Source: Gemmatimonadota bacterium
Lineage (GTDB): Bacteria > Gemmatimonadota > Gemmatimonadetes > Longimicrobiales > Gaopeijiaceae
DNA: 64,000 nt
Direction of reading: 5' to 3'
NCBI GenBank assembly: GCA_022823225.1
Contig: JAJDXM010000065.1
Location: 36,978-100,977, forward strand
The notes under the pieces are model-generated. The model did not search any database and was not told where the DNA came from. It was given only the letters and a program-made list of their open reading frames with translations. The position numbers and the translations under genes were made by a program. Of this stretch, positions 1-64,000 are shown one piece after another. Numbering within the stretch: the first letter of the stretch is position 1; each line of letters starts with the position of its first letter.

Positions 1-3000
1 CGCCGTCGGCCTCGGCACGCGGATCGCGGCCGTAGGCATCCAGCCACTCCGCGAGTTCGGCCGCCCGCGACCCCGTCCTGGGGATCCGGGCGCCGTTTTC
101 CAGCGGTGTCGCGAGGAGGCTTTCGGCTCGCGGATTCGCGACGGTCACCCGCCCCTGCGTGTCCACCGCAATGACTCCCGTCGCCACCTCTTCCACGATC
201 GTCTGAGTGCGGCGGGTCGTGCGCAGCAACTCCTTGCGGGCATCGCCGAGGCGTCGCACCATCCGGTTGAACGCAGCGAAAACGGATCCGAACTCGTCGA
301 CCCGGTGACCCGGAAGGTGCAGGTCCAGGTTTCCTCGCCCCACACCCTCGGACGCGGACTGCAGGATCTGGATGGGCCTGGTCAGCGCCCGGCCGACGAA
401 CAGGGCCAGTCCCAGCGAGAGTATCGGGCCCAGCACGACGGCCGCACCGAGAAGGTCGGCCACGTCGCGACGGCGGAGCGCGGCGGCACCCGCGCGCAGC
501 GGCACCGGGGAGGCTACGATGTCGCCGTCCGGAAGGCGCCGGTGGGCCAATACGTATTGCCAGTCCCCGAGACTTGTCACCTTGGAAACCCCGGCGCGCC
601 TGCCGCTCTCGAGCGTTGCGTGGATGCCGGGGTCCAGCCAGCCCTCATACACACCCAGTTCGACCAGTTCGTCCACCGAGCCTCCCACCAGCTCACCACC
701 CCGGTATTCCAGGAGATCGGCACCCACGCGCCTGGCCAGCGACTCCATCGAGCCGCCCTCCTCCCGGTACGACTGCGCGATCTGATCCACCACGCGCTCG
801 GCCAGAGCGGTGGCAGTGCGTTCCGAGGCCCCGGTGAGAGTGCGGTATGCCAGCGTGCCGAAAACGACGTTGGACAGGATGAAAAAGCCGAACAGGGTCC
901 ACGTCACGCGCGCCCGAAACGATGTGAACAGCCCCCGCCAATCGACAGGCACGGACAGGCGAAAGCCCACGAGTGCCATGCTGAGCAGCCAGATCGTGGA
1001 GAAGACGACGAGGCTGAGCACCAGTAACAGGGTCGCCCGGGCACACATCACCGGGAGGTTCGCAATGCTGATCGTAAGTGCTGCCGTGTAGGGACCATCG
1101 GGGTAGTAGGCCACCGTCTCGCCCCCCCATCCCTCGTCGTTGCGGCTCCAGTACACGCCCTCCGCTTCCAGTTCGACACCGTCTTCCGGGAGGCGGGCCA
1201 GCGTCAGGAATTCCTGGTCGCCACCCTGCATCGCCGCGAACAGCGGTCCCATTGTCGATACCGACGTGACTGAACGGCGGGGAGAGATCGCACCGGTGAC
1301 GATTCGTCCGTCCGTAAGCGTCACGGTGACCAGTCGCTGGAGATCCGGCTCGGCCAGCGCGTGGAACTCGACCGCGCCCGCGGGCTCCGAGGCGGGCAGC
1401 AGCGCCTCGACCATGGACGGACGGGTTCCGCTCGCCAGCAGCCGGAGTTCGTTCTGCGGGACACCGGCGCGGGACCACAGCGTCACGAAGATCGGAGAAC
1501 CGTGCTCGGCGAGTCCGCTGGACACCCACGCCCGGTACATCATCTCCACGTCGCCGGCCTCCGCCACATCGAGAGAATCGATTCGGTCCGCGAATTCGGC
1601 CAGCAGCGAATCCACCGCCGGATCCGGCACGGCTCCCAGTCGGCGCAATTCCCGTTCTGCGATCTCCATGCGGGCTTCGGTCCGCATCGACCAGGTGAAG
1701 GGCAGCGCGGCGGTCACCGCCAGCCAGAATGCGCAGAACCAGCGCAGGTAGGATTCGTGGGCCGAAACGTCCATGCCCCGGACGACCAGCACGGCCGGGA
1801 GCGCCCACAGCAGGGCCAGGGCCGGGGGCACGTGGGGGCCGGTGCGGACTCCCGCCGCGACCGCAGCGCTGAGTCCGGCGGCGACCAGCAGGCCGAGCAC
1901 CATCAGCCCCGGGGCGTCGACCGTGCTTGTCCGCCCGCGGAGGGCAAGTGCGGCACCGCCGACAAGCGTCAGCACCGTGGTCACCGTCAACTGAAAGAAT
2001 ACCCAGCGCGTGTTGGTCGTCCCCAGCATGTCGAGCGGTGCACCGCCACCCATCCAGGCGAGCGCCAGGGGAAAACCGACCCCGACGAGCACCGGCAGCG
2101 CCCAGTGACCCTGCGCCAGATGCCGCCGGGGGATCACGTGAATCACCAGGGGCGTAGCCGCGATGCAGAACAGCAGAATCCGTCCCAGGGCAATCCGCGG
2201 CGGCCCCTCGAGTTCGGCATTGATCAGCGCTGCGAAGTCGGCTGGCCAGAAGGTGCTGTCGATCGGCAGAACGACCGCCGCGACCGCCAGACCCGCGACT
2301 GAGTAGCCCGCCCTGCTCCGGGACGCGCCAATCGATTGCAGCAGCCACGTGAGGACCGCCAGCAGAACCACGATTCCGGCGCCGGCGTCCCGCTGCCGGG
2401 CGCGCCAGGTGGCGGGGTCCGGTTCCTCGACGGTGATGCTGAGCAGGGCTTCGTCCAGCCAGCCGAGATCGACGACCCCCGGGGCACTTGCCCGGTCCGA
2501 GCGGGTGATGCGGATCCGTTCACCCGTGACGCGCGCGGAATGGGACGCGAAGTCGTCGATTCCCGCTGCGAGGGGCGCGGGAAGATCGGAGTGCATCAGT
2601 GAAGTGACCACGGCCGTGCCGCGGCCATCGCGTGTCTGCCGCGCAAAGTGCAGGTAGGAAAAGAGCGTCGTGCCCGCATAGGAGTATCGCGTGTCCCCGC
2701 GGCGCACATCGTCGGGAATGCGCCCGTGGTGGCTCCCTTCCCACGCGACGAGCCTACCGTCCCGGTCGAACAGCGCCGCCGCGGTCACCCCGAACCCGCT
2801 GACCACCGATCGCAGCGAGTCGCGCAGCGCCACATCGTCCAGCCCAAGGGCGGCGAGCCTGTCCACGGCATCGTCTCCCGACGTTGCCAGGGCGTCGAAC
2901 TCGTCGGTCACGCGCTGCCCGACAGTCTCACGGCGGTGCTCCCAGTATCCGGGCCAGTCGAGGGCCAGGCCCCGGTCCCGCAATTCGGCATGGAATCCGG

Positions 3001-3274
3001 TGATCACCCCGGCGGCAACCAGCACGATGGAGACTCCCCGCCTCCAGCCGCCACTGCCCCCAACCGCCGCCCAGAAGACGAAGATCGCCGCCATCCCCAG
3101 CGCCCAGGGGGCTTCGACCCTTGTCCAGAGCAACAGCAGAAAAAGACCGGCCCAGATCATCGGACCGGAGGTGCGTACCCGGCCAGGACCGGCGTCCGCA
3201 GCCGCTTCCGAATCCGTCAGGGATCCGAAATCTCGCGCCGCGGTCCGGTCGCCCTGCACGGAATCACTGGTCAT
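1..3274 (-). CDS. Large multi-pass membrane sensor histidine kinase (3' end outside window)
   Basis: The reading frame is open from an ATG at 3274 to the window edge, giving 1,091 residues of an incomplete protein. An N-terminal hydrophobic cluster (about residues 38-95) is followed by further membrane segments through the middle. Near residue 940 a membrane helix leads into a HAMP domain (ALTRPIQILQSA, then VDEFGSVFAAFNRMV). After about residue 1010 a PAS-like stretch starts (IVEEVATGVIAVDTQGRVTV). This order, membrane helices, HAMP then PAS, is that of NtrY-type histidine kinases; the kinase core would lie beyond position 1. The start lies back to back with the divergent gene at 3303. Ligand and partner regulator cannot be read from the sequence. 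Confidence 0.8.
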   Translation of the reverse strand, partial: MTSDSVQGDRTAARDFGSLTDSEAAADAGPGRVRTSGPMIWAGLFLLLLWTRVEAPWALGMAAIFVFWAAVGGSGGWRRGVSIVLVAAGVITGFHAELRDRGLALDWPGYWEHRRETVGQRVTDEFDALATSGDDAVDRLAALGLDDVALRDSLRSVVSGFGVTAAALFDRDGRLVAWEGSHHGRIPDDVRRGDTRYSYAGTTLFSYLHFARQTRDGRGTAVVTSLMHSDLPAPLAAGIDDFASHSARVTGERIRITRSDRASAPGVVDLGWLDEALLSITVEEPDPATWRARQRDAGAGIVVLLAVLTWLLQSIGASRSRAGYSVAGLAVAAVVLPIDSTFWPADFAALINAELEGPPRIALGRILLFCIAATPLVIHVIPRRHLAQGHWALPVLVGVGFPLALAWMGGGAPLDMLGTTNTRWVFFQLTVTTVLTLVGGAALALRGRTSTVDAPGLMVLGLLVAAGLSAAVAAGVRTGPHVPPALALLWALPAVLVVRGMDVSAHESYLRWFCAFWLAVTAALPFTWSMRTEARMEIAERELRRLGAVPDPAVDSLLAEFADRIDSLDVAEAGDVEMMYRAWVSSGLAEHGSPIFVTLWSRAGVPQNELRLLASGTRPSMVEALLPASEPAGAVEFHALAEPDLQRLVTVTLTDGRIVTGAISPRRSVTSVSTMGPLFAAMQGGDQEFLTLARLPEDGVELEAEGVYWSRNDEGWGGETVAYYPDGPYTAALTISIANLPVMCARATLLLVLSLVVFSTIWLLSMALVGFRLSVPVDWRGLFTSFRARVTWTLFGFFILSNVVFGTLAYRTLTGASERTATALAERVVDQIAQSYREEGGSMESLARRVGADLLEYRGGELVGGSVDELVELGVYEGWLDPGIHATLESGRRAGVSKVTSLGDWQYVLAHRRLPDGDIVASPVPLRAGAAALRRRDVADLLGAAVVLGPILSLGLALFVGRALTRPIQILQSASEGVGRGNLDLHLPGHRVDEFGSVFAAFNRMVRRLGDARKELLRTTRRTQTIVEEVATGVIAVDTQGRVTVANPRAESLLATPLENGARIPRTGSRAAELAEWLDAYGRDPRAEADG

Positions 3275-3302
3275 GATGTATGTTACAGTAATGGGATCAC
3301 AC

Positions 3303-4019
3303 ATGTCTTGGTTGTCGGTCCGCCGCGGGTCGAGGCGACTCATGGGACCCCTCGCGGCAGCCTGTGCGTTGTTGGCCGCGGGGACGGCCGTGCCCGCGGC
3401 GGGTCAGCTGGTCGACAGGGGCACGTTTCGGATTCTGGTTGAGGGAAGGGAGGTTGGGACGGAGGAATTCACCATTCGGCGGCGGGGCGCGGGGGATGCC
3501 CAGACCACCATCGCGCGCGGCCGGATCTCCATGCGGGACGGCCGTGTACTCGAAACGTCCCTCCTGATGGTCGGATCGGAACCGGTTCTGGTCGAGTATG
3601 CGGCCAACCGGACCGGGGCCGACCCGGCGACGGTGGAGCTTGCGAGAACGGGGGACCACTTCCGCGCGCGGACCGTGGACCAATGGGGCGAAAGGATGCG
3701 GTCCTACCGGGCCCGTTCGGCCACTTTCGTGCTGGACGAAGGAGTCGCACACCACTACTTCGTGCTCGGAGGGTTCATCGCCGACGATTCGCTCCCGCGA
3801 ACCCTTCACGCCTACAGCAGAGGCGCCGAGGATCTGGAACCGATCGAGGTGCTGGGAGCCGCGCAGGAGAACATCGAGCTCGGAGGCGAGCAGGTGGATG
3901 TCACGCGTGTCGGCTTCAGCTCGGGCGTCGGGACCGGGGCCGCCTGGTTCGACGGAAGCAGACGACTTGTGCGGGTCGCGCTTCCGGGTGGCGCCGTCGT
4001 CGCCGAAATCGTGCGCTGA
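3303..4019 (+). CDS. Secreted protein of unknown function
   Basis: This 238-residue protein has an N-terminal signal peptide: a basic n-region (VRRGSRR), a hydrophobic core (PLAAACALLAAG) and a likely cleavage site after PAAG. The mature part begins GTFRILVEGREVGTEEF and is rich in short alternating strands, a pattern seen in periplasmic beta-sheet families such as LolA-like or DUF3108-like proteins, but I cannot assign a family. Starts at 3273, 3276 and 3291 are also in frame. An ATG at 3342 has the better ribosome site (GAGG six bases upstream) but would remove the basic n-region. It is divergent from the sensor kinase with under 30 bp between, so the two may share a control region. Confidence 0.7.
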   Translation: MSWLSVRRGSRRLMGPLAAACALLAAGTAVPAAGQLVDRGTFRILVEGREVGTEEFTIRRRGAGDAQTTIARGRISMRDGRVLETSLLMVGSEPVLVEYAANRTGADPATVELARTGDHFRARTVDQWGERMRSYRARSATFVLDEGVAHHYFVLGGFIADDSLPRTLHAYSRGAEDLEPIEVLGAAQENIELGGEQVDVTRVGFSSGVGTGAAWFDGSRRLVRVALPGGAVVAEIVR

Positions 4020-4186
4020 CGACCGTAATCGAAGAGAACGGCACCCTGCACCGTAGGAGAAACCGGCCCGCGCTCGACCGCGTAGGGTAGTCCGGCTCTC
4101 AACGCGGCAGGCGGCGTGAGGGGTCGTTATTGGAGGAGGACGAGAACCCGGTGTGAAGCCGGATCAAGCGGGAGTCTTTGATCAAC

Positions 4187-5707
4187 ATGAAAACCATTGG
4201 AGTCCACACCACGAGGCGGGCCACGGCCGTCCTGTGTCTGCTCGCAGCGCTGCCGGCGCTCGCGTCGGCGCAGGTGCGGGTGCCCCAGTCCCTTTCGCTC
4301 GACGAGGCGCTGGAGATCGCGCTCGACAACAACCCCGCCATGCAGGCGACGCGGAACGACGTGAACGTCGCGAACTGGAATCTGACCGCCGCCTACGGGT
4401 CGTGGATGCCAACGGCGTCGCTGAACTCGGGCGTCAGCTGGCAGGGAGTGGGCGAACAGCGTTTCGGGAGCATCACCGCCGAGCAACTGGGCTTCCTGGA
4501 CCAGCCCTCGTTCCTGTCGAGTTCCTACAGCGCCACCGCGAGCTTTTCGATCAACGGCCGCATGCTCATGGCGCCGGGGCAGGCATCGCGCAACCGCGAC
4601 GCCACGCGGGCGCAGGTCCGTACGCAGGAGGCGACGCTGCGCCTCAACGTGACCCGCGCCTATCTGGACGTTCTGCGCCAGACCGAGGGCCTGCGTCTCG
4701 CCGAACAGCAGCTCGACCGGGCGCAGTTCAACCTGCGCCTGGCCCAGGGTCGCCGGGAGGTGCTGGGATCCGGGACGTCGATCGACGTACAGCAGGCCGA
4801 GGTCAACGTCGGCCGCGCCGAAGTCACGCTGCTTCAGTCGCAGACTGGACTCCGCACCTCGCGCATTCGCCTGCTCCAGCAGATGGGTGCCGACCTTTCG
4901 GCCGAACCCGACCTGGCGACGACCTTTGCGGTAACCGAACCGACGTGGACCGCCGATGGCCTCTACAGCATGGCGATGGACCGCAATCCGGGCCTGCAAG
5001 CGCTCAGGGCCCAGGAGAGGTCCGCGAACTACGGCGTGAACATGGCGCGCTCGTCGTACTTTCCCAGCGTGAGCATGTCCGCGGGCGTCAGCGGGTTCAC
5101 CCGCCAGGCGAGCAGCACCGCGGCACAGGAGGCGCAGGCCATCGCAGCGGGCGTGGGCCGGGTCCAGCAGTGTCTGGCAACGAACGAGCTGCTCTCGGCG
5201 CTCCCCTCGCCACCGCCCCCGCAGAATTGCTCGCTTCTGGCAACACCGCAATCGGCACTCATCGCGATCAGGGAACAGAACCGGGCATTCCCCTTTGACT
5301 TCACCAACTCGCCCCCCTCCGCCGGCCTGTCGGTCTCGATCCCGATCTTCCAGGGCCTGAGCCGGCAACGCGAGGTGGAGAGCGCGCGCGCCCAGCTCCT
5401 CGACACGAGGTACCGGGTCAGCGAGCAGCGGCTCGCGCTGCGCGCCGACATCGAAGCGCAGACCGCAACGGTGCGCACCGCATACGAAACCGCGCTCATC
5501 GAGGAGCGCAACCAGGCGCTGGTTGACGAACAGCTGCGGCTGGCACAGGAGCGCTACCGCAACGGCCTCTCCAACTTCATCGACCTGGTCGAGGCCGAGA
5601 CGCTCAAGGCGCAGGCGGACCGCGAGAGAATCGTCGCGATTTTCACCTATCATGATGCGATTGCCGACCTTGAAGCGGTGGTCGGCACCCCATTGAGGAA
5701 CCCATAG
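4187..5707 (+). CDS. TolC-family outer membrane efflux protein
   Basis: This 506-residue protein has a signal peptide (basic TTRR, hydrophobic core, cleavage after ALASA). Two outer membrane efflux protein repeats follow, opening with SLDEALEIALDNNPAMQATR and later SVSIPIFQGLSRQREVESAR, and the C-terminal part has long coiled helices. This is the trimeric outer membrane duct of a tripartite exporter. The next gene is its periplasmic adaptor, four bases away, and two permeases follow. A TTG at 4178 is an alternative start, with GGAG three bases upstream of it; the ATG at 4187 gives the usual signal peptide. Substrate unknown. Confidence 0.9.
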   Translation: MKTIGVHTTRRATAVLCLLAALPALASAQVRVPQSLSLDEALEIALDNNPAMQATRNDVNVANWNLTAAYGSWMPTASLNSGVSWQGVGEQRFGSITAEQLGFLDQPSFLSSSYSATASFSINGRMLMAPGQASRNRDATRAQVRTQEATLRLNVTRAYLDVLRQTEGLRLAEQQLDRAQFNLRLAQGRREVLGSGTSIDVQQAEVNVGRAEVTLLQSQTGLRTSRIRLLQQMGADLSAEPDLATTFAVTEPTWTADGLYSMAMDRNPGLQALRAQERSANYGVNMARSSYFPSVSMSAGVSGFTRQASSTAAQEAQAIAAGVGRVQQCLATNELLSALPSPPPPQNCSLLATPQSALIAIREQNRAFPFDFTNSPPSAGLSVSIPIFQGLSRQREVESARAQLLDTRYRVSEQRLALRADIEAQTATVRTAYETALIEERNQALVDEQLRLAQERYRNGLSNFIDLVEAETLKAQADRERIVAIFTYHDAIADLEAVVGTPLRNP

Positions 5708-5711
5708 CAAG

Positions 5712-6989
5712 ATGCGAACAGGAATAAAGGTTCTACTCGGATTCGTGGCGCTCGGGGTCGTGGCGGCTGCCGCGATCCTCGCCATGACCTTCGAGCGGCA
5801 GGGCGGAACGCCGGTCAGGATCGAAACGGTGAGCCAGCGCGATCTGGTCGCCACGGTCACCGCCAGCGGCAACGTCCGCGCCACGCGGAAGGTGGACATC
5901 AGCTCCGACATCTCGGCCAAGGTCGCGGAACTCCTCGTCGACGAGGGCGAGGACGTCGAAGAGGGACAGGTGTTGCTTCGGCTGGACCCGACCCGCTACC
6001 GGGCCGCGCTGAACCGCAGCGAGGCCAACCTGAACCAGGTGCGGGCCCAGGTCGCGCAGGCGGAGGCCAACCTGCTGCGGGCCAGCCGCCACGCCGAGCG
6101 CATGAGGTCCATCTGGGCCAGCGACTCGCTGCTGGTGAGCCGGCAGGAGGTGGAGAACGCGGAGACGGATCTGGAGATACAGGAGTCCATGCTCGAGGCC
6201 TCGACATTCGGGGTCAGCCAGGCGCAGGCCGCGGTGGAGGAGGCGCGCGACCAGCTCTCCAAGACGGTGATCGTCGCCCCGATGTCGGGGAGGGTGACGA
6301 GGCTGAACGTGGAAGAGGGCGAGACCGTGATCGTCGGCACGATGAACAACCCGGGAAGCCTGGTTCTCACGGTTTCCGACCTGTCGGTCATGGAGGTCGT
6401 GCTGGAGGTGGACGAGACGGATGTGCCCGAAATCGCGCTGGGCGACGAGGCGACGGTGGAGCTCGACGCCTTCCCTGAACTGGAGTTCCCCGGTTTGGTC
6501 ACCGAGATCGGGAACAGCGCCATTCGGCCCCCGTCCCAGAGCGCCGGTTCGGGCCAGACCCCCACGATCGACTTCGAGGTGGTGGTCACGTTGATCAATC
6601 CACCGGCCGAGCTGCGCCCCGACCTCTCGGCCACCGCGGAGGTCATTACCGACACTCGCGACAATCAGCTCAGCATTCCGATCATTTCGCTCACGCTGCG
6701 CGAGGAGGAGGAAGACGGCAACGGTACGAGTTCGTCCGGCAACGGCCGCGCCGGCGACAGGCCCGATCCCATCGAGGGCGTCTTCGTCATCCGGGAAGGG
6801 CGCGTGACCTTCACCCCCGTTCAGGTCGGAATTGCGGGCCAGGAGTACTTCGAGGTGGTTTCGGGGGTCTCCCTGGGTGACTCGATCGTAAGCGGACCCT
6901 ACCAGGTCATCCGCGAACTCGAGGACGGGGAAGCGGTCCGGCACGACGAGGATCTGGAGTCGGACGACGATCAGAACGGGTCGGACTAG
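5712..6989 (+). CDS. HlyD/MacA-type periplasmic adaptor subunit
   Basis: This 425-residue membrane-fusion protein has one N-terminal membrane anchor (about residues 6-25). A split lipoyl-like hairpin follows, with the first half near ISAKVAELLVDEGEDVEEG and the second near VIVAPMSGRVTRLNVEEGE, flanking a long alpha-helical coiled-coil segment. A beta-barrel part contains VDETDVPEIALGDEATVELD. Such proteins bridge an inner-membrane transporter and TolC. It lies four bases after the TolC gene and is followed by two FtsX-type permeases, so a MacA-like role is inferred. A Gly/Ser-rich acidic insertion (GNGTSSSGNGRAGDR) lies near residue 345, and the tail is acidic. Confidence 0.9.
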   Translation: MRTGIKVLLGFVALGVVAAAAILAMTFERQGGTPVRIETVSQRDLVATVTASGNVRATRKVDISSDISAKVAELLVDEGEDVEEGQVLLRLDPTRYRAALNRSEANLNQVRAQVAQAEANLLRASRHAERMRSIWASDSLLVSRQEVENAETDLEIQESMLEASTFGVSQAQAAVEEARDQLSKTVIVAPMSGRVTRLNVEEGETVIVGTMNNPGSLVLTVSDLSVMEVVLEVDETDVPEIALGDEATVELDAFPELEFPGLVTEIGNSAIRPPSQSAGSGQTPTIDFEVVVTLINPPAELRPDLSATAEVITDTRDNQLSIPIISLTLREEEEDGNGTSSSGNGRAGDRPDPIEGVFVIREGRVTFTPVQVGIAGQEYFEVVSGVSLGDSIVSGPYQVIRELEDGEAVRHDEDLESDDDQNGSD

Positions 6990-7111
6990 CCGCACGTGGA
7001 CGGACTTCGCCGGGCATTCGAGCTGCCGATGTGCGCACGGGTCGCCAGCGGTTCGTTGACAATCCACCCCTCGCGACGAGGGTTGCAGCGCTCCGGAGGG
7101 TGGCCCTCCCG

Positions 7112-8353
<1,242 letters not shown>

Positions 8354-9667
8354 ATGGACGGTCACGGAGGTGGTTCGCAACGGCGAGGGCGGTCCCGCAC
8401 GGACTCGTGGTCGCACGTCCTGGGAGAGGGCGCGCGGGTGGCCAGGGCGGCGCTCCTCGCCAACTGGCGCCGCACGGTGCTCACGGTGCTCGGCGTCGGC
8501 ATCGGCGCGGGCGTGGTGGTCACGGTGGCGGCGGTCATCGAGGGAATCCGGAGCGAGGTCCTCGGCGCGGTCGAGTCGGCGGGCCCGAACAATTTCACGC
8601 TGATGCCCTTCGACTTCAGCGATGTGCGCGTCGCAATCGGCGGCTCCGGACGACCGCCCTGGTGGGACCGCCCGCCGATCACCGACCGGGAGATCCGGCG
8701 GGTGCGGGCCCTGCCGGGTGTGGCCGAGGCCGTCGCGGGCTTCCAATTCGGCGCGTCGCTCCGCTACCGATCCAACTGGGTGAGCGCGAACTGGCAGGGT
8801 TCGTCCTCGGGCTGGGCGGCGTTCACCCCCGGAGACTTCACGTCCGGCAGGGACTTCACGCCCGCCGAGGTGGACCAGGCCAGGGCGGTCGTGGTGCTGT
8901 CCGCGTCGCTGGCCGAAGCGATCTTCGGCGAGCTGGATCCGGTGGGGAAGCGGCTCCGGGTCAACGCCGGCCGCCGCGCGGCCAACGAACTTTTCACCGT
9001 CATCGGCGTCTACGAACCCGAGGCCACCCTCTTCGGCGAGGCCGGTTCCAACTACGCCGTCACCCCGCTCACGGCGGCCGACAAACGTCTCAAGGCCCGG
9101 ACCCGCTTCACGTTCGTCAACGTGCAGGTGTCGCCCCGCGAGGGCACGACGCCACAGGAGACACAGGAGCAGATCATCTCGGCGCTGCGCTCAATGCGCG
9201 AGCTCGGCCCCGGCGAGGAGAACAACTTCCGTTTCGTGACCAGCGACCAGATCGGCGATCTGTTCAACCAGCTCACCGGGGCATTCTTCGCAGTCATGAT
9301 GGGACTGTCCTCCGTGGGGATGATGGTCGGGGGAATCGGCGTCATCGGGATCATGCTGATCTCGGTGACCGAACGCACCCGCGAGATCGGAATCCGCAAG
9401 GCGGTCGGGGCCACCCGTCGCGAGATCCTGTGGCAGTTCCTGATCGAGGCGTCGCTGCTCACCGCGACGGGTGCGGCGGCGGGGCTGCTCATCGGCTGGG
9501 GGATCTCGGAGCTGTTGGCCTACTACACGCCGCTGCCGGCGCGGATTCCGCTGTGGTCGGTCTTTGCCGCGATCACGCTCGCCGCGCTGACGGGCATCCT
9601 GTTCGGGATGGTCCCGGCATTGCGCGCCGCGAAGCTGGACCCGGTGGACGCGCTGAGGTACGAGTGA
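8354..9667 (+). CDS. MacB-like ABC transporter permease (FtsX domain), second copy
   Basis: This 437-residue paralogue of the preceding gene has an N-terminal helix (VLTVLGVGIGAGVVVTVAAV), a periplasmic domain with the VGKRLRVN motif of MacB-type permeases, and a C-terminal FtsX domain with ERTREIGIRKAVGATRREIL and LDPVDALRYE. Its ATG touches the stop codon of the first permease, so translation is probably coupled. It has a polar extension of about 20 residues (GGGSQRRGRSRTDSW) before the first helix. Neither permease carries an ATPase, and none of the adjacent genes encodes one, so the energising subunit must be elsewhere. Confidence 0.85.
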   Translation: MDGHGGGSQRRGRSRTDSWSHVLGEGARVARAALLANWRRTVLTVLGVGIGAGVVVTVAAVIEGIRSEVLGAVESAGPNNFTLMPFDFSDVRVAIGGSGRPPWWDRPPITDREIRRVRALPGVAEAVAGFQFGASLRYRSNWVSANWQGSSSGWAAFTPGDFTSGRDFTPAEVDQARAVVVLSASLAEAIFGELDPVGKRLRVNAGRRAANELFTVIGVYEPEATLFGEAGSNYAVTPLTAADKRLKARTRFTFVNVQVSPREGTTPQETQEQIISALRSMRELGPGEENNFRFVTSDQIGDLFNQLTGAFFAVMMGLSSVGMMVGGIGVIGIMLISVTERTREIGIRKAVGATRREILWQFLIEASLLTATGAAAGLLIGWGISELLAYYTPLPARIPLWSVFAAITLAALTGILFGMVPALRAAKLDPVDALRYE

Positions 9668-9715
9668 CGGGGCGGAGTGGCTCGCACGGCCGGGCCAACC
9701 GGTGACGAGGCGCCG

Positions 9716-10441
9716 ATGACCGCGCCGCTTGACGTCCTGGCCGTGATGGCCCACCCAGACGACGCGGAGATCTTCTGCGGCGGCGGGCTGATCAAGTCGG
9801 CCGAAGCGGGCGAGCGCACCGGCGTGGTCGACCTGACGGCGGGCGAGGCGGGGTCGCGGGGGACCCGTGAAAGCCGGGCGCGCGAGGCGGCGGCCGCGGC
9901 GGAGGTGATGGGGCTCGCCGCGCGGCGGTGCGCGGGGCTCCCGGACACGGCGGTGGCGAACGACCGGAAGTCGCAGGTGGTGGTGGCCGGTCTGATCCGC
10001 GAACTGAAGCCGCGCGTGGTGGTGACGCACTGGACGGAGGGGCGGCACCCGGATCACCGCAGGGCGGCGCGGCTGGCGCGCGATGCGTCGTTTCTGGCGG
10101 GGCTGCGCAACTTCCCCGCGGGCGGCGCCCGACACCGTCCCGAGAAGGTGGTCTACGCGCTGGCCTTCCGCGAGGACGCCGTGAAGCCGACGTTCGTGAT
10201 CGACATCAGCGCCCAGATGGACGCCAAGATCGAGGCGCTGGCCGCGTACGGCACGCAGTTCGAGGGGAAGAGCGGGATCGGCGAGGTGTTCCCGGGGGGG
10301 GACCGGCCGGTCCTGGACCAGATCCGCGCCGTGCACGCGACGTACGGCTCGATGATCCGGTGTAGGTACGGGGAACCCTACTGGACCGAAGAGGTGGTGA
10401 TGGCGGGGACGCTGGGGGGGCTGGGGGTGTCGAGTTTCTAG
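9716..10441 (+). CDS. bshB1: BshB1-type bacillithiol biosynthesis deacetylase
   Basis: This 241-residue LmbE/PIG-L-fold zinc deacetylase carries the zinc and catalytic motif AHPDDAE at residues 11-17 and HPDH near residue 105. It also shows the BshB1-type features VDLTAGEAGSRGT, LPDTAV and FVIDISAQMDAKIEAL. BshB1 removes the acetyl group of GlcNAc-malate in bacillithiol synthesis. The start has GAGG five bases upstream. It follows the efflux genes on the same strand by 48 bases, so it may be co-transcribed. The other bacillithiol genes (bshA, bshC) are not in the window, so the pathway itself is inferred. Confidence 0.85.
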   Translation: MTAPLDVLAVMAHPDDAEIFCGGGLIKSAEAGERTGVVDLTAGEAGSRGTRESRAREAAAAAEVMGLAARRCAGLPDTAVANDRKSQVVVAGLIRELKPRVVVTHWTEGRHPDHRRAARLARDASFLAGLRNFPAGGARHRPEKVVYALAFREDAVKPTFVIDISAQMDAKIEALAAYGTQFEGKSGIGEVFPGGDRPVLDQIRAVHATYGSMIRCRYGEPYWTEEVVMAGTLGGLGVSSF

Positions 10442-10755
10442 TCTGCGATGGCGGGCCGGGTTGCCAGGCCGGGCAGTCGCGGTTGAGTCCCACACCTGGA
10501 TTGTGCCTCCCGGGAGGACTTCCTGTCCCCGGTGGGAGCCAGCATGACCACTCTGCCATCCGCAAGGGGAGCGGCGCTCGTCACCTCCCACATCAGATGG
10601 AGGGAATCCCTCATCGCACCGGACAAGCCGTCGTGCCCGCCAATGACAAACTCGGGTTCGGCATTCACGCCTCCCCCCACGGGGCCGTCACATGCAGCAG
10701 CGGCCAACACCGTTCCGAGAAGGCAGAGATGCCTGATCCATCTGGATCCGGTCAC
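10438..10755 (-). pseudogene. Truncated lipoprotein, probable remnant
   Basis: This short frame of 105 residues begins with a convincing lipoprotein signal (WIRHLCLLGTVLAAAAC, cysteine at about residue 22). It continues with a segment (EPEFVIGGHDGLSG, then APLADGRVVMLAPTGD) that resembles the first blade of six-bladed beta-propeller lipoproteins. After about 80 residues the sequence turns into low-quality basic residues and stops, its stop codon overlapping that of the convergent deacetylase gene. The expected remaining 250 or more residues are absent. I read it as a 3'-truncated gene; a genuine small lipoprotein is possible. Confidence 0.4.
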
Positions 10756-10801
10756 TGACTTGCCTCCCGGGCGCCAGCAGTGAGTCGCTCCACACTACCC
10801 C

Positions 10802-12172
10802 TCACACCCCGACCCCCTCCCCCCGCAGCCACCCCTCCATCGCGTCCCGGATCCCGGCCAGCCGCTCCGCGGTCTTCGCTTCATACCTGGCCACGATGAC
10901 CGGCTGCGTGTTCGACGCGCGCACGAGCCCCCACCCGTCGCCGAAGAGGACGCGCACGCCGTCCACCGCGACCACCTCGTGGCGGGCGCTGAAGTGTGCG
11001 ACGGCGCGCTCGACCAGGTCGAACTTCTCCGCCTCCGGGACTTCGATGCGCAGTTCGGGGGTCGACACGTACGCGGGGAGCGACGCGGTTGTGGCGGAGA
11101 GAGGTTCCGGGGAGGCCGCCACCATCTCCAGCAGGCGGCAGGCGGCATACAGCGCGTCGTCGAAGCCGAGGTATTCGTCGGCGAAGCAGATGTGGCCGGA
11201 GAGCTCGCCGGCGATGAGCGCCCCCGTCTCGCGCATCTTCTCCTTGATCAGGGAGTGGCCGGTCTTCCACATGACGGGGTGGCCGCCTGCGCGCGCGAAC
11301 TCTTCGGGCAGGACCTGGGAGCACTTCACGTCGAAGACGAGCGTCTCGCCCGGGCCGCGGCGCTTCAGGAGGTCGAGGCCGAAGAGGAGGAGGAGGACGT
11401 CGCCCCGGATGATGGCGCCCCGGTCGTCCACCACGCCGATCCGGTCCGCGTCGCCGTCGAAGCCGATGCCGAGGTCCGCGCCGTGGGCGCGCACGGCGGC
11501 GATCATGTCCTGCACGTTCTCGTCCACCGTCGGGTCTGGGTGATGGTTGGGGAAGGTGCCGTCGGACTCGCAGTAGAGCGCGACCACCTCGGCGCCGACC
11601 GCTTCCAGCAGTTCGACCGCCACCACCGAGCCGGTGCCGTTGCCGCAGTCGACAACCGCCTTGACCGTGCGGGCGAGGCGGAAGCGGCCGGCGACGTCGG
11701 CCACGTAGGCGGGGAGCACGTCGCGTTCCCGCAGCGAGCCGTCGCCGCTCGCCAGGTCGCTCTCGCGGATGCGCCGGAGCAGCGCCTGGATCGCATCGCC
11801 GTGCAGCGAAGCGCCGCCCATCGTCATCTTGATGCCGTTGTACTCGGACGGATTGTGGGACCCGGTGATCTGCACCGCGCCGTCGGCCGCGTACTCGTGC
11901 TCGGCGAAGTAGGCGACCGGCGTGGGCACGGTGCCCAGCTGGATCACGCCGCACCCCGACGACCTCAGGCCCGCGGCCAGCCCCGCCCGCAGCACCGGCG
12001 ACGATGGTCGGTTGTCCTCGCCCACCGCCACCAGCGGCGAGGGCTGGCCGGTGCGCGCACGCAGTTCGGAGCCGTACGCGCGCCCCACGGCCTCCGCCAC
12101 CCCCGCATCGAGGTCCTCGCCGACGATCCCGCGGATGTCGTACTGGCGGAAGATGTGGTCGTGGAGCGGCAT
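10802..12172 (-). CDS. manB: Phosphomannomutase/phosphoglucomutase
   Basis: This 456-residue enzyme belongs to the alpha-D-phosphohexomutase family. It has the phosphoserine loop TGSHNPSEYNGIK (Ser about 105), the metal-binding loop DGDADRIG near residue 245, the sugar-binding loop GELSGHICF, and a C-terminal phosphate-binding domain ending in RASNTQPVIVARYEA. It interconverts hexose 6- and 1-phosphates for cell-envelope sugar nucleotides. It lies 49 bases downstream of nuoN on the same strand and might be read through from the nuo operon. The ATG at 12172 starts the conserved PLHDHIFRQYDIRG opening. Confidence 0.9.
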   Translation of the reverse strand: MPLHDHIFRQYDIRGIVGEDLDAGVAEAVGRAYGSELRARTGQPSPLVAVGEDNRPSSPVLRAGLAAGLRSSGCGVIQLGTVPTPVAYFAEHEYAADGAVQITGSHNPSEYNGIKMTMGGASLHGDAIQALLRRIRESDLASGDGSLRERDVLPAYVADVAGRFRLARTVKAVVDCGNGTGSVVAVELLEAVGAEVVALYCESDGTFPNHHPDPTVDENVQDMIAAVRAHGADLGIGFDGDADRIGVVDDRGAIIRGDVLLLLFGLDLLKRRGPGETLVFDVKCSQVLPEEFARAGGHPVMWKTGHSLIKEKMRETGALIAGELSGHICFADEYLGFDDALYAACRLLEMVAASPEPLSATTASLPAYVSTPELRIEVPEAEKFDLVERAVAHFSARHEVVAVDGVRVLFGDGWGLVRASNTQPVIVARYEAKTAERLAGIRDAMEGWLRGEGVGV

Positions 12173-12221
12173 CGCGCTGGCGGTTTGTTTCACGGACGGC
12201 CGCCGGTGGGCGCAGCCCCCG

Positions 12222-13733
12222 TCAGTTCCCCGCCACTGGGCCGGCCATGAAGTCCCGGAGGCCGGCCACGGAGTCCATGGCCATCTCAAGAACGGTGCCC
12301 GGGAAGATCCCGCCCAGCAGGATCAGGCCGACACTGAGGAAGAGCACGACGTGGGTGGCGAAGGGTGTGAACGCTTCGGCCGGGGTGGTCCCCGCCGTCT
12401 CTTCCGGCGCCTCCTTCATCCACATGAACCAGGCCACGCGCAGGTAGTACCAGTAGGAGACCACCGTCGTGAGAACCAGGATGACCGACAGCACCCACAG
12501 CCGCGCTTCGGCGGCGCCGAGGAGCAGGTTGTACTTGGCGATGAAGCCCGCGGTGCCCGGGAACCCTGCCAGCGACAGCAGAAACACCGTCATGATCGTG
12601 CCCATGACCGGCTTGCGCCACCCGAATCCGGCGTAGCTCTCGACGCTCAGGTTCTGCTCGGACTGGTTGCCCACGGACAGCACGATCGCGAACGCCCCGA
12701 TGTTCATCACCGTGTAGACCAGCAGGTAGAACAGGAGTGCGGCCGCGGCCGTGTCGTTGGCGGCCACCAGCGCCACCAGGAGGTAGCCCCCGTGCGCGAT
12801 CGAGGAGTAGGCCAGCATGCGCTTGACGCTGGACTGCACGAGCGCTATCACGTTGCCGGCCACCATCGTGATCGCCGCGAGCCACCACAGGACGCTCCAC
12901 CACTGGGCGTAGACGCCGTCGAGCCCCACCACGAAGACGCGCAGGAAGGCGGCAAAGGCGGCCGCCTTGACGGCCGCGGCCATGAACGCGGTGACGGGTG
13001 TGGGCGCCCCCTCGTAGACGTCCGGGGTCCACATGTGGAAGGGAACGGCGGCGACCTTGAAGGCGAATCCGATCGCGAGGAGCGCCACCCCCGGGACCAA
13101 GAGTCCCGCCGGGGCCGCACCGCCCTGAATGGCAACCGCGACCGAGTGGATGTTGACGCTGCCGGTCGCCCCGTAGATCAGCGCGATGCCGAAGAGGAGG
13201 AAGCCGCTGGCGAAGGCCCCCAGCAGGAAGTACTTGAGGCCGGCTTCGGCGCTGCGGCGGTCGCGCCGGTTGAAGCCGACCAGGGCGTAGACGGCGATCG
13301 ACATGAGCTCGAGCCCCAGGAAGATCACCATCAGGTCGCGGGCGGCGGCCATGACCATCATCCCGATCGTCGCAAAGAGGATCAGGGAGTAGTACTCGCC
13401 CGCCTGCAGCCGCTGCCGGTCCACGTAGGCAAGCGAGATGACGATCGAGAAGGCGGCGCCGATCAGGAAGACCCAGTTGGCGAAGAGGCGGAACCCGTCC
13501 ACGGCGAACATCGCGGTGGCGCCGGATTCGCTCACCCCCCAGTAGAGCCACCCGTTGGCCACGGCCGCGACCGCCAGCACGCCAAGGGCGATCCACCCCA
13601 GCTCCGCGGACTGGCCGCGCTCCCGGCCGCGCGCGACCCCCATGATCAGAACCAGCATGCCGCCGATCGAGATCACGACCTCGGGGAGGAGCGCGAGCAC
13701 GTAGTGGAAGCTGGACGTGTAGTCGAGGAGCAT
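12222..13733 (-). CDS. nuoN: NADH-quinone oxidoreductase subunit N
   Basis: This 503-residue multi-pass membrane subunit of complex I is one of the three antiporter-like proton-pumping subunits. Family features include LAYSSIAHGGYLLVALVAAN and FKVAAVPFHMWTPDVYEGAP, with conserved lysine and proline positions in broken helices. It is the last nuo gene. Its ATG overlaps the nuoM stop codon (TGATG), which indicates coupled translation. Length is normal for the family. Confidence 0.95.
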   Translation of the reverse strand: MLLDYTSSFHYVLALLPEVVISIGGMLVLIMGVARGRERGQSAELGWIALGVLAVAAVANGWLYWGVSESGATAMFAVDGFRLFANWVFLIGAAFSIVISLAYVDRQRLQAGEYYSLILFATIGMMVMAAARDLMVIFLGLELMSIAVYALVGFNRRDRRSAEAGLKYFLLGAFASGFLLFGIALIYGATGSVNIHSVAVAIQGGAAPAGLLVPGVALLAIGFAFKVAAVPFHMWTPDVYEGAPTPVTAFMAAAVKAAAFAAFLRVFVVGLDGVYAQWWSVLWWLAAITMVAGNVIALVQSSVKRMLAYSSIAHGGYLLVALVAANDTAAAALLFYLLVYTVMNIGAFAIVLSVGNQSEQNLSVESYAGFGWRKPVMGTIMTVFLLSLAGFPGTAGFIAKYNLLLGAAEARLWVLSVILVLTTVVSYWYYLRVAWFMWMKEAPEETAGTTPAEAFTPFATHVVLFLSVGLILLGGIFPGTVLEMAMDSVAGLRDFMAGPVAGN

Positions 13734-15391
13734 CAGTCCTCTCCGCCGGGGGTGGGGACCGCGGTTCGGGCCGGGGCCGGGGCCGCGTTCGGACCGACCA
13801 CTGGGTCGAAGTCGGCCGGTGGGAGCGCGAGGACGGATGCGTCGGCAAGCTCGGCGTCCTCGACTGCACTTTCAGCCGCCGCGGCCATCGCCCCGTCTTC
13901 CACCCGCTCCAGCACCACCTGCACGCTGGGTTCCATGCGCCGCAGAATCGGTCCGGGCTGCACGCCGATCCAGATCATCAGCGCCACGAGCGGGCCGAGA
14001 ACCCATATTTCGCGCCGCGACAGGTCGGCAAAGCTGCGGTTTTCCTCCTTGTCCAGCTCGTTGAACAGGACGCGCTGCACCATCGGGAGCATGTAGTACG
14101 CCGCGAAGATGACGCCGGTGGCGGCGATGATCGCGACGACGGCGTGCGTCTCGAAGGTGCCGATCAGCGCAAGGAACTCGCCGACGAACCCGCTGGTGCC
14201 CGGGAGGCCGATCGACGCGAGCGCGGTGATCACGAAAGTGGTGGCAAAGAGCGGCGCGACCCGCCCGATCCCGCCGAAGTCGTCGATGAGGCGGGTGCGG
14301 CGGCGCTCGTACATCATGCCCAGCAGGAGGAAGAGCGCGCCGGTGGATACGCCGTGGCTGATCATCACGACGAGCCCGCCCTGCAGCCCGTTCACTGTCA
14401 GCGCAAAGATCCCGATCACCACGAACCCCATGTGCGCGACCGAGGTGTAGGCGACAAGCTTCTTGGCGTCGGGCTGGACCGCCGCGACCCACGCCGCGTA
14501 GATGATCCCCGCCACGCCGACGACGAGCATCACCGTGACGACCGCCGGGTGCTGCGACGCGCCCGGAAAGAGGGGCAGCAGGAACCTGAGGAAGCCGTAG
14601 GTGCCCATCTTGAGCAGCAGCGAGGCCAGGATCACCGAGCCGGGGGTGGGCGCCTCCACATGCGCGTCCGGCAGCCAGGTGTGCAGGGGGAAGATCGGCA
14701 CCTTGATCCCGAAGGCCAGCGCGAAGGCCGCGAACAGCCAGAGCTGCTCGCGCATCGTCAGGCTGGTGTTCAGGAAGGCCTCGTAGCTGAAGGAGCCGGC
14801 TCCCGAGCTGAAGTACATGTAGAGGATCGCAACCAGCATCAGCAGGGACCCGACCGCCGTGTAGAGGAAGAACTTGACGGCGGCGTAGATTCTCCGCTCT
14901 CCCCCCCAGATCCCCACGATGAAGTACATCGGTACGAGCGTGAGTTCGAAGAAGACGTAGAAGAGGAAGATGTCCGTGGCCAGGAACACCCCCGTCACCC
15001 CCGTCTGCAGCAGGAGCATCAGCGCGTAGAATGCCTTGCGCCGCCTCTTGATGTAGTTGAAGGATCCGAGGATGGCGATCGGGGTCGTCAGGGTCGTGAG
15101 CATGACCATGAAGACGGATATGCCGTCGATTCCCAGCGAATAGTTCACCCCCCAGGCCTCGATCCATGGAACGGAGGACTCGAAGGCGAAGCCGCCGTTT
15201 CCGGGATCGAACGCCCACCACAGTCCCAGGCTGAAGAGGAAGACCAGCCCGGACCACCGGAACGCAATCACCTTGCTCCGCTGGGCGGAAGTCGCCAGCA
15301 CGTGAACCAGCCCCACCACCGGCAGCCAGACCAGGGCGTGGAGGATCCAGTCCTCGTAGATGGCCCCAAGCGCAGCGAAGAAGTCGGTCAT
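13733..15391 (-). CDS. nuoM: NADH-quinone oxidoreductase subunit M
   Basis: This 552-residue antiporter-like membrane subunit of complex I has the characteristic GIDGISVFMVMLTTL early, FAIKVPIFPLHTWLPDAH-type motif (here FGIKVPIFPLHTWLPDAHVE), and VAYTSVAHMGFVVIGIF. After the last helix a hydrophilic tail of about 65 residues, rich in Ala, Pro and acidic residues (ending VPTPGGED), extends beyond the usual length of about 500. It follows nuoL by four bases and overlaps nuoN by one base. Confidence 0.95.
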   Translation of the reverse strand: MTDFFAALGAIYEDWILHALVWLPVVGLVHVLATSAQRSKVIAFRWSGLVFLFSLGLWWAFDPGNGGFAFESSVPWIEAWGVNYSLGIDGISVFMVMLTTLTTPIAILGSFNYIKRRRKAFYALMLLLQTGVTGVFLATDIFLFYVFFELTLVPMYFIVGIWGGERRIYAAVKFFLYTAVGSLLMLVAILYMYFSSGAGSFSYEAFLNTSLTMREQLWLFAAFALAFGIKVPIFPLHTWLPDAHVEAPTPGSVILASLLLKMGTYGFLRFLLPLFPGASQHPAVVTVMLVVGVAGIIYAAWVAAVQPDAKKLVAYTSVAHMGFVVIGIFALTVNGLQGGLVVMISHGVSTGALFLLLGMMYERRRTRLIDDFGGIGRVAPLFATTFVITALASIGLPGTSGFVGEFLALIGTFETHAVVAIIAATGVIFAAYYMLPMVQRVLFNELDKEENRSFADLSRREIWVLGPLVALMIWIGVQPGPILRRMEPSVQVVLERVEDGAMAAAAESAVEDAELADASVLALPPADFDPVVGPNAAPAPARTAVPTPGGED

Positions 15392-15395
15392 GGCG

Positions 15396-17564
15396 TCATT
15401 GCAGGAAGACCGCGGCCCCGAGGATCACCAGCACCCCCAGGGTCAGCACGAAGGCGTAGGTGGTCGCCTGGCCGGTCTGGAAGAGGCTGGCGATCCAGCC
15501 GGCAAGACGGGTGAAGTTGCCCACGAAGTTGACGAATCCGTCGATCAGGACGTTGTCGACGACCTTCCAGCACCACCGCGAGGCGGCCAGGACGGGACGG
15601 ACGACGGTGCGGTCGAAGATCTCGTCGAAGTACCACTTGTTGTGAAGGATTCCGGCCAGGCCCGCAGGGGGAGCACCCGCCTGTGCGGCCGGGACGTACC
15701 TGCGCACGGGCAGGAGCCTGCACGCGGCCGCGACGACCACCGCCGCCGCCCCCGTCGAGATCAGGGCCCAGGTCACCTCGCCTCCGCCGGTCAGCGGGGC
15801 GCTGTAGGACGGATCCCCCATCGCGGCCACCTGGACCGAGGCCGCGCTCTCCGTGACCGGCTCCAGCCAGTGGTGAAGCCACTCGCTCATCGGTAGCGCG
15901 CCAAAGAGCCCCACGACCGAATCGCTCAGCGCCTCGGGGACGTTGACCCACCCCCCGAAGACCGACAGCACCGCCAGCACGATCAGCGGCACCGTCATCA
16001 CGCGCGGCGCCTCGTGCAGGTGGGACCGCGCGTCCTCCCCGGTGCGGTTGGCGCCGTGGAAGGTCATCACCATCAGGCGCGTCATGTAGAAGGCGGTGAG
16101 CAAGGCCGTGGCGAGCGCGACCAGCCAGTAGGCCGTGTAGAGCGCGCCATGCGGATTCGACTCCGCGCCGGCCCACGCCGCCGTGTACCAGATGATCTCG
16201 TCCTTGGAGAAGAACCCGGCGAAGGGCCAGATCCCCGCAATCGCGAGGGTGGCGATCCACATCATCACCCACGTCACGCGCATGCGGGTGCGGAGCCCTC
16301 CCATGTTCCGCATGTCCTGCGCGTCCTCGTGGCTGCCGGCCTTGTGCAGCGCGTGGTGCATCGAGTGGATGACCGCGCCCGCGCCCAGGAAGAGCAGCGC
16401 CTTGAAGAAGGCGTGGGTCATGAGGTGAAAGATGGCGGCCGTAAAGGCTCCCACGCCCGCGCCCAGGAACATGAAGCCGAGCTGCGAGACGGTCGAGTAG
16501 GCGAGCACCTTCTTGATGTCGTACTGTTTGAGCGCGATCGTCGCGGCGATGAACGCGGTCAGCACCCCGATCCCGGCCACGACCGCCTGGCTGGTGGGCG
16601 CCAGCGCGAAGAGCACCGAGGACCGCGCCACCATGTAGACGCCCGCTGTAACCATCGTCGCCGCGTGGATGAGCGCGGAGACGGGGGTGGGGCCCGCCAT
16701 GGCGTCCGGGAGCCAGACGTGCAGCGGCACCTGCGCGCTCTTGCCCGCCGCGCCCAGCATCAGCAGCAGGGTGATGGCGGTGACGATCGTGCCGCCCGCG
16801 GCGAGCTGCCCCTCCGCCTCGCCGAAGATCCCGCCGAACTCCAGCGTCCCGAAGGCCTGGTACAGGAGGAACATCGCCAGCAGGAACCCGAAGTCCCCGA
16901 TCCGGTTGACGATGAACGCCTTCTTCCCGGCGTCCGACTTTTCGCGGTCGCTGAACCAGTACCCGATCAGGAGGTAGCTGCAGAGGCCCACGCCCTCCCA
17001 CCCCACGAACATCATCCCGTAGCCCGCGCCCATCACCAGCACGAGCATGAAGAAGACGAAGAGGTTGAGGTACGCGAAGTAGCGGGGGTAGCCCACGTCG
17101 TCGCGCATGTAGCCGACGCTGAAGACATGGATCAGGAAGCCGACCCCGGTCACCACCAGCATCATGATCATCGAGAGCTGGTCGAGCTGAATCGCGGCCT
17201 GCACCTCCAGCGTTTCGGTGACGATCCAGCCCCAGTAGGGGACAACGACCGCCTCGTGCAGATCCGCCCGCCACATGCCCGCGAAGTTCCACAGCGTCAG
17301 CATGAAGGCGAGGCCCATCACCCCGGGGCCGATCCAGGTGGGCCAGGTGTGCGTGTACGGGCGCGCGCTTCCGGCGAAGGGGTCCCACTCGCCACCGCCC
17401 CGCACCGCCACGGAGGAGTGCGCGGCTGCACGCAGCGCCAGGACGCCGTTCACGATGAAGCCGAGCAGCGGCAACAGGATGATCCACCCTGGCAGGAAGG
17501 GCTCCCAGAGGGCGGCTTCCTGGGGGAGCACCCCGGCCGCGTGTGCGATCGTGGCGGACGTCAT
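15396..17564 (-). CDS. nuoL: NADH-quinone oxidoreductase subunit L
   Basis: This 722-residue proton-pumping subunit is the largest of the complex I antiporter-like proteins and includes the lateral helix region at the C-terminus. Motifs include LDQLSMIMMLVVTGVGFLIH, SAQVPLHVWLPDAMAGPTPV and YSTVSQLGFMFLGAGVGAF. A histidine-rich stretch (HSMHHALHKAGSHEDAQDM), usual in NuoL, is present. It lies four bases downstream of nuoK. Confidence 0.95.
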   Translation of the reverse strand: MTSATIAHAAGVLPQEAALWEPFLPGWIILLPLLGFIVNGVLALRAAAHSSVAVRGGGEWDPFAGSARPYTHTWPTWIGPGVMGLAFMLTLWNFAGMWRADLHEAVVVPYWGWIVTETLEVQAAIQLDQLSMIMMLVVTGVGFLIHVFSVGYMRDDVGYPRYFAYLNLFVFFMLVLVMGAGYGMMFVGWEGVGLCSYLLIGYWFSDREKSDAGKKAFIVNRIGDFGFLLAMFLLYQAFGTLEFGGIFGEAEGQLAAGGTIVTAITLLLMLGAAGKSAQVPLHVWLPDAMAGPTPVSALIHAATMVTAGVYMVARSSVLFALAPTSQAVVAGIGVLTAFIAATIALKQYDIKKVLAYSTVSQLGFMFLGAGVGAFTAAIFHLMTHAFFKALLFLGAGAVIHSMHHALHKAGSHEDAQDMRNMGGLRTRMRVTWVMMWIATLAIAGIWPFAGFFSKDEIIWYTAAWAGAESNPHGALYTAYWLVALATALLTAFYMTRLMVMTFHGANRTGEDARSHLHEAPRVMTVPLIVLAVLSVFGGWVNVPEALSDSVVGLFGALPMSEWLHHWLEPVTESAASVQVAAMGDPSYSAPLTGGGEVTWALISTGAAAVVVAAACRLLPVRRYVPAAQAGAPPAGLAGILHNKWYFDEIFDRTVVRPVLAASRWCWKVVDNVLIDGFVNFVGNFTRLAGWIASLFQTGQATTYAFVLTLGVLVILGAAVFLQ

Positions 17565-17568
17565 CAGG

Positions 17569-17862
17569 TCACCATTTCAGCAGGTTGAACCTGTCCACGT
17601 TCACCGTCTCGTAGTGCCGGAAGATCGAGATGATGATCGCGAGACCGACGGCGGCCTCGGCAGCGGCCACCGTCATCACGAAGAAGACGTACAGCTGCCC
17701 CTCGATGCCGGTGTACCGCGAAAGCGCCACGAAGGCCAGGTTGACCGCGTTGAGCTGCAGTTCGATGCAGAGGAAGATGACGATCGCGTTCTTGCGCACG
17801 ATCACGCCGAGCGTGCCGATCACGAAGAGCGCCGCGCTCAGCAGGAGGGCATGGGTCAGCAT
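17569..17862 (-). CDS. nuoK: NADH-quinone oxidoreductase subunit K
   Basis: This 97-residue, three-helix membrane subunit has the conserved acidic residues in [20 protein letters not shown] that form part of the proton path. The C-terminal motif [20 protein letters not shown] is typical. Size matches NuoK. It lies between nuoJ and nuoL in the standard order. Confidence 0.95.
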
Positions 17863-17877
17863 CGGATCTCCCGGGGC

Positions 17878-18405
17878 TCAGGTGCGCGGTTTGGCCAGCA
17901 CGACGGCCGCGACGATGGCGACCAGCAGGAGCAGTCCCATCAGTTCGAAGGCGACGACGTAGTCGGTGAAGAGCGGCTCGGCGATTACGCCCGCCACTCC
18001 CTGCTCGCGGGCAGCGGCGTCGAGCGCGGCGGCCACCTCCGCGCCATCCTCGCGGAACCCGGTGTCTCCCACGTCCATGAAGCCCTGCGCCAGCACGCCC
18101 GCGGTCAGCCCCGCCACCACGAAGGCGAGCAGCGACCAGAGGCCGTACCTGAGATCCGCGCGGTAGTCGTGGCCGAGGTTCAGCAGCATGATGACGAAGA
18201 GGAAGAGCACCATGATCGCGCCGGCGTAGACCAGCACCTGGATCGCGGCCAGGAAGTGCGCTTCGAAGAGCACGTAGATCCCGGCGACGCTCGCCAGGGT
18301 GGCCACCATGAAGAGCAGGCTCGCCACCGGACTCTTGCTGATCACGACGCCGAAGGCGCCCCCCAGGGCGACGACGGCGAACAGGACGAAGAGGACTTCG
18401 GTCAT
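17878..18405 (-). CDS. nuoJ: NADH-quinone oxidoreductase subunit J
   Basis: This 175-residue five-helix membrane subunit has the usual VLVYAGAIMVLFLFVIMLLN segment. A hydrophilic loop of about 40 residues (acidic, GDTGFREDGAEVAAALDAAA) precedes the last helix. Its ATG overlaps the nuoI stop codon in ATGA. Position and topology fit NuoJ. Confidence 0.92.
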   Translation of the reverse strand: MTEVLFVLFAVVALGGAFGVVISKSPVASLLFMVATLASVAGIYVLFEAHFLAAIQVLVYAGAIMVLFLFVIMLLNLGHDYRADLRYGLWSLLAFVVAGLTAGVLAQGFMDVGDTGFREDGAEVAAALDAAAREQGVAGVIAEPLFTDYVVAFELMGLLLLVAIVAAVVLAKPRT

Positions 18406-18902
18406 TCGGAGCGCGGGTCGGAGGGATCCCAGAGAAGGGTGGTCGGGTGGTCCTGCTCCATCAGGCGGTCAAGGTCGTAGACGAAGCGGTCGCGGGTGTA
18501 CTCGGCGTTCTCGAAGTGCTGGCCGACGTGGATCGCCTCCACCGGGCAGACTTCCTGGCACATGCCGCAGAAGATGCAGCGGAACTCGTCGATCTCGTAG
18601 ACGATCGGGTAGCGGTTGCCCTGGTCGTCCTCGCCGCCCACAAGCCGGATGCAGTTGGCCGGGCAGACGGTGGGACACAGACCGCAGGCCACGCACTTGG
18701 GGCGGCCGTCCGCGTGCACCTCCATCCGGTGCGTGCCCCGCCAGCGGGGGTGGAGATCCGGCTGGTCCTCCGGGTATTCCAGCGTCACCTTCTTCAGCCG
18801 CACCAGGTGCTTGAAGGTGAGGCTCATCCCCTTGAGGGTGGCGCGCATGTACGAGGTGCGGCCCGCCTCCGGACGCCGCATCACCTTGACCGAAATCGCC
18901 AT
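18402..18902 (-). CDS. nuoI: NADH-quinone oxidoreductase subunit I (two [4Fe-4S] clusters)
   Basis: This 166-residue ferredoxin-like peripheral subunit has two complete cluster motifs, CVACGLCPTVCP near residue 71 and CIFCGMCQEVCP near residue 109, ligating N6a and N6b. The clusters pass electrons from NuoG toward NuoB. The ATG at 18902 has a strong purine-rich ribosome site (GAGGAAAGG). The last codons overlap the nuoJ start. Confidence 0.95.
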   Translation of the reverse strand: MAISVKVMRRPEAGRTSYMRATLKGMSLTFKHLVRLKKVTLEYPEDQPDLHPRWRGTHRMEVHADGRPKCVACGLCPTVCPANCIRLVGGEDDQGNRYPIVYEIDEFRCIFCGMCQEVCPVEAIHVGQHFENAEYTRDRFVYDLDRLMEQDHPTTLLWDPSDPRSE

Positions 18903-18919
18903 TTCCTTTCCTCTCTTCT

Positions 18920-20272
18920 TCAGCCGGGGGTCACGCCGAAAGTCGATCGGGCGGCACCCGGGGCCCCCGTCGAAGCGCCGGCCGCGCCGGAACTGGCCGG
19001 ACCGGAGCCGGCCCCCGACCGGGCCCGCGCGACGCTCCCCTCCCCGTGGGCCCCGCCAATGACGCGGTCCCGATCCACGAAGAAGAGGAATACGACCGTG
19101 GTCAGGCCGCTCACCGCCGTGAGCGCGAGCCCGTAGAACAGGCCGAAGGGCACGCCAAGCTGGTCGAGCACCAGCATCGTCCCCGCAATCAGAACGATGT
19201 ACCCCAGAGCCGCCGGCAGCAGCACCTTCCACCCCAGGTGCATGACCTGGTCGTAGCGGAAGCGCGGCAGCGTCCAGCGGATCCAGATGTAGACCAGCAC
19301 GAAGAATGCCGTCTTGGCGCAGAACGCACCGAGGGTCAGCAGCGTGATCAGCGCGCTCGGCGTCGCCGGGATCGGTGCCCCGGCTTCGTCGAATCCACGG
19401 ATCAGCGCGCCCTCGTGCCAGAACATGTCGTCGCCCTTCCAGACGGGGATGTCCCAGCCGCCGAAGAAGAGTGTCGCCATCAGCGCCGAAGCCGTGAGTA
19501 CATGCGCGTACTCCGCGATGAAGAACATCGAGAACTTCATCGCCGAATACTCCGTGTGGTATCCCGTGATCAGCTCCGATTCCGCCTCCGGCATGTCGAA
19601 TGGGAGCCGGTTGGTTTCGGCAAGCGCGGAGATCACGAAAAAGATGAACGCCAGCGAGAGCGGAAAGACGAACCAGAGCCCCAGCTGCTGCTGCTTCCAA
19701 ACCATCTCGGTGAGCGTCACGTTCCCGGCAAGCAGGAGCACCGCGATCACGCTGAGGCCGAGTGCAACCTCGTAGGAGATCATCTGCGCCGACGCCCGCA
19801 GGCCGCCCAGGAAGGCGTACTTGTTGTTCGACGCCCAGCCGGAAAGCACGATTCCGTAGACCGCCAGCGAGGACAGCGCCAGCACGTACAGGATGCCGAT
19901 CGGGACATCCGCGACCACCATGTCGACCGTCCCCACCGGCGTCGGGAGCGGAGCCGCGAAGGGGATCACCGCGAAGGTGACCACCGCCGGCATGATCGCG
20001 AGCATCGGTCCGAGCACGAAATAGAGCTTCGCGCTCGTGCCCGGCATCGTCTCTTCCTTGATCAGGTTCTTGAGCCCGTCGGCAATGGGTTGAAGCAGCC
20101 CGAAGGGTCCGACGCGGTTCGGCCCCAGACGATCCTGGATGAACGCCGACACCCTGCGTTCGGCAAGCGTCATGTACGCCACCGCGCCCATGACCACGGT
20201 GAAGACGGCCAGCACCTTCACGCCGCCGGCCACCCAGAACCAGAAGGTCGAGAGCTGGTTCATTTCATGCAT
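18920..20272 (-). CDS. nuoH: NADH-quinone oxidoreductase subunit H
   Basis: This 450-residue eight-helix subunit contributes to the quinone-binding site. Conserved segments include LAERRVSAFIQDRLGPNRVG, LADGLK-type IADGLKNLIKEE, and AETNRLPFDMPEAESELITG. The usual length is 325-430; here a low-complexity Ala/Gly/Ser tail of about 50 residues (GSVARARSGAGSGPASSGAA) follows the last helix. The start at 20272 overlaps the end of nuoG by eight bases; an in-frame ATG at 20263 is possible. Confidence 0.95.
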   Translation of the reverse strand: MHEMNQLSTFWFWVAGGVKVLAVFTVVMGAVAYMTLAERRVSAFIQDRLGPNRVGPFGLLQPIADGLKNLIKEETMPGTSAKLYFVLGPMLAIMPAVVTFAVIPFAAPLPTPVGTVDMVVADVPIGILYVLALSSLAVYGIVLSGWASNNKYAFLGGLRASAQMISYEVALGLSVIAVLLLAGNVTLTEMVWKQQQLGLWFVFPLSLAFIFFVISALAETNRLPFDMPEAESELITGYHTEYSAMKFSMFFIAEYAHVLTASALMATLFFGGWDIPVWKGDDMFWHEGALIRGFDEAGAPIPATPSALITLLTLGAFCAKTAFFVLVYIWIRWTLPRFRYDQVMHLGWKVLLPAALGYIVLIAGTMLVLDQLGVPFGLFYGLALTAVSGLTTVVFLFFVDRDRVIGGAHGEGSVARARSGAGSGPASSGAAGASTGAPGAARSTFGVTPG

Positions 20273-21869
20273 GGACGCCCTCCAGCGGCATCCCCGCGGT
20301 GCCGATGGCCTCGTGGGTCAGCCCCGCGAATGCGCCGTGGTCTTCGGCCATCCGGTCGAAGGCTGCGGACGCGCTGGCCGGCGTCTCCAGACCTCGTGCC
20401 GCCGCAGCGAGCGCGCCGAGCACCAGCCAGGCCGGCCGCGCCGAACCCGGTGCGTGCAGTCCCTGCCGGAAGCACTGCGCCCGGCCCTGCACATTCACGA
20501 ACGACCCTTCCTCCTCGGCGAAGGTCGTCACGGGCAGCACGAAGTCGGCGTTCACGGCCGCGGGCGAGTCGAAGGTGCCCAGATAGACGAAGAGGCTGGC
20601 GTTCGCGCCGAATCCCTCGTCCTGGTCCCGAAGCCCGTCGCCGAGCACCAGCAGGATTCCGTCGTGGTCCGCCACGTCCTCGAGCCCTCCCTCTCCCTCG
20701 TCGTCTCCCACTCGCTCCAACCCCAGGATTCCCGCGCCATGGACATTGGGGGCCAGGTCCCGGCGCCGCACCAGAAGGGGGAAGCCGGGCAGGGGATCCT
20801 CGTCCGGGGCCCGGGGGCACCTGAACACCCCGGAGGCACCGCCGTCCGCCGCCCCGCCCACGGCCAGGAGTCCGGCGAGCGCTTCGTTCGAACAGAAGGG
20901 CGACCCCACCATCCTGACGCTCGCGCCATCCTCGCCCTGCAACCTCCCGAAGAGCAGCTGCAGCGCCTCCTGCCAATCCGCTTCCCGGCGCCCATTCCCC
21001 CGCCCCACCGCCGGCTCCTCGAGCCGGCCGGGATGGTTCATCCACTCGTAGTTGGCGCGCCCGTAGTCGCACATCCAGTGGCCGTTGACCTCCCGATTCT
21101 CTCGCGGCTTCAGCCGCTGGACCAGGTTGTCGCGGGTGTGGAGCTCGATGTTGCAGCCCTGCGAGCACCCCGGGCAGATCGACTCCGTGTGGTCCAGATC
21201 CCAAGCGCGCGCCTTGTGCAGGAAGTCCTTCGACACGAGCGCGCCGACCGGACAGATGTCCACGATGTTGCCCGCGTACGACGCCCCCTCGAGTCCATGT
21301 TCGAAGAAGGTGTCGATCACCGCGCGGCTCCCCCGCTCCACCACCGTCAGGCGCGGATCGCGGGCGACTTCCTCCATGAAGCGCACGCAGCGGGTGCACA
21401 TCACGCAGCGGTCGCCGTAGAAGAGCACGTCCCCACCGAAATCGTCCCGCCCGAAGACGCGCTTGGGCTCGCGGCCGCGTCCCTTTTCGCGGCCCTCCTC
21501 GAAGACGTAGTCCTGCAGCATGCACTCGCCCGACATGTCGCAGATGGGACAGTCGAGCGGGTGGTTGACGAGGTAGAACTCGAGCACGCCCTGGCGCATG
21601 CGCCTCGCTGGCGCGCTGTCGGTATGGACGACCTGGCCGTCCTGGGCCATCGTCACGCACGACGGCTGCAGCTTGGGCGCGCCCTCCACCTCGACGAGAC
21701 AGATCCGGCACTGGGCCGGCGCGCTCAGCCCCGGGTGGTAGCAATAGTGCGGCACCTCGACGCCGATCCCATCGGCGGCTTGCAGCAGCGAGGTCCCCTT
21801 CGGGACCGTGACCTCCCGGCCGTCGATGGTCAGGGTGACCGTGTCCGGCTTGCGCCCGTTATCCGGCAT
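20265..21869 (-). CDS. nuoG: NADH-quinone oxidoreductase subunit G, short form
   Basis: This 534-residue iron-sulfur subunit has the [2Fe-2S] ligands (HYCYHPGLSAPAQCRICLVE), the His-Cys3 N5 site (HPLDCPICDMSGEC), the N4 site (CVMCTRCVRF and CPVGAL) and a fourth CxxCxxxCx27C motif (CPGCSQGC then GHWMCDYGR) like cluster N7. The region after it, normally a 400-600 residue molybdopterin-oxidoreductase-like domain, is cut to under 300 residues. NuoG proteins are commonly 700-900 residues. All electron-carrying clusters are retained, so function in complex I is expected. Confidence 0.9.
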   Translation of the reverse strand: MPDNGRKPDTVTLTIDGREVTVPKGTSLLQAADGIGVEVPHYCYHPGLSAPAQCRICLVEVEGAPKLQPSCVTMAQDGQVVHTDSAPARRMRQGVLEFYLVNHPLDCPICDMSGECMLQDYVFEEGREKGRGREPKRVFGRDDFGGDVLFYGDRCVMCTRCVRFMEEVARDPRLTVVERGSRAVIDTFFEHGLEGASYAGNIVDICPVGALVSKDFLHKARAWDLDHTESICPGCSQGCNIELHTRDNLVQRLKPRENREVNGHWMCDYGRANYEWMNHPGRLEEPAVGRGNGRREADWQEALQLLFGRLQGEDGASVRMVGSPFCSNEALAGLLAVGGAADGGASGVFRCPRAPDEDPLPGFPLLVRRRDLAPNVHGAGILGLERVGDDEGEGGLEDVADHDGILLVLGDGLRDQDEGFGANASLFVYLGTFDSPAAVNADFVLPVTTFAEEEGSFVNVQGRAQCFRQGLHAPGSARPAWLVLGALAAAARGLETPASASAAFDRMAEDHGAFAGLTHEAIGTAGMPLEGVHA

Positions 21870-21926
21870 GTGCCGTCCTCCTCGGGTCCGGGGATCGAAC
21901 CGGGCGGGATGCTCGCGTGCGCCGCA

Positions 21927-23219
<1,293 letters not shown>

Positions 23220-23226
23220 GGTCTGG

Positions 23227-23910
23227 CTATTCCGGAGTCGGGGCGGTGTCGCCGCCGCCATTCAGTTCCGACTTGAGGCGCGCCAGGATCCCGGGCACGT
23301 CAGCCACGGAAACGTCCTCGAAATAGCGTTCATTGATCTGCACGCAGGTCGGGAAGCCGCAGGCCGCGAGGCACTCCGCCTCGGCCACGGTGAAGTTGCC
23401 GTCGGCCGAGGTGTCCCCCAGCTCGGTGCCCGTGTGCTCGAGGAAGGCCGCGAGGACCTCGTCGGCGCCGCAGAGATTGCAGGAGATGTTGGTGCAGACC
23501 TGTATGAGGAAGCGCCCCACGGGACGCTTGTTGTACATCGTGTAGAAGGTGGCCACGCCCCGCACATAGGCGCTGCCCAGCCCGAGCAGCTCCGCCACCT
23601 CGTCCATCGTCTCGGGGGAGACGTAGCCGCGCAGCTCCTGCGCCAGGTTCAGAGCCGGGAGCAGGGCGGCCATTGCCGTCGGGTAGCGGCTGCGGATCTT
23701 CTCGAACCGCTCCTGGTACGGGCCTTCGAAGAGGGGTGCGGCGGGGTCCCTTTCCACCAGCTGGAAGGGGTGGCTGGCCGCGGTACTGGGGTGCCTGCCC
23801 TCCGGGGGCAGCTCTCCCGCATAGCCGGCGCCCCGCACGTCGTCCTCGGTCAGGTCGAATTCCCCCGTGTTGCCGGCCCAGCCGGGGTTGTGGAAGCGCG
23901 CCCCGCTCAC
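23227..23910 (-). CDS. nuoE: NADH-quinone oxidoreductase subunit E ([2Fe-2S] N1a)
   Basis: This 227-residue thioredoxin-fold subunit has the N1a ligands in QVCTNISCNLCGAD (first cysteine pair) and EAECLAACGFPTCVQINE. The helical N-terminal segment LLPALNLAQELRGYVSPETM is typical. The start is a GTG overlapping the nuoD stop codon (GTGA). About 65 residues before the conserved core are variable, longer than in many NuoE proteins. Confidence 0.93.
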   Translation of the reverse strand: MSGARFHNPGWAGNTGEFDLTEDDVRGAGYAGELPPEGRHPSTAASHPFQLVERDPAAPLFEGPYQERFEKIRSRYPTAMAALLPALNLAQELRGYVSPETMDEVAELLGLGSAYVRGVATFYTMYNKRPVGRFLIQVCTNISCNLCGADEVLAAFLEHTGTELGDTSADGNFTVAEAECLAACGFPTCVQINERYFEDVSVADVPGILARLKSELNGGGDTAPTPE

Positions 23911-25184
23911 CGGTCGATCTCTCCCAGCACGATGTCCAGGCTCGCGTTGATCATGATGAGGTCCGCCATCAGGTGCCCCTCGGACAGCTTCGGTATCGCG
24001 GACAGGTTCACGAACGAGGGCGGCCGGATCCGCCAGCGCACCGGCTTCGGCCCCCCGTCGCCCACCACGTACATCCCAAGCTCCCCCTTCGAGCCCTCCA
24101 CCGAGAACCAGCAGTCCTCGGCGGGTGCAGGTATGCCCTCGGTGATGAGCTTGAAGTGGTGGATCATCGACTCCATGTCGGACATGCAGTCGGTCTTCGA
24201 CGGCAGGCTGATCCTCGGGTCCTCGACGTCCATGGGGCCATCCGGAAGCCGGTCGAGCGCCTGGTGGAGAATGCGGACGCTCTGGCGCATCTCCTCCATG
24301 CGGACCAGGTAGCGGTCGTAGCAGTCGCCGTGGCACCCGATCGGCACCTCGAAGTCGTAGCTCCCGTAGTCGTAGTAGGGCCGGTCCTTGCGCACGTCGT
24401 ACGGCACGCCGCTCGCCCGGAGGTTGGCCCCGGTCAGTCCGTGGTTCACCGCTTCTTCCGCCGAAATCGCCCCAATCCCCTGGGTCCGTCCGACGTGGAT
24501 CGCATTGCAGGTAAGAAGTCCGTCGATCTCGTCAAGGGTCGCGGGGAGATTGTCGGCGAATTCGCGGACACCCTTCGTCCAGCCCTCCGGCAGGTCGGCC
24601 ATCATCCCGCCGATCCGCGTCGACGATGTCGTGATGCGGGCACCGGTGAGCGCCTCGTGAAGCGTGTACACCTTCTCGCGCTGCTGGAAGGCGTAGAGGA
24701 AGGGGGTGAAGGCGCCCACGTCGATCGACCAGGTCCCGAGCCAAAGCAGGTGGGAGAAGATCCGGTCCATCTCCATGCAGATCACCCGCGCGACCTTGCA
24801 GCGTTCCGTTACCTCGATGCCCATAAGCTTTTCCACGGCCATCACATAGGCGCAGTTGTAGATGAGCGGCGCGAGGTAGTCCATCCGGTCGGTCAGCGTC
24901 ACGATCTGGTTCCAGGTGCGGTACTCGCCCAGCTTCTCGAAGGACGAATGGAGGTAGCCGAGCCGCGGCACCACGCTCACAACCGTCTCGCCGTCGAGCT
25001 CCACCACCAGACGCAGCACGCCGTGGGTCGCGGGATGCTGCGGCCCGACGTTCACCAGCATCGTCTGGGAGCCAAGTTCGGGTTCGGGTGCGTCGAAGGG
25101 CTCCGTCGGGCTGGCGACCGGCTTTCCGTGCGGTCCCATCTCGGGGTTGCGTCGGACGGCGTATTCGACCGTGCTAGAGGACAT
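23907..25184 (-). CDS. nuoD: NADH-quinone oxidoreductase subunit D
   Basis: This 425-residue 49-kDa-type subunit lies at the quinone site. Conserved stretches include MLVNVGPQHPATHGVLRLVV, LGYLHSSFEKLGEYRTWNQ and YYDYGSYDFEVPIGCHGDCY. The ATG at 25184 (GAGGGGG upstream) overlaps the end of nuoC by 11 bases. NuoC and NuoD are separate here, unlike the fused NuoCD of enterobacteria. Confidence 0.95.
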   Translation of the reverse strand: MSSSTVEYAVRRNPEMGPHGKPVASPTEPFDAPEPELGSQTMLVNVGPQHPATHGVLRLVVELDGETVVSVVPRLGYLHSSFEKLGEYRTWNQIVTLTDRMDYLAPLIYNCAYVMAVEKLMGIEVTERCKVARVICMEMDRIFSHLLWLGTWSIDVGAFTPFLYAFQQREKVYTLHEALTGARITTSSTRIGGMMADLPEGWTKGVREFADNLPATLDEIDGLLTCNAIHVGRTQGIGAISAEEAVNHGLTGANLRASGVPYDVRKDRPYYDYGSYDFEVPIGCHGDCYDRYLVRMEEMRQSVRILHQALDRLPDGPMDVEDPRISLPSKTDCMSDMESMIHHFKLITEGIPAPAEDCWFSVEGSKGELGMYVVGDGGPKPVRWRIRPPSFVNLSAIPKLSEGHLMADLIMINASLDIVLGEIDR

Positions 25185-25920
25185 CGGCTTCCCCCTCGCC
25201 GCCCGCGCCGGCACCGCTCGCCTTCGCCTCGTCCCCATCGTCCGCGCCGCTCGCCACCACTTGCGGAGTCCGCTCGCCGATCTCGCCGGGCATGTAGTAG
25301 TCCTCCGGATCCTGGGTCAGCGCCCGGCGCGTCTGCTCCGCGCGCGAGAACCGGCCCCGCAGCGGGAAGTCCTTCCGCAGCGGGTGCCCTTCGGCGTAGT
25401 TCTCCGGCATGAGGATCCGCCGAAGGTCCGGGTGACCCCGGAAGTGCACGCCGAAGAGGTCGTAGACTTCGCGTTCAAGCCAGTTCGCTCCCTGCCAGAT
25501 CCCGGTGACGCTCTCGATTTCCAGCGCGTCAAGCGGGAGCTCGCACTTGACCCTGAGGGCCGAGCGTTGGGGGATCGACCAGAGCTGGTAGACGACCTCG
25601 ATCGGCCTTCCGCCGCCATGGTCGACCGCGGTCACGTCGGCGAGGTGATCGTAGTGCTGGTCGGGCGTCTCGTGGAGCCAGCGCAGGATTTCGGCGACGC
25701 GCCCGGAGTCGATATGGACGACATCCTGATCGCCGGCGCATACCCGGTTGCGGAGAACTCCGTCCGGGAACTGTCGGCGCAGCGCGGTCACGGAGGGGTT
25801 GACCGGCGGAACGTTCCCCGCCTCGGCCGTGTCGGGCGCGGGGTCGTGTCCCTTCCGCCCTCCGGCCGCCACCAGTCCGAAATCGGGCGCGGAGCCCCCG
25901 GATCCCAGGTCGGACGTCAA
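25174..25920 (-). CDS. nuoC: NADH-quinone oxidoreductase subunit C
   Basis: This 30-kDa-type peripheral subunit of about 248 residues has the family signature WLEREVYDLFGVHFRGHPDL followed by RRILMPENYAEGHPLRKDFP. The outermost start is a TTG at 25920 with no clear ribosome site; several internal GTG codons could be the true start, since the first 35 residues are not conserved. The C-terminal 40 residues are acidic and Ala/Gly-rich. It lies between nuoB and nuoD. Confidence 0.88.
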   Translation of the reverse strand: MTSDLGSGGSAPDFGLVAAGGRKGHDPAPDTAEAGNVPPVNPSVTALRRQFPDGVLRNRVCAGDQDVVHIDSGRVAEILRWLHETPDQHYDHLADVTAVDHGGGRPIEVVYQLWSIPQRSALRVKCELPLDALEIESVTGIWQGANWLEREVYDLFGVHFRGHPDLRRILMPENYAEGHPLRKDFPLRGRFSRAEQTRRALTQDPEDYYMPGEIGERTPQVVASGADDGDEAKASGAGAGGEGEADVL

Positions 25921-25963
25921 CGCACCGGCCCCCGGACGGGAAGGCGGAAGTTGGGAGCAACGG

Positions 25964-26617
25964 TCACGGGAGGCGGTCCTCCGGGCGACCGATCGCGCCG
26001 GTTTCCACCAGGCCGCTGACCCGGTTCTGATCGGTCGAGTTGCCGAAAGGCCCCGTCAGATCGGCGACCTCCTCGTCGCCGGCGCGCGGCCGGCCGGCCC
26101 CGAGCGGATCCTCGGCCCGCAGCGCGGCGTGATCGGCCAGACTCTCGCCCCGGATCTTCTCCTGAACCATCATCAGCCCGTAGATCAGCCCCTCCGGGCG
26201 CGGGGGGCATCCCGGAATGTAGACGTCCACCGGCACGATCGTGTCGATCCCCTGCACCATCGAGTACACGTCGAAGACGCCGCCCGACGACGCACAGGCG
26301 CCCATGGAGATGCACCACTTCGGCTGCATCATCTGGTCCCAGATCCGGCGCAGCACCGGCGCCAGCTTGTACGGCACGCGCCCCGCGCAGATGAGCACGT
26401 CCGCCTGCCGGGGACTGAACGACATGCGCTCCATCCCGAAACGGGCCAGATCGAAGTTGCTCGCCGCCGACGCCATCATCTCGATCGCGCAGCAGGCGGT
26501 CCCGAAGGGCATCGGCCAAAGCGAATTGCGCCGCGCCCAGTTCACCACGAAGTCGAGCCGAGTGGTGAGAAAGGCCGGCGTGCCGGCACCGGGAAGTCCC
26601 GGGTTCGCTACTCCCAT
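25964..26617 (-). CDS. nuoB: NADH-quinone oxidoreductase subunit B ([4Fe-4S] N2)
   Basis: This subunit of about 217 residues holds cluster N2, which reduces quinone. The ligands are visible in [21 protein letters not shown] and [13 protein letters not shown] [13 protein letters not shown]. The ATG at 26617 overlaps the end of nuoA by ten bases. The C-terminus after the core is a polar extension of about 50 residues rich in Ala, Arg and Asp. Confidence 0.95.
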
Positions 26618-26964
26618 TCCAGGCCCCCTTTCCTCCATTCGTACAGCAGCCCCACGGCCAGCACGGCCACGAACAGGAACACGGCCACGAAGGGGCCCCA
26701 CCCGAGTTCGCGCACCCGTACCGCCCAGGGGACGAGGAAGATCGTCTCGAGGTCGAAGACGATAAAGCTGATCGCCACCATGTAGAACTTGATCGAGAAG
26801 CGAGCCCGGGTGTCCCCGAGGGGGATCATCCCCGACTCATAGGGCATCGACTTCTGTGCGGTGGGGCGGCTCGGGTTGAGGACGTGCGACGCGACCGCCA
26901 TCCCCACGGCGTTCAGGACCGTCACGCCGAAGATGATCAGGAGCGGTATGTAGGACTTCGCCAT
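26608..26964 (-). CDS. nuoA: NADH-quinone oxidoreductase subunit A
   Basis: This 118-residue, three-helix subunit is the first gene of the complex I operon. The conserved loop [20 protein letters not shown] and the motif [16 protein letters not shown] are both present. The ATG at 26964 has only a weak ribosome site. A candidate promoter and a Rex-like palindrome lie 84-156 bases upstream. Confidence 0.95.
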
Positions 26965-27047
26965 GCCGGTCGATGGCCCCCGTGTTGGTTTCCCATCCCG
27001 TCCGCGCCCGCCCGGTCCCCACCACCGGTGGGAGAACCAGCGCACGC

Positions 27048-27079
27048 CATGCGCTTGTGAAAACTTTCACGAGCGCATG
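27048..27079. promoter_or_regulatory. 32-bp palindrome containing a Rex-type operator, upstream of nuoA
   Basis: The two 16-base arms match at 14 of 16 positions around a centre between 27063 and 27064. The inner 18 bases (27055-27072) read TTGTGAA-AACT-TTCACGA, one base away from the Rex repressor consensus TTGTGAA-N4-TTCACAA. Rex senses the NADH/NAD+ ratio and controls respiratory genes, including nuo, in actinobacteria. The site lies about 13-30 bases after the predicted start of nuo transcription, where binding would block elongation. No U-run follows, so a terminator is unlikely. A rex gene is not in the window. Confidence 0.65.
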
Positions 27080-27091
27080 AATCAAGGCTGA

Positions 27092-27120
27092 AAGATACTG
27101 GCCAACACGGGCGGATTCAA
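27092..27120 (-). promoter_or_regulatory. Candidate sigma70-type promoter of the nuo operon
   Basis: Read on the minus strand, TTGAAT (27120-27115) is followed after 17 bases by TATCTT (27097-27092). Both hexamers match the consensus at four of six positions with ideal spacing. Transcription would start near 27085, leaving a leader of about 120 bases before nuoA that contains the Rex-like palindrome. This is a pattern match only. Confidence 0.45.
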
Positions 27121-27212
27121 GGTTCCTGTCCTCGCCAGCCCGTGGAACGAGCCCCCGCCGCCTTCGGGAGGGTCGGCGACCGGCCCGGGCACCGCTTCGG
27201 TCCCCGCCCCGG

Positions 27213-27241
27213 TTGCGCGACACGCCACATTGTCATATACC
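27213..27241 (+). promoter_or_regulatory. Candidate promoter of dcd
   Basis: TTGCGC (27213-27218), a 17-base spacer and TATACC (27236-27241) lie about 80 bases before the dcd start codon. Match quality is moderate. The region is AT-richer than its surroundings. Confidence 0.35.
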
Positions 27242-27319
27242 GAATCATGTGGACGATACCGTTCATCGAGTTGCCGGCCCACCCCCAATCGGCTCCCCAG
27301 GGAAGCACGCGTGTGATCG

Positions 27320-27871
27320 ATGCCCGTCAAGAGTGACCGCTGGATCCGCAGAATGGCCCTCGATCACCGCATGATCGAGCCCTTCGAGAGCGGTCAGGTC
27401 AGGAACGGCAGCATCTCCTACGGACTCTCCTCCTTCGGCTACGACATCCGCGTGGCACCGGAGTTCAAGGTCTTCACCAACGTCCACAACCTGGTGGTGG
27501 ACCCGAAGGCGTTCGACGAACGGTCATTCGTGGATGTCACGGGTGACTGCATCATCCCGCCGAATTCGTTCGCGCTGGCACGGACCGTGGAGCACTTCAA
27601 AATCCCCCGCGACGTGCTCGTGCTGTGCGTGGGCAAGAGCACCTATGCGCGCTGCGGCATCATCGTCAACGTGACCCCCCTGGAACCGACCTGGGAGGGG
27701 TTCCTGACGCTGGAGATATCCAACACCACCCCTCTTCCGGCGAAGATCTACGGCGGCGAAGGGATCGCCCAGCTGGTCTTCTTTCAGGGAGACGAACCGC
27801 CGAAGGTGGCGTACGCGGACCGGAGCGGGAAGTACCAGGGACAGGTGGGGGTCACGCTGCCGAAGCTGTAG
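27320..27871 (+). CDS. dcd: dCTP deaminase
   Basis: This 183-residue enzyme deaminates dCTP to dUTP for thymidylate synthesis. The catalytic and binding signature is [19 protein letters not shown] followed by [13 protein letters not shown] with the catalytic glutamate. The N-terminal [17 protein letters not shown] is also typical. It is divergent from the nuo operon; the 355-base space between holds both candidate promoters and the Rex-like site. Confidence 0.93.
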
Positions 27872-27900
27872 GAGCAGCGGGGCTTTGCGCCACGCGGACG

Positions 27901-28455
27901 CTACGGCTCCACCGCGAGCAGCTCGAGGACATACACCAGCACCGAGTTGCCCGGCACGCGCCCGTCCGATGAACCCGCGCCCCCGAACCCGAGCCTCGGC
28001 GGCACGACGAGCTGGCGCCTCCCGCCGAGGCGCATGCCTTCGAGCCCGAGGTCCCACGCCGCGATGGTCTGGCCGCTGCCCACCTGGTAGTACACCTCCC
28101 CGTCGAAAGGGCTGACGAAGGCGCCGGGGGAGAACTGATTCGCCGGATAGGTTCCCGTGTCGACGGAGGTGCCGTCGTGGAGCCAGCCCTGGTAGTTGAA
28201 CTGCGCCCCGACCTCTGGCTGCGCCCGCGCGCCCGCGCCCTCCGCCAGGTCGCGAATGTAGAGGCCGGACGGCAGCCTGGTCATCCGCGAGATGTCGACG
28301 TCCAGCCGGGGGGCGAATTCCAGCGATTCGATGTCCGGCGGCTCCGGTGTGGTTGGGGTCTCGCGGCACGCGGTGGAAGCGCCGGCCGCGAGCGCGACGA
28401 TGCAGGCGGCCCGCAACACGATGGGCGGGCGCAAACCGGGTCGGGTGTGTATCAT
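27901..28455 (-). CDS. FKBP-type peptidyl-prolyl isomerase, lipoprotein-like
   Basis: This 184-residue protein has a hydrophobic leader ending in GASTAC, a plausible lipobox cysteine. The FKBP domain has YQGWLHDGT at the start of the fold, DLGLEGMRLGGRRQLVVPP in the middle and VLVYVLELL at the end. A longer insert after the first conserved aspartate is visible. It would act as a periplasmic folding helper. It is convergent with dcd, 29 bases apart. The ATG at 28455 starts just before the leader. Confidence 0.85.
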   Translation of the reverse strand: MIHTRPGLRPPIVLRAACIVALAAGASTACRETPTTPEPPDIESLEFAPRLDVDISRMTRLPSGLYIRDLAEGAGARAQPEVGAQFNYQGWLHDGTSVDTGTYPANQFSPGAFVSPFDGEVYYQVGSGQTIAAWDLGLEGMRLGGRRQLVVPPRLGFGGAGSSDGRVPGNSVLVYVLELLAVEP

Positions 28456-28598
28456 GTCAGTGTGCCGTGGCCGGTCCGGACGGATGCGTTGCAGGTTCGG
28501 ACGGACGGGGTGGGCGGCGGCTTTCGAAGGGGTAGACTGCTGCAACTGCCGTTGCCGGGCAAGGCTTGCCGGCCGCGGCTTCAGACAGGAGAACCGTG

Positions 28599-29384
28599 AT
28601 GAGGAACCCATTGAAGAGAATCGTGGCCGCCGGTTTCCCGGTGGCGCTGATCCTGGCCGGCGCCGCCGCAGTCGGGGGCGGGTCCGGCAGCGCCGACGAG
28701 AAGGCCGAGCAGCTGGTCGACACCTGGATCGAGGCGCTGGGGGGGATGGAGACCTACTGGAAGCTCCACAGCGCCTCCTTCACACTGACGACCGAAATCT
28801 GGGATCCGGAATCCGGACGACTCAGGCGGACGCGCCCCCGCTACGTCACGATCGCCCGCCTGGAGACCGGCGAGGCGGCCCGGATCGAGCGCTGGGAGGG
28901 CAACGACTTCATCCAGCACGGCTTCGACGGCGTTCAGGAGTGGGCCGTCATGAACGGGGAAACCCTCGGGCCCGGCGACAAGGACTACGACGAGGCGCGC
29001 TACGTCTCCGGCGATGTCTTCTACTGGATCGGCCTGCCCTTCAAGCTGAAGGACCCCGGCGTCTTCCTCCACTACGACGGGACCGACGAGGAGGGGCGCC
29101 ACCTGGTGCGCGTCACCTTCGGCGAGGGGGTCGGAGACCACAACGACACCTGGTACTATGTCTTCGAGGAAGGGAGGGCGATGCCGGTGTCCATCGGATA
29201 CCGGGAGGAGGGGCGCCAGAACATCAGCCGCACGTATTGGGAGGATGTCCGCGAGGTCGACGGCTACATCTTCACCGGTCGCCGCGTCCACGTGAACGCC
29301 GACGGGAAGATCTGGAAGGTTCTCGTCACGACCGACTTCGTGCTCAATCCGGAGGTGGATCCGGCGGTGTTCAAGGGACCGTAG
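28599..29384 (+). CDS. Secreted protein of unknown function (DUF6503/LolA-like layout)
   Basis: This 261-residue protein has a signal peptide (NPLKRIVAAGFPVALILAGA) and begins its mature part with a helix (EQLVDTWIEALGGMETYWKL). Then come long alternating beta segments, including ARIERWEGNDFIQHGFDG and YIFTGRRVHVNADGKIWKVL. This layout recalls lipoprotein-carrier-like beta folds and DUF6503 proteins; I cannot confirm either. An AGGAG ribosome site lies eight bases before the ATG. It is divergent from the FKBP gene. Confidence 0.75.
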   Translation: MRNPLKRIVAAGFPVALILAGAAAVGGGSGSADEKAEQLVDTWIEALGGMETYWKLHSASFTLTTEIWDPESGRLRRTRPRYVTIARLETGEAARIERWEGNDFIQHGFDGVQEWAVMNGETLGPGDKDYDEARYVSGDVFYWIGLPFKLKDPGVFLHYDGTDEEGRHLVRVTFGEGVGDHNDTWYYVFEEGRAMPVSIGYREEGRQNISRTYWEDVREVDGYIFTGRRVHVNADGKIWKVLVTTDFVLNPEVDPAVFKGP

Positions 29385-29466
29385 CGCGTTCACGGGTGCT
29401 CGCCGCGGATCCGGCGACCTCCGGGAATTCCGGCCGACCGGCAAACCGCAGGGAGCGGCCCTGCCG

Positions 29467-30393
29467 CTACAGACTCGCCATGACCGCCCGCACGTGGTCC
29501 GCGCTCTTCGCCAGCGCGGCGCTCTCGCTGTCGGTGAGTTCGACCTCGACCACCTCCATCAGGCCGCCTTCCCCAAGTTTGCAGGGCACGCCCAGATAGA
29601 TGCCCTGCTGCCCGTACTCGCCCTCCAGGTACGCGGCCGCCGGAAGAATGCGCCGCTTGTCGCGCACGATCGACTCGGCCATCTGCACCGCCGCCGCCGA
29701 GGGCGCGTAGTAGGCGCTACCCGTCTTCAGATGCTTCACGATCTCGGCCCCCCCGTTGCGGGTGCGCTCGATGATCGCGTCGAGACGGGCCCGCCCGACA
29801 AGGCGCGAGACCGGGATGCCGCTGACGGAGGTGTAGGACACGAGCGGCACCATCGTGTCGCCGTGCCCGCCCAGGACCATCGCCTGGATGTCCTCGACGC
29901 TCACGTCCAGCTCCATGGCGATGAAAGCGCGGAAGCGGGCCGTGTCGAGGACGCCCGCCATGCCGATGACCCGCTCGCGCGGGAACCCGGTCGTTTCCCT
30001 GGCGACGTAGGCCATCACGTCGAGGGGGTTCGAAACCACGATCACCACTGCATCCGGCGCCACCCGCGCGATCTCGCTGCTCACCGACCGCACGATGCCG
30101 GCGTTGGTGCGCAACAGGTCGTCGCGGCTCATCCCCGGCTTGCGGGCGATCCCCGCCGTCACGATGAAGAGATCGGACCCTTCGGCGGGGCAGTAGTCGT
30201 TCGCGCCCGTGACCATCGTGTCGAAGCCCTCGACCGGCGCGCTCTGCCACTGGTCGAGACCTTTCCCCTGCGGAATGCCCTCGACGATGTCGATGAGGAC
30301 GACCTCCCGGCACAACTCCTTCTCGGCGAGCCTCTGGGCACAGACTTCGCCGACGTGCCCGGCGCCGACTACGGTGATTTTTCCGGCAGACAT
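29467..30393 (-). CDS. mdh: Malate dehydrogenase (lactate-dehydrogenase-like type)
   Basis: This 308-residue NAD-dependent enzyme has the [13 protein letters not shown] dinucleotide motif at the N-terminus with an aspartate acceptor (VVLID), the mobile substrate loop [12 protein letters not shown] and the catalytic [10 protein letters not shown]. The Met-Ser-Arg of the loop favours malate over lactate. It oxidises malate to oxaloacetate in the TCA cycle. It lies alone between a convergent gene and the moa operon. Confidence 0.93.
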
Positions 30394-30449
30394 TCAGGTG
30401 TTGTTCTCCGTGCGTGAAAGTGCGTGAAGCGATCGGCGGCCCGCTCGAC

Positions 30450-31574
30450 TCATCCGCCCGTCTGCGAAAGGGCGATCAGGCCTCCGGAACCCTCCGAGGA
30501 ACCCCGGACCAGCAGGTGTTTTTCCGGCTTGATCCGCAGCGTCTCTTCGACGAGCGGACGCAGATCCTCGCCGCGCCTGAGAGCGTCGCGCAGGGGCGTT
30601 TGGATCGTCCCGAACAGACACGGACGCAACTGGCCGTCGGCGGTGAGGCGCATCCGGTTGCAACGGCTGCAAAAGTTGTGGCTCATCGGCGTGATGACGC
30701 CGATCGTGCCCCGGGCGCCCGGAAAGCTGAAGTAGGCGGCGGGACCGTTGCCGGGCGGACCGGGAACCGGCTCCAGGGCGTCGACCTCTGCGATCGCGGC
30801 GAGCGCCTCGTCGCAGGAAAGGAAGTTCGACGCGCTCAGCTCCAGGTTCGACTCGGTGGGCATGACCTCGATGAAGCGCACGTGCAGGGGGCGGCCGCGC
30901 GACAGTTCCGCGAAGTCGGCGATCTCGTCGTCGTTCTCGCCGCGCATGAGGACCACGTTGATCTTGATGGGGTCGAAACCGGCCCCCTCCGCCGCGTCGA
31001 GCCCATGCAGCACCCTATCCAGCGTGCCGGGGCGGCGCGCGATGGCGTCCGCGCGGTCGGGGCGGAGCGAGTCGAGCGAAATGTTCACGCGGGAGACGCC
31101 GGCGTCCCTCAGGCGCCGGGCCATCGGCGCAAGGAGGACGGCGTTGGTGGACAGCGCGATGTTGTCGATCCCCGGGACGCCGGCGAGCATGGCCACGAGG
31201 CGGGGCAGGTCCTTTCGCACCAGGGGCTCGCCGCCGGTCAGCCGCAACCGCCTGAGTCCCATCCCGGCCATGACCCTGACGACCTCCGTGATCTCCTCAT
31301 AGCTGAGGATCTCGTCCCTTCGCAGCCACGGCAGTCCCTCTTCGGGCATGCAGTACACGCAGCGCAGGTTGCACTTGTCGGTCACGGAGATTCGCAGGTA
31401 CTCGATGCGCCGTCCGAACCCGTCGACCATGGCGGGCGCGGAAGGCTCCTCCAGCAGGCGGTTGCCGGACACGCCGTTCGCCGACGCGCCGTTGGAGGGC
31501 GCCGGGCGTGCGGAGGCGTCGAGAGCACGCGCTCCGCTGCCCGCCGCTCCAAGCTTTTCAGGCGCCCTGTTCAC
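30450..31574 (-). CDS. moaA: GTP 3',8-cyclase (molybdenum cofactor)
   Basis: This 374-residue radical-SAM enzyme catalyses the first step of molybdopterin synthesis. It has the N-terminal cluster motif CNLRCVYC, the C-terminal cluster motif CSRCNRMRL with a later cysteine (LRPCLF), and the C-terminal Gly-Gly needed for activity. The GTG at 31574 overlaps the moaE stop (GTGA) but adds about 48 residues of disordered sequence before GFGRRIEYLRISVTD; an ATG at 31430 would give the usual length. Confidence 0.92.
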   Translation of the reverse strand: MNRAPEKLGAAGSGARALDASARPAPSNGASANGVSGNRLLEEPSAPAMVDGFGRRIEYLRISVTDKCNLRCVYCMPEEGLPWLRRDEILSYEEITEVVRVMAGMGLRRLRLTGGEPLVRKDLPRLVAMLAGVPGIDNIALSTNAVLLAPMARRLRDAGVSRVNISLDSLRPDRADAIARRPGTLDRVLHGLDAAEGAGFDPIKINVVLMRGENDDEIADFAELSRGRPLHVRFIEVMPTESNLELSASNFLSCDEALAAIAEVDALEPVPGPPGNGPAAYFSFPGARGTIGVITPMSHNFCSRCNRMRLTADGQLRPCLFGTIQTPLRDALRRGEDLRPLVEETLRIKPEKHLLVRGSSEGSGGLIALSQTGG

Positions 31575-32017
31575 GCTCCGCGATTCCCTCTCTCGACCGG
31601 AAGGCTGCCCTCCAGCCACTCCGCCTCCCGGTCCAGGTAGTGCTCCCGCTTCCAAACGGGGAGCCGTTTCTTGATCTCCTCTATAATGTAGCGGGCCGCG
31701 GCGAAGGCCTCGGCCCGGTGCGGCGCCGACACCGCGATCGCCACGCTCACCTCGCCGACGGCGAGCCGTCCAAGGCGGTGTACGGCCGCGATGCGCTGCG
31801 TACCCGCCCGCCCGGCCGCCTCCGCAACGATCCCGGCAAGCTCGTCACGGGCCATCTCGTCGTACCCTTCGTACTCCATTCCGGACACCGGGCGGCCTTC
31901 GTTTTCGTCGCGCACCACGCCCGCGAAGAAAGCGACGGCCCCGTCCCCGGGGCGCCCGACCCGGGCCAGCACCGCGCCGGGATCGATGGGGTCCTTGGTC
32001 ACGTCGCTCCAGGACAT
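31571..32017 (-). CDS. moaE: Molybdopterin synthase catalytic subunit
   Basis: This 148-residue protein has the MoaE signatures GAVAFFAGVVRDENEG, LEYEGYDEMA-type motif (GMEYEGYDEMA), HRLGRLAVGEVSVAIAVSAP and the active-site lysines in IKKRLPVWKREHY. It inserts sulfur carried by MoaD into precursor Z. It lies between moaD and moaA with tight spacing. Confidence 0.94.
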   Translation of the reverse strand: MSWSDVTKDPIDPGAVLARVGRPGDGAVAFFAGVVRDENEGRPVSGMEYEGYDEMARDELAGIVAEAAGRAGTQRIAAVHRLGRLAVGEVSVAIAVSAPHRAEAFAAARYIIEEIKKRLPVWKREHYLDREAEWLEGSLPVERGNRGA

Positions 32018-32019
32018 CT

Positions 32020-32292
32020 TCAGCCACCCGCGACCGGGGGAATCAGCGCGACCTCGTCGCCCTCGGCGAGGACCGTGTCACCCCCGGCATACCTGCGGTT
32101 CACCGCGACCGCCGCCCGGCGGGGCAGTTGCGACCAGCCCCCGCCCCGCGCCCGGAGCCGGGCGAGCAAGGTGTCCACCGTGGCGCGCTCGGGGAGCGAG
32201 ACGATCGTGTCGCGGGCACCGCCGACAAGTTCCCGGTGGGCAGCGAAGAGAAGAACCGTGACGTCCACTGGACCGCTATTCGTCTCCGTCAC
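32020..32292 (-). CDS. moaD: Molybdopterin synthase sulfur carrier subunit
   Basis: This 90-residue ubiquitin-like protein ends in Gly-Gly (IPPVAGG), the site of thiocarboxylation. Family features include VTVLLFAAHRELVGG and AVNRRYAGGDTVLAEGDEVA. Its ATG overlaps the stop codon of the HU gene (ATGA), and moaE follows after two bases. Confidence 0.9.
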   Translation of the reverse strand: MTETNSGPVDVTVLLFAAHRELVGGARDTIVSLPERATVDTLLARLRARGGGWSQLPRRAAVAVNRRYAGGDTVLAEGDEVALIPPVAGG

Positions 32293-32585
32293 GCCTTGGG
32301 ATCGAGATCGGCCACCCGGGCGCGAAGGTACTTCGACGGCTTGAATACCGGAGTCGAGCGCGCCGGCACCCTTACCGGCTCTCCCGTCCTCGGGTTGCGG
32401 GCCATCCGCTCCCGGCGCTGGCGCACCTTGAAGGTGCCGAATCCCCTGATCTCGATGCTGTGGCCCCCGGCGAGCGCGTGCTTTACCGCATTGATGAAGC
32501 CATCGACGACAAGAGCGCAGTCCCGCTTTGTAATCCCGGGTCCAATGGCTTCCGCGACTTGTTCAACCAGGTCGGCTTTTGTCAT
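32289..32585 (-). CDS. HU/IHF-family DNA-binding protein
   Basis: This 98-residue histone-like protein has the family signature IEIRGFGTFKVRQRRERMAR and the arm region NPRTGEPVRVPARSTPVFKP, which inserts in the DNA minor groove. The ribosome site AAGGAGGAGG is very strong. A TATATT hexamer at 32654-32649 is a possible -10 element. It heads the moa operon through an ATGA overlap with moaD, an unusual partnership. It could be HU or IHF-like; the sequence alone does not decide. Confidence 0.9.
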   Translation of the reverse strand: MTKADLVEQVAEAIGPGITKRDCALVVDGFINAVKHALAGGHSIEIRGFGTFKVRQRRERMARNPRTGEPVRVPARSTPVFKPSKYLRARVADLDPKA

Positions 32586-32658
32586 TCCTCCTCCTTCGCG
32601 ATCCGGCTGCGAAGCCGGTCTGCGGCTTCGAAGTCAGTCACCAAACTGAATATAGGGG

Positions 32659-33816
32659 TCAGGCGCTGCGCCGGCCCCGACTCCGCCCCGCGGCGGCCAT
32701 CATGGAAACGAAATCGTCGAAGAGATAGCTGCTGTCGTGGGGACCAGGAGCCGCCTCCGGATGATACTGGACGGCGATCACGGGCAGCGTGGTGTGAGCG
32801 ACGCCCGCCACCGTTCCATCGTAAAGGTTGCTGTGGGTCACCTTCAAGTCGGGCGCTCCGGCAACCTCGCGGCCGTCCCCCGCGCGCACCGCGAAGCCGT
32901 GGTTCTGCGACGTGATCTCGACGGTCTTCCGCTCGTGGTTCATGACGGGGTGATTCCCTCCGTGATGCCCGAACGGCAGCTTGAAGGTCTCGCCCCCGAA
33001 GGCCCGCGCGATCAGCTGGTGGCCAAGGCAGATCCCGAATACGGGAACCCCCCGGGACGCTACCTCGCGAATGGTCTCGGCCGCGCGTTCGACCGCCGCC
33101 GGATCACCGGGTCCGTTGGAGAGAAACACCCCGTCCGGCTCGAGTTGCAGCACCTCCGCCGTTCCGGACCGGGCCGGGAGAACCGTCACGCGGCACCCCC
33201 GTTCGGAGAGCAGCCGGGGCGAACTCGCCTTGACCCCGAAGTCGAAGGCGACGACATGGTACACCTCCTCGCCAACGGCATCAACGGTGTACGGCCGATC
33301 CGTCGAAACCCCGCAGGCCAGTTCCAGCCCCTCCATCCGGGGATGGGCGAGTACCCGCTCGAGCAGCTCCCCGGTCGAGGCGCCGCCACTTGCGATCGCG
33401 CCGCGCATCGCGCCCTCGCTGCGTATGTGGCGCGTGAGAGCGCGGGTATCGAGATCCTGAATCCCGGTGACGCGATGGGCGCACAGGTAATCCTCCAGCG
33501 CTGAGCGGCTCCGCCACGAGCTGGGCAGCCTCGCCGCTTCCCGCACGATGAACCCCGAGACCTGGGGGCGCCGGGATTCGACATCCTCCTGGTTGGTGCC
33601 GTAGTTGCCGATCAGCGGGTAGGTCATCACGACGAGCTGTCCGGCGTACGAAGGGTCGGTCAGGACTTCCTGATAGCCCGTCATCGAGGTGTTGAAGACC
33701 ACCTCTCCAATGGCCACTCCCGGATGTCCGAGGGGAGTCCCTTCGAAACGTCGCCCGTCCTCGAGCAGGAGGCAGGCGGACTGCTTCGATTCGTCCGGTT
33801 GGCGGCGGAAAGACAT
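32659..33816 (-). CDS. carA: Carbamoyl-phosphate synthase small subunit
   Basis: This 385-residue glutamine amidotransferase subunit has the N-terminal CarA domain (FNTSMTGYQEVLTDPSYAGQ) and a class I amidotransferase domain with the nucleophile in FGICLGHQL and the His-Glu pair in QYHPEAAPGPHDS. It supplies ammonia for carbamoyl phosphate. carB is not adjacent. There is no ribosome site before the ATG; see the promoter entry for the predicted leaderless start. Confidence 0.94.
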   Translation of the reverse strand: MSFRRQPDESKQSACLLLEDGRRFEGTPLGHPGVAIGEVVFNTSMTGYQEVLTDPSYAGQLVVMTYPLIGNYGTNQEDVESRRPQVSGFIVREAARLPSSWRSRSALEDYLCAHRVTGIQDLDTRALTRHIRSEGAMRGAIASGGASTGELLERVLAHPRMEGLELACGVSTDRPYTVDAVGEEVYHVVAFDFGVKASSPRLLSERGCRVTVLPARSGTAEVLQLEPDGVFLSNGPGDPAAVERAAETIREVASRGVPVFGICLGHQLIARAFGGETFKLPFGHHGGNHPVMNHERKTVEITSQNHGFAVRAGDGREVAGAPDLKVTHSNLYDGTVAGVAHTTLPVIAVQYHPEAAPGPHDSSYLFDDFVSMMAAAGRSRGRRSA

Positions 33817-33822
33817 TGGGTC

Positions 33823-33850
33823 AATGTAGTCCAGGAACGAAGCGTGTCAA
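33823..33850 (-). promoter_or_regulatory. Candidate carA promoter giving a leaderless mRNA
   Basis: On the minus strand a perfect -35 hexamer TTGACA (33850-33845) is separated by 16 bases from TACATT (33828-33823). Only six bases lie between this -10 element and the carA ATG, so transcription should begin at or within a base or two of the start codon. The absence of a Shine-Dalgarno sequence before carA agrees with this reading. Confidence 0.5.
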
Positions 33851-33977
33851 CGACTTGCAGGGCGGCCCCACGGCTCGCGCGGCCGCCGCGGCCGCCACGG
33901 AATCGATATCTTCCCAGGGCGACCGCTGTTCGTCCCGCGGAGCCGGGCGATTTCCTCGCGCAGCCAGGGAGCAGGAC

Positions 33978-34565
33978 ATGGAGAATGAGACGCGGCAGGT
34001 CCACATACACGCGGACGAATCGTGCCTCGGCAACCAGTTCGCCGACCGCGACCGCCCGGGTGGGGCCGCGGCGTTGCTGGAGTGCTGGAACCGGGGGGCC
34101 TGGGAGCGCCGCGACCTCTGGATCTGCGACCGGTCCACGACGAACAACCGGATGGCCCTGATGAGCGCAATCGTGTCGCTGGAGGCCCTGAAGGAGCGCT
34201 GCAGGGTCCGGTTCGCGTCGGATTCCCAGTATCTGGTAAAGGGGGCGTCGGAGTGGATGCCGACCTGGAAGCGCCGCGGGTGGAAGCGCAAGGGAGGCCC
34301 CATCGAGAATCTCGGCCTCTGGCAGCGTCTGGACCGGGTGGCGTCGCGCCATGAGGTCAGGTGGCGCTGGGTCAAGGGCCACGCCGGGGATCCCCGCAAC
34401 GAATACGTGAACGATCTTGCCCAGCGCGCAGCGAGTGAGCAGTCGTCAAGGCCGCGGCCCGGCCCTTCCGGGTTCGAGACGTGGCTGAACGACCAGCGGG
34501 AAGAACACGGCCGCTACCTGGACTACTTCGAGTTTGCGCCGCCGGGATCGTCGACGGAGCCGTAG
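33978..34565 (+). CDS. RNase H1-like protein with altered catalytic residues
   Basis: This 195-residue protein has the RNase H fold: first strand HADESCLGNQ (Asp13), the helix motif TTNNRMALMSAIVSLEAL, FASDSQYLVKGASEW (Asp82) and WVKGHAGDPRNEYVNDLAQR (His135). Compared with E. coli RNase HI, the second catalytic acid (Glu48) is Ala60 and the fourth (Asp134) is Asn145, with Asp146 next to it. Activity is thus uncertain. The ATG has GGAG six bases upstream. Its end overlaps the convergent lipB by 43 bases. Confidence 0.8.
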   Translation: MENETRQVHIHADESCLGNQFADRDRPGGAAALLECWNRGAWERRDLWICDRSTTNNRMALMSAIVSLEALKERCRVRFASDSQYLVKGASEWMPTWKRRGWKRKGGPIENLGLWQRLDRVASRHEVRWRWVKGHAGDPRNEYVNDLAQRAASEQSSRPRPGPSGFETWLNDQREEHGRYLDYFEFAPPGSSTEP

Positions 34566-35305
34566 CCGAACTCCGCGGCCATCGCGTCGACCACGGCCGG
34601 AGCGATGGCTCCCGGGGGTACGTGCCGGCCAAGCAGCCGGCTAAGACTGGTGACCGGCCGGCCTGAGAGGCCGCAGGGCACGATGGCGTCGAAGTACGAA
34701 AGGTCCGTGCTGGCGTTCAGCGCGAAGCCGTGTGAGGTGATCCATCCCGACGATACCCGTATCCCGATCGCGGCCACCTTGGCCCCGCCCACCCAGACCC
34801 CCGTGGCCTCCTCGTCGCGCTCGCCAGCGAGGCCGAGCAAAGCGAGCGCGCGGATTAGCACGGCCTCGAGGCTGCGCAGATAGCGGTGAAGGTCCCTGCG
34901 GTCCGGCTTCAGGTCGAGGATCGGGTAACCCACCAGCTGGCCCGGCCCGTGGTACGTCACGTCGCCCCCGCGTCCCGCCTCGCTGAGGCCGATCCCGCCC
35001 GCCGCGAGCTGCTCGCGAGACAGCAGGACATGCCCGGCACCGCCCGATGAGCCCATTGTGATGACGTGCGGGTGCTCCAGCAGGAGAAGGGTGTCGGGGA
35101 TTTCGCCCCTTCGTCGTTGGCCGACCAGCCCGGCCTGGAGTTCCACGGCGGGTTCGTAGGCGATCCTCCCCCGATACCGGACCGCGAGGGTGCGGCCGGC
35201 CCAGGGTTGCGCGCGGCCGTGGCGGGACGCCGGGCTTTGGCGGTCGCGGTGGACGTCGGTAGCGGCGGTCAACCCGGATTTCGCTGAAGAAGGTAAGGTA
35301 AACAT
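34523..35305 (-). CDS. lipB: Octanoyl-ACP:protein octanoyltransferase
   Basis: This protein of up to 260 residues has the LipB signature RGGDVTYHGPGQLVGYPI, the catalytic lysine in GAKVAAIGIR, HGFALN, and the acyl-accepting cysteine in IVPCGLSG. It moves octanoate from ACP to lipoyl domains. The conserved core begins at VRYRGRIAYEP (GTG at 35182); the first 41 residues from the ATG at 35303-35305 are poorly conserved in style, so the real start may be later. It follows the lipoylated E2 gene by 42 bases, a fitting neighbour. Confidence 0.9.
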   Translation of the reverse strand: MFTLPSSAKSGLTAATDVHRDRQSPASRHGRAQPWAGRTLAVRYRGRIAYEPAVELQAGLVGQRRRGEIPDTLLLLEHPHVITMGSSGGAGHVLLSREQLAAGGIGLSEAGRGGDVTYHGPGQLVGYPILDLKPDRRDLHRYLRSLEAVLIRALALLGLAGERDEEATGVWVGGAKVAAIGIRVSSGWITSHGFALNASTDLSYFDAIVPCGLSGRPVTSLSRLLGRHVPPGAIAPAVVDAMAAEFGYGSVDDPGGANSK

Positions 35306-35347
35306 GACATCGTGTAATGCTGACTTTACATTTGGGTCGGATCGTCG

Positions 35348-36799
35348 CTACGCATCTTCCGGGAAACCCTGCAGCAGTTCCTTGAGCGCCGAAAGGAAGC
35401 GGGCGGAGTCGGCGCCGTCAACGAGCCGGTGATCGTAGCCGAGCGAGAAAAGGGACCGCTTGCGAATGGCCATCGAGTCCTCACCGGTCGCCGGGTCGGT
35501 CACGACGACGACCCGCTTGTCGATCGACCCCGTGCCCAGGATCGCCGAGGTTCCCTTCGGAATGATCGGCATGCCGACCATCGTGCCCAGCACACCTGGG
35601 TTGGTGATGGTGAAGGTGGCACCCTGAATCTCATCGGGGGACAGCTGGCGCGACTTGGCGCGCGTGGCCAGGTCGACGATCTTCCTGGCAGTCCCCACAA
35701 GGCTCAGGTCGTCGGCGTGGCGAATCACCGGGACGATCAGCCCGGGGTTCAGGTCTACGGCCATCCCGATGTTGACGGCGCCGCGGTACACGATGTTGTT
35801 CCCGGAAATGGTGCCGTTGACGGTCGGGAAATCCCGCAGAATTCGCGAACACGCCCACGCGACGAAGGCCGTGTAGGAGACGCGCGCCCCCCTCTCGGCC
35901 CAGCGCGCCTTCTTCTCCCGCCGAATCCGGTCCACGGTCGAGAAGTCGATCTCGATGACCGAATGGACATGCGATGAGATCCGCTTTGCCAGCACCATGT
36001 GCTCGGCGGTGAGGCGTCGCACCTTGTTCATCGTCTCCACCCGGTCGCCCTCGCGTACGGGGAAGACGGGGTGCTCCACCTCCCTGTGGAATCGCTCCCA
36101 GAGGTCGGACGGCGCATCGGCGATTGCGCGCCGCGCCCGGGGTGGGCGCTCAGGCTTCGGCGGCCGCGCCGGAGCCGCGGCCGGGACGGGTGAAGGCGCA
36201 GACGTGAGCGCCGGTGCCGGGACGTCGGGTGCGGCCGGAGTCGCGGGCGGTGTCGCGGCATCGGCTCCCGCACGCTCGATGTATGCGAGGATGTCCTGCT
36301 TCGTTACCCGGCCCTGGTGGCCGGTCCCGGGAACGGCGGAGATGTCCACGCCGGCCTCCTGGGCGATCCGCCGCACCACCGGGGTCGATCGCGTTCGGAG
36401 GCGCTCCTCGCTGGTCGCAGTGCACGCCACATCCCCGCTCTCATCACCGGTGGCCGCAGCCGGCTCGACCACGTCCGCCGCAGGTTGAGCTGCCGGAGGT
36501 TCGGACGCAGCTTCCGCCGATGGCTCGATGGGGCCGGTGGCCCGAACGGCAGCCCCCGCGCCCGAACTGATGTAGGCAACCACCGTCCCCACCTCCACGG
36601 TCTCGCCCTCCGCGACCAGGATTTCGGCCAGGGTGCCCTCGGCCGGGGAGGGTATCTCCGCATCGACCTTGTCCGTGGATATCTCGAGGATCGGCTCGTC
36701 GCGCTCGACGGCGTCACCCGGTGCCTTCAACCATTTGGAAACCGTACCCTCGGCGATGGATTCTCCCATCTGGGGCATCGGCACTTCAATTCGCGACAC
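35348..36799 (-). CDS. 2-oxo acid dehydrogenase E2 (dihydrolipoamide acyltransferase)
   Basis: This 483-residue E2 protein has one N-terminal lipoyl domain (lysine in ISTDKVDAEIPSP, residues about 38-50) and a Pro/Ala linker. A peripheral subunit-binding domain follows (TPVVRRIAQEAGVDISAVPG, then GRVTKQDILAYIE), then a second Ala/Pro linker and the catalytic domain ending with LGYDHRLVDGADSARFL. The substrate could be pyruvate, branched-chain oxo acids or 2-oxoglutarate; the alpha/beta E1 partner upstream favours the first two. It is followed by lipB. Confidence 0.9.
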   Translation of the reverse strand: MSRIEVPMPQMGESIAEGTVSKWLKAPGDAVERDEPILEISTDKVDAEIPSPAEGTLAEILVAEGETVEVGTVVAYISSGAGAAVRATGPIEPSAEAASEPPAAQPAADVVEPAAATGDESGDVACTATSEERLRTRSTPVVRRIAQEAGVDISAVPGTGHQGRVTKQDILAYIERAGADAATPPATPAAPDVPAPALTSAPSPVPAAAPARPPKPERPPRARRAIADAPSDLWERFHREVEHPVFPVREGDRVETMNKVRRLTAEHMVLAKRISSHVHSVIEIDFSTVDRIRREKKARWAERGARVSYTAFVAWACSRILRDFPTVNGTISGNNIVYRGAVNIGMAVDLNPGLIVPVIRHADDLSLVGTARKIVDLATRAKSRQLSPDEIQGATFTITNPGVLGTMVGMPIIPKGTSAILGTGSIDKRVVVVTDPATGEDSMAIRKRSLFSLGYDHRLVDGADSARFLSALKELLQGFPEDA

Positions 36800-36886
36800 C
36801 TGTGCTTCTCCGTGCTGCTGTTCGGTTGCCGGGGATGCCGGCCGACGACCGGCTACCCGGGATGCGTTGATGCCGCGGTTCGGGCA

Positions 36887-37951
36887 TCAGTACCTGACAA
36901 GATAACGCGCCGCGGTGACCACATCCGCAACGGAAGGAAGGAAATAGTCCTCCAGTGCGCCGCTGAACGGCACGGGCGAGTCGATGGCCGTGACCCTGAG
37001 GATCGGCCCGTCAAGCCATTCGAAGGCCCGTTCGTTGATCCGCATGGAAATCTCGCCTGCGATCCCGCCGGTACGCGTGTCTTCGTGTACGACCAGCAGC
37101 TTTCCCGTCTTCTGGACCGAGGCGACGATCGCGTCCTCGTCGAGCGGGAGCAGGGTGCGCAGATCGATCACCTCGACGTGGATCCGGTCCCTGGCCAGCT
37201 CCTCCGCGGCCTCGAGGCTGCGATGCACCATGAGGCCGTAGGTCACGATCGTGAGATCCTCCCCCTCCTTCGCCACGCGCGCCCTTCCGAGCGGGATGGT
37301 CTCGTCGCCGAGCGGGAGCATCTCACGGCAGTGCGGGGCGCGGTAGAGACCCTTGTGCTCCTCGAAGATGACCGGGTTGTCGTCGCGGATGGCACTCTTG
37401 AGGAGGCCCTTGGCGTCACGCGGCGTGGCAGGATACACGATCTTCAGCCCCGGAGTGTGGAAGAACGCCATTTCCACGTTCTGGGAATGGAAGGGTCCGC
37501 CCCTGTTGCCGCCGCCCACCGGCCCCCGCACCACCAGCGGCAGCGGCCCCGCGCCGCGATAGAGGGATGTGGCGATATAGTTTGTCAGGACATCGTAGGC
37601 CGGCGAAATGAAGTCCATGAACTGCATCTCGACCACCGGCCTCAGCCCCATGTGCGCCGCCCCCGCGGCGGCTCCGGTAAAGCCGCCCTCCGAGATGGGC
37701 GTGTCGATCACTCGGGACGGACCGAAGTGCTCCAGGAAGCCCCGGGTGACCTTGAACGCGCCCCCGTAGGCCCCGATGTCCTCCCCCATCAGAAAGACAC
37801 GGCCGTCACGCTCCATCTCCTCCCAGAGCGCCTCGGCGATCCCCTCGAGGACGGTGGCCGGGCGACCCTCGCGGGTACGGGCCACCTGGGGCGGGAGTTC
37901 AGCGGACATTTTGGCCGCCGCCCCGCGGACCCGGAAAGGGCGCGTTGCCAT
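36887..37951 (-). CDS. 2-oxo acid dehydrogenase E1 beta subunit
   Basis: This 354-residue protein looks intact: LMGEDIGAYGGAFKVTRGF holds the thiamine-diphosphate-contacting glutamate. Further motifs are DTPISEGGFTGAAAGAAHMG, RGPVGGGNRGGPFHSQN and NPVIFEEHKGLYR. It pairs with the E1 alpha subunit encoded 20 bases upstream to form the decarboxylase. The ATG at 37951 lacks a strong ribosome site; another at 37909 (SAELPPQVAR) is possible. Confidence 0.9.
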   Translation of the reverse strand: MATRPFRVRGAAAKMSAELPPQVARTREGRPATVLEGIAEALWEEMERDGRVFLMGEDIGAYGGAFKVTRGFLEHFGPSRVIDTPISEGGFTGAAAGAAHMGLRPVVEMQFMDFISPAYDVLTNYIATSLYRGAGPLPLVVRGPVGGGNRGGPFHSQNVEMAFFHTPGLKIVYPATPRDAKGLLKSAIRDDNPVIFEEHKGLYRAPHCREMLPLGDETIPLGRARVAKEGEDLTIVTYGLMVHRSLEAAEELARDRIHVEVIDLRTLLPLDEDAIVASVQKTGKLLVVHEDTRTGGIAGEISMRINERAFEWLDGPILRVTAIDSPVPFSGALEDYFLPSVADVVTAARYLVRY

Positions 37952-37971
37952 CGTGCGTAACGGGCCGGAAC

Positions 37972-38946
37972 TCACCCACGGGCCGCCGGCTCCGGCGGAT
38001 CCCGGCGTGTCCAGGGTGGTCCGGGAAGACGGCCCGCGTACACGGGTGCGAGCGCGTCGGGCGGCTCGGCCGCAGGCTCCTTCGCAAGCCTTCTCAAGGC
38101 ATGCTCGACACCCGCTGAAGCAGCCTGCGCGATCATCCGCACCTCCTGCCCGGAGAGCCCCCCCTCCGCCCGGGCCCACTCGACGAACGCATCGTGCGCG
38201 GCCCACGGCTCCGCTGCATTTCGCGGCAACAGGGCGATCAGCGTCGGTCCCTGCCCCGCCAGCGCCCGGTTCCGCGCGTCGGTGACCGTGCTGAAGATCC
38301 GTGCAAACGGCTCCTCCGCGACCGAATCGAACGCCGTGCCGTAACTGCGCGCCAACCGTTCGATTCTCGCGGGGTCGCCGCGGGGGCCATCGTCTCCCGC
38401 GTCCAGCACAACGATCAGCGGCACTCGCTGAGCCGCGGCGAGGTTGAACCCCTCGTGCCATGCGCCGGTCTCCGTCGCGGCCAACTCCTCGAAGACCAGC
38501 GCGGCACGTCTCTGTTCCGTCTGCCTGAAGGCGAGCGCGGCCCCGGCAAGCACCTGCGTCAACGCGCCCCGGGCCCCATCCCAGCCGATCAGTCCTCTCC
38601 GCAGGTCGGTCCAGGTACGTCCCCCGGTCCGGGCGGCGGCCGGAGCGGTACCCTTGCCGGCCAGTTGCCTGAGGAACTCCAGCGGGGTTGCCCCGAAGGC
38701 CAGCAAGGGTCCCGGGCCGATGTGTCCCGGTGCGCAGAGGTCACCCCTGCCGTCAGGCGACGGTCGCATGGCCCGCGCCATGACGACCGACCTGACATCC
38801 ACCGAAACGGGGGTTTCGGCCACCTCCTGGATACCCGCTTCGAGGAAGCGCGCCTGATAGCCCTGATAGAGGAGGTCCTGGACGACGGCGCGTCCCATGG
38901 TCGCGCCGCCTCCACCCCGCTGCGGCGGGGGCTCCGCGCTACCCAT
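37972..38946 (-). CDS. 2-oxo acid dehydrogenase E1 alpha-like subunit, degenerate cofactor site
   Basis: This 324-residue protein sits where E1 alpha is expected and keeps parts of the fold: GALTQVLAGAALAF, HEGFNLAAAQRVPLIVVLDA and the C-terminal PLIVV/TLIALLPRNAAEPW-like strands. The thiamine-diphosphate motif, normally GDG followed about 27 residues later by NN, reads EEL/LAA near residues 153-156 and AGDD near 183-186. The usual N-terminal substrate loops are also poorly preserved. It may have lost catalysis, or may use E1 beta residues differently. Starts at 38946 or 38898. Confidence 0.65.
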   Translation of the reverse strand: MGSAEPPPQRGGGGATMGRAVVQDLLYQGYQARFLEAGIQEVAETPVSVDVRSVVMARAMRPSPDGRGDLCAPGHIGPGPLLAFGATPLEFLRQLAGKGTAPAAARTGGRTWTDLRRGLIGWDGARGALTQVLAGAALAFRQTEQRRAALVFEELAATETGAWHEGFNLAAAQRVPLIVVLDAGDDGPRGDPARIERLARSYGTAFDSVAEEPFARIFSTVTDARNRALAGQGPTLIALLPRNAAEPWAAHDAFVEWARAEGGLSGQEVRMIAQAASAGVEHALRRLAKEPAAEPPDALAPVYAGRLPGPPWTRRDPPEPAARG

Positions 38947-39010
38947 GAAGCGCCTTGCCGGCCCGGCGCCTCGCCGCCCCCGGGGGCAAGCGGGATTCCT
39001 CCACGGACGG

Positions 39011-39451
39011 CTAGCCGCCGGAGTTGCCGGACGACTCGCTCGTCGCTGGGGGCGGATCCTCTCCGCCGGGAGGCTCTTCTTCTCCGGGGGGTGGCGCTTG
39101 TTCGGGAGGCGTCTCGTCCGCCGCGCCGGGGATCAGGTCCGTCACCGAGGAACCGTCAGGAATGAGCGGCTGCGGGGGTGCGCCCACGCTGATGTCGTCC
39201 AGCACCGAGTCCGGGATCCTGGTACGTGAGGACATGATCGCGAGCATGAGCGACAACACCATGAAGGCACTTCCCGCGATCCAGGTGGCCCGGGTCAGCA
39301 GTGTGGTCGCCTGGCGACCTCCGAGAACATCGGTTGCAGCGGCCCCGCCACCCATTGCGGCCAGCCCGCCACCCTTCCCCGACTGGATCAGTATGACTAC
39401 TCCCAGCAAGATCCCGTCGAGCACGAGGAGAGTCAGCAGGAATCCGTACAT
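39011..39451 (-). CDS. secG: Preprotein translocase subunit SecG
   Basis: This 146-residue protein has two membrane helices (LLTLLVLDGILLGVVILIQ and WIAGSAFMVLSLMLAIM) flanking the conserved QSGKGGGLAAMGGG loop. SecG is usually 75-115 residues; here a tail of about 55 residues rich in Pro, Glu and Ser follows the second helix. It belongs to the SecYEG channel. It comes after tpiA, the common gap-pgk-tpiA-secG order, and 64 bases before the E1 alpha gene. Confidence 0.92.
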   Translation of the reverse strand: MYGFLLTLLVLDGILLGVVILIQSGKGGGLAAMGGGAAATDVLGGRQATTLLTRATWIAGSAFMVLSLMLAIMSSRTRIPDSVLDDISVGAPPQPLIPDGSSVTDLIPGAADETPPEQAPPPGEEEPPGGEDPPPATSESSGNSGG

Positions 39452-39599
39452 TTTCACACTCTTCCAAAGGTTCCGATCCGCCCCCAGGGCGTTCAGGAAC
39501 GTGCCCGAGATGGTCGCTGCTGTCAACCCGCACGGCGGGCGGCCGCCGGCACGATCGGGCCGGTTCCGCCAGTGCGCGGAAGCCCTGCCCCGGCGGGGA

Positions 39600-40325
39600 T
39601 CAGCCCGCAGCCGCTTCCGCAATCCCGGCGAACACGCCCGGGTCGAGACTGGCGCCGCCGACCAGCACGCCGTCGACACCCGGCGCGGACATCAGTTCCG
39701 CCGCGTTTCCGGGATTCACGCTGCCTCCGTAGAGGATCGCGGCGGGAGTCCGCGCTCCGAGCGTTTCCCGTACGATCGCATGGGCTTCCGAAGCGTCCTC
39801 GGGTGTGGCCGTCTCACCGGTCCCGATGGCCCACACCGGCTCGTAGGCGACCATGAACGCGGTGACACCCTCCAAGGCTCCGGCAAAGGCCGAGATCTGT
39901 CGGCGGAGCACATCGGCCAGCCAGCCCGCCCGGCGTTCCTTCAGCAACTCGCCTACGCACACCACGGGCACGAGTCCCGCTCGAACGGCAGCCCTCACCT
40001 TGCGGCCGACCTGGTCGTCCGTCTCGCCGAAGAGGTGGCGCCGCTCCGAGTGCCCGACAAGTGCGAAGGACGCACCCGCCTCCCTGGCCATCTCCGCCGA
40101 TACCTCGCCGGTGAGTGCGCCCGACTCCTCCCAGTGAATGTTCTGGACTCCCAGACCGACCGGGACGCGCGCCGCCTTCCTGACCGCCCGCAGAGAGAGA
40201 TCCGGCGGAAAGAGGATCAACTCCACGGTCTCGGAAACGCCCCGCGGGCGGAACCGCGAAAGGAAACCGGCCGCGGCATCGGGCCCGTGGTGCATCTTCC
40301 AGTTGCCTGCGACGACCTTGCGCAT
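39600..40325 (-). CDS. tpiA: Triosephosphate isomerase
   Basis: This 241-residue TIM-barrel enzyme has the N-terminal VAGNWKMHHG lysine, the catalytic histidine in LVGHSERRHLFGE, the catalytic glutamate and loop 6 in VAYEPVWAIGTGETATPE and the phosphate-binding ILYGGSVNPGNA. It interconverts dihydroxyacetone phosphate and glyceraldehyde 3-phosphate. It lies 30 bases after pgk. A 147-base gap to secG contains only a TTGACA hexamer near 39526-39521 with no good -10 partner. Confidence 0.95.
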   Translation of the reverse strand: MRKVVAGNWKMHHGPDAAAGFLSRFRPRGVSETVELILFPPDLSLRAVRKAARVPVGLGVQNIHWEESGALTGEVSAEMAREAGASFALVGHSERRHLFGETDDQVGRKVRAAVRAGLVPVVCVGELLKERRAGWLADVLRRQISAFAGALEGVTAFMVAYEPVWAIGTGETATPEDASEAHAIVRETLGARTPAAILYGGSVNPGNAAELMSAPGVDGVLVGGASLDPGVFAGIAEAAAG

Positions 40326-40355
40326 GCGGATTGCTTCAGCCTCCCGCTCGGGGGT

Positions 40356-41567
40356 TCAGGTTGGGGCAGAATCCGACAGCGCTTCGATTCCTGGCAGCTG
40401 TTTCCCCGCCAGGAACGCCAGCGCCGCCCCTCCGCCCGTGGATATATGGGTGATCCGGGTTGCCACTCCAGCCATCCGCGCGGCGGCGGCGGAGTCGCCG
40501 CCACCGATCACGACTGTCGCGCCCCGATCCGCTGCCGTTGCCGCACTCGTGGCCACACACAGCGTGCCGCGCGCGAAAGCCTCGACCTCGAAGGCGCCCA
40601 TCGGCCCGTTCCACACCACCGTACCCGCGTCGGCAAGGTAGCGCCCGAAGAGCTCGACCGACACGGGTCCAAGGTCGCCGATCGCATCGGTCGGACCCAC
40701 CTCGGAGCGGTCCACGGCACGAGTCTCGAGTCCGGGACCGACGGCCGCGGCCACCGTGCAATCCACCGGCAGCACCAGTCGCGATCCGCCGGCGTCGATC
40801 AGCCGTCGAGCCGTCTCCCACTTCTCCGGCTCCGTGAGCGACGCTCCTGTCTCCAGTCCCAAAGCGCCAAAAAACGTATTGGCCATAGCGCCCCCGACCA
40901 GAAGCGTGTCGGCGCGGTCCAGCAGCGCCTGAATGACATCGATCTTGCCCGAGATCTTCGCCCCGCCGACAGCGGCGACATACGGCCGCCGCGGATCCCG
41001 CAGCACCGCTCCCAACGCCTTGATTTCGCCGGCGACAAGGAACCCTGCAACCGCCTCCCCACCGTTTCGCTTCACGGCACGCGGCAATCCGTCGGTCGAT
41101 GCGTGCGAGCGGTGCGCCGTCCCGAAGGCGTCCATCACAAAATGGTCCGCCCATCCTGCCCAGTCGTCAGCCAGCGCGGGGTCGCCAGCCGTCTCTCCGC
41201 CGAGGAATCGCGTGTTCTCGATCAGCATGACCGACCCCCGGGCCATTCCGGCCACGGCGTCCCGCACCGGGTCACCGGCGCTGCAGGGCAGAAACGAGAC
41301 GGGTCCCTCGATCACGCGGCCGAGGTGGGCCGCAATGGGCTTCAGGGTCAAGTGGGGCCGGACCCGCCCCCCGGGACGTCCCAGATGGGAGAGGATCACG
41401 ACCCGGGCGCCGTGCGAAACGAGATGCCCGACCGTGGGCAGGGTGCGCTCGATGCGCGACGGGTCCGCGACGGCGTCCCGGTCGAGGGGCACGTTGAAAT
41501 CAGCCCTCAGCGCGACCGCTGCGCCCGAAAGCAGGGAGGGTGGGAGGTCCTGAAGGGTCTTCTTCAC
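40356..41567 (-). CDS. pgk: Phosphoglycerate kinase
   Basis: This 403-residue glycolytic enzyme has ALRADFNVPLD at the N-terminus, LSHLGRPGGRVRP, IENTRFLGGE, VGGAKISGKIDVIQALL, WNGPMGAFEVEAFARGT and the glycine-rich GGGDSAAAA of the nucleotide site. The start is taken as the GTG at 41567, since no other start precedes the conserved opening; the nearby AGG is too close to be a good ribosome site. It lies 31 bases after the TonB-domain gene. Confidence 0.94.
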   Translation of the reverse strand: MKKTLQDLPPSLLSGAAVALRADFNVPLDRDAVADPSRIERTLPTVGHLVSHGARVVILSHLGRPGGRVRPHLTLKPIAAHLGRVIEGPVSFLPCSAGDPVRDAVAGMARGSVMLIENTRFLGGETAGDPALADDWAGWADHFVMDAFGTAHRSHASTDGLPRAVKRNGGEAVAGFLVAGEIKALGAVLRDPRRPYVAAVGGAKISGKIDVIQALLDRADTLLVGGAMANTFFGALGLETGASLTEPEKWETARRLIDAGGSRLVLPVDCTVAAAVGPGLETRAVDRSEVGPTDAIGDLGPVSVELFGRYLADAGTVVWNGPMGAFEVEAFARGTLCVATSAATAADRGATVVIGGGDSAAAARMAGVATRITHISTGGGAALAFLAGKQLPGIEALSDSAPT

Positions 41568-41598
41568 TTCCTGAAGGTTCAGGAAGATCCCGCTGCCG

Positions 41599-42381
41599 TC
41601 AATTGCTCCCCGAGCCGGATAGCGTCTCGGCTTCGGCGTCGAGCAGGATCCTCGCTGATTCGGGGCGGAAACCGATCGGAAAGCGTACCCACGTCCCGAC
41701 CGCGACGCCCCGCCGCGTGGCAGGCTCGAACTCGAACGACCGAATCGCTCGCAGCGCCGCGCGATCCAGCTCGGCGAATCCGGAAGACCGGTCGATCTGG
41801 GGAAACTCCACTCTCCCATCGAGGCTCACCCAGATCAGGAGCTCAACCGTGCCCCACCCCTCGCGGCGGTCCGGGAGAGCGGGAATCTCCTCCGCCACGA
41901 TCCGCCGGGCCTGATCCAGGTCGCGCAGCACCGGGACGGTCTCGGCCAGCGCGCTCTGCTCGACGACAACGCTGCCGCCGGGATCCGCCACTGCTGCGGC
42001 GGGAGCCGGCAGGACCGGCATAGGGTCCGTGAACGGGTATTCCGGCTCCGCCGACACAAACGGGGCTGGCGAAGTGGGGCTGTCGAGCGCAGGCGAGATG
42101 CCCGGCCCATTCAGGAGAACGGCCCTCATCTGCGGGACCGTGAGCGCGCCTCCTCCGAGCGCAACGACCACCCCCGCCGCAATCCCGATCGGGCGGAGCC
42201 ACGAAGGGCTCCGCCTCGCGCCACTCCCCAGCCGCTGGTATTCCCTGGCCAGATCCGAGCGCAATTCGGGTCCGAAGGAACAGCGCTCCTCTATGACGAT
42301 TCCGCGGAGTTCACGCTCCAATCCCCCGAGTTCGTGCGACGCGGATGCACCGTGGCCGTGTTCCCCCTTGCGTGACATCAT
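41599..42381 (-). CDS. Membrane protein with C-terminal TonB domain, in anti-sigma position
   Basis: This 260-residue protein has about 60 polar cytoplasmic residues, one membrane helix (about residues 64-82) and a Pro/Ala-rich periplasmic linker. A TonB C-terminal domain follows, with TVELLIWVSLDGRVEFPQID, SSGFAELDRAALRAI and VAVGTWVRFPIGF. Its ATG overlaps the stop codon of the sigma factor (ATGA), the place normally held by an anti-sigma factor. I therefore suspect its cytoplasmic part restrains the sigma factor. No known anti-sigma motif is visible there. Confidence 0.75.
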   Translation of the reverse strand: MMSRKGEHGHGASASHELGGLERELRGIVIEERCSFGPELRSDLAREYQRLGSGARRSPSWLRPIGIAAGVVVALGGGALTVPQMRAVLLNGPGISPALDSPTSPAPFVSAEPEYPFTDPMPVLPAPAAAVADPGGSVVVEQSALAETVPVLRDLDQARRIVAEEIPALPDRREGWGTVELLIWVSLDGRVEFPQIDRSSGFAELDRAALRAIRSFEFEPATRRGVAVGTWVRFPIGFRPESARILLDAEAETLSGSGSN

Positions 42382-43064
42382 CTCACCTTCCCGGGGTCGG
42401 ACACGTTGAGCGCGGCTCTGAGTCTGCCAAGCGCGCGATGGATCCGCACCGCCACGACGTTGCAGCTGGTATTGAGTGTCGCCGCGATCTCGGCGTTGCG
42501 CATCCCGGCTCCATACCGCAACGAGAGAACCTCCTGGTCGGTTTCGCGCAGTGTCGCCGCCGCGTTGAGAAGGCGGTTCACCTGCTCCTCCCGCAGGATT
42601 CGCTCTTCCTGCGAGGGGGCCTGAGATACCAGATCCGGAGCCCGGTCCAGCGAAATGTGCAGCGAGCCGCGCCGCCGCAAGGTCCGCAGGTGATCGGTGA
42701 CCGCGTTGCGGGCGATCCTCAGCAGCCAGGTTCTCGGCGACGCGCGCCGCGCATCGTAGCGCTTCAACGCCCGCAGGGCCTTAAGGAACACATCGGACGT
42801 AATGTCTTCCGCCGTCTCGCGCGTCGCAACCCGAAAGCGCACATACCGATAGACCGTCTCGCGATGGTCCCTGAACCAGACATCGAAATCCTGTGGCAGG
42901 TCCACCGGTTGCACGGGCGCCTTTTGCGCCGTTCGCGCGACGTCCCGGCGGCCCTCCGGCGTCGAATCGCCGGGCTCTCCGCGCTCGGGCGTCCGCGCGG
43001 CCACCTCACCGGGCCGCGCCCGCTTCGCGTCCACCTGCAGCGTTCGGATGTCGTCCGTCTTCAT
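42378..43064 (-). CDS. ECF-type RNA polymerase sigma factor
   Basis: This 228-residue protein has sigma70 region 2 (FRDHRETVYRYVRFRVATRE and AEDITSDVFLKALRAL) and region 4 (LRETDQEVLSLRYGAGMRNA then AVRIHRALGRLRAAL). About 60 polar residues precede region 2, a longer N-terminus than usual. The start has an AAGAGGA ribosome site. Paired by overlap with a membrane TonB-domain protein, it probably responds to an envelope signal. Confidence 0.92.
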   Translation of the reverse strand: MKTDDIRTLQVDAKRARPGEVAARTPERGEPGDSTPEGRRDVARTAQKAPVQPVDLPQDFDVWFRDHRETVYRYVRFRVATRETAEDITSDVFLKALRALKRYDARRASPRTWLLRIARNAVTDHLRTLRRRGSLHISLDRAPDLVSQAPSQEERILREEQVNRLLNAAATLRETDQEVLSLRYGAGMRNAEIAATLNTSCNVVAVRIHRALGRLRAALNVSDPGKVR

Positions 43065-43107
43065 AACATCCTCTTAATACGCGCTCACATGCCCGCGCTT
43101 ACCCCGG

Positions 43108-43123
43108 CCCGGATGTGTCCGGG
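43108..43123. terminator. Short GC hairpin between gap and the sigma factor gene
   Basis: The sequence CCCGGA-TGTG-TCCGGG is a perfect six-pair stem with a four-base loop in the 97-base space between gap and the sigma gene. There is no U-tract on either side, so a rho-independent terminator is only possible, not shown. It could separate the gap transcript from the sigma/TonB/pgk transcript. Confidence 0.25.
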
Positions 43124-43161
43124 GAGGCCGCATGCCCGGAGGGCGCGCCAACAACGGGTTC

Positions 43162-44184
43162 CTACACCCGGGCACCGAGCCGCATCCCGACGTACCGGGC
43201 CAGATCGACCACGCGCGAAGAATACCCCCACTCGTTATCGTACCACGCGAGCACCTTGACCATTCGGCCTCCCATCACCGCGGTACTCGGTGCGTCCACT
43301 ACCGAACTCGCTGACTCCCCGGTGTAGTCCACCGAGACCAGCGGCTCCTCCTCGACCCTGAGAATTCCGGCCAGATCGCCTTCCGATGCGGCCCGCATGG
43401 CGTCGTTGACCTGATCGGCGCCTACGTCGCTATCCACCTCGGCGACCAGATCCACCACCGAAACATCCGGGGTCGGGACGCGGATCGCCATGCCGTCGAG
43501 CTTGCCCTCGAGTTCGGGCAGGACCAGCGCAATGGCTCTGGCGGCCCCGGTTGTCGTGGGAATCATGCTGACGGCGGCGGCGCGGGCGCGGCGAAGGTCC
43601 TTGTGCGGACCGTCGAGCACCGCTTGCCCGCTCGTATAGGCGTGAATGGTGGTCATGAGGCCGCGCACGAAGCCGAACCGCTCGGCAAGCACCTTGGCCA
43701 CGGGCGCCAGGCAGTTCGTCGTGCAACTGGCGTTGGAGATAAGGTGGTGGTTCTCGGGATCGTAGGCGCCGTGGTTCACGCCGGGCACGATCGTGATGTC
43801 TTCGTCGCTGGCCGGCGCGGAAATGATGACCTTCCGGGCCCCCGCCCGCAGGTGCCTCGAGGCGAGCGCCCGGGTGCGGAACCTCCCGGTCGACTCCACC
43901 ACGATGTCGACATCCAGTTCAGCCCATGGCAGGTCGGCCGGGTCCCGCTCCGAGCAGACGATCATCTCGTCGCCGTCCACGACGAGTCCGCTTCCCGACA
44001 CCTCCACGGTGCCGGGATAGCGTCCGTGCACCGAATCGTACTTCAGCAGGTGCGCAAGCGTTTCACTTCCGGCAAGGTCGTTGACCGCGACGAAGTCCAG
44101 ATCCGTGAACCCCGACTTCCTGGCGGCCCTCAGGACGTTTCTGCCGATGCGGCCGAATCCGTTGATCGCGACTCGAATGGACAT
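43162..44184 (-). CDS. gap: Glyceraldehyde-3-phosphate dehydrogenase
   Basis: This 340-residue enzyme opens with [18 protein letters not shown], the NAD site. The catalytic cysteine is in [12 protein letters not shown], with the histidine further on in [11 protein letters not shown], and the end has [15 protein letters not shown]. The aspartate in FVAVNDLAG favours NAD. The ATG at 44184 precedes the conserved start exactly. In many genomes pgk follows directly; here a sigma/TonB pair lies between. Confidence 0.95.
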
Positions 44185-44221
44185 TTGCTCAGGTTGCTCT
44201 TCCAGTAACGTGCGCTTGTTT

Positions 44222-45022
44222 TCAGTTGACTTCCAGCGACATGGGGACCGTGCGCGCGAAAGCATACGCAACAATGCTCCCCGGCGCACCGGCACGAAGC
44301 GCCTCCACCGCCGCCAGGACGGTCGCACCGGTGGTGATCACATCGTCCACGAGCACGATCCGGCGACCGGTGACCAGGCTCAGGCCCGTCCCGGCAAGCA
44401 CGAAGGCCTCTTTCACGTTAGCCCGTCGCTCCATCGGATTCAAGGAAGTCTGGGTGCCCTTCTGGCGCCGCCGTTCAAGGCAGGTGAGCAGTGGCAGATC
44501 GAGAGCGTCCGCAAGGGAATGCGCAATCACTTCGGCCTGATTGTACCCCCGGCGGCGTACGTTGCGCCCGGAGGTGGGTACGGGCACCACCATGTGTGCA
44601 CGGCGTACCGACTCGGGGGCACTCCTGGCCATCTCCGACCCCATGAAGTCACCGACGCCGCGCCAGCCGTGGTACTTGAGCGCATGGACGAGTTCGCGGG
44701 CCGGGGACTCCAGCAGGCAAAGAGCGCGCGCTTCCCCCAGCTGGTCGGGCCAGTCCGCGCATTCAAGGCACGACGGCGCCTCGCCGGTACCGAGCGGAGC
44801 GCCGCATCGGCGGCACCACGGATGGGGAACCGGCGGCAGGCCGAGAGCGCAGTTCTGGCAGACGGATCCCCCGCCCGCCCCCGCATCACGCGCCGCCGGT
44901 CCACCGCACGCCGCGCAGCCGGGGGGAAGCAGGAAATCGGCGCAACGGGACAGGAGACCGGAAAGGCGGGACAGCCCCGACGGGAGACCCCGGCGATTGC
45001 CGCGCGCATCGGCCACCATCAC
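44222..45022 (-). CDS. ComF-family phosphoribosyltransferase-like protein
   Basis: This 266-residue protein has an N-terminal cysteine cluster resembling a double zinc ribbon ([36 protein letters not shown]). A type I phosphoribosyltransferase domain with the PRPP-binding motif [15 protein letters not shown] follows. ComF proteins take part in DNA uptake in naturally competent species; their biochemical role is unclear. Its ATG overlaps the aroE stop codon. Confidence 0.88.
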
Positions 45023-45879
45023 GGACGCCGCTCTGTCACGGGCACCTCGCCTTCATACTCGAGCGCCCGGGCCATCGCCCCTGCCGGCGGCGGCTCTCCG
45101 AACCAGCGGGCGTACGACGCCTCCGCCTGTGCCAGCAGCATGCCCCGTCCATCCACCGCGGGCACCGCGATCCCCGCCGCGTACCTGCAAAGGGGGGTCG
45201 GCCGCTTCCCGTAGACCAGGTCGACGACCCTCAGCGGAGGCGCCGCGAGCATTTCGGGATCGAGGGCCATGCCCACTCCATCGAGGCCGGCCGATGTCGC
45301 GTTGACCAAGACGTCCGGAGCGGTTCCGCGATACTCCACCGCATGCGACAGATGGTCGTCGCCGAAATGGCGGACGAGCCCCAGCGCCCTTTCCGCCGTC
45401 CGGTTCCACAAGAGGATGCGCGATACCCCCGGCTCCCCGAGAAGCGCGAGAATCACCGCTCTGGCCGCGCCCCCCGCACCGAGCAGCAATACCTTGAGCG
45501 GCCCTTCGAGTCCCGTGACCACACCGGTCCAGGTACGCCTGAACCCCTCCACATCGGTGTTGTCTCCCCACACGACCCCGTCCTTCGCCCAGAAGGTGTT
45601 GCATGCTCCCGTAGCGGTCACGGCCCCGGTGCGCCGGTCCAGAAACGGGAGCACCGTCTCCTTGTGGGGCACGGTGACGTTCCCGCCGCCGCCGCCCAGC
45701 GCCAGCGACCTCAGCATCGGCCCGCATCGTTCGGGGCCGACGCGGCGCGCCACATACACGGCGCGGCGCCCGGCTGCCCGGAAGGCCGCGTTGTGGATCA
45801 CCGGGGACAGACTGTGACTCACCGGATCGCCGAGAACGGCGAAGGTCGCCGACGTCCGTCCGGCCTCGCGCCTCCTCAC
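45019..45879 (-). CDS. aroE: Shikimate dehydrogenase
   Basis: This 286-residue NADP-dependent enzyme of aromatic amino acid synthesis has the substrate site SHSLSPVIHNAAF, the catalytic lysine in NVTVPHKETV, GDNTDVEGF, and the nucleotide loop LGAGGAARAVI with WNRTAERA. The start is a GTG overlapping the stop codon of the preceding gene (GTGA), and the end overlaps comF. Confidence 0.92.
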   Translation of the reverse strand: MRRREAGRTSATFAVLGDPVSHSLSPVIHNAAFRAAGRRAVYVARRVGPERCGPMLRSLALGGGGGNVTVPHKETVLPFLDRRTGAVTATGACNTFWAKDGVVWGDNTDVEGFRRTWTGVVTGLEGPLKVLLLGAGGAARAVILALLGEPGVSRILLWNRTAERALGLVRHFGDDHLSHAVEYRGTAPDVLVNATSAGLDGVGMALDPEMLAAPPLRVVDLVYGKRPTPLCRYAAGIAVPAVDGRGMLLAQAEASYARWFGEPPPAGAMARALEYEGEVPVTERRP

Positions 45880-47042
45880 GACCCCGCCCCGCGGCCCCGG
45901 CCCCGGCGCGGATCCCGGCCCGATTCGCGCGCGCGGCCAGGCCCCAGGAGGACCACCCGGACCATCCCGGCCACCTCGTCGAGCGTCGACCGGTAGATCT
46001 TGTCGCTTCGACCGAAGGGATCTTCGACCTCGCCGCTCCACCCGGCCATCTCGGAAAGAAGGTGCGCATGGCTTTCGCCTCCCAGCTGCAGGGCGCTGGC
46101 AAGGTGCGCGCGCGCCATGCACAGAATCAGACCCGATGACCTCACGACCGCCTCCGTCAGCAACGTGCTCCGGTGGGACTCCAGATCCAGTCCCGCCTCC
46201 GCTGCGGCACGGCGGGCTCCCTCGCTCGCCGGCATCCCTTCCCACGCGGCCGTCCCGGCGGAGCCGACGGTCACTCCTCCAAGCCCCTCGTCGGCGATGA
46301 TCCTTCGGGCGACGGCCTCCGCCATCGGCGACCGGCAGGTGTTGCCGGTGCAGACGAAAGTAATGTGGAACGGCGGCTGCGAGCTCCGGCTCGAGTCCTC
46401 TCGGGGGCGGCCGTGCCCGAAACTTCGCGCGGGCCCATCAAGGCCCCCGGTCCGGAGTGCCGCTTCCAATTGTAGCATGCCGACCGGGCCTTCCCGTATC
46501 AGGATGGGACGACTCCGTCCGGGGCGCACCAGCGTCGAGGCCCGGCCTCCCGGTAAAGGCCCGCAATCAAGGGCGAAGAGTTCATGACCGCGGGCCCGCG
46601 CGGCCCGAAGCGCCTCCCCCACGGTCAGGGCCGGCGGCGCGCCGGGCGCATTGGCCGAACTCGAGGTGATCGGGCGGCCGCATTGCGCGAGAAGACGCCG
46701 CGTGACTTCGTGCCCCGGCACCCGCACCGCCACTGAGCCGTCCCCGGCCCGGGCTCGCGGATGGAAGCGTCCCTGAGGGTCATCCAGCACCAGCGTGAGC
46801 GGACCGGGCCAAAAGGCGTCCGCCAGGGCGCGGCCGACACGGCCAAGCATCCCGGCCACGCTTTCCGCCGAGGGGATCAGCACCACGAAGCCGCCGCCGG
46901 CCCGGTTCTTGAGGTCCTCGAGCAACTCCAGCGGGACATCGTCGAGCAGTCCCCCGAAGCCGTAGACGGATTCGGTGGGGTGAATGATCAGCCGGCCATC
47001 GTTCAGGCGCTCAACCGCTGTCCGAAGGTCACGGCGTTTCAT
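45876..47042 (-). CDS. Fusion of Sua5/TsaC-type threonylcarbamoyl-AMP synthase and LMW tyrosine phosphatase
   Basis: This 388-residue two-domain protein has a first half matching the YrdC fold: IIHPTESVYGFGGLLDD, DLKNRAGGGFVVLIPS and ITSSSANAPGAPPAL, so it could make the threonylcarbamoyl-AMP used for tRNA t6A. After about residue 222 a low-molecular-weight protein tyrosine phosphatase follows, with the P-loop VCTGNTCRSPMAEA and a DPF motif (VEDPFGRSDKIY). The frame is continuous with no break. The two parts are normally separate genes, often neighbours. Confidence 0.88.
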   Translation of the reverse strand: MKRRDLRTAVERLNDGRLIIHPTESVYGFGGLLDDVPLELLEDLKNRAGGGFVVLIPSAESVAGMLGRVGRALADAFWPGPLTLVLDDPQGRFHPRARAGDGSVAVRVPGHEVTRRLLAQCGRPITSSSANAPGAPPALTVGEALRAARARGHELFALDCGPLPGGRASTLVRPGRSRPILIREGPVGMLQLEAALRTGGLDGPARSFGHGRPREDSSRSSQPPFHITFVCTGNTCRSPMAEAVARRIIADEGLGGVTVGSAGTAAWEGMPASEGARRAAAEAGLDLESHRSTLLTEAVVRSSGLILCMARAHLASALQLGGESHAHLLSEMAGWSGEVEDPFGRSDKIYRSTLDEVAGMVRVVLLGPGRARESGRDPRRGRGRGAGS

Positions 47043-47776
47043 CCGGCAAGGCCCTTCGCGACCAGCATCTCCGCAACGGCGAGATCCTCGCGCGAGGTGA
47101 TCTTCAGATTCGTGTTGGACGCCTGCACCATGCGCACCTCGGCTCCCAGCTGTTCAACCATGGACGCGTCGTCCGTAGGCGGTCCGCCCATCGTCCGGCA
47201 GAGCCCGATCGCGCGCGCAAAGAGGTCGCGGGGGAAGATCTGGGGAGTTTGCGCACACCACAGCGTCTCGCGCGACGGGGTTTCCACGATCACGCCGCGG
47301 GCCCCGGTGCGCTTGACGGTGTCGACGGCGGGGACCCCGGCAACGGCCCCGACGCCGGACTCCGCCACGCGCAGACAGGCGTCGATCGCAGCGCGGGGCG
47401 GGAAGGGCCGTGCGGCGTCGTGGACCGCGATCAACCCGGCACCCGACTCAAGGTGGTCGAAGGCGTTGGCGACCGACTCGAAGCGGTTGGAGCCTCCGGA
47501 GGCGATCCGAACACGCTGGTCCTGAAGCGCCGGAAGCCGCCGGTCCGGAGGCGCCCCGAGCGCAACCACCACTTCCACCAGGTCGGGCCGTTCCAGGAAT
47601 GGCGCAAGCGCCCAGTCGAGGACCGAGCGCCCGCGAAGCTCGATAAAGGGCTTGCGAACGCCACCCATCCGGGTCCCGGCCCCCGCCGCCGGTACCAGCA
47701 GCGCGAATGTCGGCAAGGCCGGGGAATCCCGGGCTGCGCCCGCCGAGCCGGCCGCAACCCCTTCAGGCGGCTGCAT
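47039..47776 (-). CDS. ispD: 2-C-methyl-D-erythritol 4-phosphate cytidylyltransferase
   Basis: This 245-residue enzyme of the MEP isoprenoid pathway has the nucleotide-binding LVPAAGAGTRMGGVRKPF, GGSNRFESVANAF, VHDAARPFPP and the C-terminal TDDASMVEQLGAEVRMVQAS. The first 24 residues precede the conserved core. The stop overlaps the start of the Sua5 fusion gene, and dnaB ends ten bases upstream. Confidence 0.92.
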   Translation of the reverse strand: MQPPEGVAAGSAGAARDSPALPTFALLVPAAGAGTRMGGVRKPFIELRGRSVLDWALAPFLERPDLVEVVVALGAPPDRRLPALQDQRVRIASGGSNRFESVANAFDHLESGAGLIAVHDAARPFPPRAAIDACLRVAESGVGAVAGVPAVDTVKRTGARGVIVETPSRETLWCAQTPQIFPRDLFARAIGLCRTMGGPPTDDASMVEQLGAEVRMVQASNTNLKITSREDLAVAEMLVAKGLAG

Positions 47777-47786
47777 TTCTCCTCTC

Positions 47787-49190
47787 TCAGCCGGGCAGGT
47801 CGGGCGGCTCGGGCCCCCGCGACACCGAGTCGAACCGGGTATAGATCTTGTGGAAATACAGGCTGATCGGTCCTGTGGGGCCGTTGCGCTGTTTCGACAC
47901 GATGAGCTCCGCCTTTCCCTCCAGCGAATTGCCGTCCTTGTCGGTTGGCCCGTGATAGTACTCGGGGCGGTACAGGAACATCACCAGGTCGGCGTCCTGT
48001 TCGATCGATCCGCTCTCGCGCAGGTCGGAGAGCTGGGGCCGCTTGTCGGGCCGCTGTTCGGGCGCGCGGCTCAACTGGCTCAGCGCGATCAGCGGGACCT
48101 CCAGCTCGCGTGCGAGCGCCTTGAGACCCCGCGAGATCTCGCTGACCTCCTGGACGCGGCTTTCCTTGCGCGTGGATCCGGACATGAGCTGCATGTAGTC
48201 CACGACCACGAGTCCCAGATCCGATTCCGCCTTCAGGCGCCGCGCTTTCGCCTTCATCTCCAGGACATTGCCGGTCGGGGAGTCGTCAATCCAGATCGGA
48301 GCCGCGTTGAGATGGCCGGCCGCGCGCGCAAGCCGCGGGTATTCATCGCCCTCCAGCCGACCGCGCCGCAGCCTCTGGGCATCGACCCGGGCTTCCGCGC
48401 AGAGAAACCGCTGGACGAGCTGCTCCTTCGACATTTCGAGGCTGAAGATCGCGACGGGCTTCTCCCGTTCGATCGCGACGAACTGGGCGACGTTGAGGGC
48501 CCACGACGTCTTGCCCATCGACGGACGGCCGGCCACGACCACGAGATCACCGGGCTGCAAGCCGGTCGTCATCCGGTCCAGTTCGGGGAAGCCGGTCGCG
48601 AGTCCCGAAACCCCGTCGGGGTTCTCCTGGAGCCGCTCGATGTGCTCGAAGGTTGGCCAGAGCACTTCCTTGATCCACACGAACCCGTCGCGGCCACGGG
48701 ACTGGGACACCCCGAAAACCCGCTGTTCGGCCTGGTCGAGGATCTCCTTGACCTCCCGCTCGCCCGGCTCGTAGACATCCCGGACGATCGTCTGGGCCGC
48801 GTCGATCAGCCTGCGCAGGAGCGCCTTGTCCCGAACGATGCGGGCATGGTACTCGATGTTCGCGGCGGTGGGGACCGCGTCCAGGAGTGAAGCCAGGTAT
48901 TCCAGCCCCCCCGCGTTCTCCAGCTCCCCCGCGTTCTTGAGCTCGTCCGACACGGTGACGGGATCGATGACCGCGCCGCGCTCGAAGAGCCTGGCCATGG
49001 AGCGGAAGAGTCGCCGGTGCGCCTCCCGGTGGAACATCGAGTCGTCGATGAAGTCGACGACCTTCGAAGCCGCTTCCCCGTCGATCAGCATCCCCCCCAG
49101 CACCGACGCCTCCGCCTCCGGCGAGAACGGCGGCTGGCGATCGTACCCGGCGCCCTCGGCGGTCGGCTGGATTGGGATGGGCTCGCTCAC
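47787..49190 (-). CDS. dnaB: Replicative DNA helicase
   Basis: This 467-residue RecA-fold hexameric helicase has an N-terminal domain (SPEAEASVLGGMLID) and the Walker A motif GRPSMGKTSWALNVA. Walker B follows (LGLVVVDYMQLM), then SQLSRAPEQRPDKRPQLSDL. No intein interrupts it. It unwinds DNA at the replication fork. The neighbours are not replication genes. Confidence 0.94.
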   Translation of the reverse strand: MSEPIPIQPTAEGAGYDRQPPFSPEAEASVLGGMLIDGEAASKVVDFIDDSMFHREAHRRLFRSMARLFERGAVIDPVTVSDELKNAGELENAGGLEYLASLLDAVPTAANIEYHARIVRDKALLRRLIDAAQTIVRDVYEPGEREVKEILDQAEQRVFGVSQSRGRDGFVWIKEVLWPTFEHIERLQENPDGVSGLATGFPELDRMTTGLQPGDLVVVAGRPSMGKTSWALNVAQFVAIEREKPVAIFSLEMSKEQLVQRFLCAEARVDAQRLRRGRLEGDEYPRLARAAGHLNAAPIWIDDSPTGNVLEMKAKARRLKAESDLGLVVVDYMQLMSGSTRKESRVQEVSEISRGLKALARELEVPLIALSQLSRAPEQRPDKRPQLSDLRESGSIEQDADLVMFLYRPEYYHGPTDKDGNSLEGKAELIVSKQRNGPTGPISLYFHKIYTRFDSVSRGPEPPDLPG

Positions 49191-49236
49191 GTTGTCTCTT
49201 CCTGGCCCTTCTGTATTCGTGCCGCGCGGACTCCGG

Positions 49237-49995
49237 TCAGGCCCCGTCCATTACCTGGCGGAGCAGCTGCAGGTCGCTCCAGCAGAGCCGGTTCAGACCG
49301 GGGTTCCGCAGCAGGGCCGCGGGGTGATAGGTGACCACCAGGGGCACCCCCTGATAACTGTACACTTCCCCCCGCAGCTTGCCCAATGGTCCGGTTGTTG
49401 AAGTGAGCCACTGAGCCGCAAAGGATCCCACCGCAAGGAGGACTTCGGGAGCCACCAACTCGATCTGCCGCTTCAGGATCGGAGCGCAGGATTCGATTTC
49501 GCCGGGGAGCGGATCCCGGTTTCCCGGCGGGCGGCACTTCAGCACGTTGCAGATGTAGACGGAGTCCGCTCGCGAAAGCCCCACGGCGGCCAGCATCAGG
49601 TCGAGCAGCTTGCCCGCCTGCCCCACGAACGGCAGGCCGGTCGCGTCCTCGCGCGCTCCCGGCGCTTCGCCGACCACCATGAGCCGCGCTTCCGGATTGC
49701 CGTCCGAAAAGACAACTTGCCTGCGCCCTCCCGCAAGGGCGCAGCGGGTGCAGGCGAGCGCCAGGTTCCGGAGCCTGTCGTAATCGGCGGAGGCGAACTC
49801 CGGTGCCGCGGCCGCCACCGCCGGGTGGGCGGCTTGCGCTGAGACGGCTCCAACGGCACCTCGTCTTCGCAACAGGGTCATCATTTCTCCGGGTTCCAGG
49901 CCTGAGGGGAGGATCGCCGGCTCCCCGATCCGCCTCCGCTGGTCAAGGTACTCCGCCAGGCGGGTTCCGGGGTCCCGGGTCACGCGCGCGCTCAT
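49237..49995 (-). CDS. Family 4/5-type iron-sulfur uracil-DNA glycosylase
   Basis: This 252-residue DNA repair enzyme has VVGEAPGAREDATGLPFVGQ at the active site, VLKCRPPGNRDPLPGE and YHPAALLRNPGLN. Cysteines in ACTRCALAGGR, NVLKC and ESCAP fit the [4Fe-4S] ligands of family 4. About 70 poorly conserved residues precede the core. The ATG at 49995 overlaps the coaBC stop codon. Confidence 0.9.
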   Translation of the reverse strand: MSARVTRDPGTRLAEYLDQRRRIGEPAILPSGLEPGEMMTLLRRRGAVGAVSAQAAHPAVAAAAPEFASADYDRLRNLALACTRCALAGGRRQVVFSDGNPEARLMVVGEAPGAREDATGLPFVGQAGKLLDLMLAAVGLSRADSVYICNVLKCRPPGNRDPLPGEIESCAPILKRQIELVAPEVLLAVGSFAAQWLTSTTGPLGKLRGEVYSYQGVPLVVTYHPAALLRNPGLNRLCWSDLQLLRQVMDGA

Positions 49996-51347
49996 CCCCG
50001 GCTCGCCTCCTGCCGCTCCGGAAGCAGTGCCTCCACGGCGTCCAGTATCTGCCAGGCGGCCGCAAACTTCGACATCAGCGGCAATTCGCGAGGAGGCATG
50101 TCCCTTCCAAGAATCGTGATGCGGTTGGTGTCCGCTTCGAATCCGGCATCGGGCCTGCCCGCCGGGTTGGCGACGACCAGGTCGAACCCCTTGGCCGCCA
50201 GCTTTCCCGCGGCGCGTGCGACCAGATTGCTGGTCTCGAGCGCGAAACCGACCGATACGCTCCCGGACCTCATCCGCGTCCCCGACTCGGCCGCGATATC
50301 GGGATTCGCCACAAGATCCAGGGCGAATCCCGGGCCGGCCTCCTGCCGCTTGAGCTTGTCGCTGAGGGGGGAGCGGGGCCGGTAGTCGGCCACCGCCGCG
50401 GCGTGCACGGCCACGTCCATCTCCTCCACGATGTCCAACACGGCATCGCGCATCTCGCGCGCGGTCTCGACCCGGATGGCGGCCACCCCCGGGGGGGCGG
50501 CGAGAGAGGTCGGCCCCGTCACCAGCGTCACGGCCGCCCCCCGCAGCCACGCGGCGCGGGCAAGAGCGGCGGCCATCTTCCCCGACGAGCGGTTGCCGAG
50601 GTATCTGACCGCATCGACCGGCTCCCGCGTTCCGCCCCCGGTGACCAGCACGCGCCTGCCCGCCAGCTCACCCCCCGCCCCCAGGGCCCGCCCCACCGCG
50701 TCCACGATTTCCGCGGGCTCGGCCATGCGGCCCGGCCCGCTGCCCTCGCCTGCCGCCAGGCGACCATCGCCCGGACCCACCCGGTGGTAGTGCGGCACCT
50801 CCTCCAGACGGGCAAGATTGCGCCGGGTGCGGGGGTGCGCGTACATGCGGTCGTTCATGGCGGGCGCCACCACGACCGGCGCGCCGGTCGCGACCAGGAC
50901 GGTCGTGAGAAGGTCGCTGGCGCGTCCGCTCGCGGCCCGCGCGATGAAGTCCGCCGTCGCGGGGGCGACGCAGACGCAGTCCGCACCTCCGCCAAGCAAG
51001 ATGTGCATCGCCGCCCCCCCAACCGCGAAGATGTCGAGCAGGGGCCCGCGCCCGGTGACCCCCTCGAAGGACAGCGGCGCCACAAAGTTGCGGGCGGCCT
51101 CGGTGAGCACCACGTCGACGCTGGCCCCCAGAAGCGTCAGATCACGGGCGACCTGGACGGACTTGTATGCCGCGATCCCCCCGCAGACGCCCAGTGCGAC
51201 CCTCCTGCCGTGCCAGGGCGGACCCGGTTCCCTCGCGTCCCGGAGCGGCGTCGGCGGACCCGAACCTGTTTCGGGCGCGTGCGGACCCCCCTGCACCGTG
51301 GAGCCATCCGGCCCGCCGGCGCCGGACGGGGGGCCGCCGGACAACAC
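49992..51347 (-). CDS. coaBC: Bifunctional phosphopantothenoylcysteine decarboxylase/synthase
   Basis: This protein of up to 451 residues makes 4'-phosphopantetheine in CoA synthesis. The N-terminal flavoprotein half shows ALGVCGGIAAYKSVQVARDL, CVAPATADFIAR and PAMNDRMY. The C-terminal ligase half has VLVTGGGTREPVDAVRYLGN and VANPAGRPDAGFEADTNRI. The substrate-clamp region reads LAAGEGSGPGRM without the cysteine of the E. coli protein, a variation also known elsewhere. The outermost start is a GTG at 51347, six bases after rpoZ; the first 45 residues are Gly/Pro-rich. Confidence 0.92.
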   Translation of the reverse strand: MLSGGPPSGAGGPDGSTVQGGPHAPETGSGPPTPLRDAREPGPPWHGRRVALGVCGGIAAYKSVQVARDLTLLGASVDVVLTEAARNFVAPLSFEGVTGRGPLLDIFAVGGAAMHILLGGGADCVCVAPATADFIARAASGRASDLLTTVLVATGAPVVVAPAMNDRMYAHPRTRRNLARLEEVPHYHRVGPGDGRLAAGEGSGPGRMAEPAEIVDAVGRALGAGGELAGRRVLVTGGGTREPVDAVRYLGNRSSGKMAAALARAAWLRGAAVTLVTGPTSLAAPPGVAAIRVETAREMRDAVLDIVEEMDVAVHAAAVADYRPRSPLSDKLKRQEAGPGFALDLVANPDIAAESGTRMRSGSVSVGFALETSNLVARAAGKLAAKGFDLVVANPAGRPDAGFEADTNRITILGRDMPPRELPLMSKFAAAWQILDAVEALLPERQEASRG

Positions 51348-51353
51348 GGAGGA

Positions 51354-51572
51354 TTATCCCGCGTCTGGACGCCGGCGCCGTACGAGGCGGTACTCGACCT
51401 GGCCCGAAGTGATCGCCTCGAGGGCGCGGGTGGAGAGCTTCTTCTGGTCCTGGAGCGGAAGGGCGTCGTGCGGCAGGAGGTTCAGCTCCCGCGCATATTT
51501 GGCCGCTACCAGCACACCCTGGTACTTGCTCTGATTGTGCCTGGCGATCTCGCCAGGGGTGAAGACTCTCAT
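51354..51572 (-). CDS. rpoZ: RNA polymerase omega subunit
   Basis: This 72-residue protein has the omega features KYQGVLVAAKYARELN and TRALEAITSGQVEYRLVRRR. It lies between gmk and coaBC, the order gmk-rpoZ-coaBC being common in bacteria and strongly supporting the call. It stabilises the beta' subunit. Confidence 0.88.
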   Translation of the reverse strand: MRVFTPGEIARHNQSKYQGVLVAAKYARELNLLPHDALPLQDQKKLSTRALEAITSGQVEYRLVRRRRPDAG

Positions 51573-51608
51573 CGTGTATCTCCTTGCTGCGCCCCGGCGC
51601 CGCGGGGA

Positions 51609-52265
51609 CTATCCACGGCCTGCAAGGCGCATGATCTCCGAACGCGCGGCCTTCTCAAGGGCCTGGCGAAGCCTCGCGGGCCGCTCCGCGTCGCGGCGCC
51701 TGCCCGCTCCGCCCTCCACGAGAGCCAGCACCTCGTCGACGGCGTCGTCCAGATTCGCGTTGACAACGAATTCCGTGAAGAACGGAGCCTCGGCAAGCTC
51801 ACCCAGCGCGGTACGCAGACGTCGTGCGATCTCTGCCGGTGACTCCGTCCCCCTCCCCGCCAGGCGCGCAATCCATTCCTCCGGCCCGGGGGGGAGAATG
51901 AAGATAACCAACGCTGCGTCCGCGCGCCTCATCAGCTGCCGGGCACCCTGTATGTCGATGTCCAGGACCGGGGCCGGCGAAAACTCCTCGGCGGGCATGA
52001 GATTGGCGGCCGGCGTCCCGTAGTACTCCCCGTGCACCTCCGCCCACTCGGCCAGTTCTCCGGCCGCGATCATCGCCTCGAATTCCGTCCGGGAGCGAAA
52101 GGAATACTCGCGGCCATCGCGTTCTCCCCCGCGGGGAGCGCGGGTCGTCACGGACACCGAAAAGGCGAAGCGGGCGGGGTCCTTCGCGACGAGGCGGGCC
52201 GCGATCGAGGTCTTGCCGGCTCCCGACGGACCCACGAGCACCACAGGACCGCGGCCGGCGCTCAC
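51609..52265 (-). CDS. gmk: Guanylate kinase
   Basis: This 218-residue enzyme phosphorylates GMP. It has the P-loop VLVGPSGAGKTSIAARL, the GMP-binding SVTTRAPRGGERDGREYSF and EVHGEYYGTPAANL, and DIDIQGARQLMRR. The start is a GTG overlapping the yicC stop codon (GTGA). The C-terminus is slightly extended with basic residues. Confidence 0.93.
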   Translation of the reverse strand: MSAGRGPVVLVGPSGAGKTSIAARLVAKDPARFAFSVSVTTRAPRGGERDGREYSFRSRTEFEAMIAAGELAEWAEVHGEYYGTPAANLMPAEEFSPAPVLDIDIQGARQLMRRADAALVIFILPPGPEEWIARLAGRGTESPAEIARRLRTALGELAEAPFFTEFVVNANLDDAVDEVLALVEGGAGRRRDAERPARLRQALEKAARSEIMRLAGRG

Positions 52266-53170
52266 TCCACGTTCTCCAACTGCTCCCGAAGACGCTCCAG
52301 CTCCTCCTTGACCCGGATCGCGGCGGCCGCGATCGCGGCGTCGTTGGCCTTCGCCCCGACCGTGTTCGCCTCCCGGTGCATCTCCTGCACCACGAACCCG
52401 AGTCGCTTCCCCACCTTGCCGCCGGGGCCCGGAGCATCGTCCAGCGTCTCCAGGAAGAGCGCCACATGAGAGCGCAGCCTGGCGACTTCCTCGGCGATGT
52501 CCCACCGCTCCGCCAGATACGCAATCTCGCGCGCCAGCCGCTCCTCGTCGGCCGCCACGTCCCCGGCGAGCGCTTCGGTCCTGGCCCGGACCCGATCGCG
52601 CTCCCGCACCAGGCGCCGTGGGGCGAGGGTCTCGATCACCTCCGTCTCGGCCTCGATCCGACCGACGCTCCGCCGCAACACCTTCTCCAGCCGCCGCCCC
52701 TCCACCTCCCGCATCTCGAGCACGGCGCAGAGCGCAGCGTCCAGACACGACATCAGCCCTTCGGCGTGCGGCGCGCCGCCATCTTCCGCCGGGGCGTCGA
52801 TCCTGAGCACCCCGGGCAGCCGGGCCAGCGTGTTGACGTCGAGACCGCCTTCAAGACCCAGCACAACTTTCGCTTCACCGAGCAGTTCGGCCCAACTCCG
52901 CGCCTGCTCCAGATCGAGCACCGGTGTCCCGGCGTCGGCGCGGTCCGGGCGTTCGCACGCCACCGAGAGAGACACCGCACCCCGCGACAGGGCCCCGCGC
53001 ACCTTCTCCATCACGCCGGGGCGCAGCTCCTCCCACCCGCGCGGGAGACTCGCCGAGATGCTCAGGTGGCGGTGGTTCAGCGTGCGGACCTCCGCGCGGA
53101 GCACCCGCTTGTCCGTCAGCGTGACCTGCGCGGTTCCGTACCCCGTCATGCTTCGTATCATGCGCGGCAT
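52262..53170 (-). CDS. yicC: YicC/YloC-family endoribonuclease
   Basis: This 302-residue protein has the N-terminal YicC signature MIRSMTGYGTAQV and LRAEVRTLNHRHL. The C-terminal DUF1732 part shows RLREEIAYLAER-type (RLAREIAYLAERWDIAEEVA) and VGKRLGFVVQEMHREANTVG. The family has been linked to RNA decay and stress. It is seven bases downstream of the outer-membrane gene and overlaps gmk, the usual partner. Confidence 0.92.
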   Translation of the reverse strand: MPRMIRSMTGYGTAQVTLTDKRVLRAEVRTLNHRHLSISASLPRGWEELRPGVMEKVRGALSRGAVSLSVACERPDRADAGTPVLDLEQARSWAELLGEAKVVLGLEGGLDVNTLARLPGVLRIDAPAEDGGAPHAEGLMSCLDAALCAVLEMREVEGRRLEKVLRRSVGRIEAETEVIETLAPRRLVRERDRVRARTEALAGDVAADEERLAREIAYLAERWDIAEEVARLRSHVALFLETLDDAPGPGGKVGKRLGFVVQEMHREANTVGAKANDAAIAAAAIRVKEELERLREQLENVE

Positions 53171-53177
53171 CCCCCAT

Positions 53178-55172
53178 TCAGTTCCAGAAGGTCCAGCGAA
53201 CCCCGTAGAAGCCGCGGGTGATCGGCAGCAGCCTCCCCGGCACGTCCTGGTTGTTCTTCCGGTAGGTCACATTCTCGATCGTCGCGAAAATGTTCAGTTC
53301 GAGCACCCGAATCTGCAGGCGGAAATACCAGTCCTGATAGAACGGGACCACCGACGGCGCGCCCGCCGGGCCGTCGCCCGTGCCGGGCGCAGGCGGAGGC
53401 GGGCCGTCCGGCAGCGGGACCTTCATCTCCGCACGTCCCCTCGCTCCCAGGTCCACCCAGAATTCCAGGTTGCCGGTCGGGAAGTAGCGCCGGTGGAAGG
53501 TGAAGCTGCCCCGGTACTGATGTTCGGGGAAGTAGAGCGATCCCACGGCGGTCGAGTCCTCCGCCTCCCACAGCTGCACCTCGCCCAGGAAATACAGGCC
53601 CGGGGGCCAGAGCGGGATGCGTCCCATCACCTCGATGCCGCGACGCTCCGGCTGGGGCAGCACGAGGCCTCCCCGGTCGAAAAGCAGCTGCGTGGGCCAG
53701 ATGGAATCGGCCTCAACCGTGACCAGGGCCCCGGTGAGCTCGATCCCGCGCCAGCCGAGCCGCGCCCCGAGCCGGGTTCCGCCACGGTCCGTGAAGCGGC
53801 TGGCCGGACCCGCGTCCAGCGAATCGGGATCGGCCGAAGAGGTGTCGGGACCCGCCGTGGCGTCGCCCGGGTCGGCATCCGTGGTGTCGACGGGCGGGGG
53901 CAGCGGCTTCAGGAAGGGGACCGACCGCGTCCCGCTGCCGTGTTCGGCGAAAAGCGCCACATACCGGACCGGCGTCACCCATGCGCTGAGGTCGAAGGAA
54001 TCGCCCGTCTGCCCGTCCCACGACTCCCGGCGCGCGCGCGCGGTCACACCGCCCCACCGGAGCGAGACGGCGGAGAGTTCGGCCGCAATCTCCCGGTCGA
54101 CGATCCCGGCCCCGTCGTTGAACCGGCCGGTCGCGCGCCCCCAGATCCCCCCATGCCCCGCGGACAGGCGCAGCCCGGTCTGTCCCCGCGACTCTGCCGT
54201 GTACGGAAAGGCCTCCAGGGTGTCGCCCGCGGCAACCGACGCGCCGGTGGCCCAGACTTCGGTCAGGAACGTGCCAACGGGAGCCCACCGCCCCTGCAGC
54301 GTCCAGTCGGAGCGGGTGACGGAACCCGGCGCATCGGTGAATGCATCCCGCTCCGTGCCCATTCGCCGCACCTCGAAGCCGAGTCCGGCACGGTCGCCCC
54401 GGTGCAGACTGTAGCGGAGCCAGCCACCGGTCACGGCGCCCGGCGTGTCCCGCCCCTGCGTATCGAGACGTTCAAGCGCCACTGCCGTCTTGCCGCCCAG
54501 GGCCCTGGGGAAGGAGAAGGTCGCGCGCAGGAGATTCGTGTCGAGGTCGCCGGTGCCCGCCTCGATCAGGGTCATCGGCCGGGGGTCGGTGTGCTCTTGG
54601 CGGGTGAGGTGGACCTCCAGCCCTCCCGGACGCCGAATGACGCGAACACCCCCCAGCCCCGAAACGGGGATCCGGTTGAGGTCCGGCACCGCGCCCTCCA
54701 GCGGCAGGTGCTCCACCCCGTCGTAGTACAGGCGCAATCCTCCCCCGGAATAGCCTGTCGGAAAGACCGTGGCGGCGGCACCGTAGTCCCCGCTCCGGAC
54801 CGACACCAGTCCCGGAATGTCCGCAAGCAGCTCCCACAGCGTCTGGGCTCGGGTGCCCATCAGTTCTTCACGGTCCCAGGCGAGTATGCCCGTCAGGTAC
54901 CCCTCCGGCGCAGGGTCGGGGAGGGTGGGAAGCACCGGGGGCCGGGGAATGCTGTCCGCCGCCGAGACGGTGTCCGCCGACAGAGAATCGGCGACCTGGG
55001 TGGAGTCCGCCTGCGTGGAATCGCCACGCGCGGCGAGGCTGTCAGGATCCTGGGCCGCCGCGGAAACAGGCGGGAGGGCCGGAAGGAAGACCAACGCCGT
55101 CAGACAACCGGCCCACACCCGCAACCCCGCCCCCGCACCCGCGCTCAGAGCCCGCTCCTCGCGCATACCCAT
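53178..55172 (-). CDS. TonB-dependent-receptor-like outer membrane protein
   Basis: This 664-residue protein has a signal peptide (cleavage near PPVSAAAQ) and a Ser/Asp/Thr-rich segment (LAARGDSTQADSTQVADSLS). A plug-like domain follows (TLWELLADIPGLVSVRSGD, LYYDGVEHLPLEGA, IPVSGLGGVRVIRRP). The rest is a beta-strand-rich barrel ending RGFYGVRWTFWN, with a terminal aromatic-polar pattern typical of outer-membrane barrels. The substrate is unknown. It begins inside the end of pepA (28-base overlap) and is followed by yicC, an odd place for such a gene. Confidence 0.8.
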   Translation of the reverse strand: MGMREERALSAGAGAGLRVWAGCLTALVFLPALPPVSAAAQDPDSLAARGDSTQADSTQVADSLSADTVSAADSIPRPPVLPTLPDPAPEGYLTGILAWDREELMGTRAQTLWELLADIPGLVSVRSGDYGAAATVFPTGYSGGGLRLYYDGVEHLPLEGAVPDLNRIPVSGLGGVRVIRRPGGLEVHLTRQEHTDPRPMTLIEAGTGDLDTNLLRATFSFPRALGGKTAVALERLDTQGRDTPGAVTGGWLRYSLHRGDRAGLGFEVRRMGTERDAFTDAPGSVTRSDWTLQGRWAPVGTFLTEVWATGASVAAGDTLEAFPYTAESRGQTGLRLSAGHGGIWGRATGRFNDGAGIVDREIAAELSAVSLRWGGVTARARRESWDGQTGDSFDLSAWVTPVRYVALFAEHGSGTRSVPFLKPLPPPVDTTDADPGDATAGPDTSSADPDSLDAGPASRFTDRGGTRLGARLGWRGIELTGALVTVEADSIWPTQLLFDRGGLVLPQPERRGIEVMGRIPLWPPGLYFLGEVQLWEAEDSTAVGSLYFPEHQYRGSFTFHRRYFPTGNLEFWVDLGARGRAEMKVPLPDGPPPPAPGTGDGPAGAPSVVPFYQDWYFRLQIRVLELNIFATIENVTYRKNNQDVPGRLLPITRGFYGVRWTFWN

Positions 55173-56662
55173 TCCAGGAGGAGCCGGCAGGGTGTGCCGT
55201 TCGGTCCGTTCCGCAGGTACGGCTTCTTCGTCGTGCCGTAGGCCGTTCCGGCGATGTCCAGGTGAGCCCAAGGGGTCTTGCCCGTGAATTCGGAGAGAAA
55301 GCATGCGGCGGTGATGGTGCCGGCCGAGCGTCCGCCGACGTTCTTCAGATCGGCCACACTGCTCCTGAGTTGCCTGCGGTACGGCGCGTCGAGGGGCAGC
55401 GGCCAGCAGGGCTCTCCGGCCAGATCCCCGGCGCGCCGCAACTCGGCCATGAGCTCCTCGTCGGTGCCGAGCAGCGCCGAACGATGGTGCCCGAGCGCGA
55501 CCACGCACGCGCCGGTGAGTGTCGCGCAGTCCACGATCGCCGCGGGATCCCAATCGGTGGCGTAGTCGAGCGCGTCGGCGAGAATCAGGCGCCCCTCGGC
55601 GTCGGTGTTGATCACCTCGATCGACTTCCCCGCGCGGCTGCCGATCACGTCGCCCGGCTTCGTCGCCGACCCGTTCAGCAGGTTCTCCGAGCTCGGAATC
55701 ACGCCGACGATGTTCGCGGGGACTCCCAAGCTTCCGACCGTGAGCATCGCGCCGATCACTGCGGCGCCTCCGGACATGTCGTACTTCATCTTCTCCATGC
55801 CCTTCGCAGGCTTGATGGAGATCCCGCCCGCATCGAAGGTCAGCCCCTTCCCCACCAGGACCAGAGGCGCGTCTCCGGGTTCGCCCCCGCTGTGCCTGAG
55901 CACGATCAGCCGCGGCTCCTCGTCCGAACCCCTCGAGACGGCGAGAAGCGCCTCCATCCCCTCGCCGGCCATCTCGGCGGGACCGAGCACCGCCGCCTCG
56001 AGCCCGGCCTCCCCGGCGATCCGCACCGCCTCGGCCGCGAGGTGGGCCGGCGTCGCGACGTTCCCGGGACGCGCCTGCAGCGTCCGCGCCGCGTTCTCCC
56101 CGGTCGCGAATGCGTGGCCGATCCGGACGCCGCGCTCGAGCTCGGGCGACGCCGGAGCCACCAGCACTGCCGACGCCACCACGGGGGGCCGCTCCTCCCC
56201 GGCAGCTTCGGCGTCGGCCTCTTCCACACCACCGGACCGCAGCTCGTCGAACCGCCACGCTGCCAGCACAAGCCCTTCGGCGGCAGCCTGGAACCCCCTC
56301 GCGCCGACCGTGTCCGGATCCGGAAACGCGAGGCACAGGGCCAGCGACCGCACCCTGCACCGCTCGGCCGCCCGCACCGCCCGGCCCGCCGCCACGCGCA
56401 GCTTCTCGGGGGTCAGCGCGCCGGAACTGCCCACGCCCAGGTACAGAACGCGCTGCGGCCCGCCCCGCCCCTCGCTGTACGCCAGAAGCCGGTCCCTCTC
56501 GCGACCCCGGAAATCGCCGGCCGACCGGGCGAGCGCCAGGGCACCCCCGACCAGCCGGTCCACCACCTCCAGTCCGTCCGCGGGACCGTCCGTCACCACC
56601 AGCACCGCCAGGAGCGGCGTGTCGATCCGCTCCGGCGCCCCGTGGCTCGTCTCAAGACGCAT
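55145..56662 (-). CDS. pepA: Leucyl aminopeptidase (M17 family)
   Basis: This 505-residue dinuclear metallopeptidase has metal and substrate ligands in VGKGLTFDAGGISIKP, MKYDMSGGAAVIGAM and the M17 signature NTDAEGRLILADAL. The N-terminal macro-like domain is more variable. It trims N-terminal residues in the cytoplasm. The ATG at 56662 is chosen; a GTG sits one codon before. It follows icd by 29 bases. Confidence 0.93.
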   Translation of the reverse strand: MRLETSHGAPERIDTPLLAVLVVTDGPADGLEVVDRLVGGALALARSAGDFRGRERDRLLAYSEGRGGPQRVLYLGVGSSGALTPEKLRVAAGRAVRAAERCRVRSLALCLAFPDPDTVGARGFQAAAEGLVLAAWRFDELRSGGVEEADAEAAGEERPPVVASAVLVAPASPELERGVRIGHAFATGENAARTLQARPGNVATPAHLAAEAVRIAGEAGLEAAVLGPAEMAGEGMEALLAVSRGSDEEPRLIVLRHSGGEPGDAPLVLVGKGLTFDAGGISIKPAKGMEKMKYDMSGGAAVIGAMLTVGSLGVPANIVGVIPSSENLLNGSATKPGDVIGSRAGKSIEVINTDAEGRLILADALDYATDWDPAAIVDCATLTGACVVALGHHRSALLGTDEELMAELRRAGDLAGEPCWPLPLDAPYRRQLRSSVADLKNVGGRSAGTITAACFLSEFTGKTPWAHLDIAGTAYGTTKKPYLRNGPNGTPCRLLLEWVCARSGL

Positions 56663-56691
56663 TACCGGTCCGCTCCGCCCGCTTCCACGGC

Positions 56692-57927
56692 TCACATGTG
56701 GGCGACGATCGTCTCGCCGAACCGCGAAGTCGAGACCTTCGTGGCGCCCTCCATCTGGCGCTCCAGGTCGTAGGTCACCATGCGCGCGCCCACCGCCCCC
56801 TCCAGTCCCCGGTCGATCGCGCGCGCCGCCTCGTCCCACCCGAGGTGCTCGAGCATCATCGCGGCCGAGAGGATCAGCGAGCCGGGGTTCACGCGGTCCC
56901 TGCCCGCGTATTTGGGCGCCGTCCCGTGGGTCGCCTCGAAGAGCGCGACGGTGTCGCCCACGTTCGCGCCCGGCGCCATCCCGAGCCCGCCCACCTGGGC
57001 CGCAGCCGCGTCGGACAGGTAGTCCCCGTTGAGGTTCGGAGTCGCCACGACCGAATACTCGGCGGGGCGGAGCAGCACCTGCTGGAACATCGAATCCGCA
57101 ATCCGGTCCTTGATGACCACGCGCCCGTTCACCTCTTCGCCCTCCCAGAGCCGCGACTCGGGGACCGTGGAATCGGGGAACTCATCGGCGGCGACCTCGT
57201 AGCCCCAGTCGCGAAACGCCCCCTCGGTGAACTTCATGATGTTGCCCTTGTGCATGAGCGTCACCGACTCGCGCCCGCGGGCCAGCGCATACCGGATCGC
57301 GGCGGCCACGTGACGCTTCGTGCCGAAGGGACTCACCGGCTTGATCCCGATCCCGCTGAGTTCGCGGATCGAGGCGCCCATGCGCTCCTGAAGGAAGTCC
57401 CGCACGCCGTTCGCCTCGGCCGTCCCGGAAGCCCACTCGATCCCCGCGTAGACGTCCTCCGTATTCTCGCGGAAGATGACCATGTCGACCTTCCGGGGCT
57501 CCTTCACCGGGGATGGGACCCCAGGGATCCAGCGGACCGGCCGAATGCACGAGTACAGGTCGAGCACCTGCCGCAGCGTCACGTTCAGCGAGCGGATGCC
57601 CCCGCCGACGGGGGTGGTCAGAGGTCCCTTGATCGCCACCCTGAACTCGGTGAGCGCATCGAGCGTCTCCTGCGGCAGCCATTCGCCCGCGACCTCGCTG
57701 GCCTTCTCGCCCGCGTAGACCTCCATCCATGCGATCCCGCGCGCGCCCCCGTACGCGTTGGCCACCGCGGCGTCGACCACGTGGCGCGTCGCCGCCCAGA
57801 TGTCGGGCCCGATCCCGTCGCCCTCGATGAACGGAACGATGGGGCGGTCGGGGACGGTCAGGCCGGCGGTTGACCCGGTGATCCTCTCACCGGTTGTGGG
57901 GACCTGGGCGTGGCGGTAGGTGGACAC
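56692..57927 (-). CDS. icd: Isocitrate dehydrogenase (NADP-type)
   Basis: This 411-residue TCA-cycle enzyme has [12 protein letters not shown], the substrate loop [27 protein letters not shown], and the coenzyme motif [19 protein letters not shown]. The start is a GTG at 57927 with GGAG eight bases upstream. It heads the long minus-strand gene run. It is divergent from the Fic gene, with a 294-base space holding the repeats described separately. Confidence 0.94.
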
Positions 57928-57986
57928 GGTGGTGGCTCCGGGGTTGAAGTGGACGCGCTGGATCGACCGATTCCGTCGGGCAATGC

Positions 57987-58143
57987 GTCAAGTAATCTGT
58001 CCCACGCCGATGCACATTAGAAGGGGGGCGGCTCGTCGCGGACGGCTCCGGCACGGTTCCTTGCACCCGGTGACAAACCGATTGACAGATACTAGCGTGA
58101 ATCTGTCAAGGAATCTGACATGGAAACCGTCACGGAATCCGTC
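57987..58143. repeat. Three imperfect 15-bp direct repeats between icd and the Fic gene
   Basis: Copies at 57987-58001 (GTCAAGTAATCTGTC), 58105-58119 (GTCAAGGAATCTGAC) and 58129-58143 (GTCACGGAATCCGTC) differ from the first by two to five bases. The third contains an almost perfect inverted repeat (ACGGA-A-TCCGT). An inverted copy of the AATCTGTC core lies at 58090-58082. Clusters like this are typical of repressor or autoregulator binding sites. The rest of the 57928-58221 region has no gene. Confidence 0.6.
58082..58109. promoter_or_regulatory. Perfect 9-bp inverted repeat, probable operator upstream of the Fic gene
   Basis: TTGACAGAT and ATCTGTCAA are exact reverse complements separated by ten bases (centre-to-centre about two helical turns). 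The left arm includes a perfect TTGACA -35 hexamer, but no convincing -10 follows at the right distance. The site lies about 115-140 bases before the Fic start codon and shares its core with the direct repeats around it. Confidence 0.55.
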
Positions 58144-58221
58144 GCGTGCACCACGGTCCGCCGATGTGCCGGCGACCGGGTCCCGCCGGGATTCCCCGCA
58201 CGAACCCGAAGGGGGAGCGGA

Positions 58222-59349
58222 ATGGAAGCAAAACCGACCCGGCCACGCTACCGGCGCCACTGGAGCATCTCACCCAGGACGCGGTACCAGCTCGGCGAAT
58301 GCGACGCGCTTGTCACGGCGATCCGTTCCACTCCGATGCCACCGGAGGCGCACCGGCAGCGACTCTCCGGCGCAATTCGGGGTGCGGCAATGGCCACAAC
58401 CGCCATCGGGGGCAACCTGCTGTCGGCCGAAGAGGTCGCCGAGGCACTGGAGTTCGACCACCCGATCCCCGGCGAGCACCACTTCGCCACCGAGGTGCGG
58501 AACGCGGCGGCCGCCCTCCTGATGCTGGTCGACGAGGCCGCCGGGGACGCCCCGGCTCCCGTGGATTCGACCCTTCTCCTGCGGGTGCACGGCAGGATCG
58601 GCACCGGCCTCGGCGAGCACCTCGGCGCCACGCCGGGCCAGCTGCGCACCGGCGAGGCCCGGGCCACGTACTCAGCACCCCGTGCCGACGATGTGCCCGG
58701 TCTCCTGGACGGCCTCTTCGGCTGGCTCGACCGCGAGTTCCCCCGGGCCGCTCCAGGCGGGGACTTTGGCGACGCCGTCGTCCGCGCGGCGGCCACCCAT
58801 GTCTACCTCCTCTGGATCCGCCCCTTCAGCGACGGTAACGGCCGCGCCGCGCGGGCTCTGGAGTCGTACGTGCTGATGCGCTCCGGGACGCCGGCGATCG
58901 CCTCGCAGATCCTGACCTGCTTCTACCATGAGACCCGCAGCGAATACCTGCGCCAGCTGCGGCTCGCCACCGCCGACCGCTCGCTGACCTCGTTCATCGC
59001 CTACGCCGCCGAGGGACTCCGCGACGGCCTGGTGGAAACGCTTGAGGAGGTCCGCCGGATCCAGCTGGAGAGCGCCTGGCGCGAGTTCGTCTACGACCGA
59101 TTCGACGCTCACCCGCAGCGCAAGCGCACCGTCCTCCGCCGGCGACGGGACCTGATGCTGGCCTTCCCCCTCGGGGGGCGGCTGGAGCTGGGGCAGGCCG
59201 GGTTGCTGAACCCGACGATCGCACAGCGCTACGGGGCGCTCTCGGAGCGAACGCTCCGCCGCGACCTGGCGTTCCTGGCACGGATCGGGCTGCTGGTGGA
59301 GGCGGATGGCCGGTTCCTGGCGAACACCGGGGCACTGCGGATTCTCTGA
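58222..59349 (+). CDS. Fic-domain protein with altered active site and C-terminal winged-helix-like region
   Basis: This 375-residue protein has the Fic core near residues 190-212 (LLWIRPFSDGNGRAARALE). The canonical motif is HPFxDGNGR; here the catalytic histidine is Arg200. The inhibitory-helix motif, normally S/T-x-x-x-E-G/N, reads TTAIGGN with Gly63 in place of glutamate. The C-terminal 50 residues (AQRYGALSERTLRRDLAFLA, then IGLLVEADGRFL) look like a winged helix-turn-helix. The start has GGGGAG just upstream. AMP transfer is doubtful; a DNA-binding regulator role is inferred. Confidence 0.82.
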   Translation: MEAKPTRPRYRRHWSISPRTRYQLGECDALVTAIRSTPMPPEAHRQRLSGAIRGAAMATTAIGGNLLSAEEVAEALEFDHPIPGEHHFATEVRNAAAALLMLVDEAAGDAPAPVDSTLLLRVHGRIGTGLGEHLGATPGQLRTGEARATYSAPRADDVPGLLDGLFGWLDREFPRAAPGGDFGDAVVRAAATHVYLLWIRPFSDGNGRAARALESYVLMRSGTPAIASQILTCFYHETRSEYLRQLRLATADRSLTSFIAYAAEGLRDGLVETLEEVRRIQLESAWREFVYDRFDAHPQRKRTVLRRRRDLMLAFPLGGRLELGQAGLLNPTIAQRYGALSERTLRRDLAFLARIGLLVEADGRFLANTGALRIL

Positions 59350-59497
59350 GCAGACGCCCGCCGCACCTGTCGCCCGTCGCACCTGCCTCCCGCCGCCCCT
59401 GTCCCCTGCCGCCCGGGTTGCCAGGCAACCCTCCGGGGCGGTAGTGTTTCCAACAGGGTGCAGCGATCCGATCACACCCCCCGCCAGGAGGCATCTC

Positions 59498-59914
59498 ATG
59501 GACGACCAGGAAAAGCAGGCCAACACCGTCAGCAAGGTCGTCATTCTCGTGGGATGCGCCTTCGCCGCGCTCTTCGTGGCCATCGTGGTGGTGATGGCGG
59601 TGAGGGAGTCGCCGGCGCGAGCAGGCGAATCCGACTACAGCGTGACCTACACGATGTCGCCGACGGCGAGCACCGTCGACTTCGTTCCGAACGCCGGCGC
59701 GGAATTCTTGCGGATCGGGTATGGCAAGGCGTTCCAGGAAGCCCCCGTCAGCACCAGCTACCGGCTCACGGTTGCGCCCGCCGCTACCAGCTACACATTC
59801 GAGGGCGCCCCCCGTGGCGCCAGCTACAGGCTTTCGAGTCCAGTCGTTTACTACCACATGAGTACGGGCGAAAAGACCGTGACCGGGGTCCACCCGGAGG
59901 AGAAGAAGAAATGA
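59498..59914 (+). CDS. Single-pass membrane protein with 11-residue repeats, unknown function
   Basis: This 138-residue protein has a short polar N-terminus, one membrane helix (about residues 13-34) and an extracytoplasmic part. Residues 82-114 contain three tandem 11-residue units beginning AP and sharing a Ser-Tyr pair (APVSTSYRLTV, APAATSYTFEG, APRGASYRLSS). The C-terminus is lysine-rich. An AGGAGG ribosome site lies seven bases before the ATG. Its stop codon overlaps the next gene (ATGA), so the two work together. No family recognised. Confidence 0.75.
   Translation: MDDQEKQANTVSKVVILVGCAFAALFVAIVVVMAVRESPARAGESDYSVTYTMSPTASTVDFVPNAGAEFLRIGYGKAFQEAPVSTSYRLTVAPAATSYTFEGAPRGASYRLSSPVVYYHMSTGEKTVTGVHPEEKKK
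59741..59839 (+). repeat. Three tandem 33-bp coding repeats
   Basis: These encode the 11-residue units at residues 82-114 of the membrane protein above. The DNA copies are diverged (different codons for the shared Ala-Pro, Ser and Tyr), so the pattern is kept at protein level rather than being a recent duplication. Confidence 0.55.
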
Positions 59915-60483
59915 GACAGCGCCGCGAAGACGCCAGAAACATCGCGCTCATCGTTGGAAGCGGGTGCATCGGAGCGCTCGTGGTGGGGCTCGGGTGGGCC
60001 GCCGCCACCTCCATGGACGTCCAGGAGAGCCCGGGGTTTGCGGTGGAGGAAGTGGAGAGGACTCTGGTCATTGCGGGCCCGAAGCGTGAGACGCGCCGCG
60101 TGTCGATCCAGTTCGTCCGGGAGCCATCCGGGGAAATCGGCAAGCAGCTGGAAGAGGCGCTGGTTGAGGAACTGGACCTCCGCCTCGATGTGGACGGAAA
60201 AGGCATCGTCACCAAGGATGTCTACGTCACGGGAGTAGCGTCGGTGTCCAACGGCCCGCGCGTCCGCATCACGGGATCCATGGCCACCGAGGGCAGCCCG
60301 ATCGTGTATGTCGACGGCGTCCGGCTCGACGGCGGCCTGGAGGAGCTCGAGCCGGAGGAGATCGAAAGCGTCGAGGTCGTCAAGGGCGACAAGGCGACGC
60401 AGATGTACGGCTCGGAAGCCCGGAACGGCGTGATCATCGTGATCACGAAGTCAGGGAAGAAGCGGAGGGGCGGCGGCCGCTGA
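59911..60483 (+). CDS. Membrane-anchored orphan TonB-plug-like protein
   Basis: This 190-residue protein has one N-terminal membrane helix (about residues 11-33) and a middle region with alternating strands. Residues 129-180 match the plug hallmark of TonB-dependent receptors: PIVYVDGVRLDGG, LEPEEIESVEVVKGDKATQM and YGSEARNGVIIVITK. There is no barrel. Similar stand-alone plug segments occur in some Bacteroidota and Gemmatimonadota proteins, but their role is unclear. It is translationally coupled to the repeat-containing membrane protein before it. Confidence 0.75.
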   Translation: MRQRREDARNIALIVGSGCIGALVVGLGWAAATSMDVQESPGFAVEEVERTLVIAGPKRETRRVSIQFVREPSGEIGKQLEEALVEELDLRLDVDGKGIVTKDVYVTGVASVSNGPRVRITGSMATEGSPIVYVDGVRLDGGLEELEPEEIESVEVVKGDKATQMYGSEARNGVIIVITKSGKKRRGGGR

Positions 60484-60496
60484 GCTCCCGCGGGCC

Positions 60497-60880
60497 TCAG
60501 GCCCCCGGCTTCGGAAAGAACTGATCCACCAGGATCGGATTTCCGTCCGGGTCCACGATCACGATGCTAGCGGGCCCCGTCCCGTCCGGATCCGTGTCGG
60601 TGGTGATCTCGATCCCGTCCTCCACGAGCGACTCGCGGATGTCGCGCACGTCGGTGAAGTCGGCCACGATCGAAGTATCCTGGCCGAGTCCGGGGTTGAA
60701 GGTCAGGATGTTCCTGTCGAAGAGGCCTTGAAAGAGCCCGATGATCGTCGTCCCGTTGATCATCATGAGGTACTTCTCACCGTCACCGCCGGTTACCGCG
60801 AAGCCCAGCTTCTCGTAGAACGAACGGGAAGTCGCGAGGTCGGAGACGGCAAGGCTGATGGAGAAGGCGCCGAGATCCAT
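60497..60880 (-). CDS. VOC (glyoxalase/bleomycin-resistance) family protein
   Basis: This 127-residue protein has two beta-alpha-beta-beta-beta units: [20 protein letters not shown] opens the first and [20 protein letters not shown] the second, ending [18 protein letters not shown]. The family ranges from metal-dependent lyases to binding proteins; the substrate cannot be predicted. It is convergent with the orphan plug gene. Confidence 0.85.
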
Positions 60881-61088
60881 GGTGGTCCGGGGGGATCGGG
60901 GTGGATGGAGGCCTGCCGCGGAGTGGATGGAGGCTTGTCCTTGCAAGGCAGCGCGCGCGGCGGGTATTGTCAAGGGGACGGGTGCCGGGGTCGGCCAGAG
61001 GCAGGCCACGGGCCACCGGAGTTCGGCCCCTGCACCCGGTTCGGTGGGCTTGCGTTGCCACCAGTGCCTTCAGGACCGTTATTCCGGC

Positions 61089-61571
61089 ATGCTTCCGCAA
61101 CATCACCGCGTCCTCGCCCTGGACTACGGCCTCCGCCGGATCGGAGTTGCCGTCAGCGACCCGACGGGCACCCTCGCGTCTCCAGTGACGACGCTCAAGC
61201 GGCGGGCGGGGAAGCGTGCGCCCATCGCCCGGATCGTCGAACTGGCGGGCGAACTCCGCGTCCACGGCTTTGTCGTCGGGCTTCCGCTTGAGGAGACCGG
61301 GCGCGAGAATGAATGGACGGCGGAGGCGAAGGACTTCGGACGACGACTGGGACGACGTAGCGGACTCCCCGTCCATTTCGTGGACGAGCGCTACTCGTCG
61401 CTGGAGGCGGAGGCCAGGATTCGGTCGATCGGACTGCGGCGCAAGGCGAAAGAGGACAAGGCGAGAATCGATGCCGGAGCAGCGGCGATCTTCCTCCAGG
61501 ACTGGCTCGACGCTGGCGGGCGAGTCGGGACCGGGGAGGAGCCCGACCAGGGAGACGGGGACGACGGCTGA
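61089..61571 (+). CDS. ruvX: Putative Holliday junction resolvase/pre-16S rRNA nuclease YqgF
   Basis: This 160-residue RNase H-fold protein has the opening LALDYGLRRIGVAVSDP with the first catalytic aspartate, VVGLPLEETGRENEWT and the FVDERYSS motif with acidic residues, then a final DAGAAAIFLQDWL. It is followed directly by mltG, a common pairing. The C-terminus ends in an acidic Gly/Asp tail. Confidence 0.92.
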   Translation: MLPQHHRVLALDYGLRRIGVAVSDPTGTLASPVTTLKRRAGKRAPIARIVELAGELRVHGFVVGLPLEETGRENEWTAEAKDFGRRLGRRSGLPVHFVDERYSSLEAEARIRSIGLRRKAKEDKARIDAGAAAIFLQDWLDAGGRVGTGEEPDQGDGDDG

Positions 61572-61719
61572 GGGAGGCCCGGCGGAGGAGCGCCGAGAAT
61601 CCGCCGAGGCCGGCGCGCAGCCCGATCATGCCGCGGCGGGAGCCGAGGCCGGCCCGGCCCCGGCGGATGACACCGGGACGACTGCCGGCACCCTGAAGGG
61701 GCGGCCCGGGATTGCCGGA

Positions 61720-62736
61720 GTGATCAGGAAGTTCATCGCCCGCCGCCCTGTCGTGGCCTTGGGGGGGCTTGCGACACTCGTGGTCACGATCGCCGCCGCC
61801 GTCTTCACCCTGACCGCCCCCGAACTGCCCGGCGGCGAGGCGGTCGTTGAAGTCCCGCAAGGCGCTACGTTCCGGGACGTGGTCGGAATCCTCGAGGCGG
61901 AGCAGGTAGTCGGGCGACCGACAGTCTTCCGGATCTACGCACGGGCGCGCGGTCTGGATCGCTCGGTGAAGGCGGGGACCTACCGTCTGTGGCGAGGCGC
62001 GCCGTATGGCGAGATCCTCGGGATCCTGACGGACGGAAAGGTCGTGACCTATCCGATGACAATCCCGGAGGGGTGGACACTCGGCGCGATGGCCGGGCGA
62101 ATCGCCGCCGCCGCGGGTTCCGACTCGATCACGGTCGCGGAGATCCTGGACGGAGCGTCGGATTCGGACTGGGATGTGCCCGGACCCGGGCTCGAGGGGT
62201 ATCTCTTCCCCGATACCTACCGGTTCGCGGAGGGCGTCGGGGTGGAGCGCGTGGTGGCCGCCATGGTGCACGGCTACCATGCCAATTGGACCCCCGAGCG
62301 GCGCGAACTCCTCGCGGCCTCCGGCATGAGCGAGCAGGAAGTGGTGACCCTCGCCTCGATCATCCAGGCCGAATCGGGCAACACGCGCGAAATGCCCACC
62401 ATCTCGAGCGTGTACCACAACCGTCTGCGCATCGGAATGCTGCTGCAGGCCGATCCCACGGTACAGTACGCGCTCACCGAATCGTTCGGCGGCCGCCGGT
62501 CGCGCCTCCTCTATGCCGCCATCGACTCGGTGGCCGATCACCCCTACAGCACCTACCACCGCCCCGGCTTGCCGCCCGGCCCAATCGGCGCTCCCGGCGC
62601 CGCCGCGCTGGACGCCGCACTGGCCCCCGACAGCACGGACTACCTGTACTTCGTGGCCGGACCGGACGGCAGCCACATCTTCAGCCGTTCGCTCCGGGAG
62701 CACAACAACGCGATCAATCGGATCCGGGGGCGGTGA
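61720..62736 (+). CDS. mltG: Endolytic murein transglycosylase MltG
   Basis: This protein of at least 338 residues has one N-terminal membrane helix (ALGGLATLVVTIAAAVFTL), then a LysM-like strand region (VVEVPQGATFRDVVGILEAE). The YceG core follows: GLEGYLFPDTYRF, VVTLASIIQAESGNTREMPT with the catalytic glutamate, and NRLRIGMLLQADPTVQYAL. It cuts growing glycan strands in the periplasm. The GTG at 61720 gives the normal length. The frame stays open and protein-like upstream to an ATG at 61471, inside ruvX, so a longer cytoplasmic N-terminus is possible. Confidence 0.9.
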   Translation: MIRKFIARRPVVALGGLATLVVTIAAAVFTLTAPELPGGEAVVEVPQGATFRDVVGILEAEQVVGRPTVFRIYARARGLDRSVKAGTYRLWRGAPYGEILGILTDGKVVTYPMTIPEGWTLGAMAGRIAAAAGSDSITVAEILDGASDSDWDVPGPGLEGYLFPDTYRFAEGVGVERVVAAMVHGYHANWTPERRELLAASGMSEQEVVTLASIIQAESGNTREMPTISSVYHNRLRIGMLLQADPTVQYALTESFGGRRSRLLYAAIDSVADHPYSTYHRPGLPPGPIGAPGAAALDAALAPDSTDYLYFVAGPDGSHIFSRSLREHNNAINRIRGR

Positions 62737-62841
62737 ATTCCGGGAAAAGGGGACGGCCGAGGTGACGGGCAGTGAGCATCGTCGGGCGGCGAACAGGCGG
62801 GGCATGGGCAGGGGCGACGCCGGACGGCAAGGGTCCGGTTG

Positions 62842-63504
62842 ATGAGCCGACACGCACCGGCGGCAACCAGGCTGGCCCGCCAGCTCCGCCTGATCGTGAT
62901 CACCGACTCCGGGCTTGCCACGCCGCGCGACGTGGCCGCCGTGACGGGGGTCGCCCTGAGCGCCGGAGCGCCCGCGGTGCAGCTGCGCGACAAGGTCCTG
63001 CCCCCGCGCGACCTCCTGCCGCTCGCGCGCCGGATCCGGGCCGACACGCACGCCGCGGGCGCGCTCTTCTTCGTGAACGATCGGCTCGATCTGGCGTTGG
63101 CCGTGGGCGCCGACGGCGTCCATCTCGGCCCGGATGACCTCCCGGTCGCCGCCGCGCGTGCGATCGCGCCGCCCGGCTTCCTGATCGGTCACTCCGCAGA
63201 CGATCCTGGCTCCGCGCGCGCCGCCGTGGCCGCCGGCGCCGACTACATCGGGTGCGGCGCCGTCTTTGCGACACGCACCAAGGCGGACGCGGGGGCCGTG
63301 ATCGGCGTCGGGCGGCTCGCAGAAGTGGTTGCCAGCGTCGATGTCCCGGTGGTCGGTGTCGGGGGGATCACCGTGGGGCGCGCGCCGGAGGTCTTCGCGG
63401 CCGGGGCGGCCGGGTGCGCCGTCGTGGGCGCGGTGATGGGCGCCGGGGAACCCGGACGCGCCGTGCAGGGGTTTCTGCGGGCCGCCGCCGGGCTGCCCGC
63501 GTAG
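62842..63504 (+). CDS. thiE: Thiamine phosphate synthase
   Basis: This 220-residue TIM-barrel enzyme joins the pyrimidine and thiazole parts of thiamine. It has PAVQLRDKVLPPRDLLPLA, FFVNDRLDLALAVGADGVHL, LIGHSADD, GADYIGCGAVFATRTK and the phosphate-binding VVGVGGITVG. The ATG at 62842 is preceded by an in-frame TTG. No thiamine riboswitch is visible in the 105 bases upstream. It is convergent with the rRNA operon. Confidence 0.93.
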   Translation: MSRHAPAATRLARQLRLIVITDSGLATPRDVAAVTGVALSAGAPAVQLRDKVLPPRDLLPLARRIRADTHAAGALFFVNDRLDLALAVGADGVHLGPDDLPVAAARAIAPPGFLIGHSADDPGSARAAVAAGADYIGCGAVFATRTKADAGAVIGVGRLAEVVASVDVPVVGVGGITVGRAPEVFAAGAAGCAVVGAVMGAGEPGRAVQGFLRAAAGLPA

Positions 63505-63514
63505 CTTAACGCAT

Positions 63515-63553
63515 GAACGCCCTGCCGGGAGATCGTTCCCGGGCAGGGCGTTC
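63515..63553. terminator. Long GC-rich hairpin between thiE and the rRNA operon
   Basis: GAACGCCCTGCC at 63515 pairs exactly with GGCAGGGCGTTC ending at 63553, and the stem continues as GGGA/TCCC past a single unpaired C. It lies ten bases after thiE and ten before the 3' end of 5S rRNA, so it can serve both convergent transcripts. There is no U-tract, so the mechanism is not certain. Confidence 0.65.
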
Positions 63554-63562
63554 GGATGATCG

Positions 63563-63680
<118 letters not shown>

Positions 63681-63747
63681 TGAATCCAAAGGGAAGAAGG
63701 AAGCACCAGGGCCTCATGACGTGCTGGAAATCGTGGAGGAGGATGCT

Positions 63748-64000
<253 letters not shown>

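Follow-up and report, generated by a model that had tools for sequence, protein, structure and literature searches.

A predicted Rex operator ahead of the nuo operon in Gemmatimonadota and Rex-type sites within the genes of one genus

Results

The nuo locus and its operator

The window analyzed here is a stretch of 64,000 nucleotides from a Gemmatimonadota genome (G000) and carries the complex I (nuo) operon on the minus strand. The first gene of the operon, nuoA, lies at 26608..26964 and starts with an ATG at 26964. Its best NCBIfam match was NADH-quinone oxidoreductase subunit A with an E value of 4e-30, under that model's own cut-off. It is followed by nuoB, nuoC, nuoD, nuoE, nuoF, nuoG, and nuoH (18920..26701, minus strand), which matched NCBIfam subunits B to H in order. 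The divergent gene dcd, encoding dCTP deaminase, occupies 27320..27871 on the plus strand and starts 248 nt from the operator described below. A malate dehydrogenase gene is located near nuo at 29467-30393.

A 32-bp imperfect palindrome is located at 27048..27079 and reads CATGCGCTTGTGAAAACTTTCACGAGCGCATG. Its arms, 16 bases each, are complementary at all but two positions (14 of 16), the two mismatches being those claimed in the original prediction. It encloses a Rex-type operator at 27055..27072. These inner 18 bases agree with TTGTGAANNNNTTCACAA at 13 of the 14 specified bases, and the one-base departure from the Rex consensus that had been claimed was therefore confirmed. The sole departure is a G for A at 27071 on the plus strand, in the nuo-distal half. 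On the nuo strand (minus) the operator reads TCGTGAAAGTTTTCACAA, that is TCGTGAA-AGTT-TTCACAA, and its near end is at -91 relative to the nuoA ATG. It was the sole match at up to three mismatches within the 64 kb, where 0.36 were expected, and 30 of 100 shuffled versions of the window contained one or more matches of this quality. A further copy had been suggested before mdh but no Rex-type site at up to three mismatches was found ahead of the malate dehydrogenase gene in the window.

The outer arms of the palindrome are less widespread than its center. Outer-arm pairs -2, -3, and -4 were kept in 100, 100, and 86% of 21 genomes of the genus, respectively, while outer-arm pairing was close to chance in 60 operator-bearing genomes from other genera. 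The 32-bp extension is thus largely peculiar to the species and genus, and the Rex part is taken to be the inner 18 bp.

A nuo promoter was predicted upstream of the operator. The predicted -10 element TATCTT (27092..27097, minus strand) lies 19 nt before the operator and is separated by a 17-nt spacer from the predicted -35 element TTGAAT (27115..27120, minus strand). The permissive search used (TTGNNN, 16-18 nt, TANNNT) found a -35/-10-like pair upstream of the site in 78 of the 81 site-bearing genomes. The pair ends 8-21 nt ahead of the operator in 77 of the 81, the arrangement seen in the window, and 2 nt ahead in one. Many other genera show TTGACA as the -35 element. The window's own promoter agrees with the consensus at 8 of 12 bases and was absent from the promoter-scan list because the threshold there was 9. 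The plausible promoter claimed just ahead of the site therefore has its like in most site-bearing genomes but is itself weak and unlisted by a consensus scan. The operator start, 8-21 nt past the -10-like hexamer, is further downstream than that of a textbook operator.

Rex and the conservation of the nuo site

A single rex gene was found in the window's genome, in line with the need for a rex homologue. The product is full-length at 212 amino acids and scored 241.9 bits against the NCBIfam Rex equivalog NF003992 (cut-off 226). It aligned with the Thermus Rex structure 3ikt over residues 8-208 with an E value of 2.6e-44. The recognition-helix and NAD-pocket signatures of Rex are both present, and the motifs QVRKDL and GAGRIG were identical across the 11 Rex proteins compared, out of 94 genomes with a match.

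The search for Rex covered 98 genomes, that of the window among them. Fourteen weak partial matches (E 2e-7 to 8e-4) were disregarded, and the class termed standard Rex takes in a few partial matches at contig ends, for example in G064 and G072. NuoA was sought in the same 98 genomes and found in 91, with no match in the other seven. The region upstream of nuoA was read in 90 genomes (30 + 60 loci) of which 89 were evaluable; G024 was left out for its partial NuoA match and G020 for a contig end 34 nt ahead of nuoA.

A site at up to two mismatches was present before nuoA in 81 of the 89 evaluable genomes. Random regions of like dinucleotide make-up gave four such matches in 17,400. Among genomes with standard Rex, own genome included, 80 of 82 had the site within 200 nt of nuoA, showing the palindrome's core to be kept upstream of nuoA far beyond the close relatives for which conservation had been proposed as a check. 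All 21 Rex-bearing members of the genus with enough upstream sequence had it. G031 and G092 have standard Rex but no nuo site. Where no Rex was found the site was present in one of five genomes, the exception being G086, which is 72% complete and lacks Rex by the E-value rule. The site was missing in G011, G030, G033, and G070, with an apparent half-site relic at nuo in G070. With the comparison confined to genomes at least 90% complete the site was present in 69 of 71 standard-Rex and 0 of 4 Rex-less genomes, and these four near-complete Rex-less genomes fall in four genera. Fisher's test gave 3e-5 for standard Rex against no Rex found and 1e-5 at ≥90% completeness, values which overstate independence because the genomes are related and which serve as a guide only.

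A divergent Rex of 32-37% identity was observed in three genera (G041, G050, and G056; loci L089, L096, L377, L378, and L379). Of the divergent-Rex genomes evaluated at nuo, G041 and G050, neither had the site. In both, the place of the nuo operator is taken by AAGTGACCGATTTCAC, which may be an altered operator. No clear partner for AAGTGACCGATTTCAC was seen upstream of the divergent rex genes of these two genomes.

The two halves of the nuo site are not equally conserved. Of 81 genomes, 76 have TTCACAA as the nuo-proximal half. The nuo-distal half differs from TTGTGAA in 80 of the 81, reading TCGTGAA in 33, AAGTGAA in 30, TAGTGAA in nine, and ACGTGAA in eight. The nuo-distal half may have been kept imperfect to make repression of nuo weaker than that of rex.

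Sites at rex and at the ATP synthase operon

Of the 30 best-matching rex loci, 28 carry a perfect site at the gene or upstream of it; those of G009 and G047 have none. In the window's genome rex has a GTG as its first possible start codon, and this codon falls within the gene's own perfect operator (L007:1501-1518). VNxFT was read at the rex start in most rex loci of the genus (L018-L039). A likely start within an operator was also observed for a GH3 gene (L009), ABC-2-permease-like genes (L137, L138), and the gene at L014.

The suggestion of a further copy before ATP synthase genes was borne out by two sites in the window's genome. These Rex-type sites form a tandem pair, 24 bp apart, ahead of the ATP synthase operon (L139:1501-1542), with a MoxR-like ATPase gene lying divergently. 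The operon was recognized there by subunit a (Pfam). Among 30 chosen genomes, a site at up to two mismatches preceded the operon in 20 of the 23 with standard Rex, in none of the four Rex-less ones, and in one of the three with divergent Rex. The exceptions with standard Rex are G040, where the match has three mismatches, G046, and G095, for which the locus includes 587 nt of upstream sequence only. G031, which has no nuo site, keeps the one before ATP synthase. Since the same operator is found at rex and before ATP synthase, rex, nuo, and atp likely form an old core circuit, as judged from these sequence comparisons.

Rex-type sites within genes of the genus

The window's genome has 27 places matching the operator at up to one mismatch, 11 of them perfect, and none matching a reversed control pattern. 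Copies at this threshold numbered 12-34 in 21 of the 23 genomes of the genus and 0-7 in 75 genomes of other genera. The remaining two, G009 and G011, have two copies each, G009 with Rex and G011 without. The reversed pattern makes a weak null within coding sequence, since the codons of GTG-AAN-NNN-TTC-ACA are acceptable in GC-rich genes. The expansion was therefore judged against the other genera and from two genes whose loci were collected whether or not they had the site, carB and a class I E/Q-type tRNA synthetase gene.

The 27 sites were sorted with a codon-usage gene caller written for this analysis. Fourteen are inside genes (L002, L004, L006, L010, L012, L013, L141, and others), one of which, L142, may be a start. 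Five span a likely start codon, rex included, and eight are upstream, intergenic, or at a gene end. In addition to carB and the tRNA synthetase gene the intragenic hosts include a salicylyl-CoA-hydroxylase-like gene, an ABC ATPase gene, and a LUD-domain gene. A site was present at the aligned place of the 27 in 18 cases in G021 and 6 in G001, counts that come from fetched site-bearing stretches alone, in which lost sites could not show.

The carB site was present at up to one mismatch in 17 of 23 members of the genus and at two mismatches in two more. It was absent in G001, G009, G011, and G018 and in all three outgroups. The holders have TGT GAA AGG or CGG, and ATT CAC, where G001 and G018 have TGC GAG or GAA, and CGC ATC TAC. 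Translated by eye these are the same residues with other codons, plus a change of tyrosine to histidine. The tRNA synthetase site was present in 16 of the 22 members in which the gene was found and in neither of two outgroups, being absent in G001, G004, G009, G011, G017, and G020. Here the holders have FT, IT, or VT and the others VS, IS, or VA. The N4 center varies among holders of intragenic sites. At both genes this speaks for selection on the DNA within coding sequence, and because the consensus is shared Rex is the inferred selector. One in-frame TGA was observed in the carB reading frame of G018 (L309).

In a four-protein tree G011 forms a long branch basal to the rest of the genus; the place of G009 in that tree is weakly supported (0.49). 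G011 may have left before the operator expansion, and owing to this possible early split its lack of Rex is no proof that the intragenic sites depend on Rex. Its two one-mismatch sites (L239, L244) had no nucleotide similarity to the site loci compared, which were 24 loci of G000 for L239, and L143 (G000) and L262 (G021) for L244.

Observations were also made at thyX. In the window's genome a perfect Rex-type site lies 55 bp upstream of thyX and overlaps the end of the preceding gene (L011:1446-1518). A perfect site was upstream of thyX in 7 of 24 loci read (G000, G005, G008, G012, G013, G021, and G022), with G004 and G016 not judgeable as their loci begin less than 180 nt from the thyX motif. 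The ThyX match is interrupted by an insertion in 14 of the 22 members of the genus with a match and is unbroken in the window's genome. The one insertion tested, in G015, is an intein, with TIGR01443 over its cut-off (L342:1501-3039).

Discussion

The palindrome is very probably a Rex operator, through which Rex is predicted to repress nuo as long as NADH is low. Nearly all standard-Rex genomes have the site ahead of nuoA and the four near-complete Rex-less ones do not, and for this reason Rex likely restrains complex I until NADH builds up. Other explanations were weighed against the same comparisons. A CRP box has a TGTGA-N6-TCACA core with a spacing identical to that of the Rex-type operator core. 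A CRP-like protein of the CRP/FNR family could thus own the palindrome as far as core and spacing go, and a CRP-type HTH exceeded the Pfam cut-off in 45 of 98 genomes. Within the genus, however, only G000 and G011 reached the HTH_Crp_2 cut-off among the matches listed. The G000 match was marginal (27 bits with neighbors, 34 of 70 positions) and G011, over the HTH cut-off, has neither Rex nor the site. The presence of the site tracks Rex, with a perfect copy at rex itself, and a CRP/FNR-family site is very improbable. Also very improbable as the main cause is an RNA hairpin of the nuo leader acting as a stability or attenuation element, with the 32-bp symmetry as its stem. The leader folds at z -4.5 in G000 and -2.4 in G021. 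In the outer arms of the genus 4 of 14 pairs are changed on both sides, a number reached by 17 of 500 shuffles, and the covariation score was reached by 1 of 500. Against this, all 19 distinct sequences of the genus have a C-A mismatch at pair 14-29, no Rfam match was found at E 0.1, and the 60 genomes from other genera retain the operator with outer positions pairing at about chance. An RNA stem may have been added within the genus without being what conserves the site.

The site could also regulate the divergent dcd instead of nuo, since dcd is in the fetched locus for 64 of 77 site-bearing loci. In the other 13 genomes the site is kept although no dcd was found in the fetched locus, which covers about 1-1.5 kb upstream, on account of which dcd is probably not the operator's target. 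In G031, G041, G050, and G070, moreover, dcd is present and the site is not. The promoter-like pair next to the operator is oriented toward nuoA, with the dcd start at a distance, and the reading of dcd as sole target deserves little credence. A chance palindrome is a negligible explanation. Matches at up to three mismatches do arise in shuffles of the window, but the observed site has one mismatch, and the rates at up to two mismatches given above (81/89 real regions against 4/17,400 random ones) had already refuted it by conservation.

If the palindrome is a Rex operator, Rex with NAD+ would sit over about +5 to +30 and block RNA polymerase leaving the nuo promoter. NADH would release Rex, and complex I would be made, and ATP synthase with it, when NADH accumulates. 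The rex gene would answer to the same NADH signal as nuo and atp. This is a testable redox circuit for a largely uncultured and widespread phylum, in which a single NADH/NAD+ sensor would govern complex I and ATP synthase alike. The Rex-less relatives would be natural knock-outs without the nuo and atp operators.

Within the genus, whose members are probably sponge-associated, Rex may have grown from a respiratory switch with three targets to a genome-wide regulator with operators in coding sequence, a proposal given about an even chance on the site comparisons. The genus may be Candidatus Palauibacter, from an order that occurs in sponges as well as elsewhere (PMC10469786). Codons and amino acids would have been altered to fit the operator, and NAD(H) state would consequently gate the elongation or the translation starts of catabolic and biosynthetic genes. 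The spread into coding sequence, at about 27 sites, would be a natural case of regulator sites constraining codons and residues. It may be a new variant of Rex control. No paper on Rex in Gemmatimonadota and none on intragenic Rex sites was found in the open-licence PMC literature.

Rex on nuo is already known in Streptomyces and the predicted nuo operator of the window is a further instance. Passages of PMC6125430 and PMC8063818 describe Rex regulating nuoA-N in Streptomyces and NADH freeing Rex from DNA. The precedent of Rex control of nuo noted in the original prediction was confirmed in these and in passages of PMC6018154, which also give the published Rex consensus as TTGTGAAWWWWTTCACAA for S. 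aureus and TGTGAACNNNTTCACA for S. coelicolor. As far as the passages of these three papers go, the present operator and that of Streptomyces coelicolor nuoA-N are alike in regulator family, consensus, target operon, and an autoregulated rex. They differ in phylum, in the site carried here by the ATP synthase operon too, and in the nuo-distal half-site, imperfect here in nearly every genome. Streptomyces Rex also targets hemACD and cydABCD. CRP/FNR boxes differ in that the presence of the present site follows Rex and not a CRP-type protein. The Rex systems of Firmicutes (S. aureus, B. subtilis, and S. pneumoniae) share operators of the TTGTGAA-N4-TTCACAA type and the response to NADH, according to passages of PMC6018154. 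In contrast to these, the conserved targets in Gemmatimonadota are respiration and ATP synthesis, and one genus has many intragenic operators.
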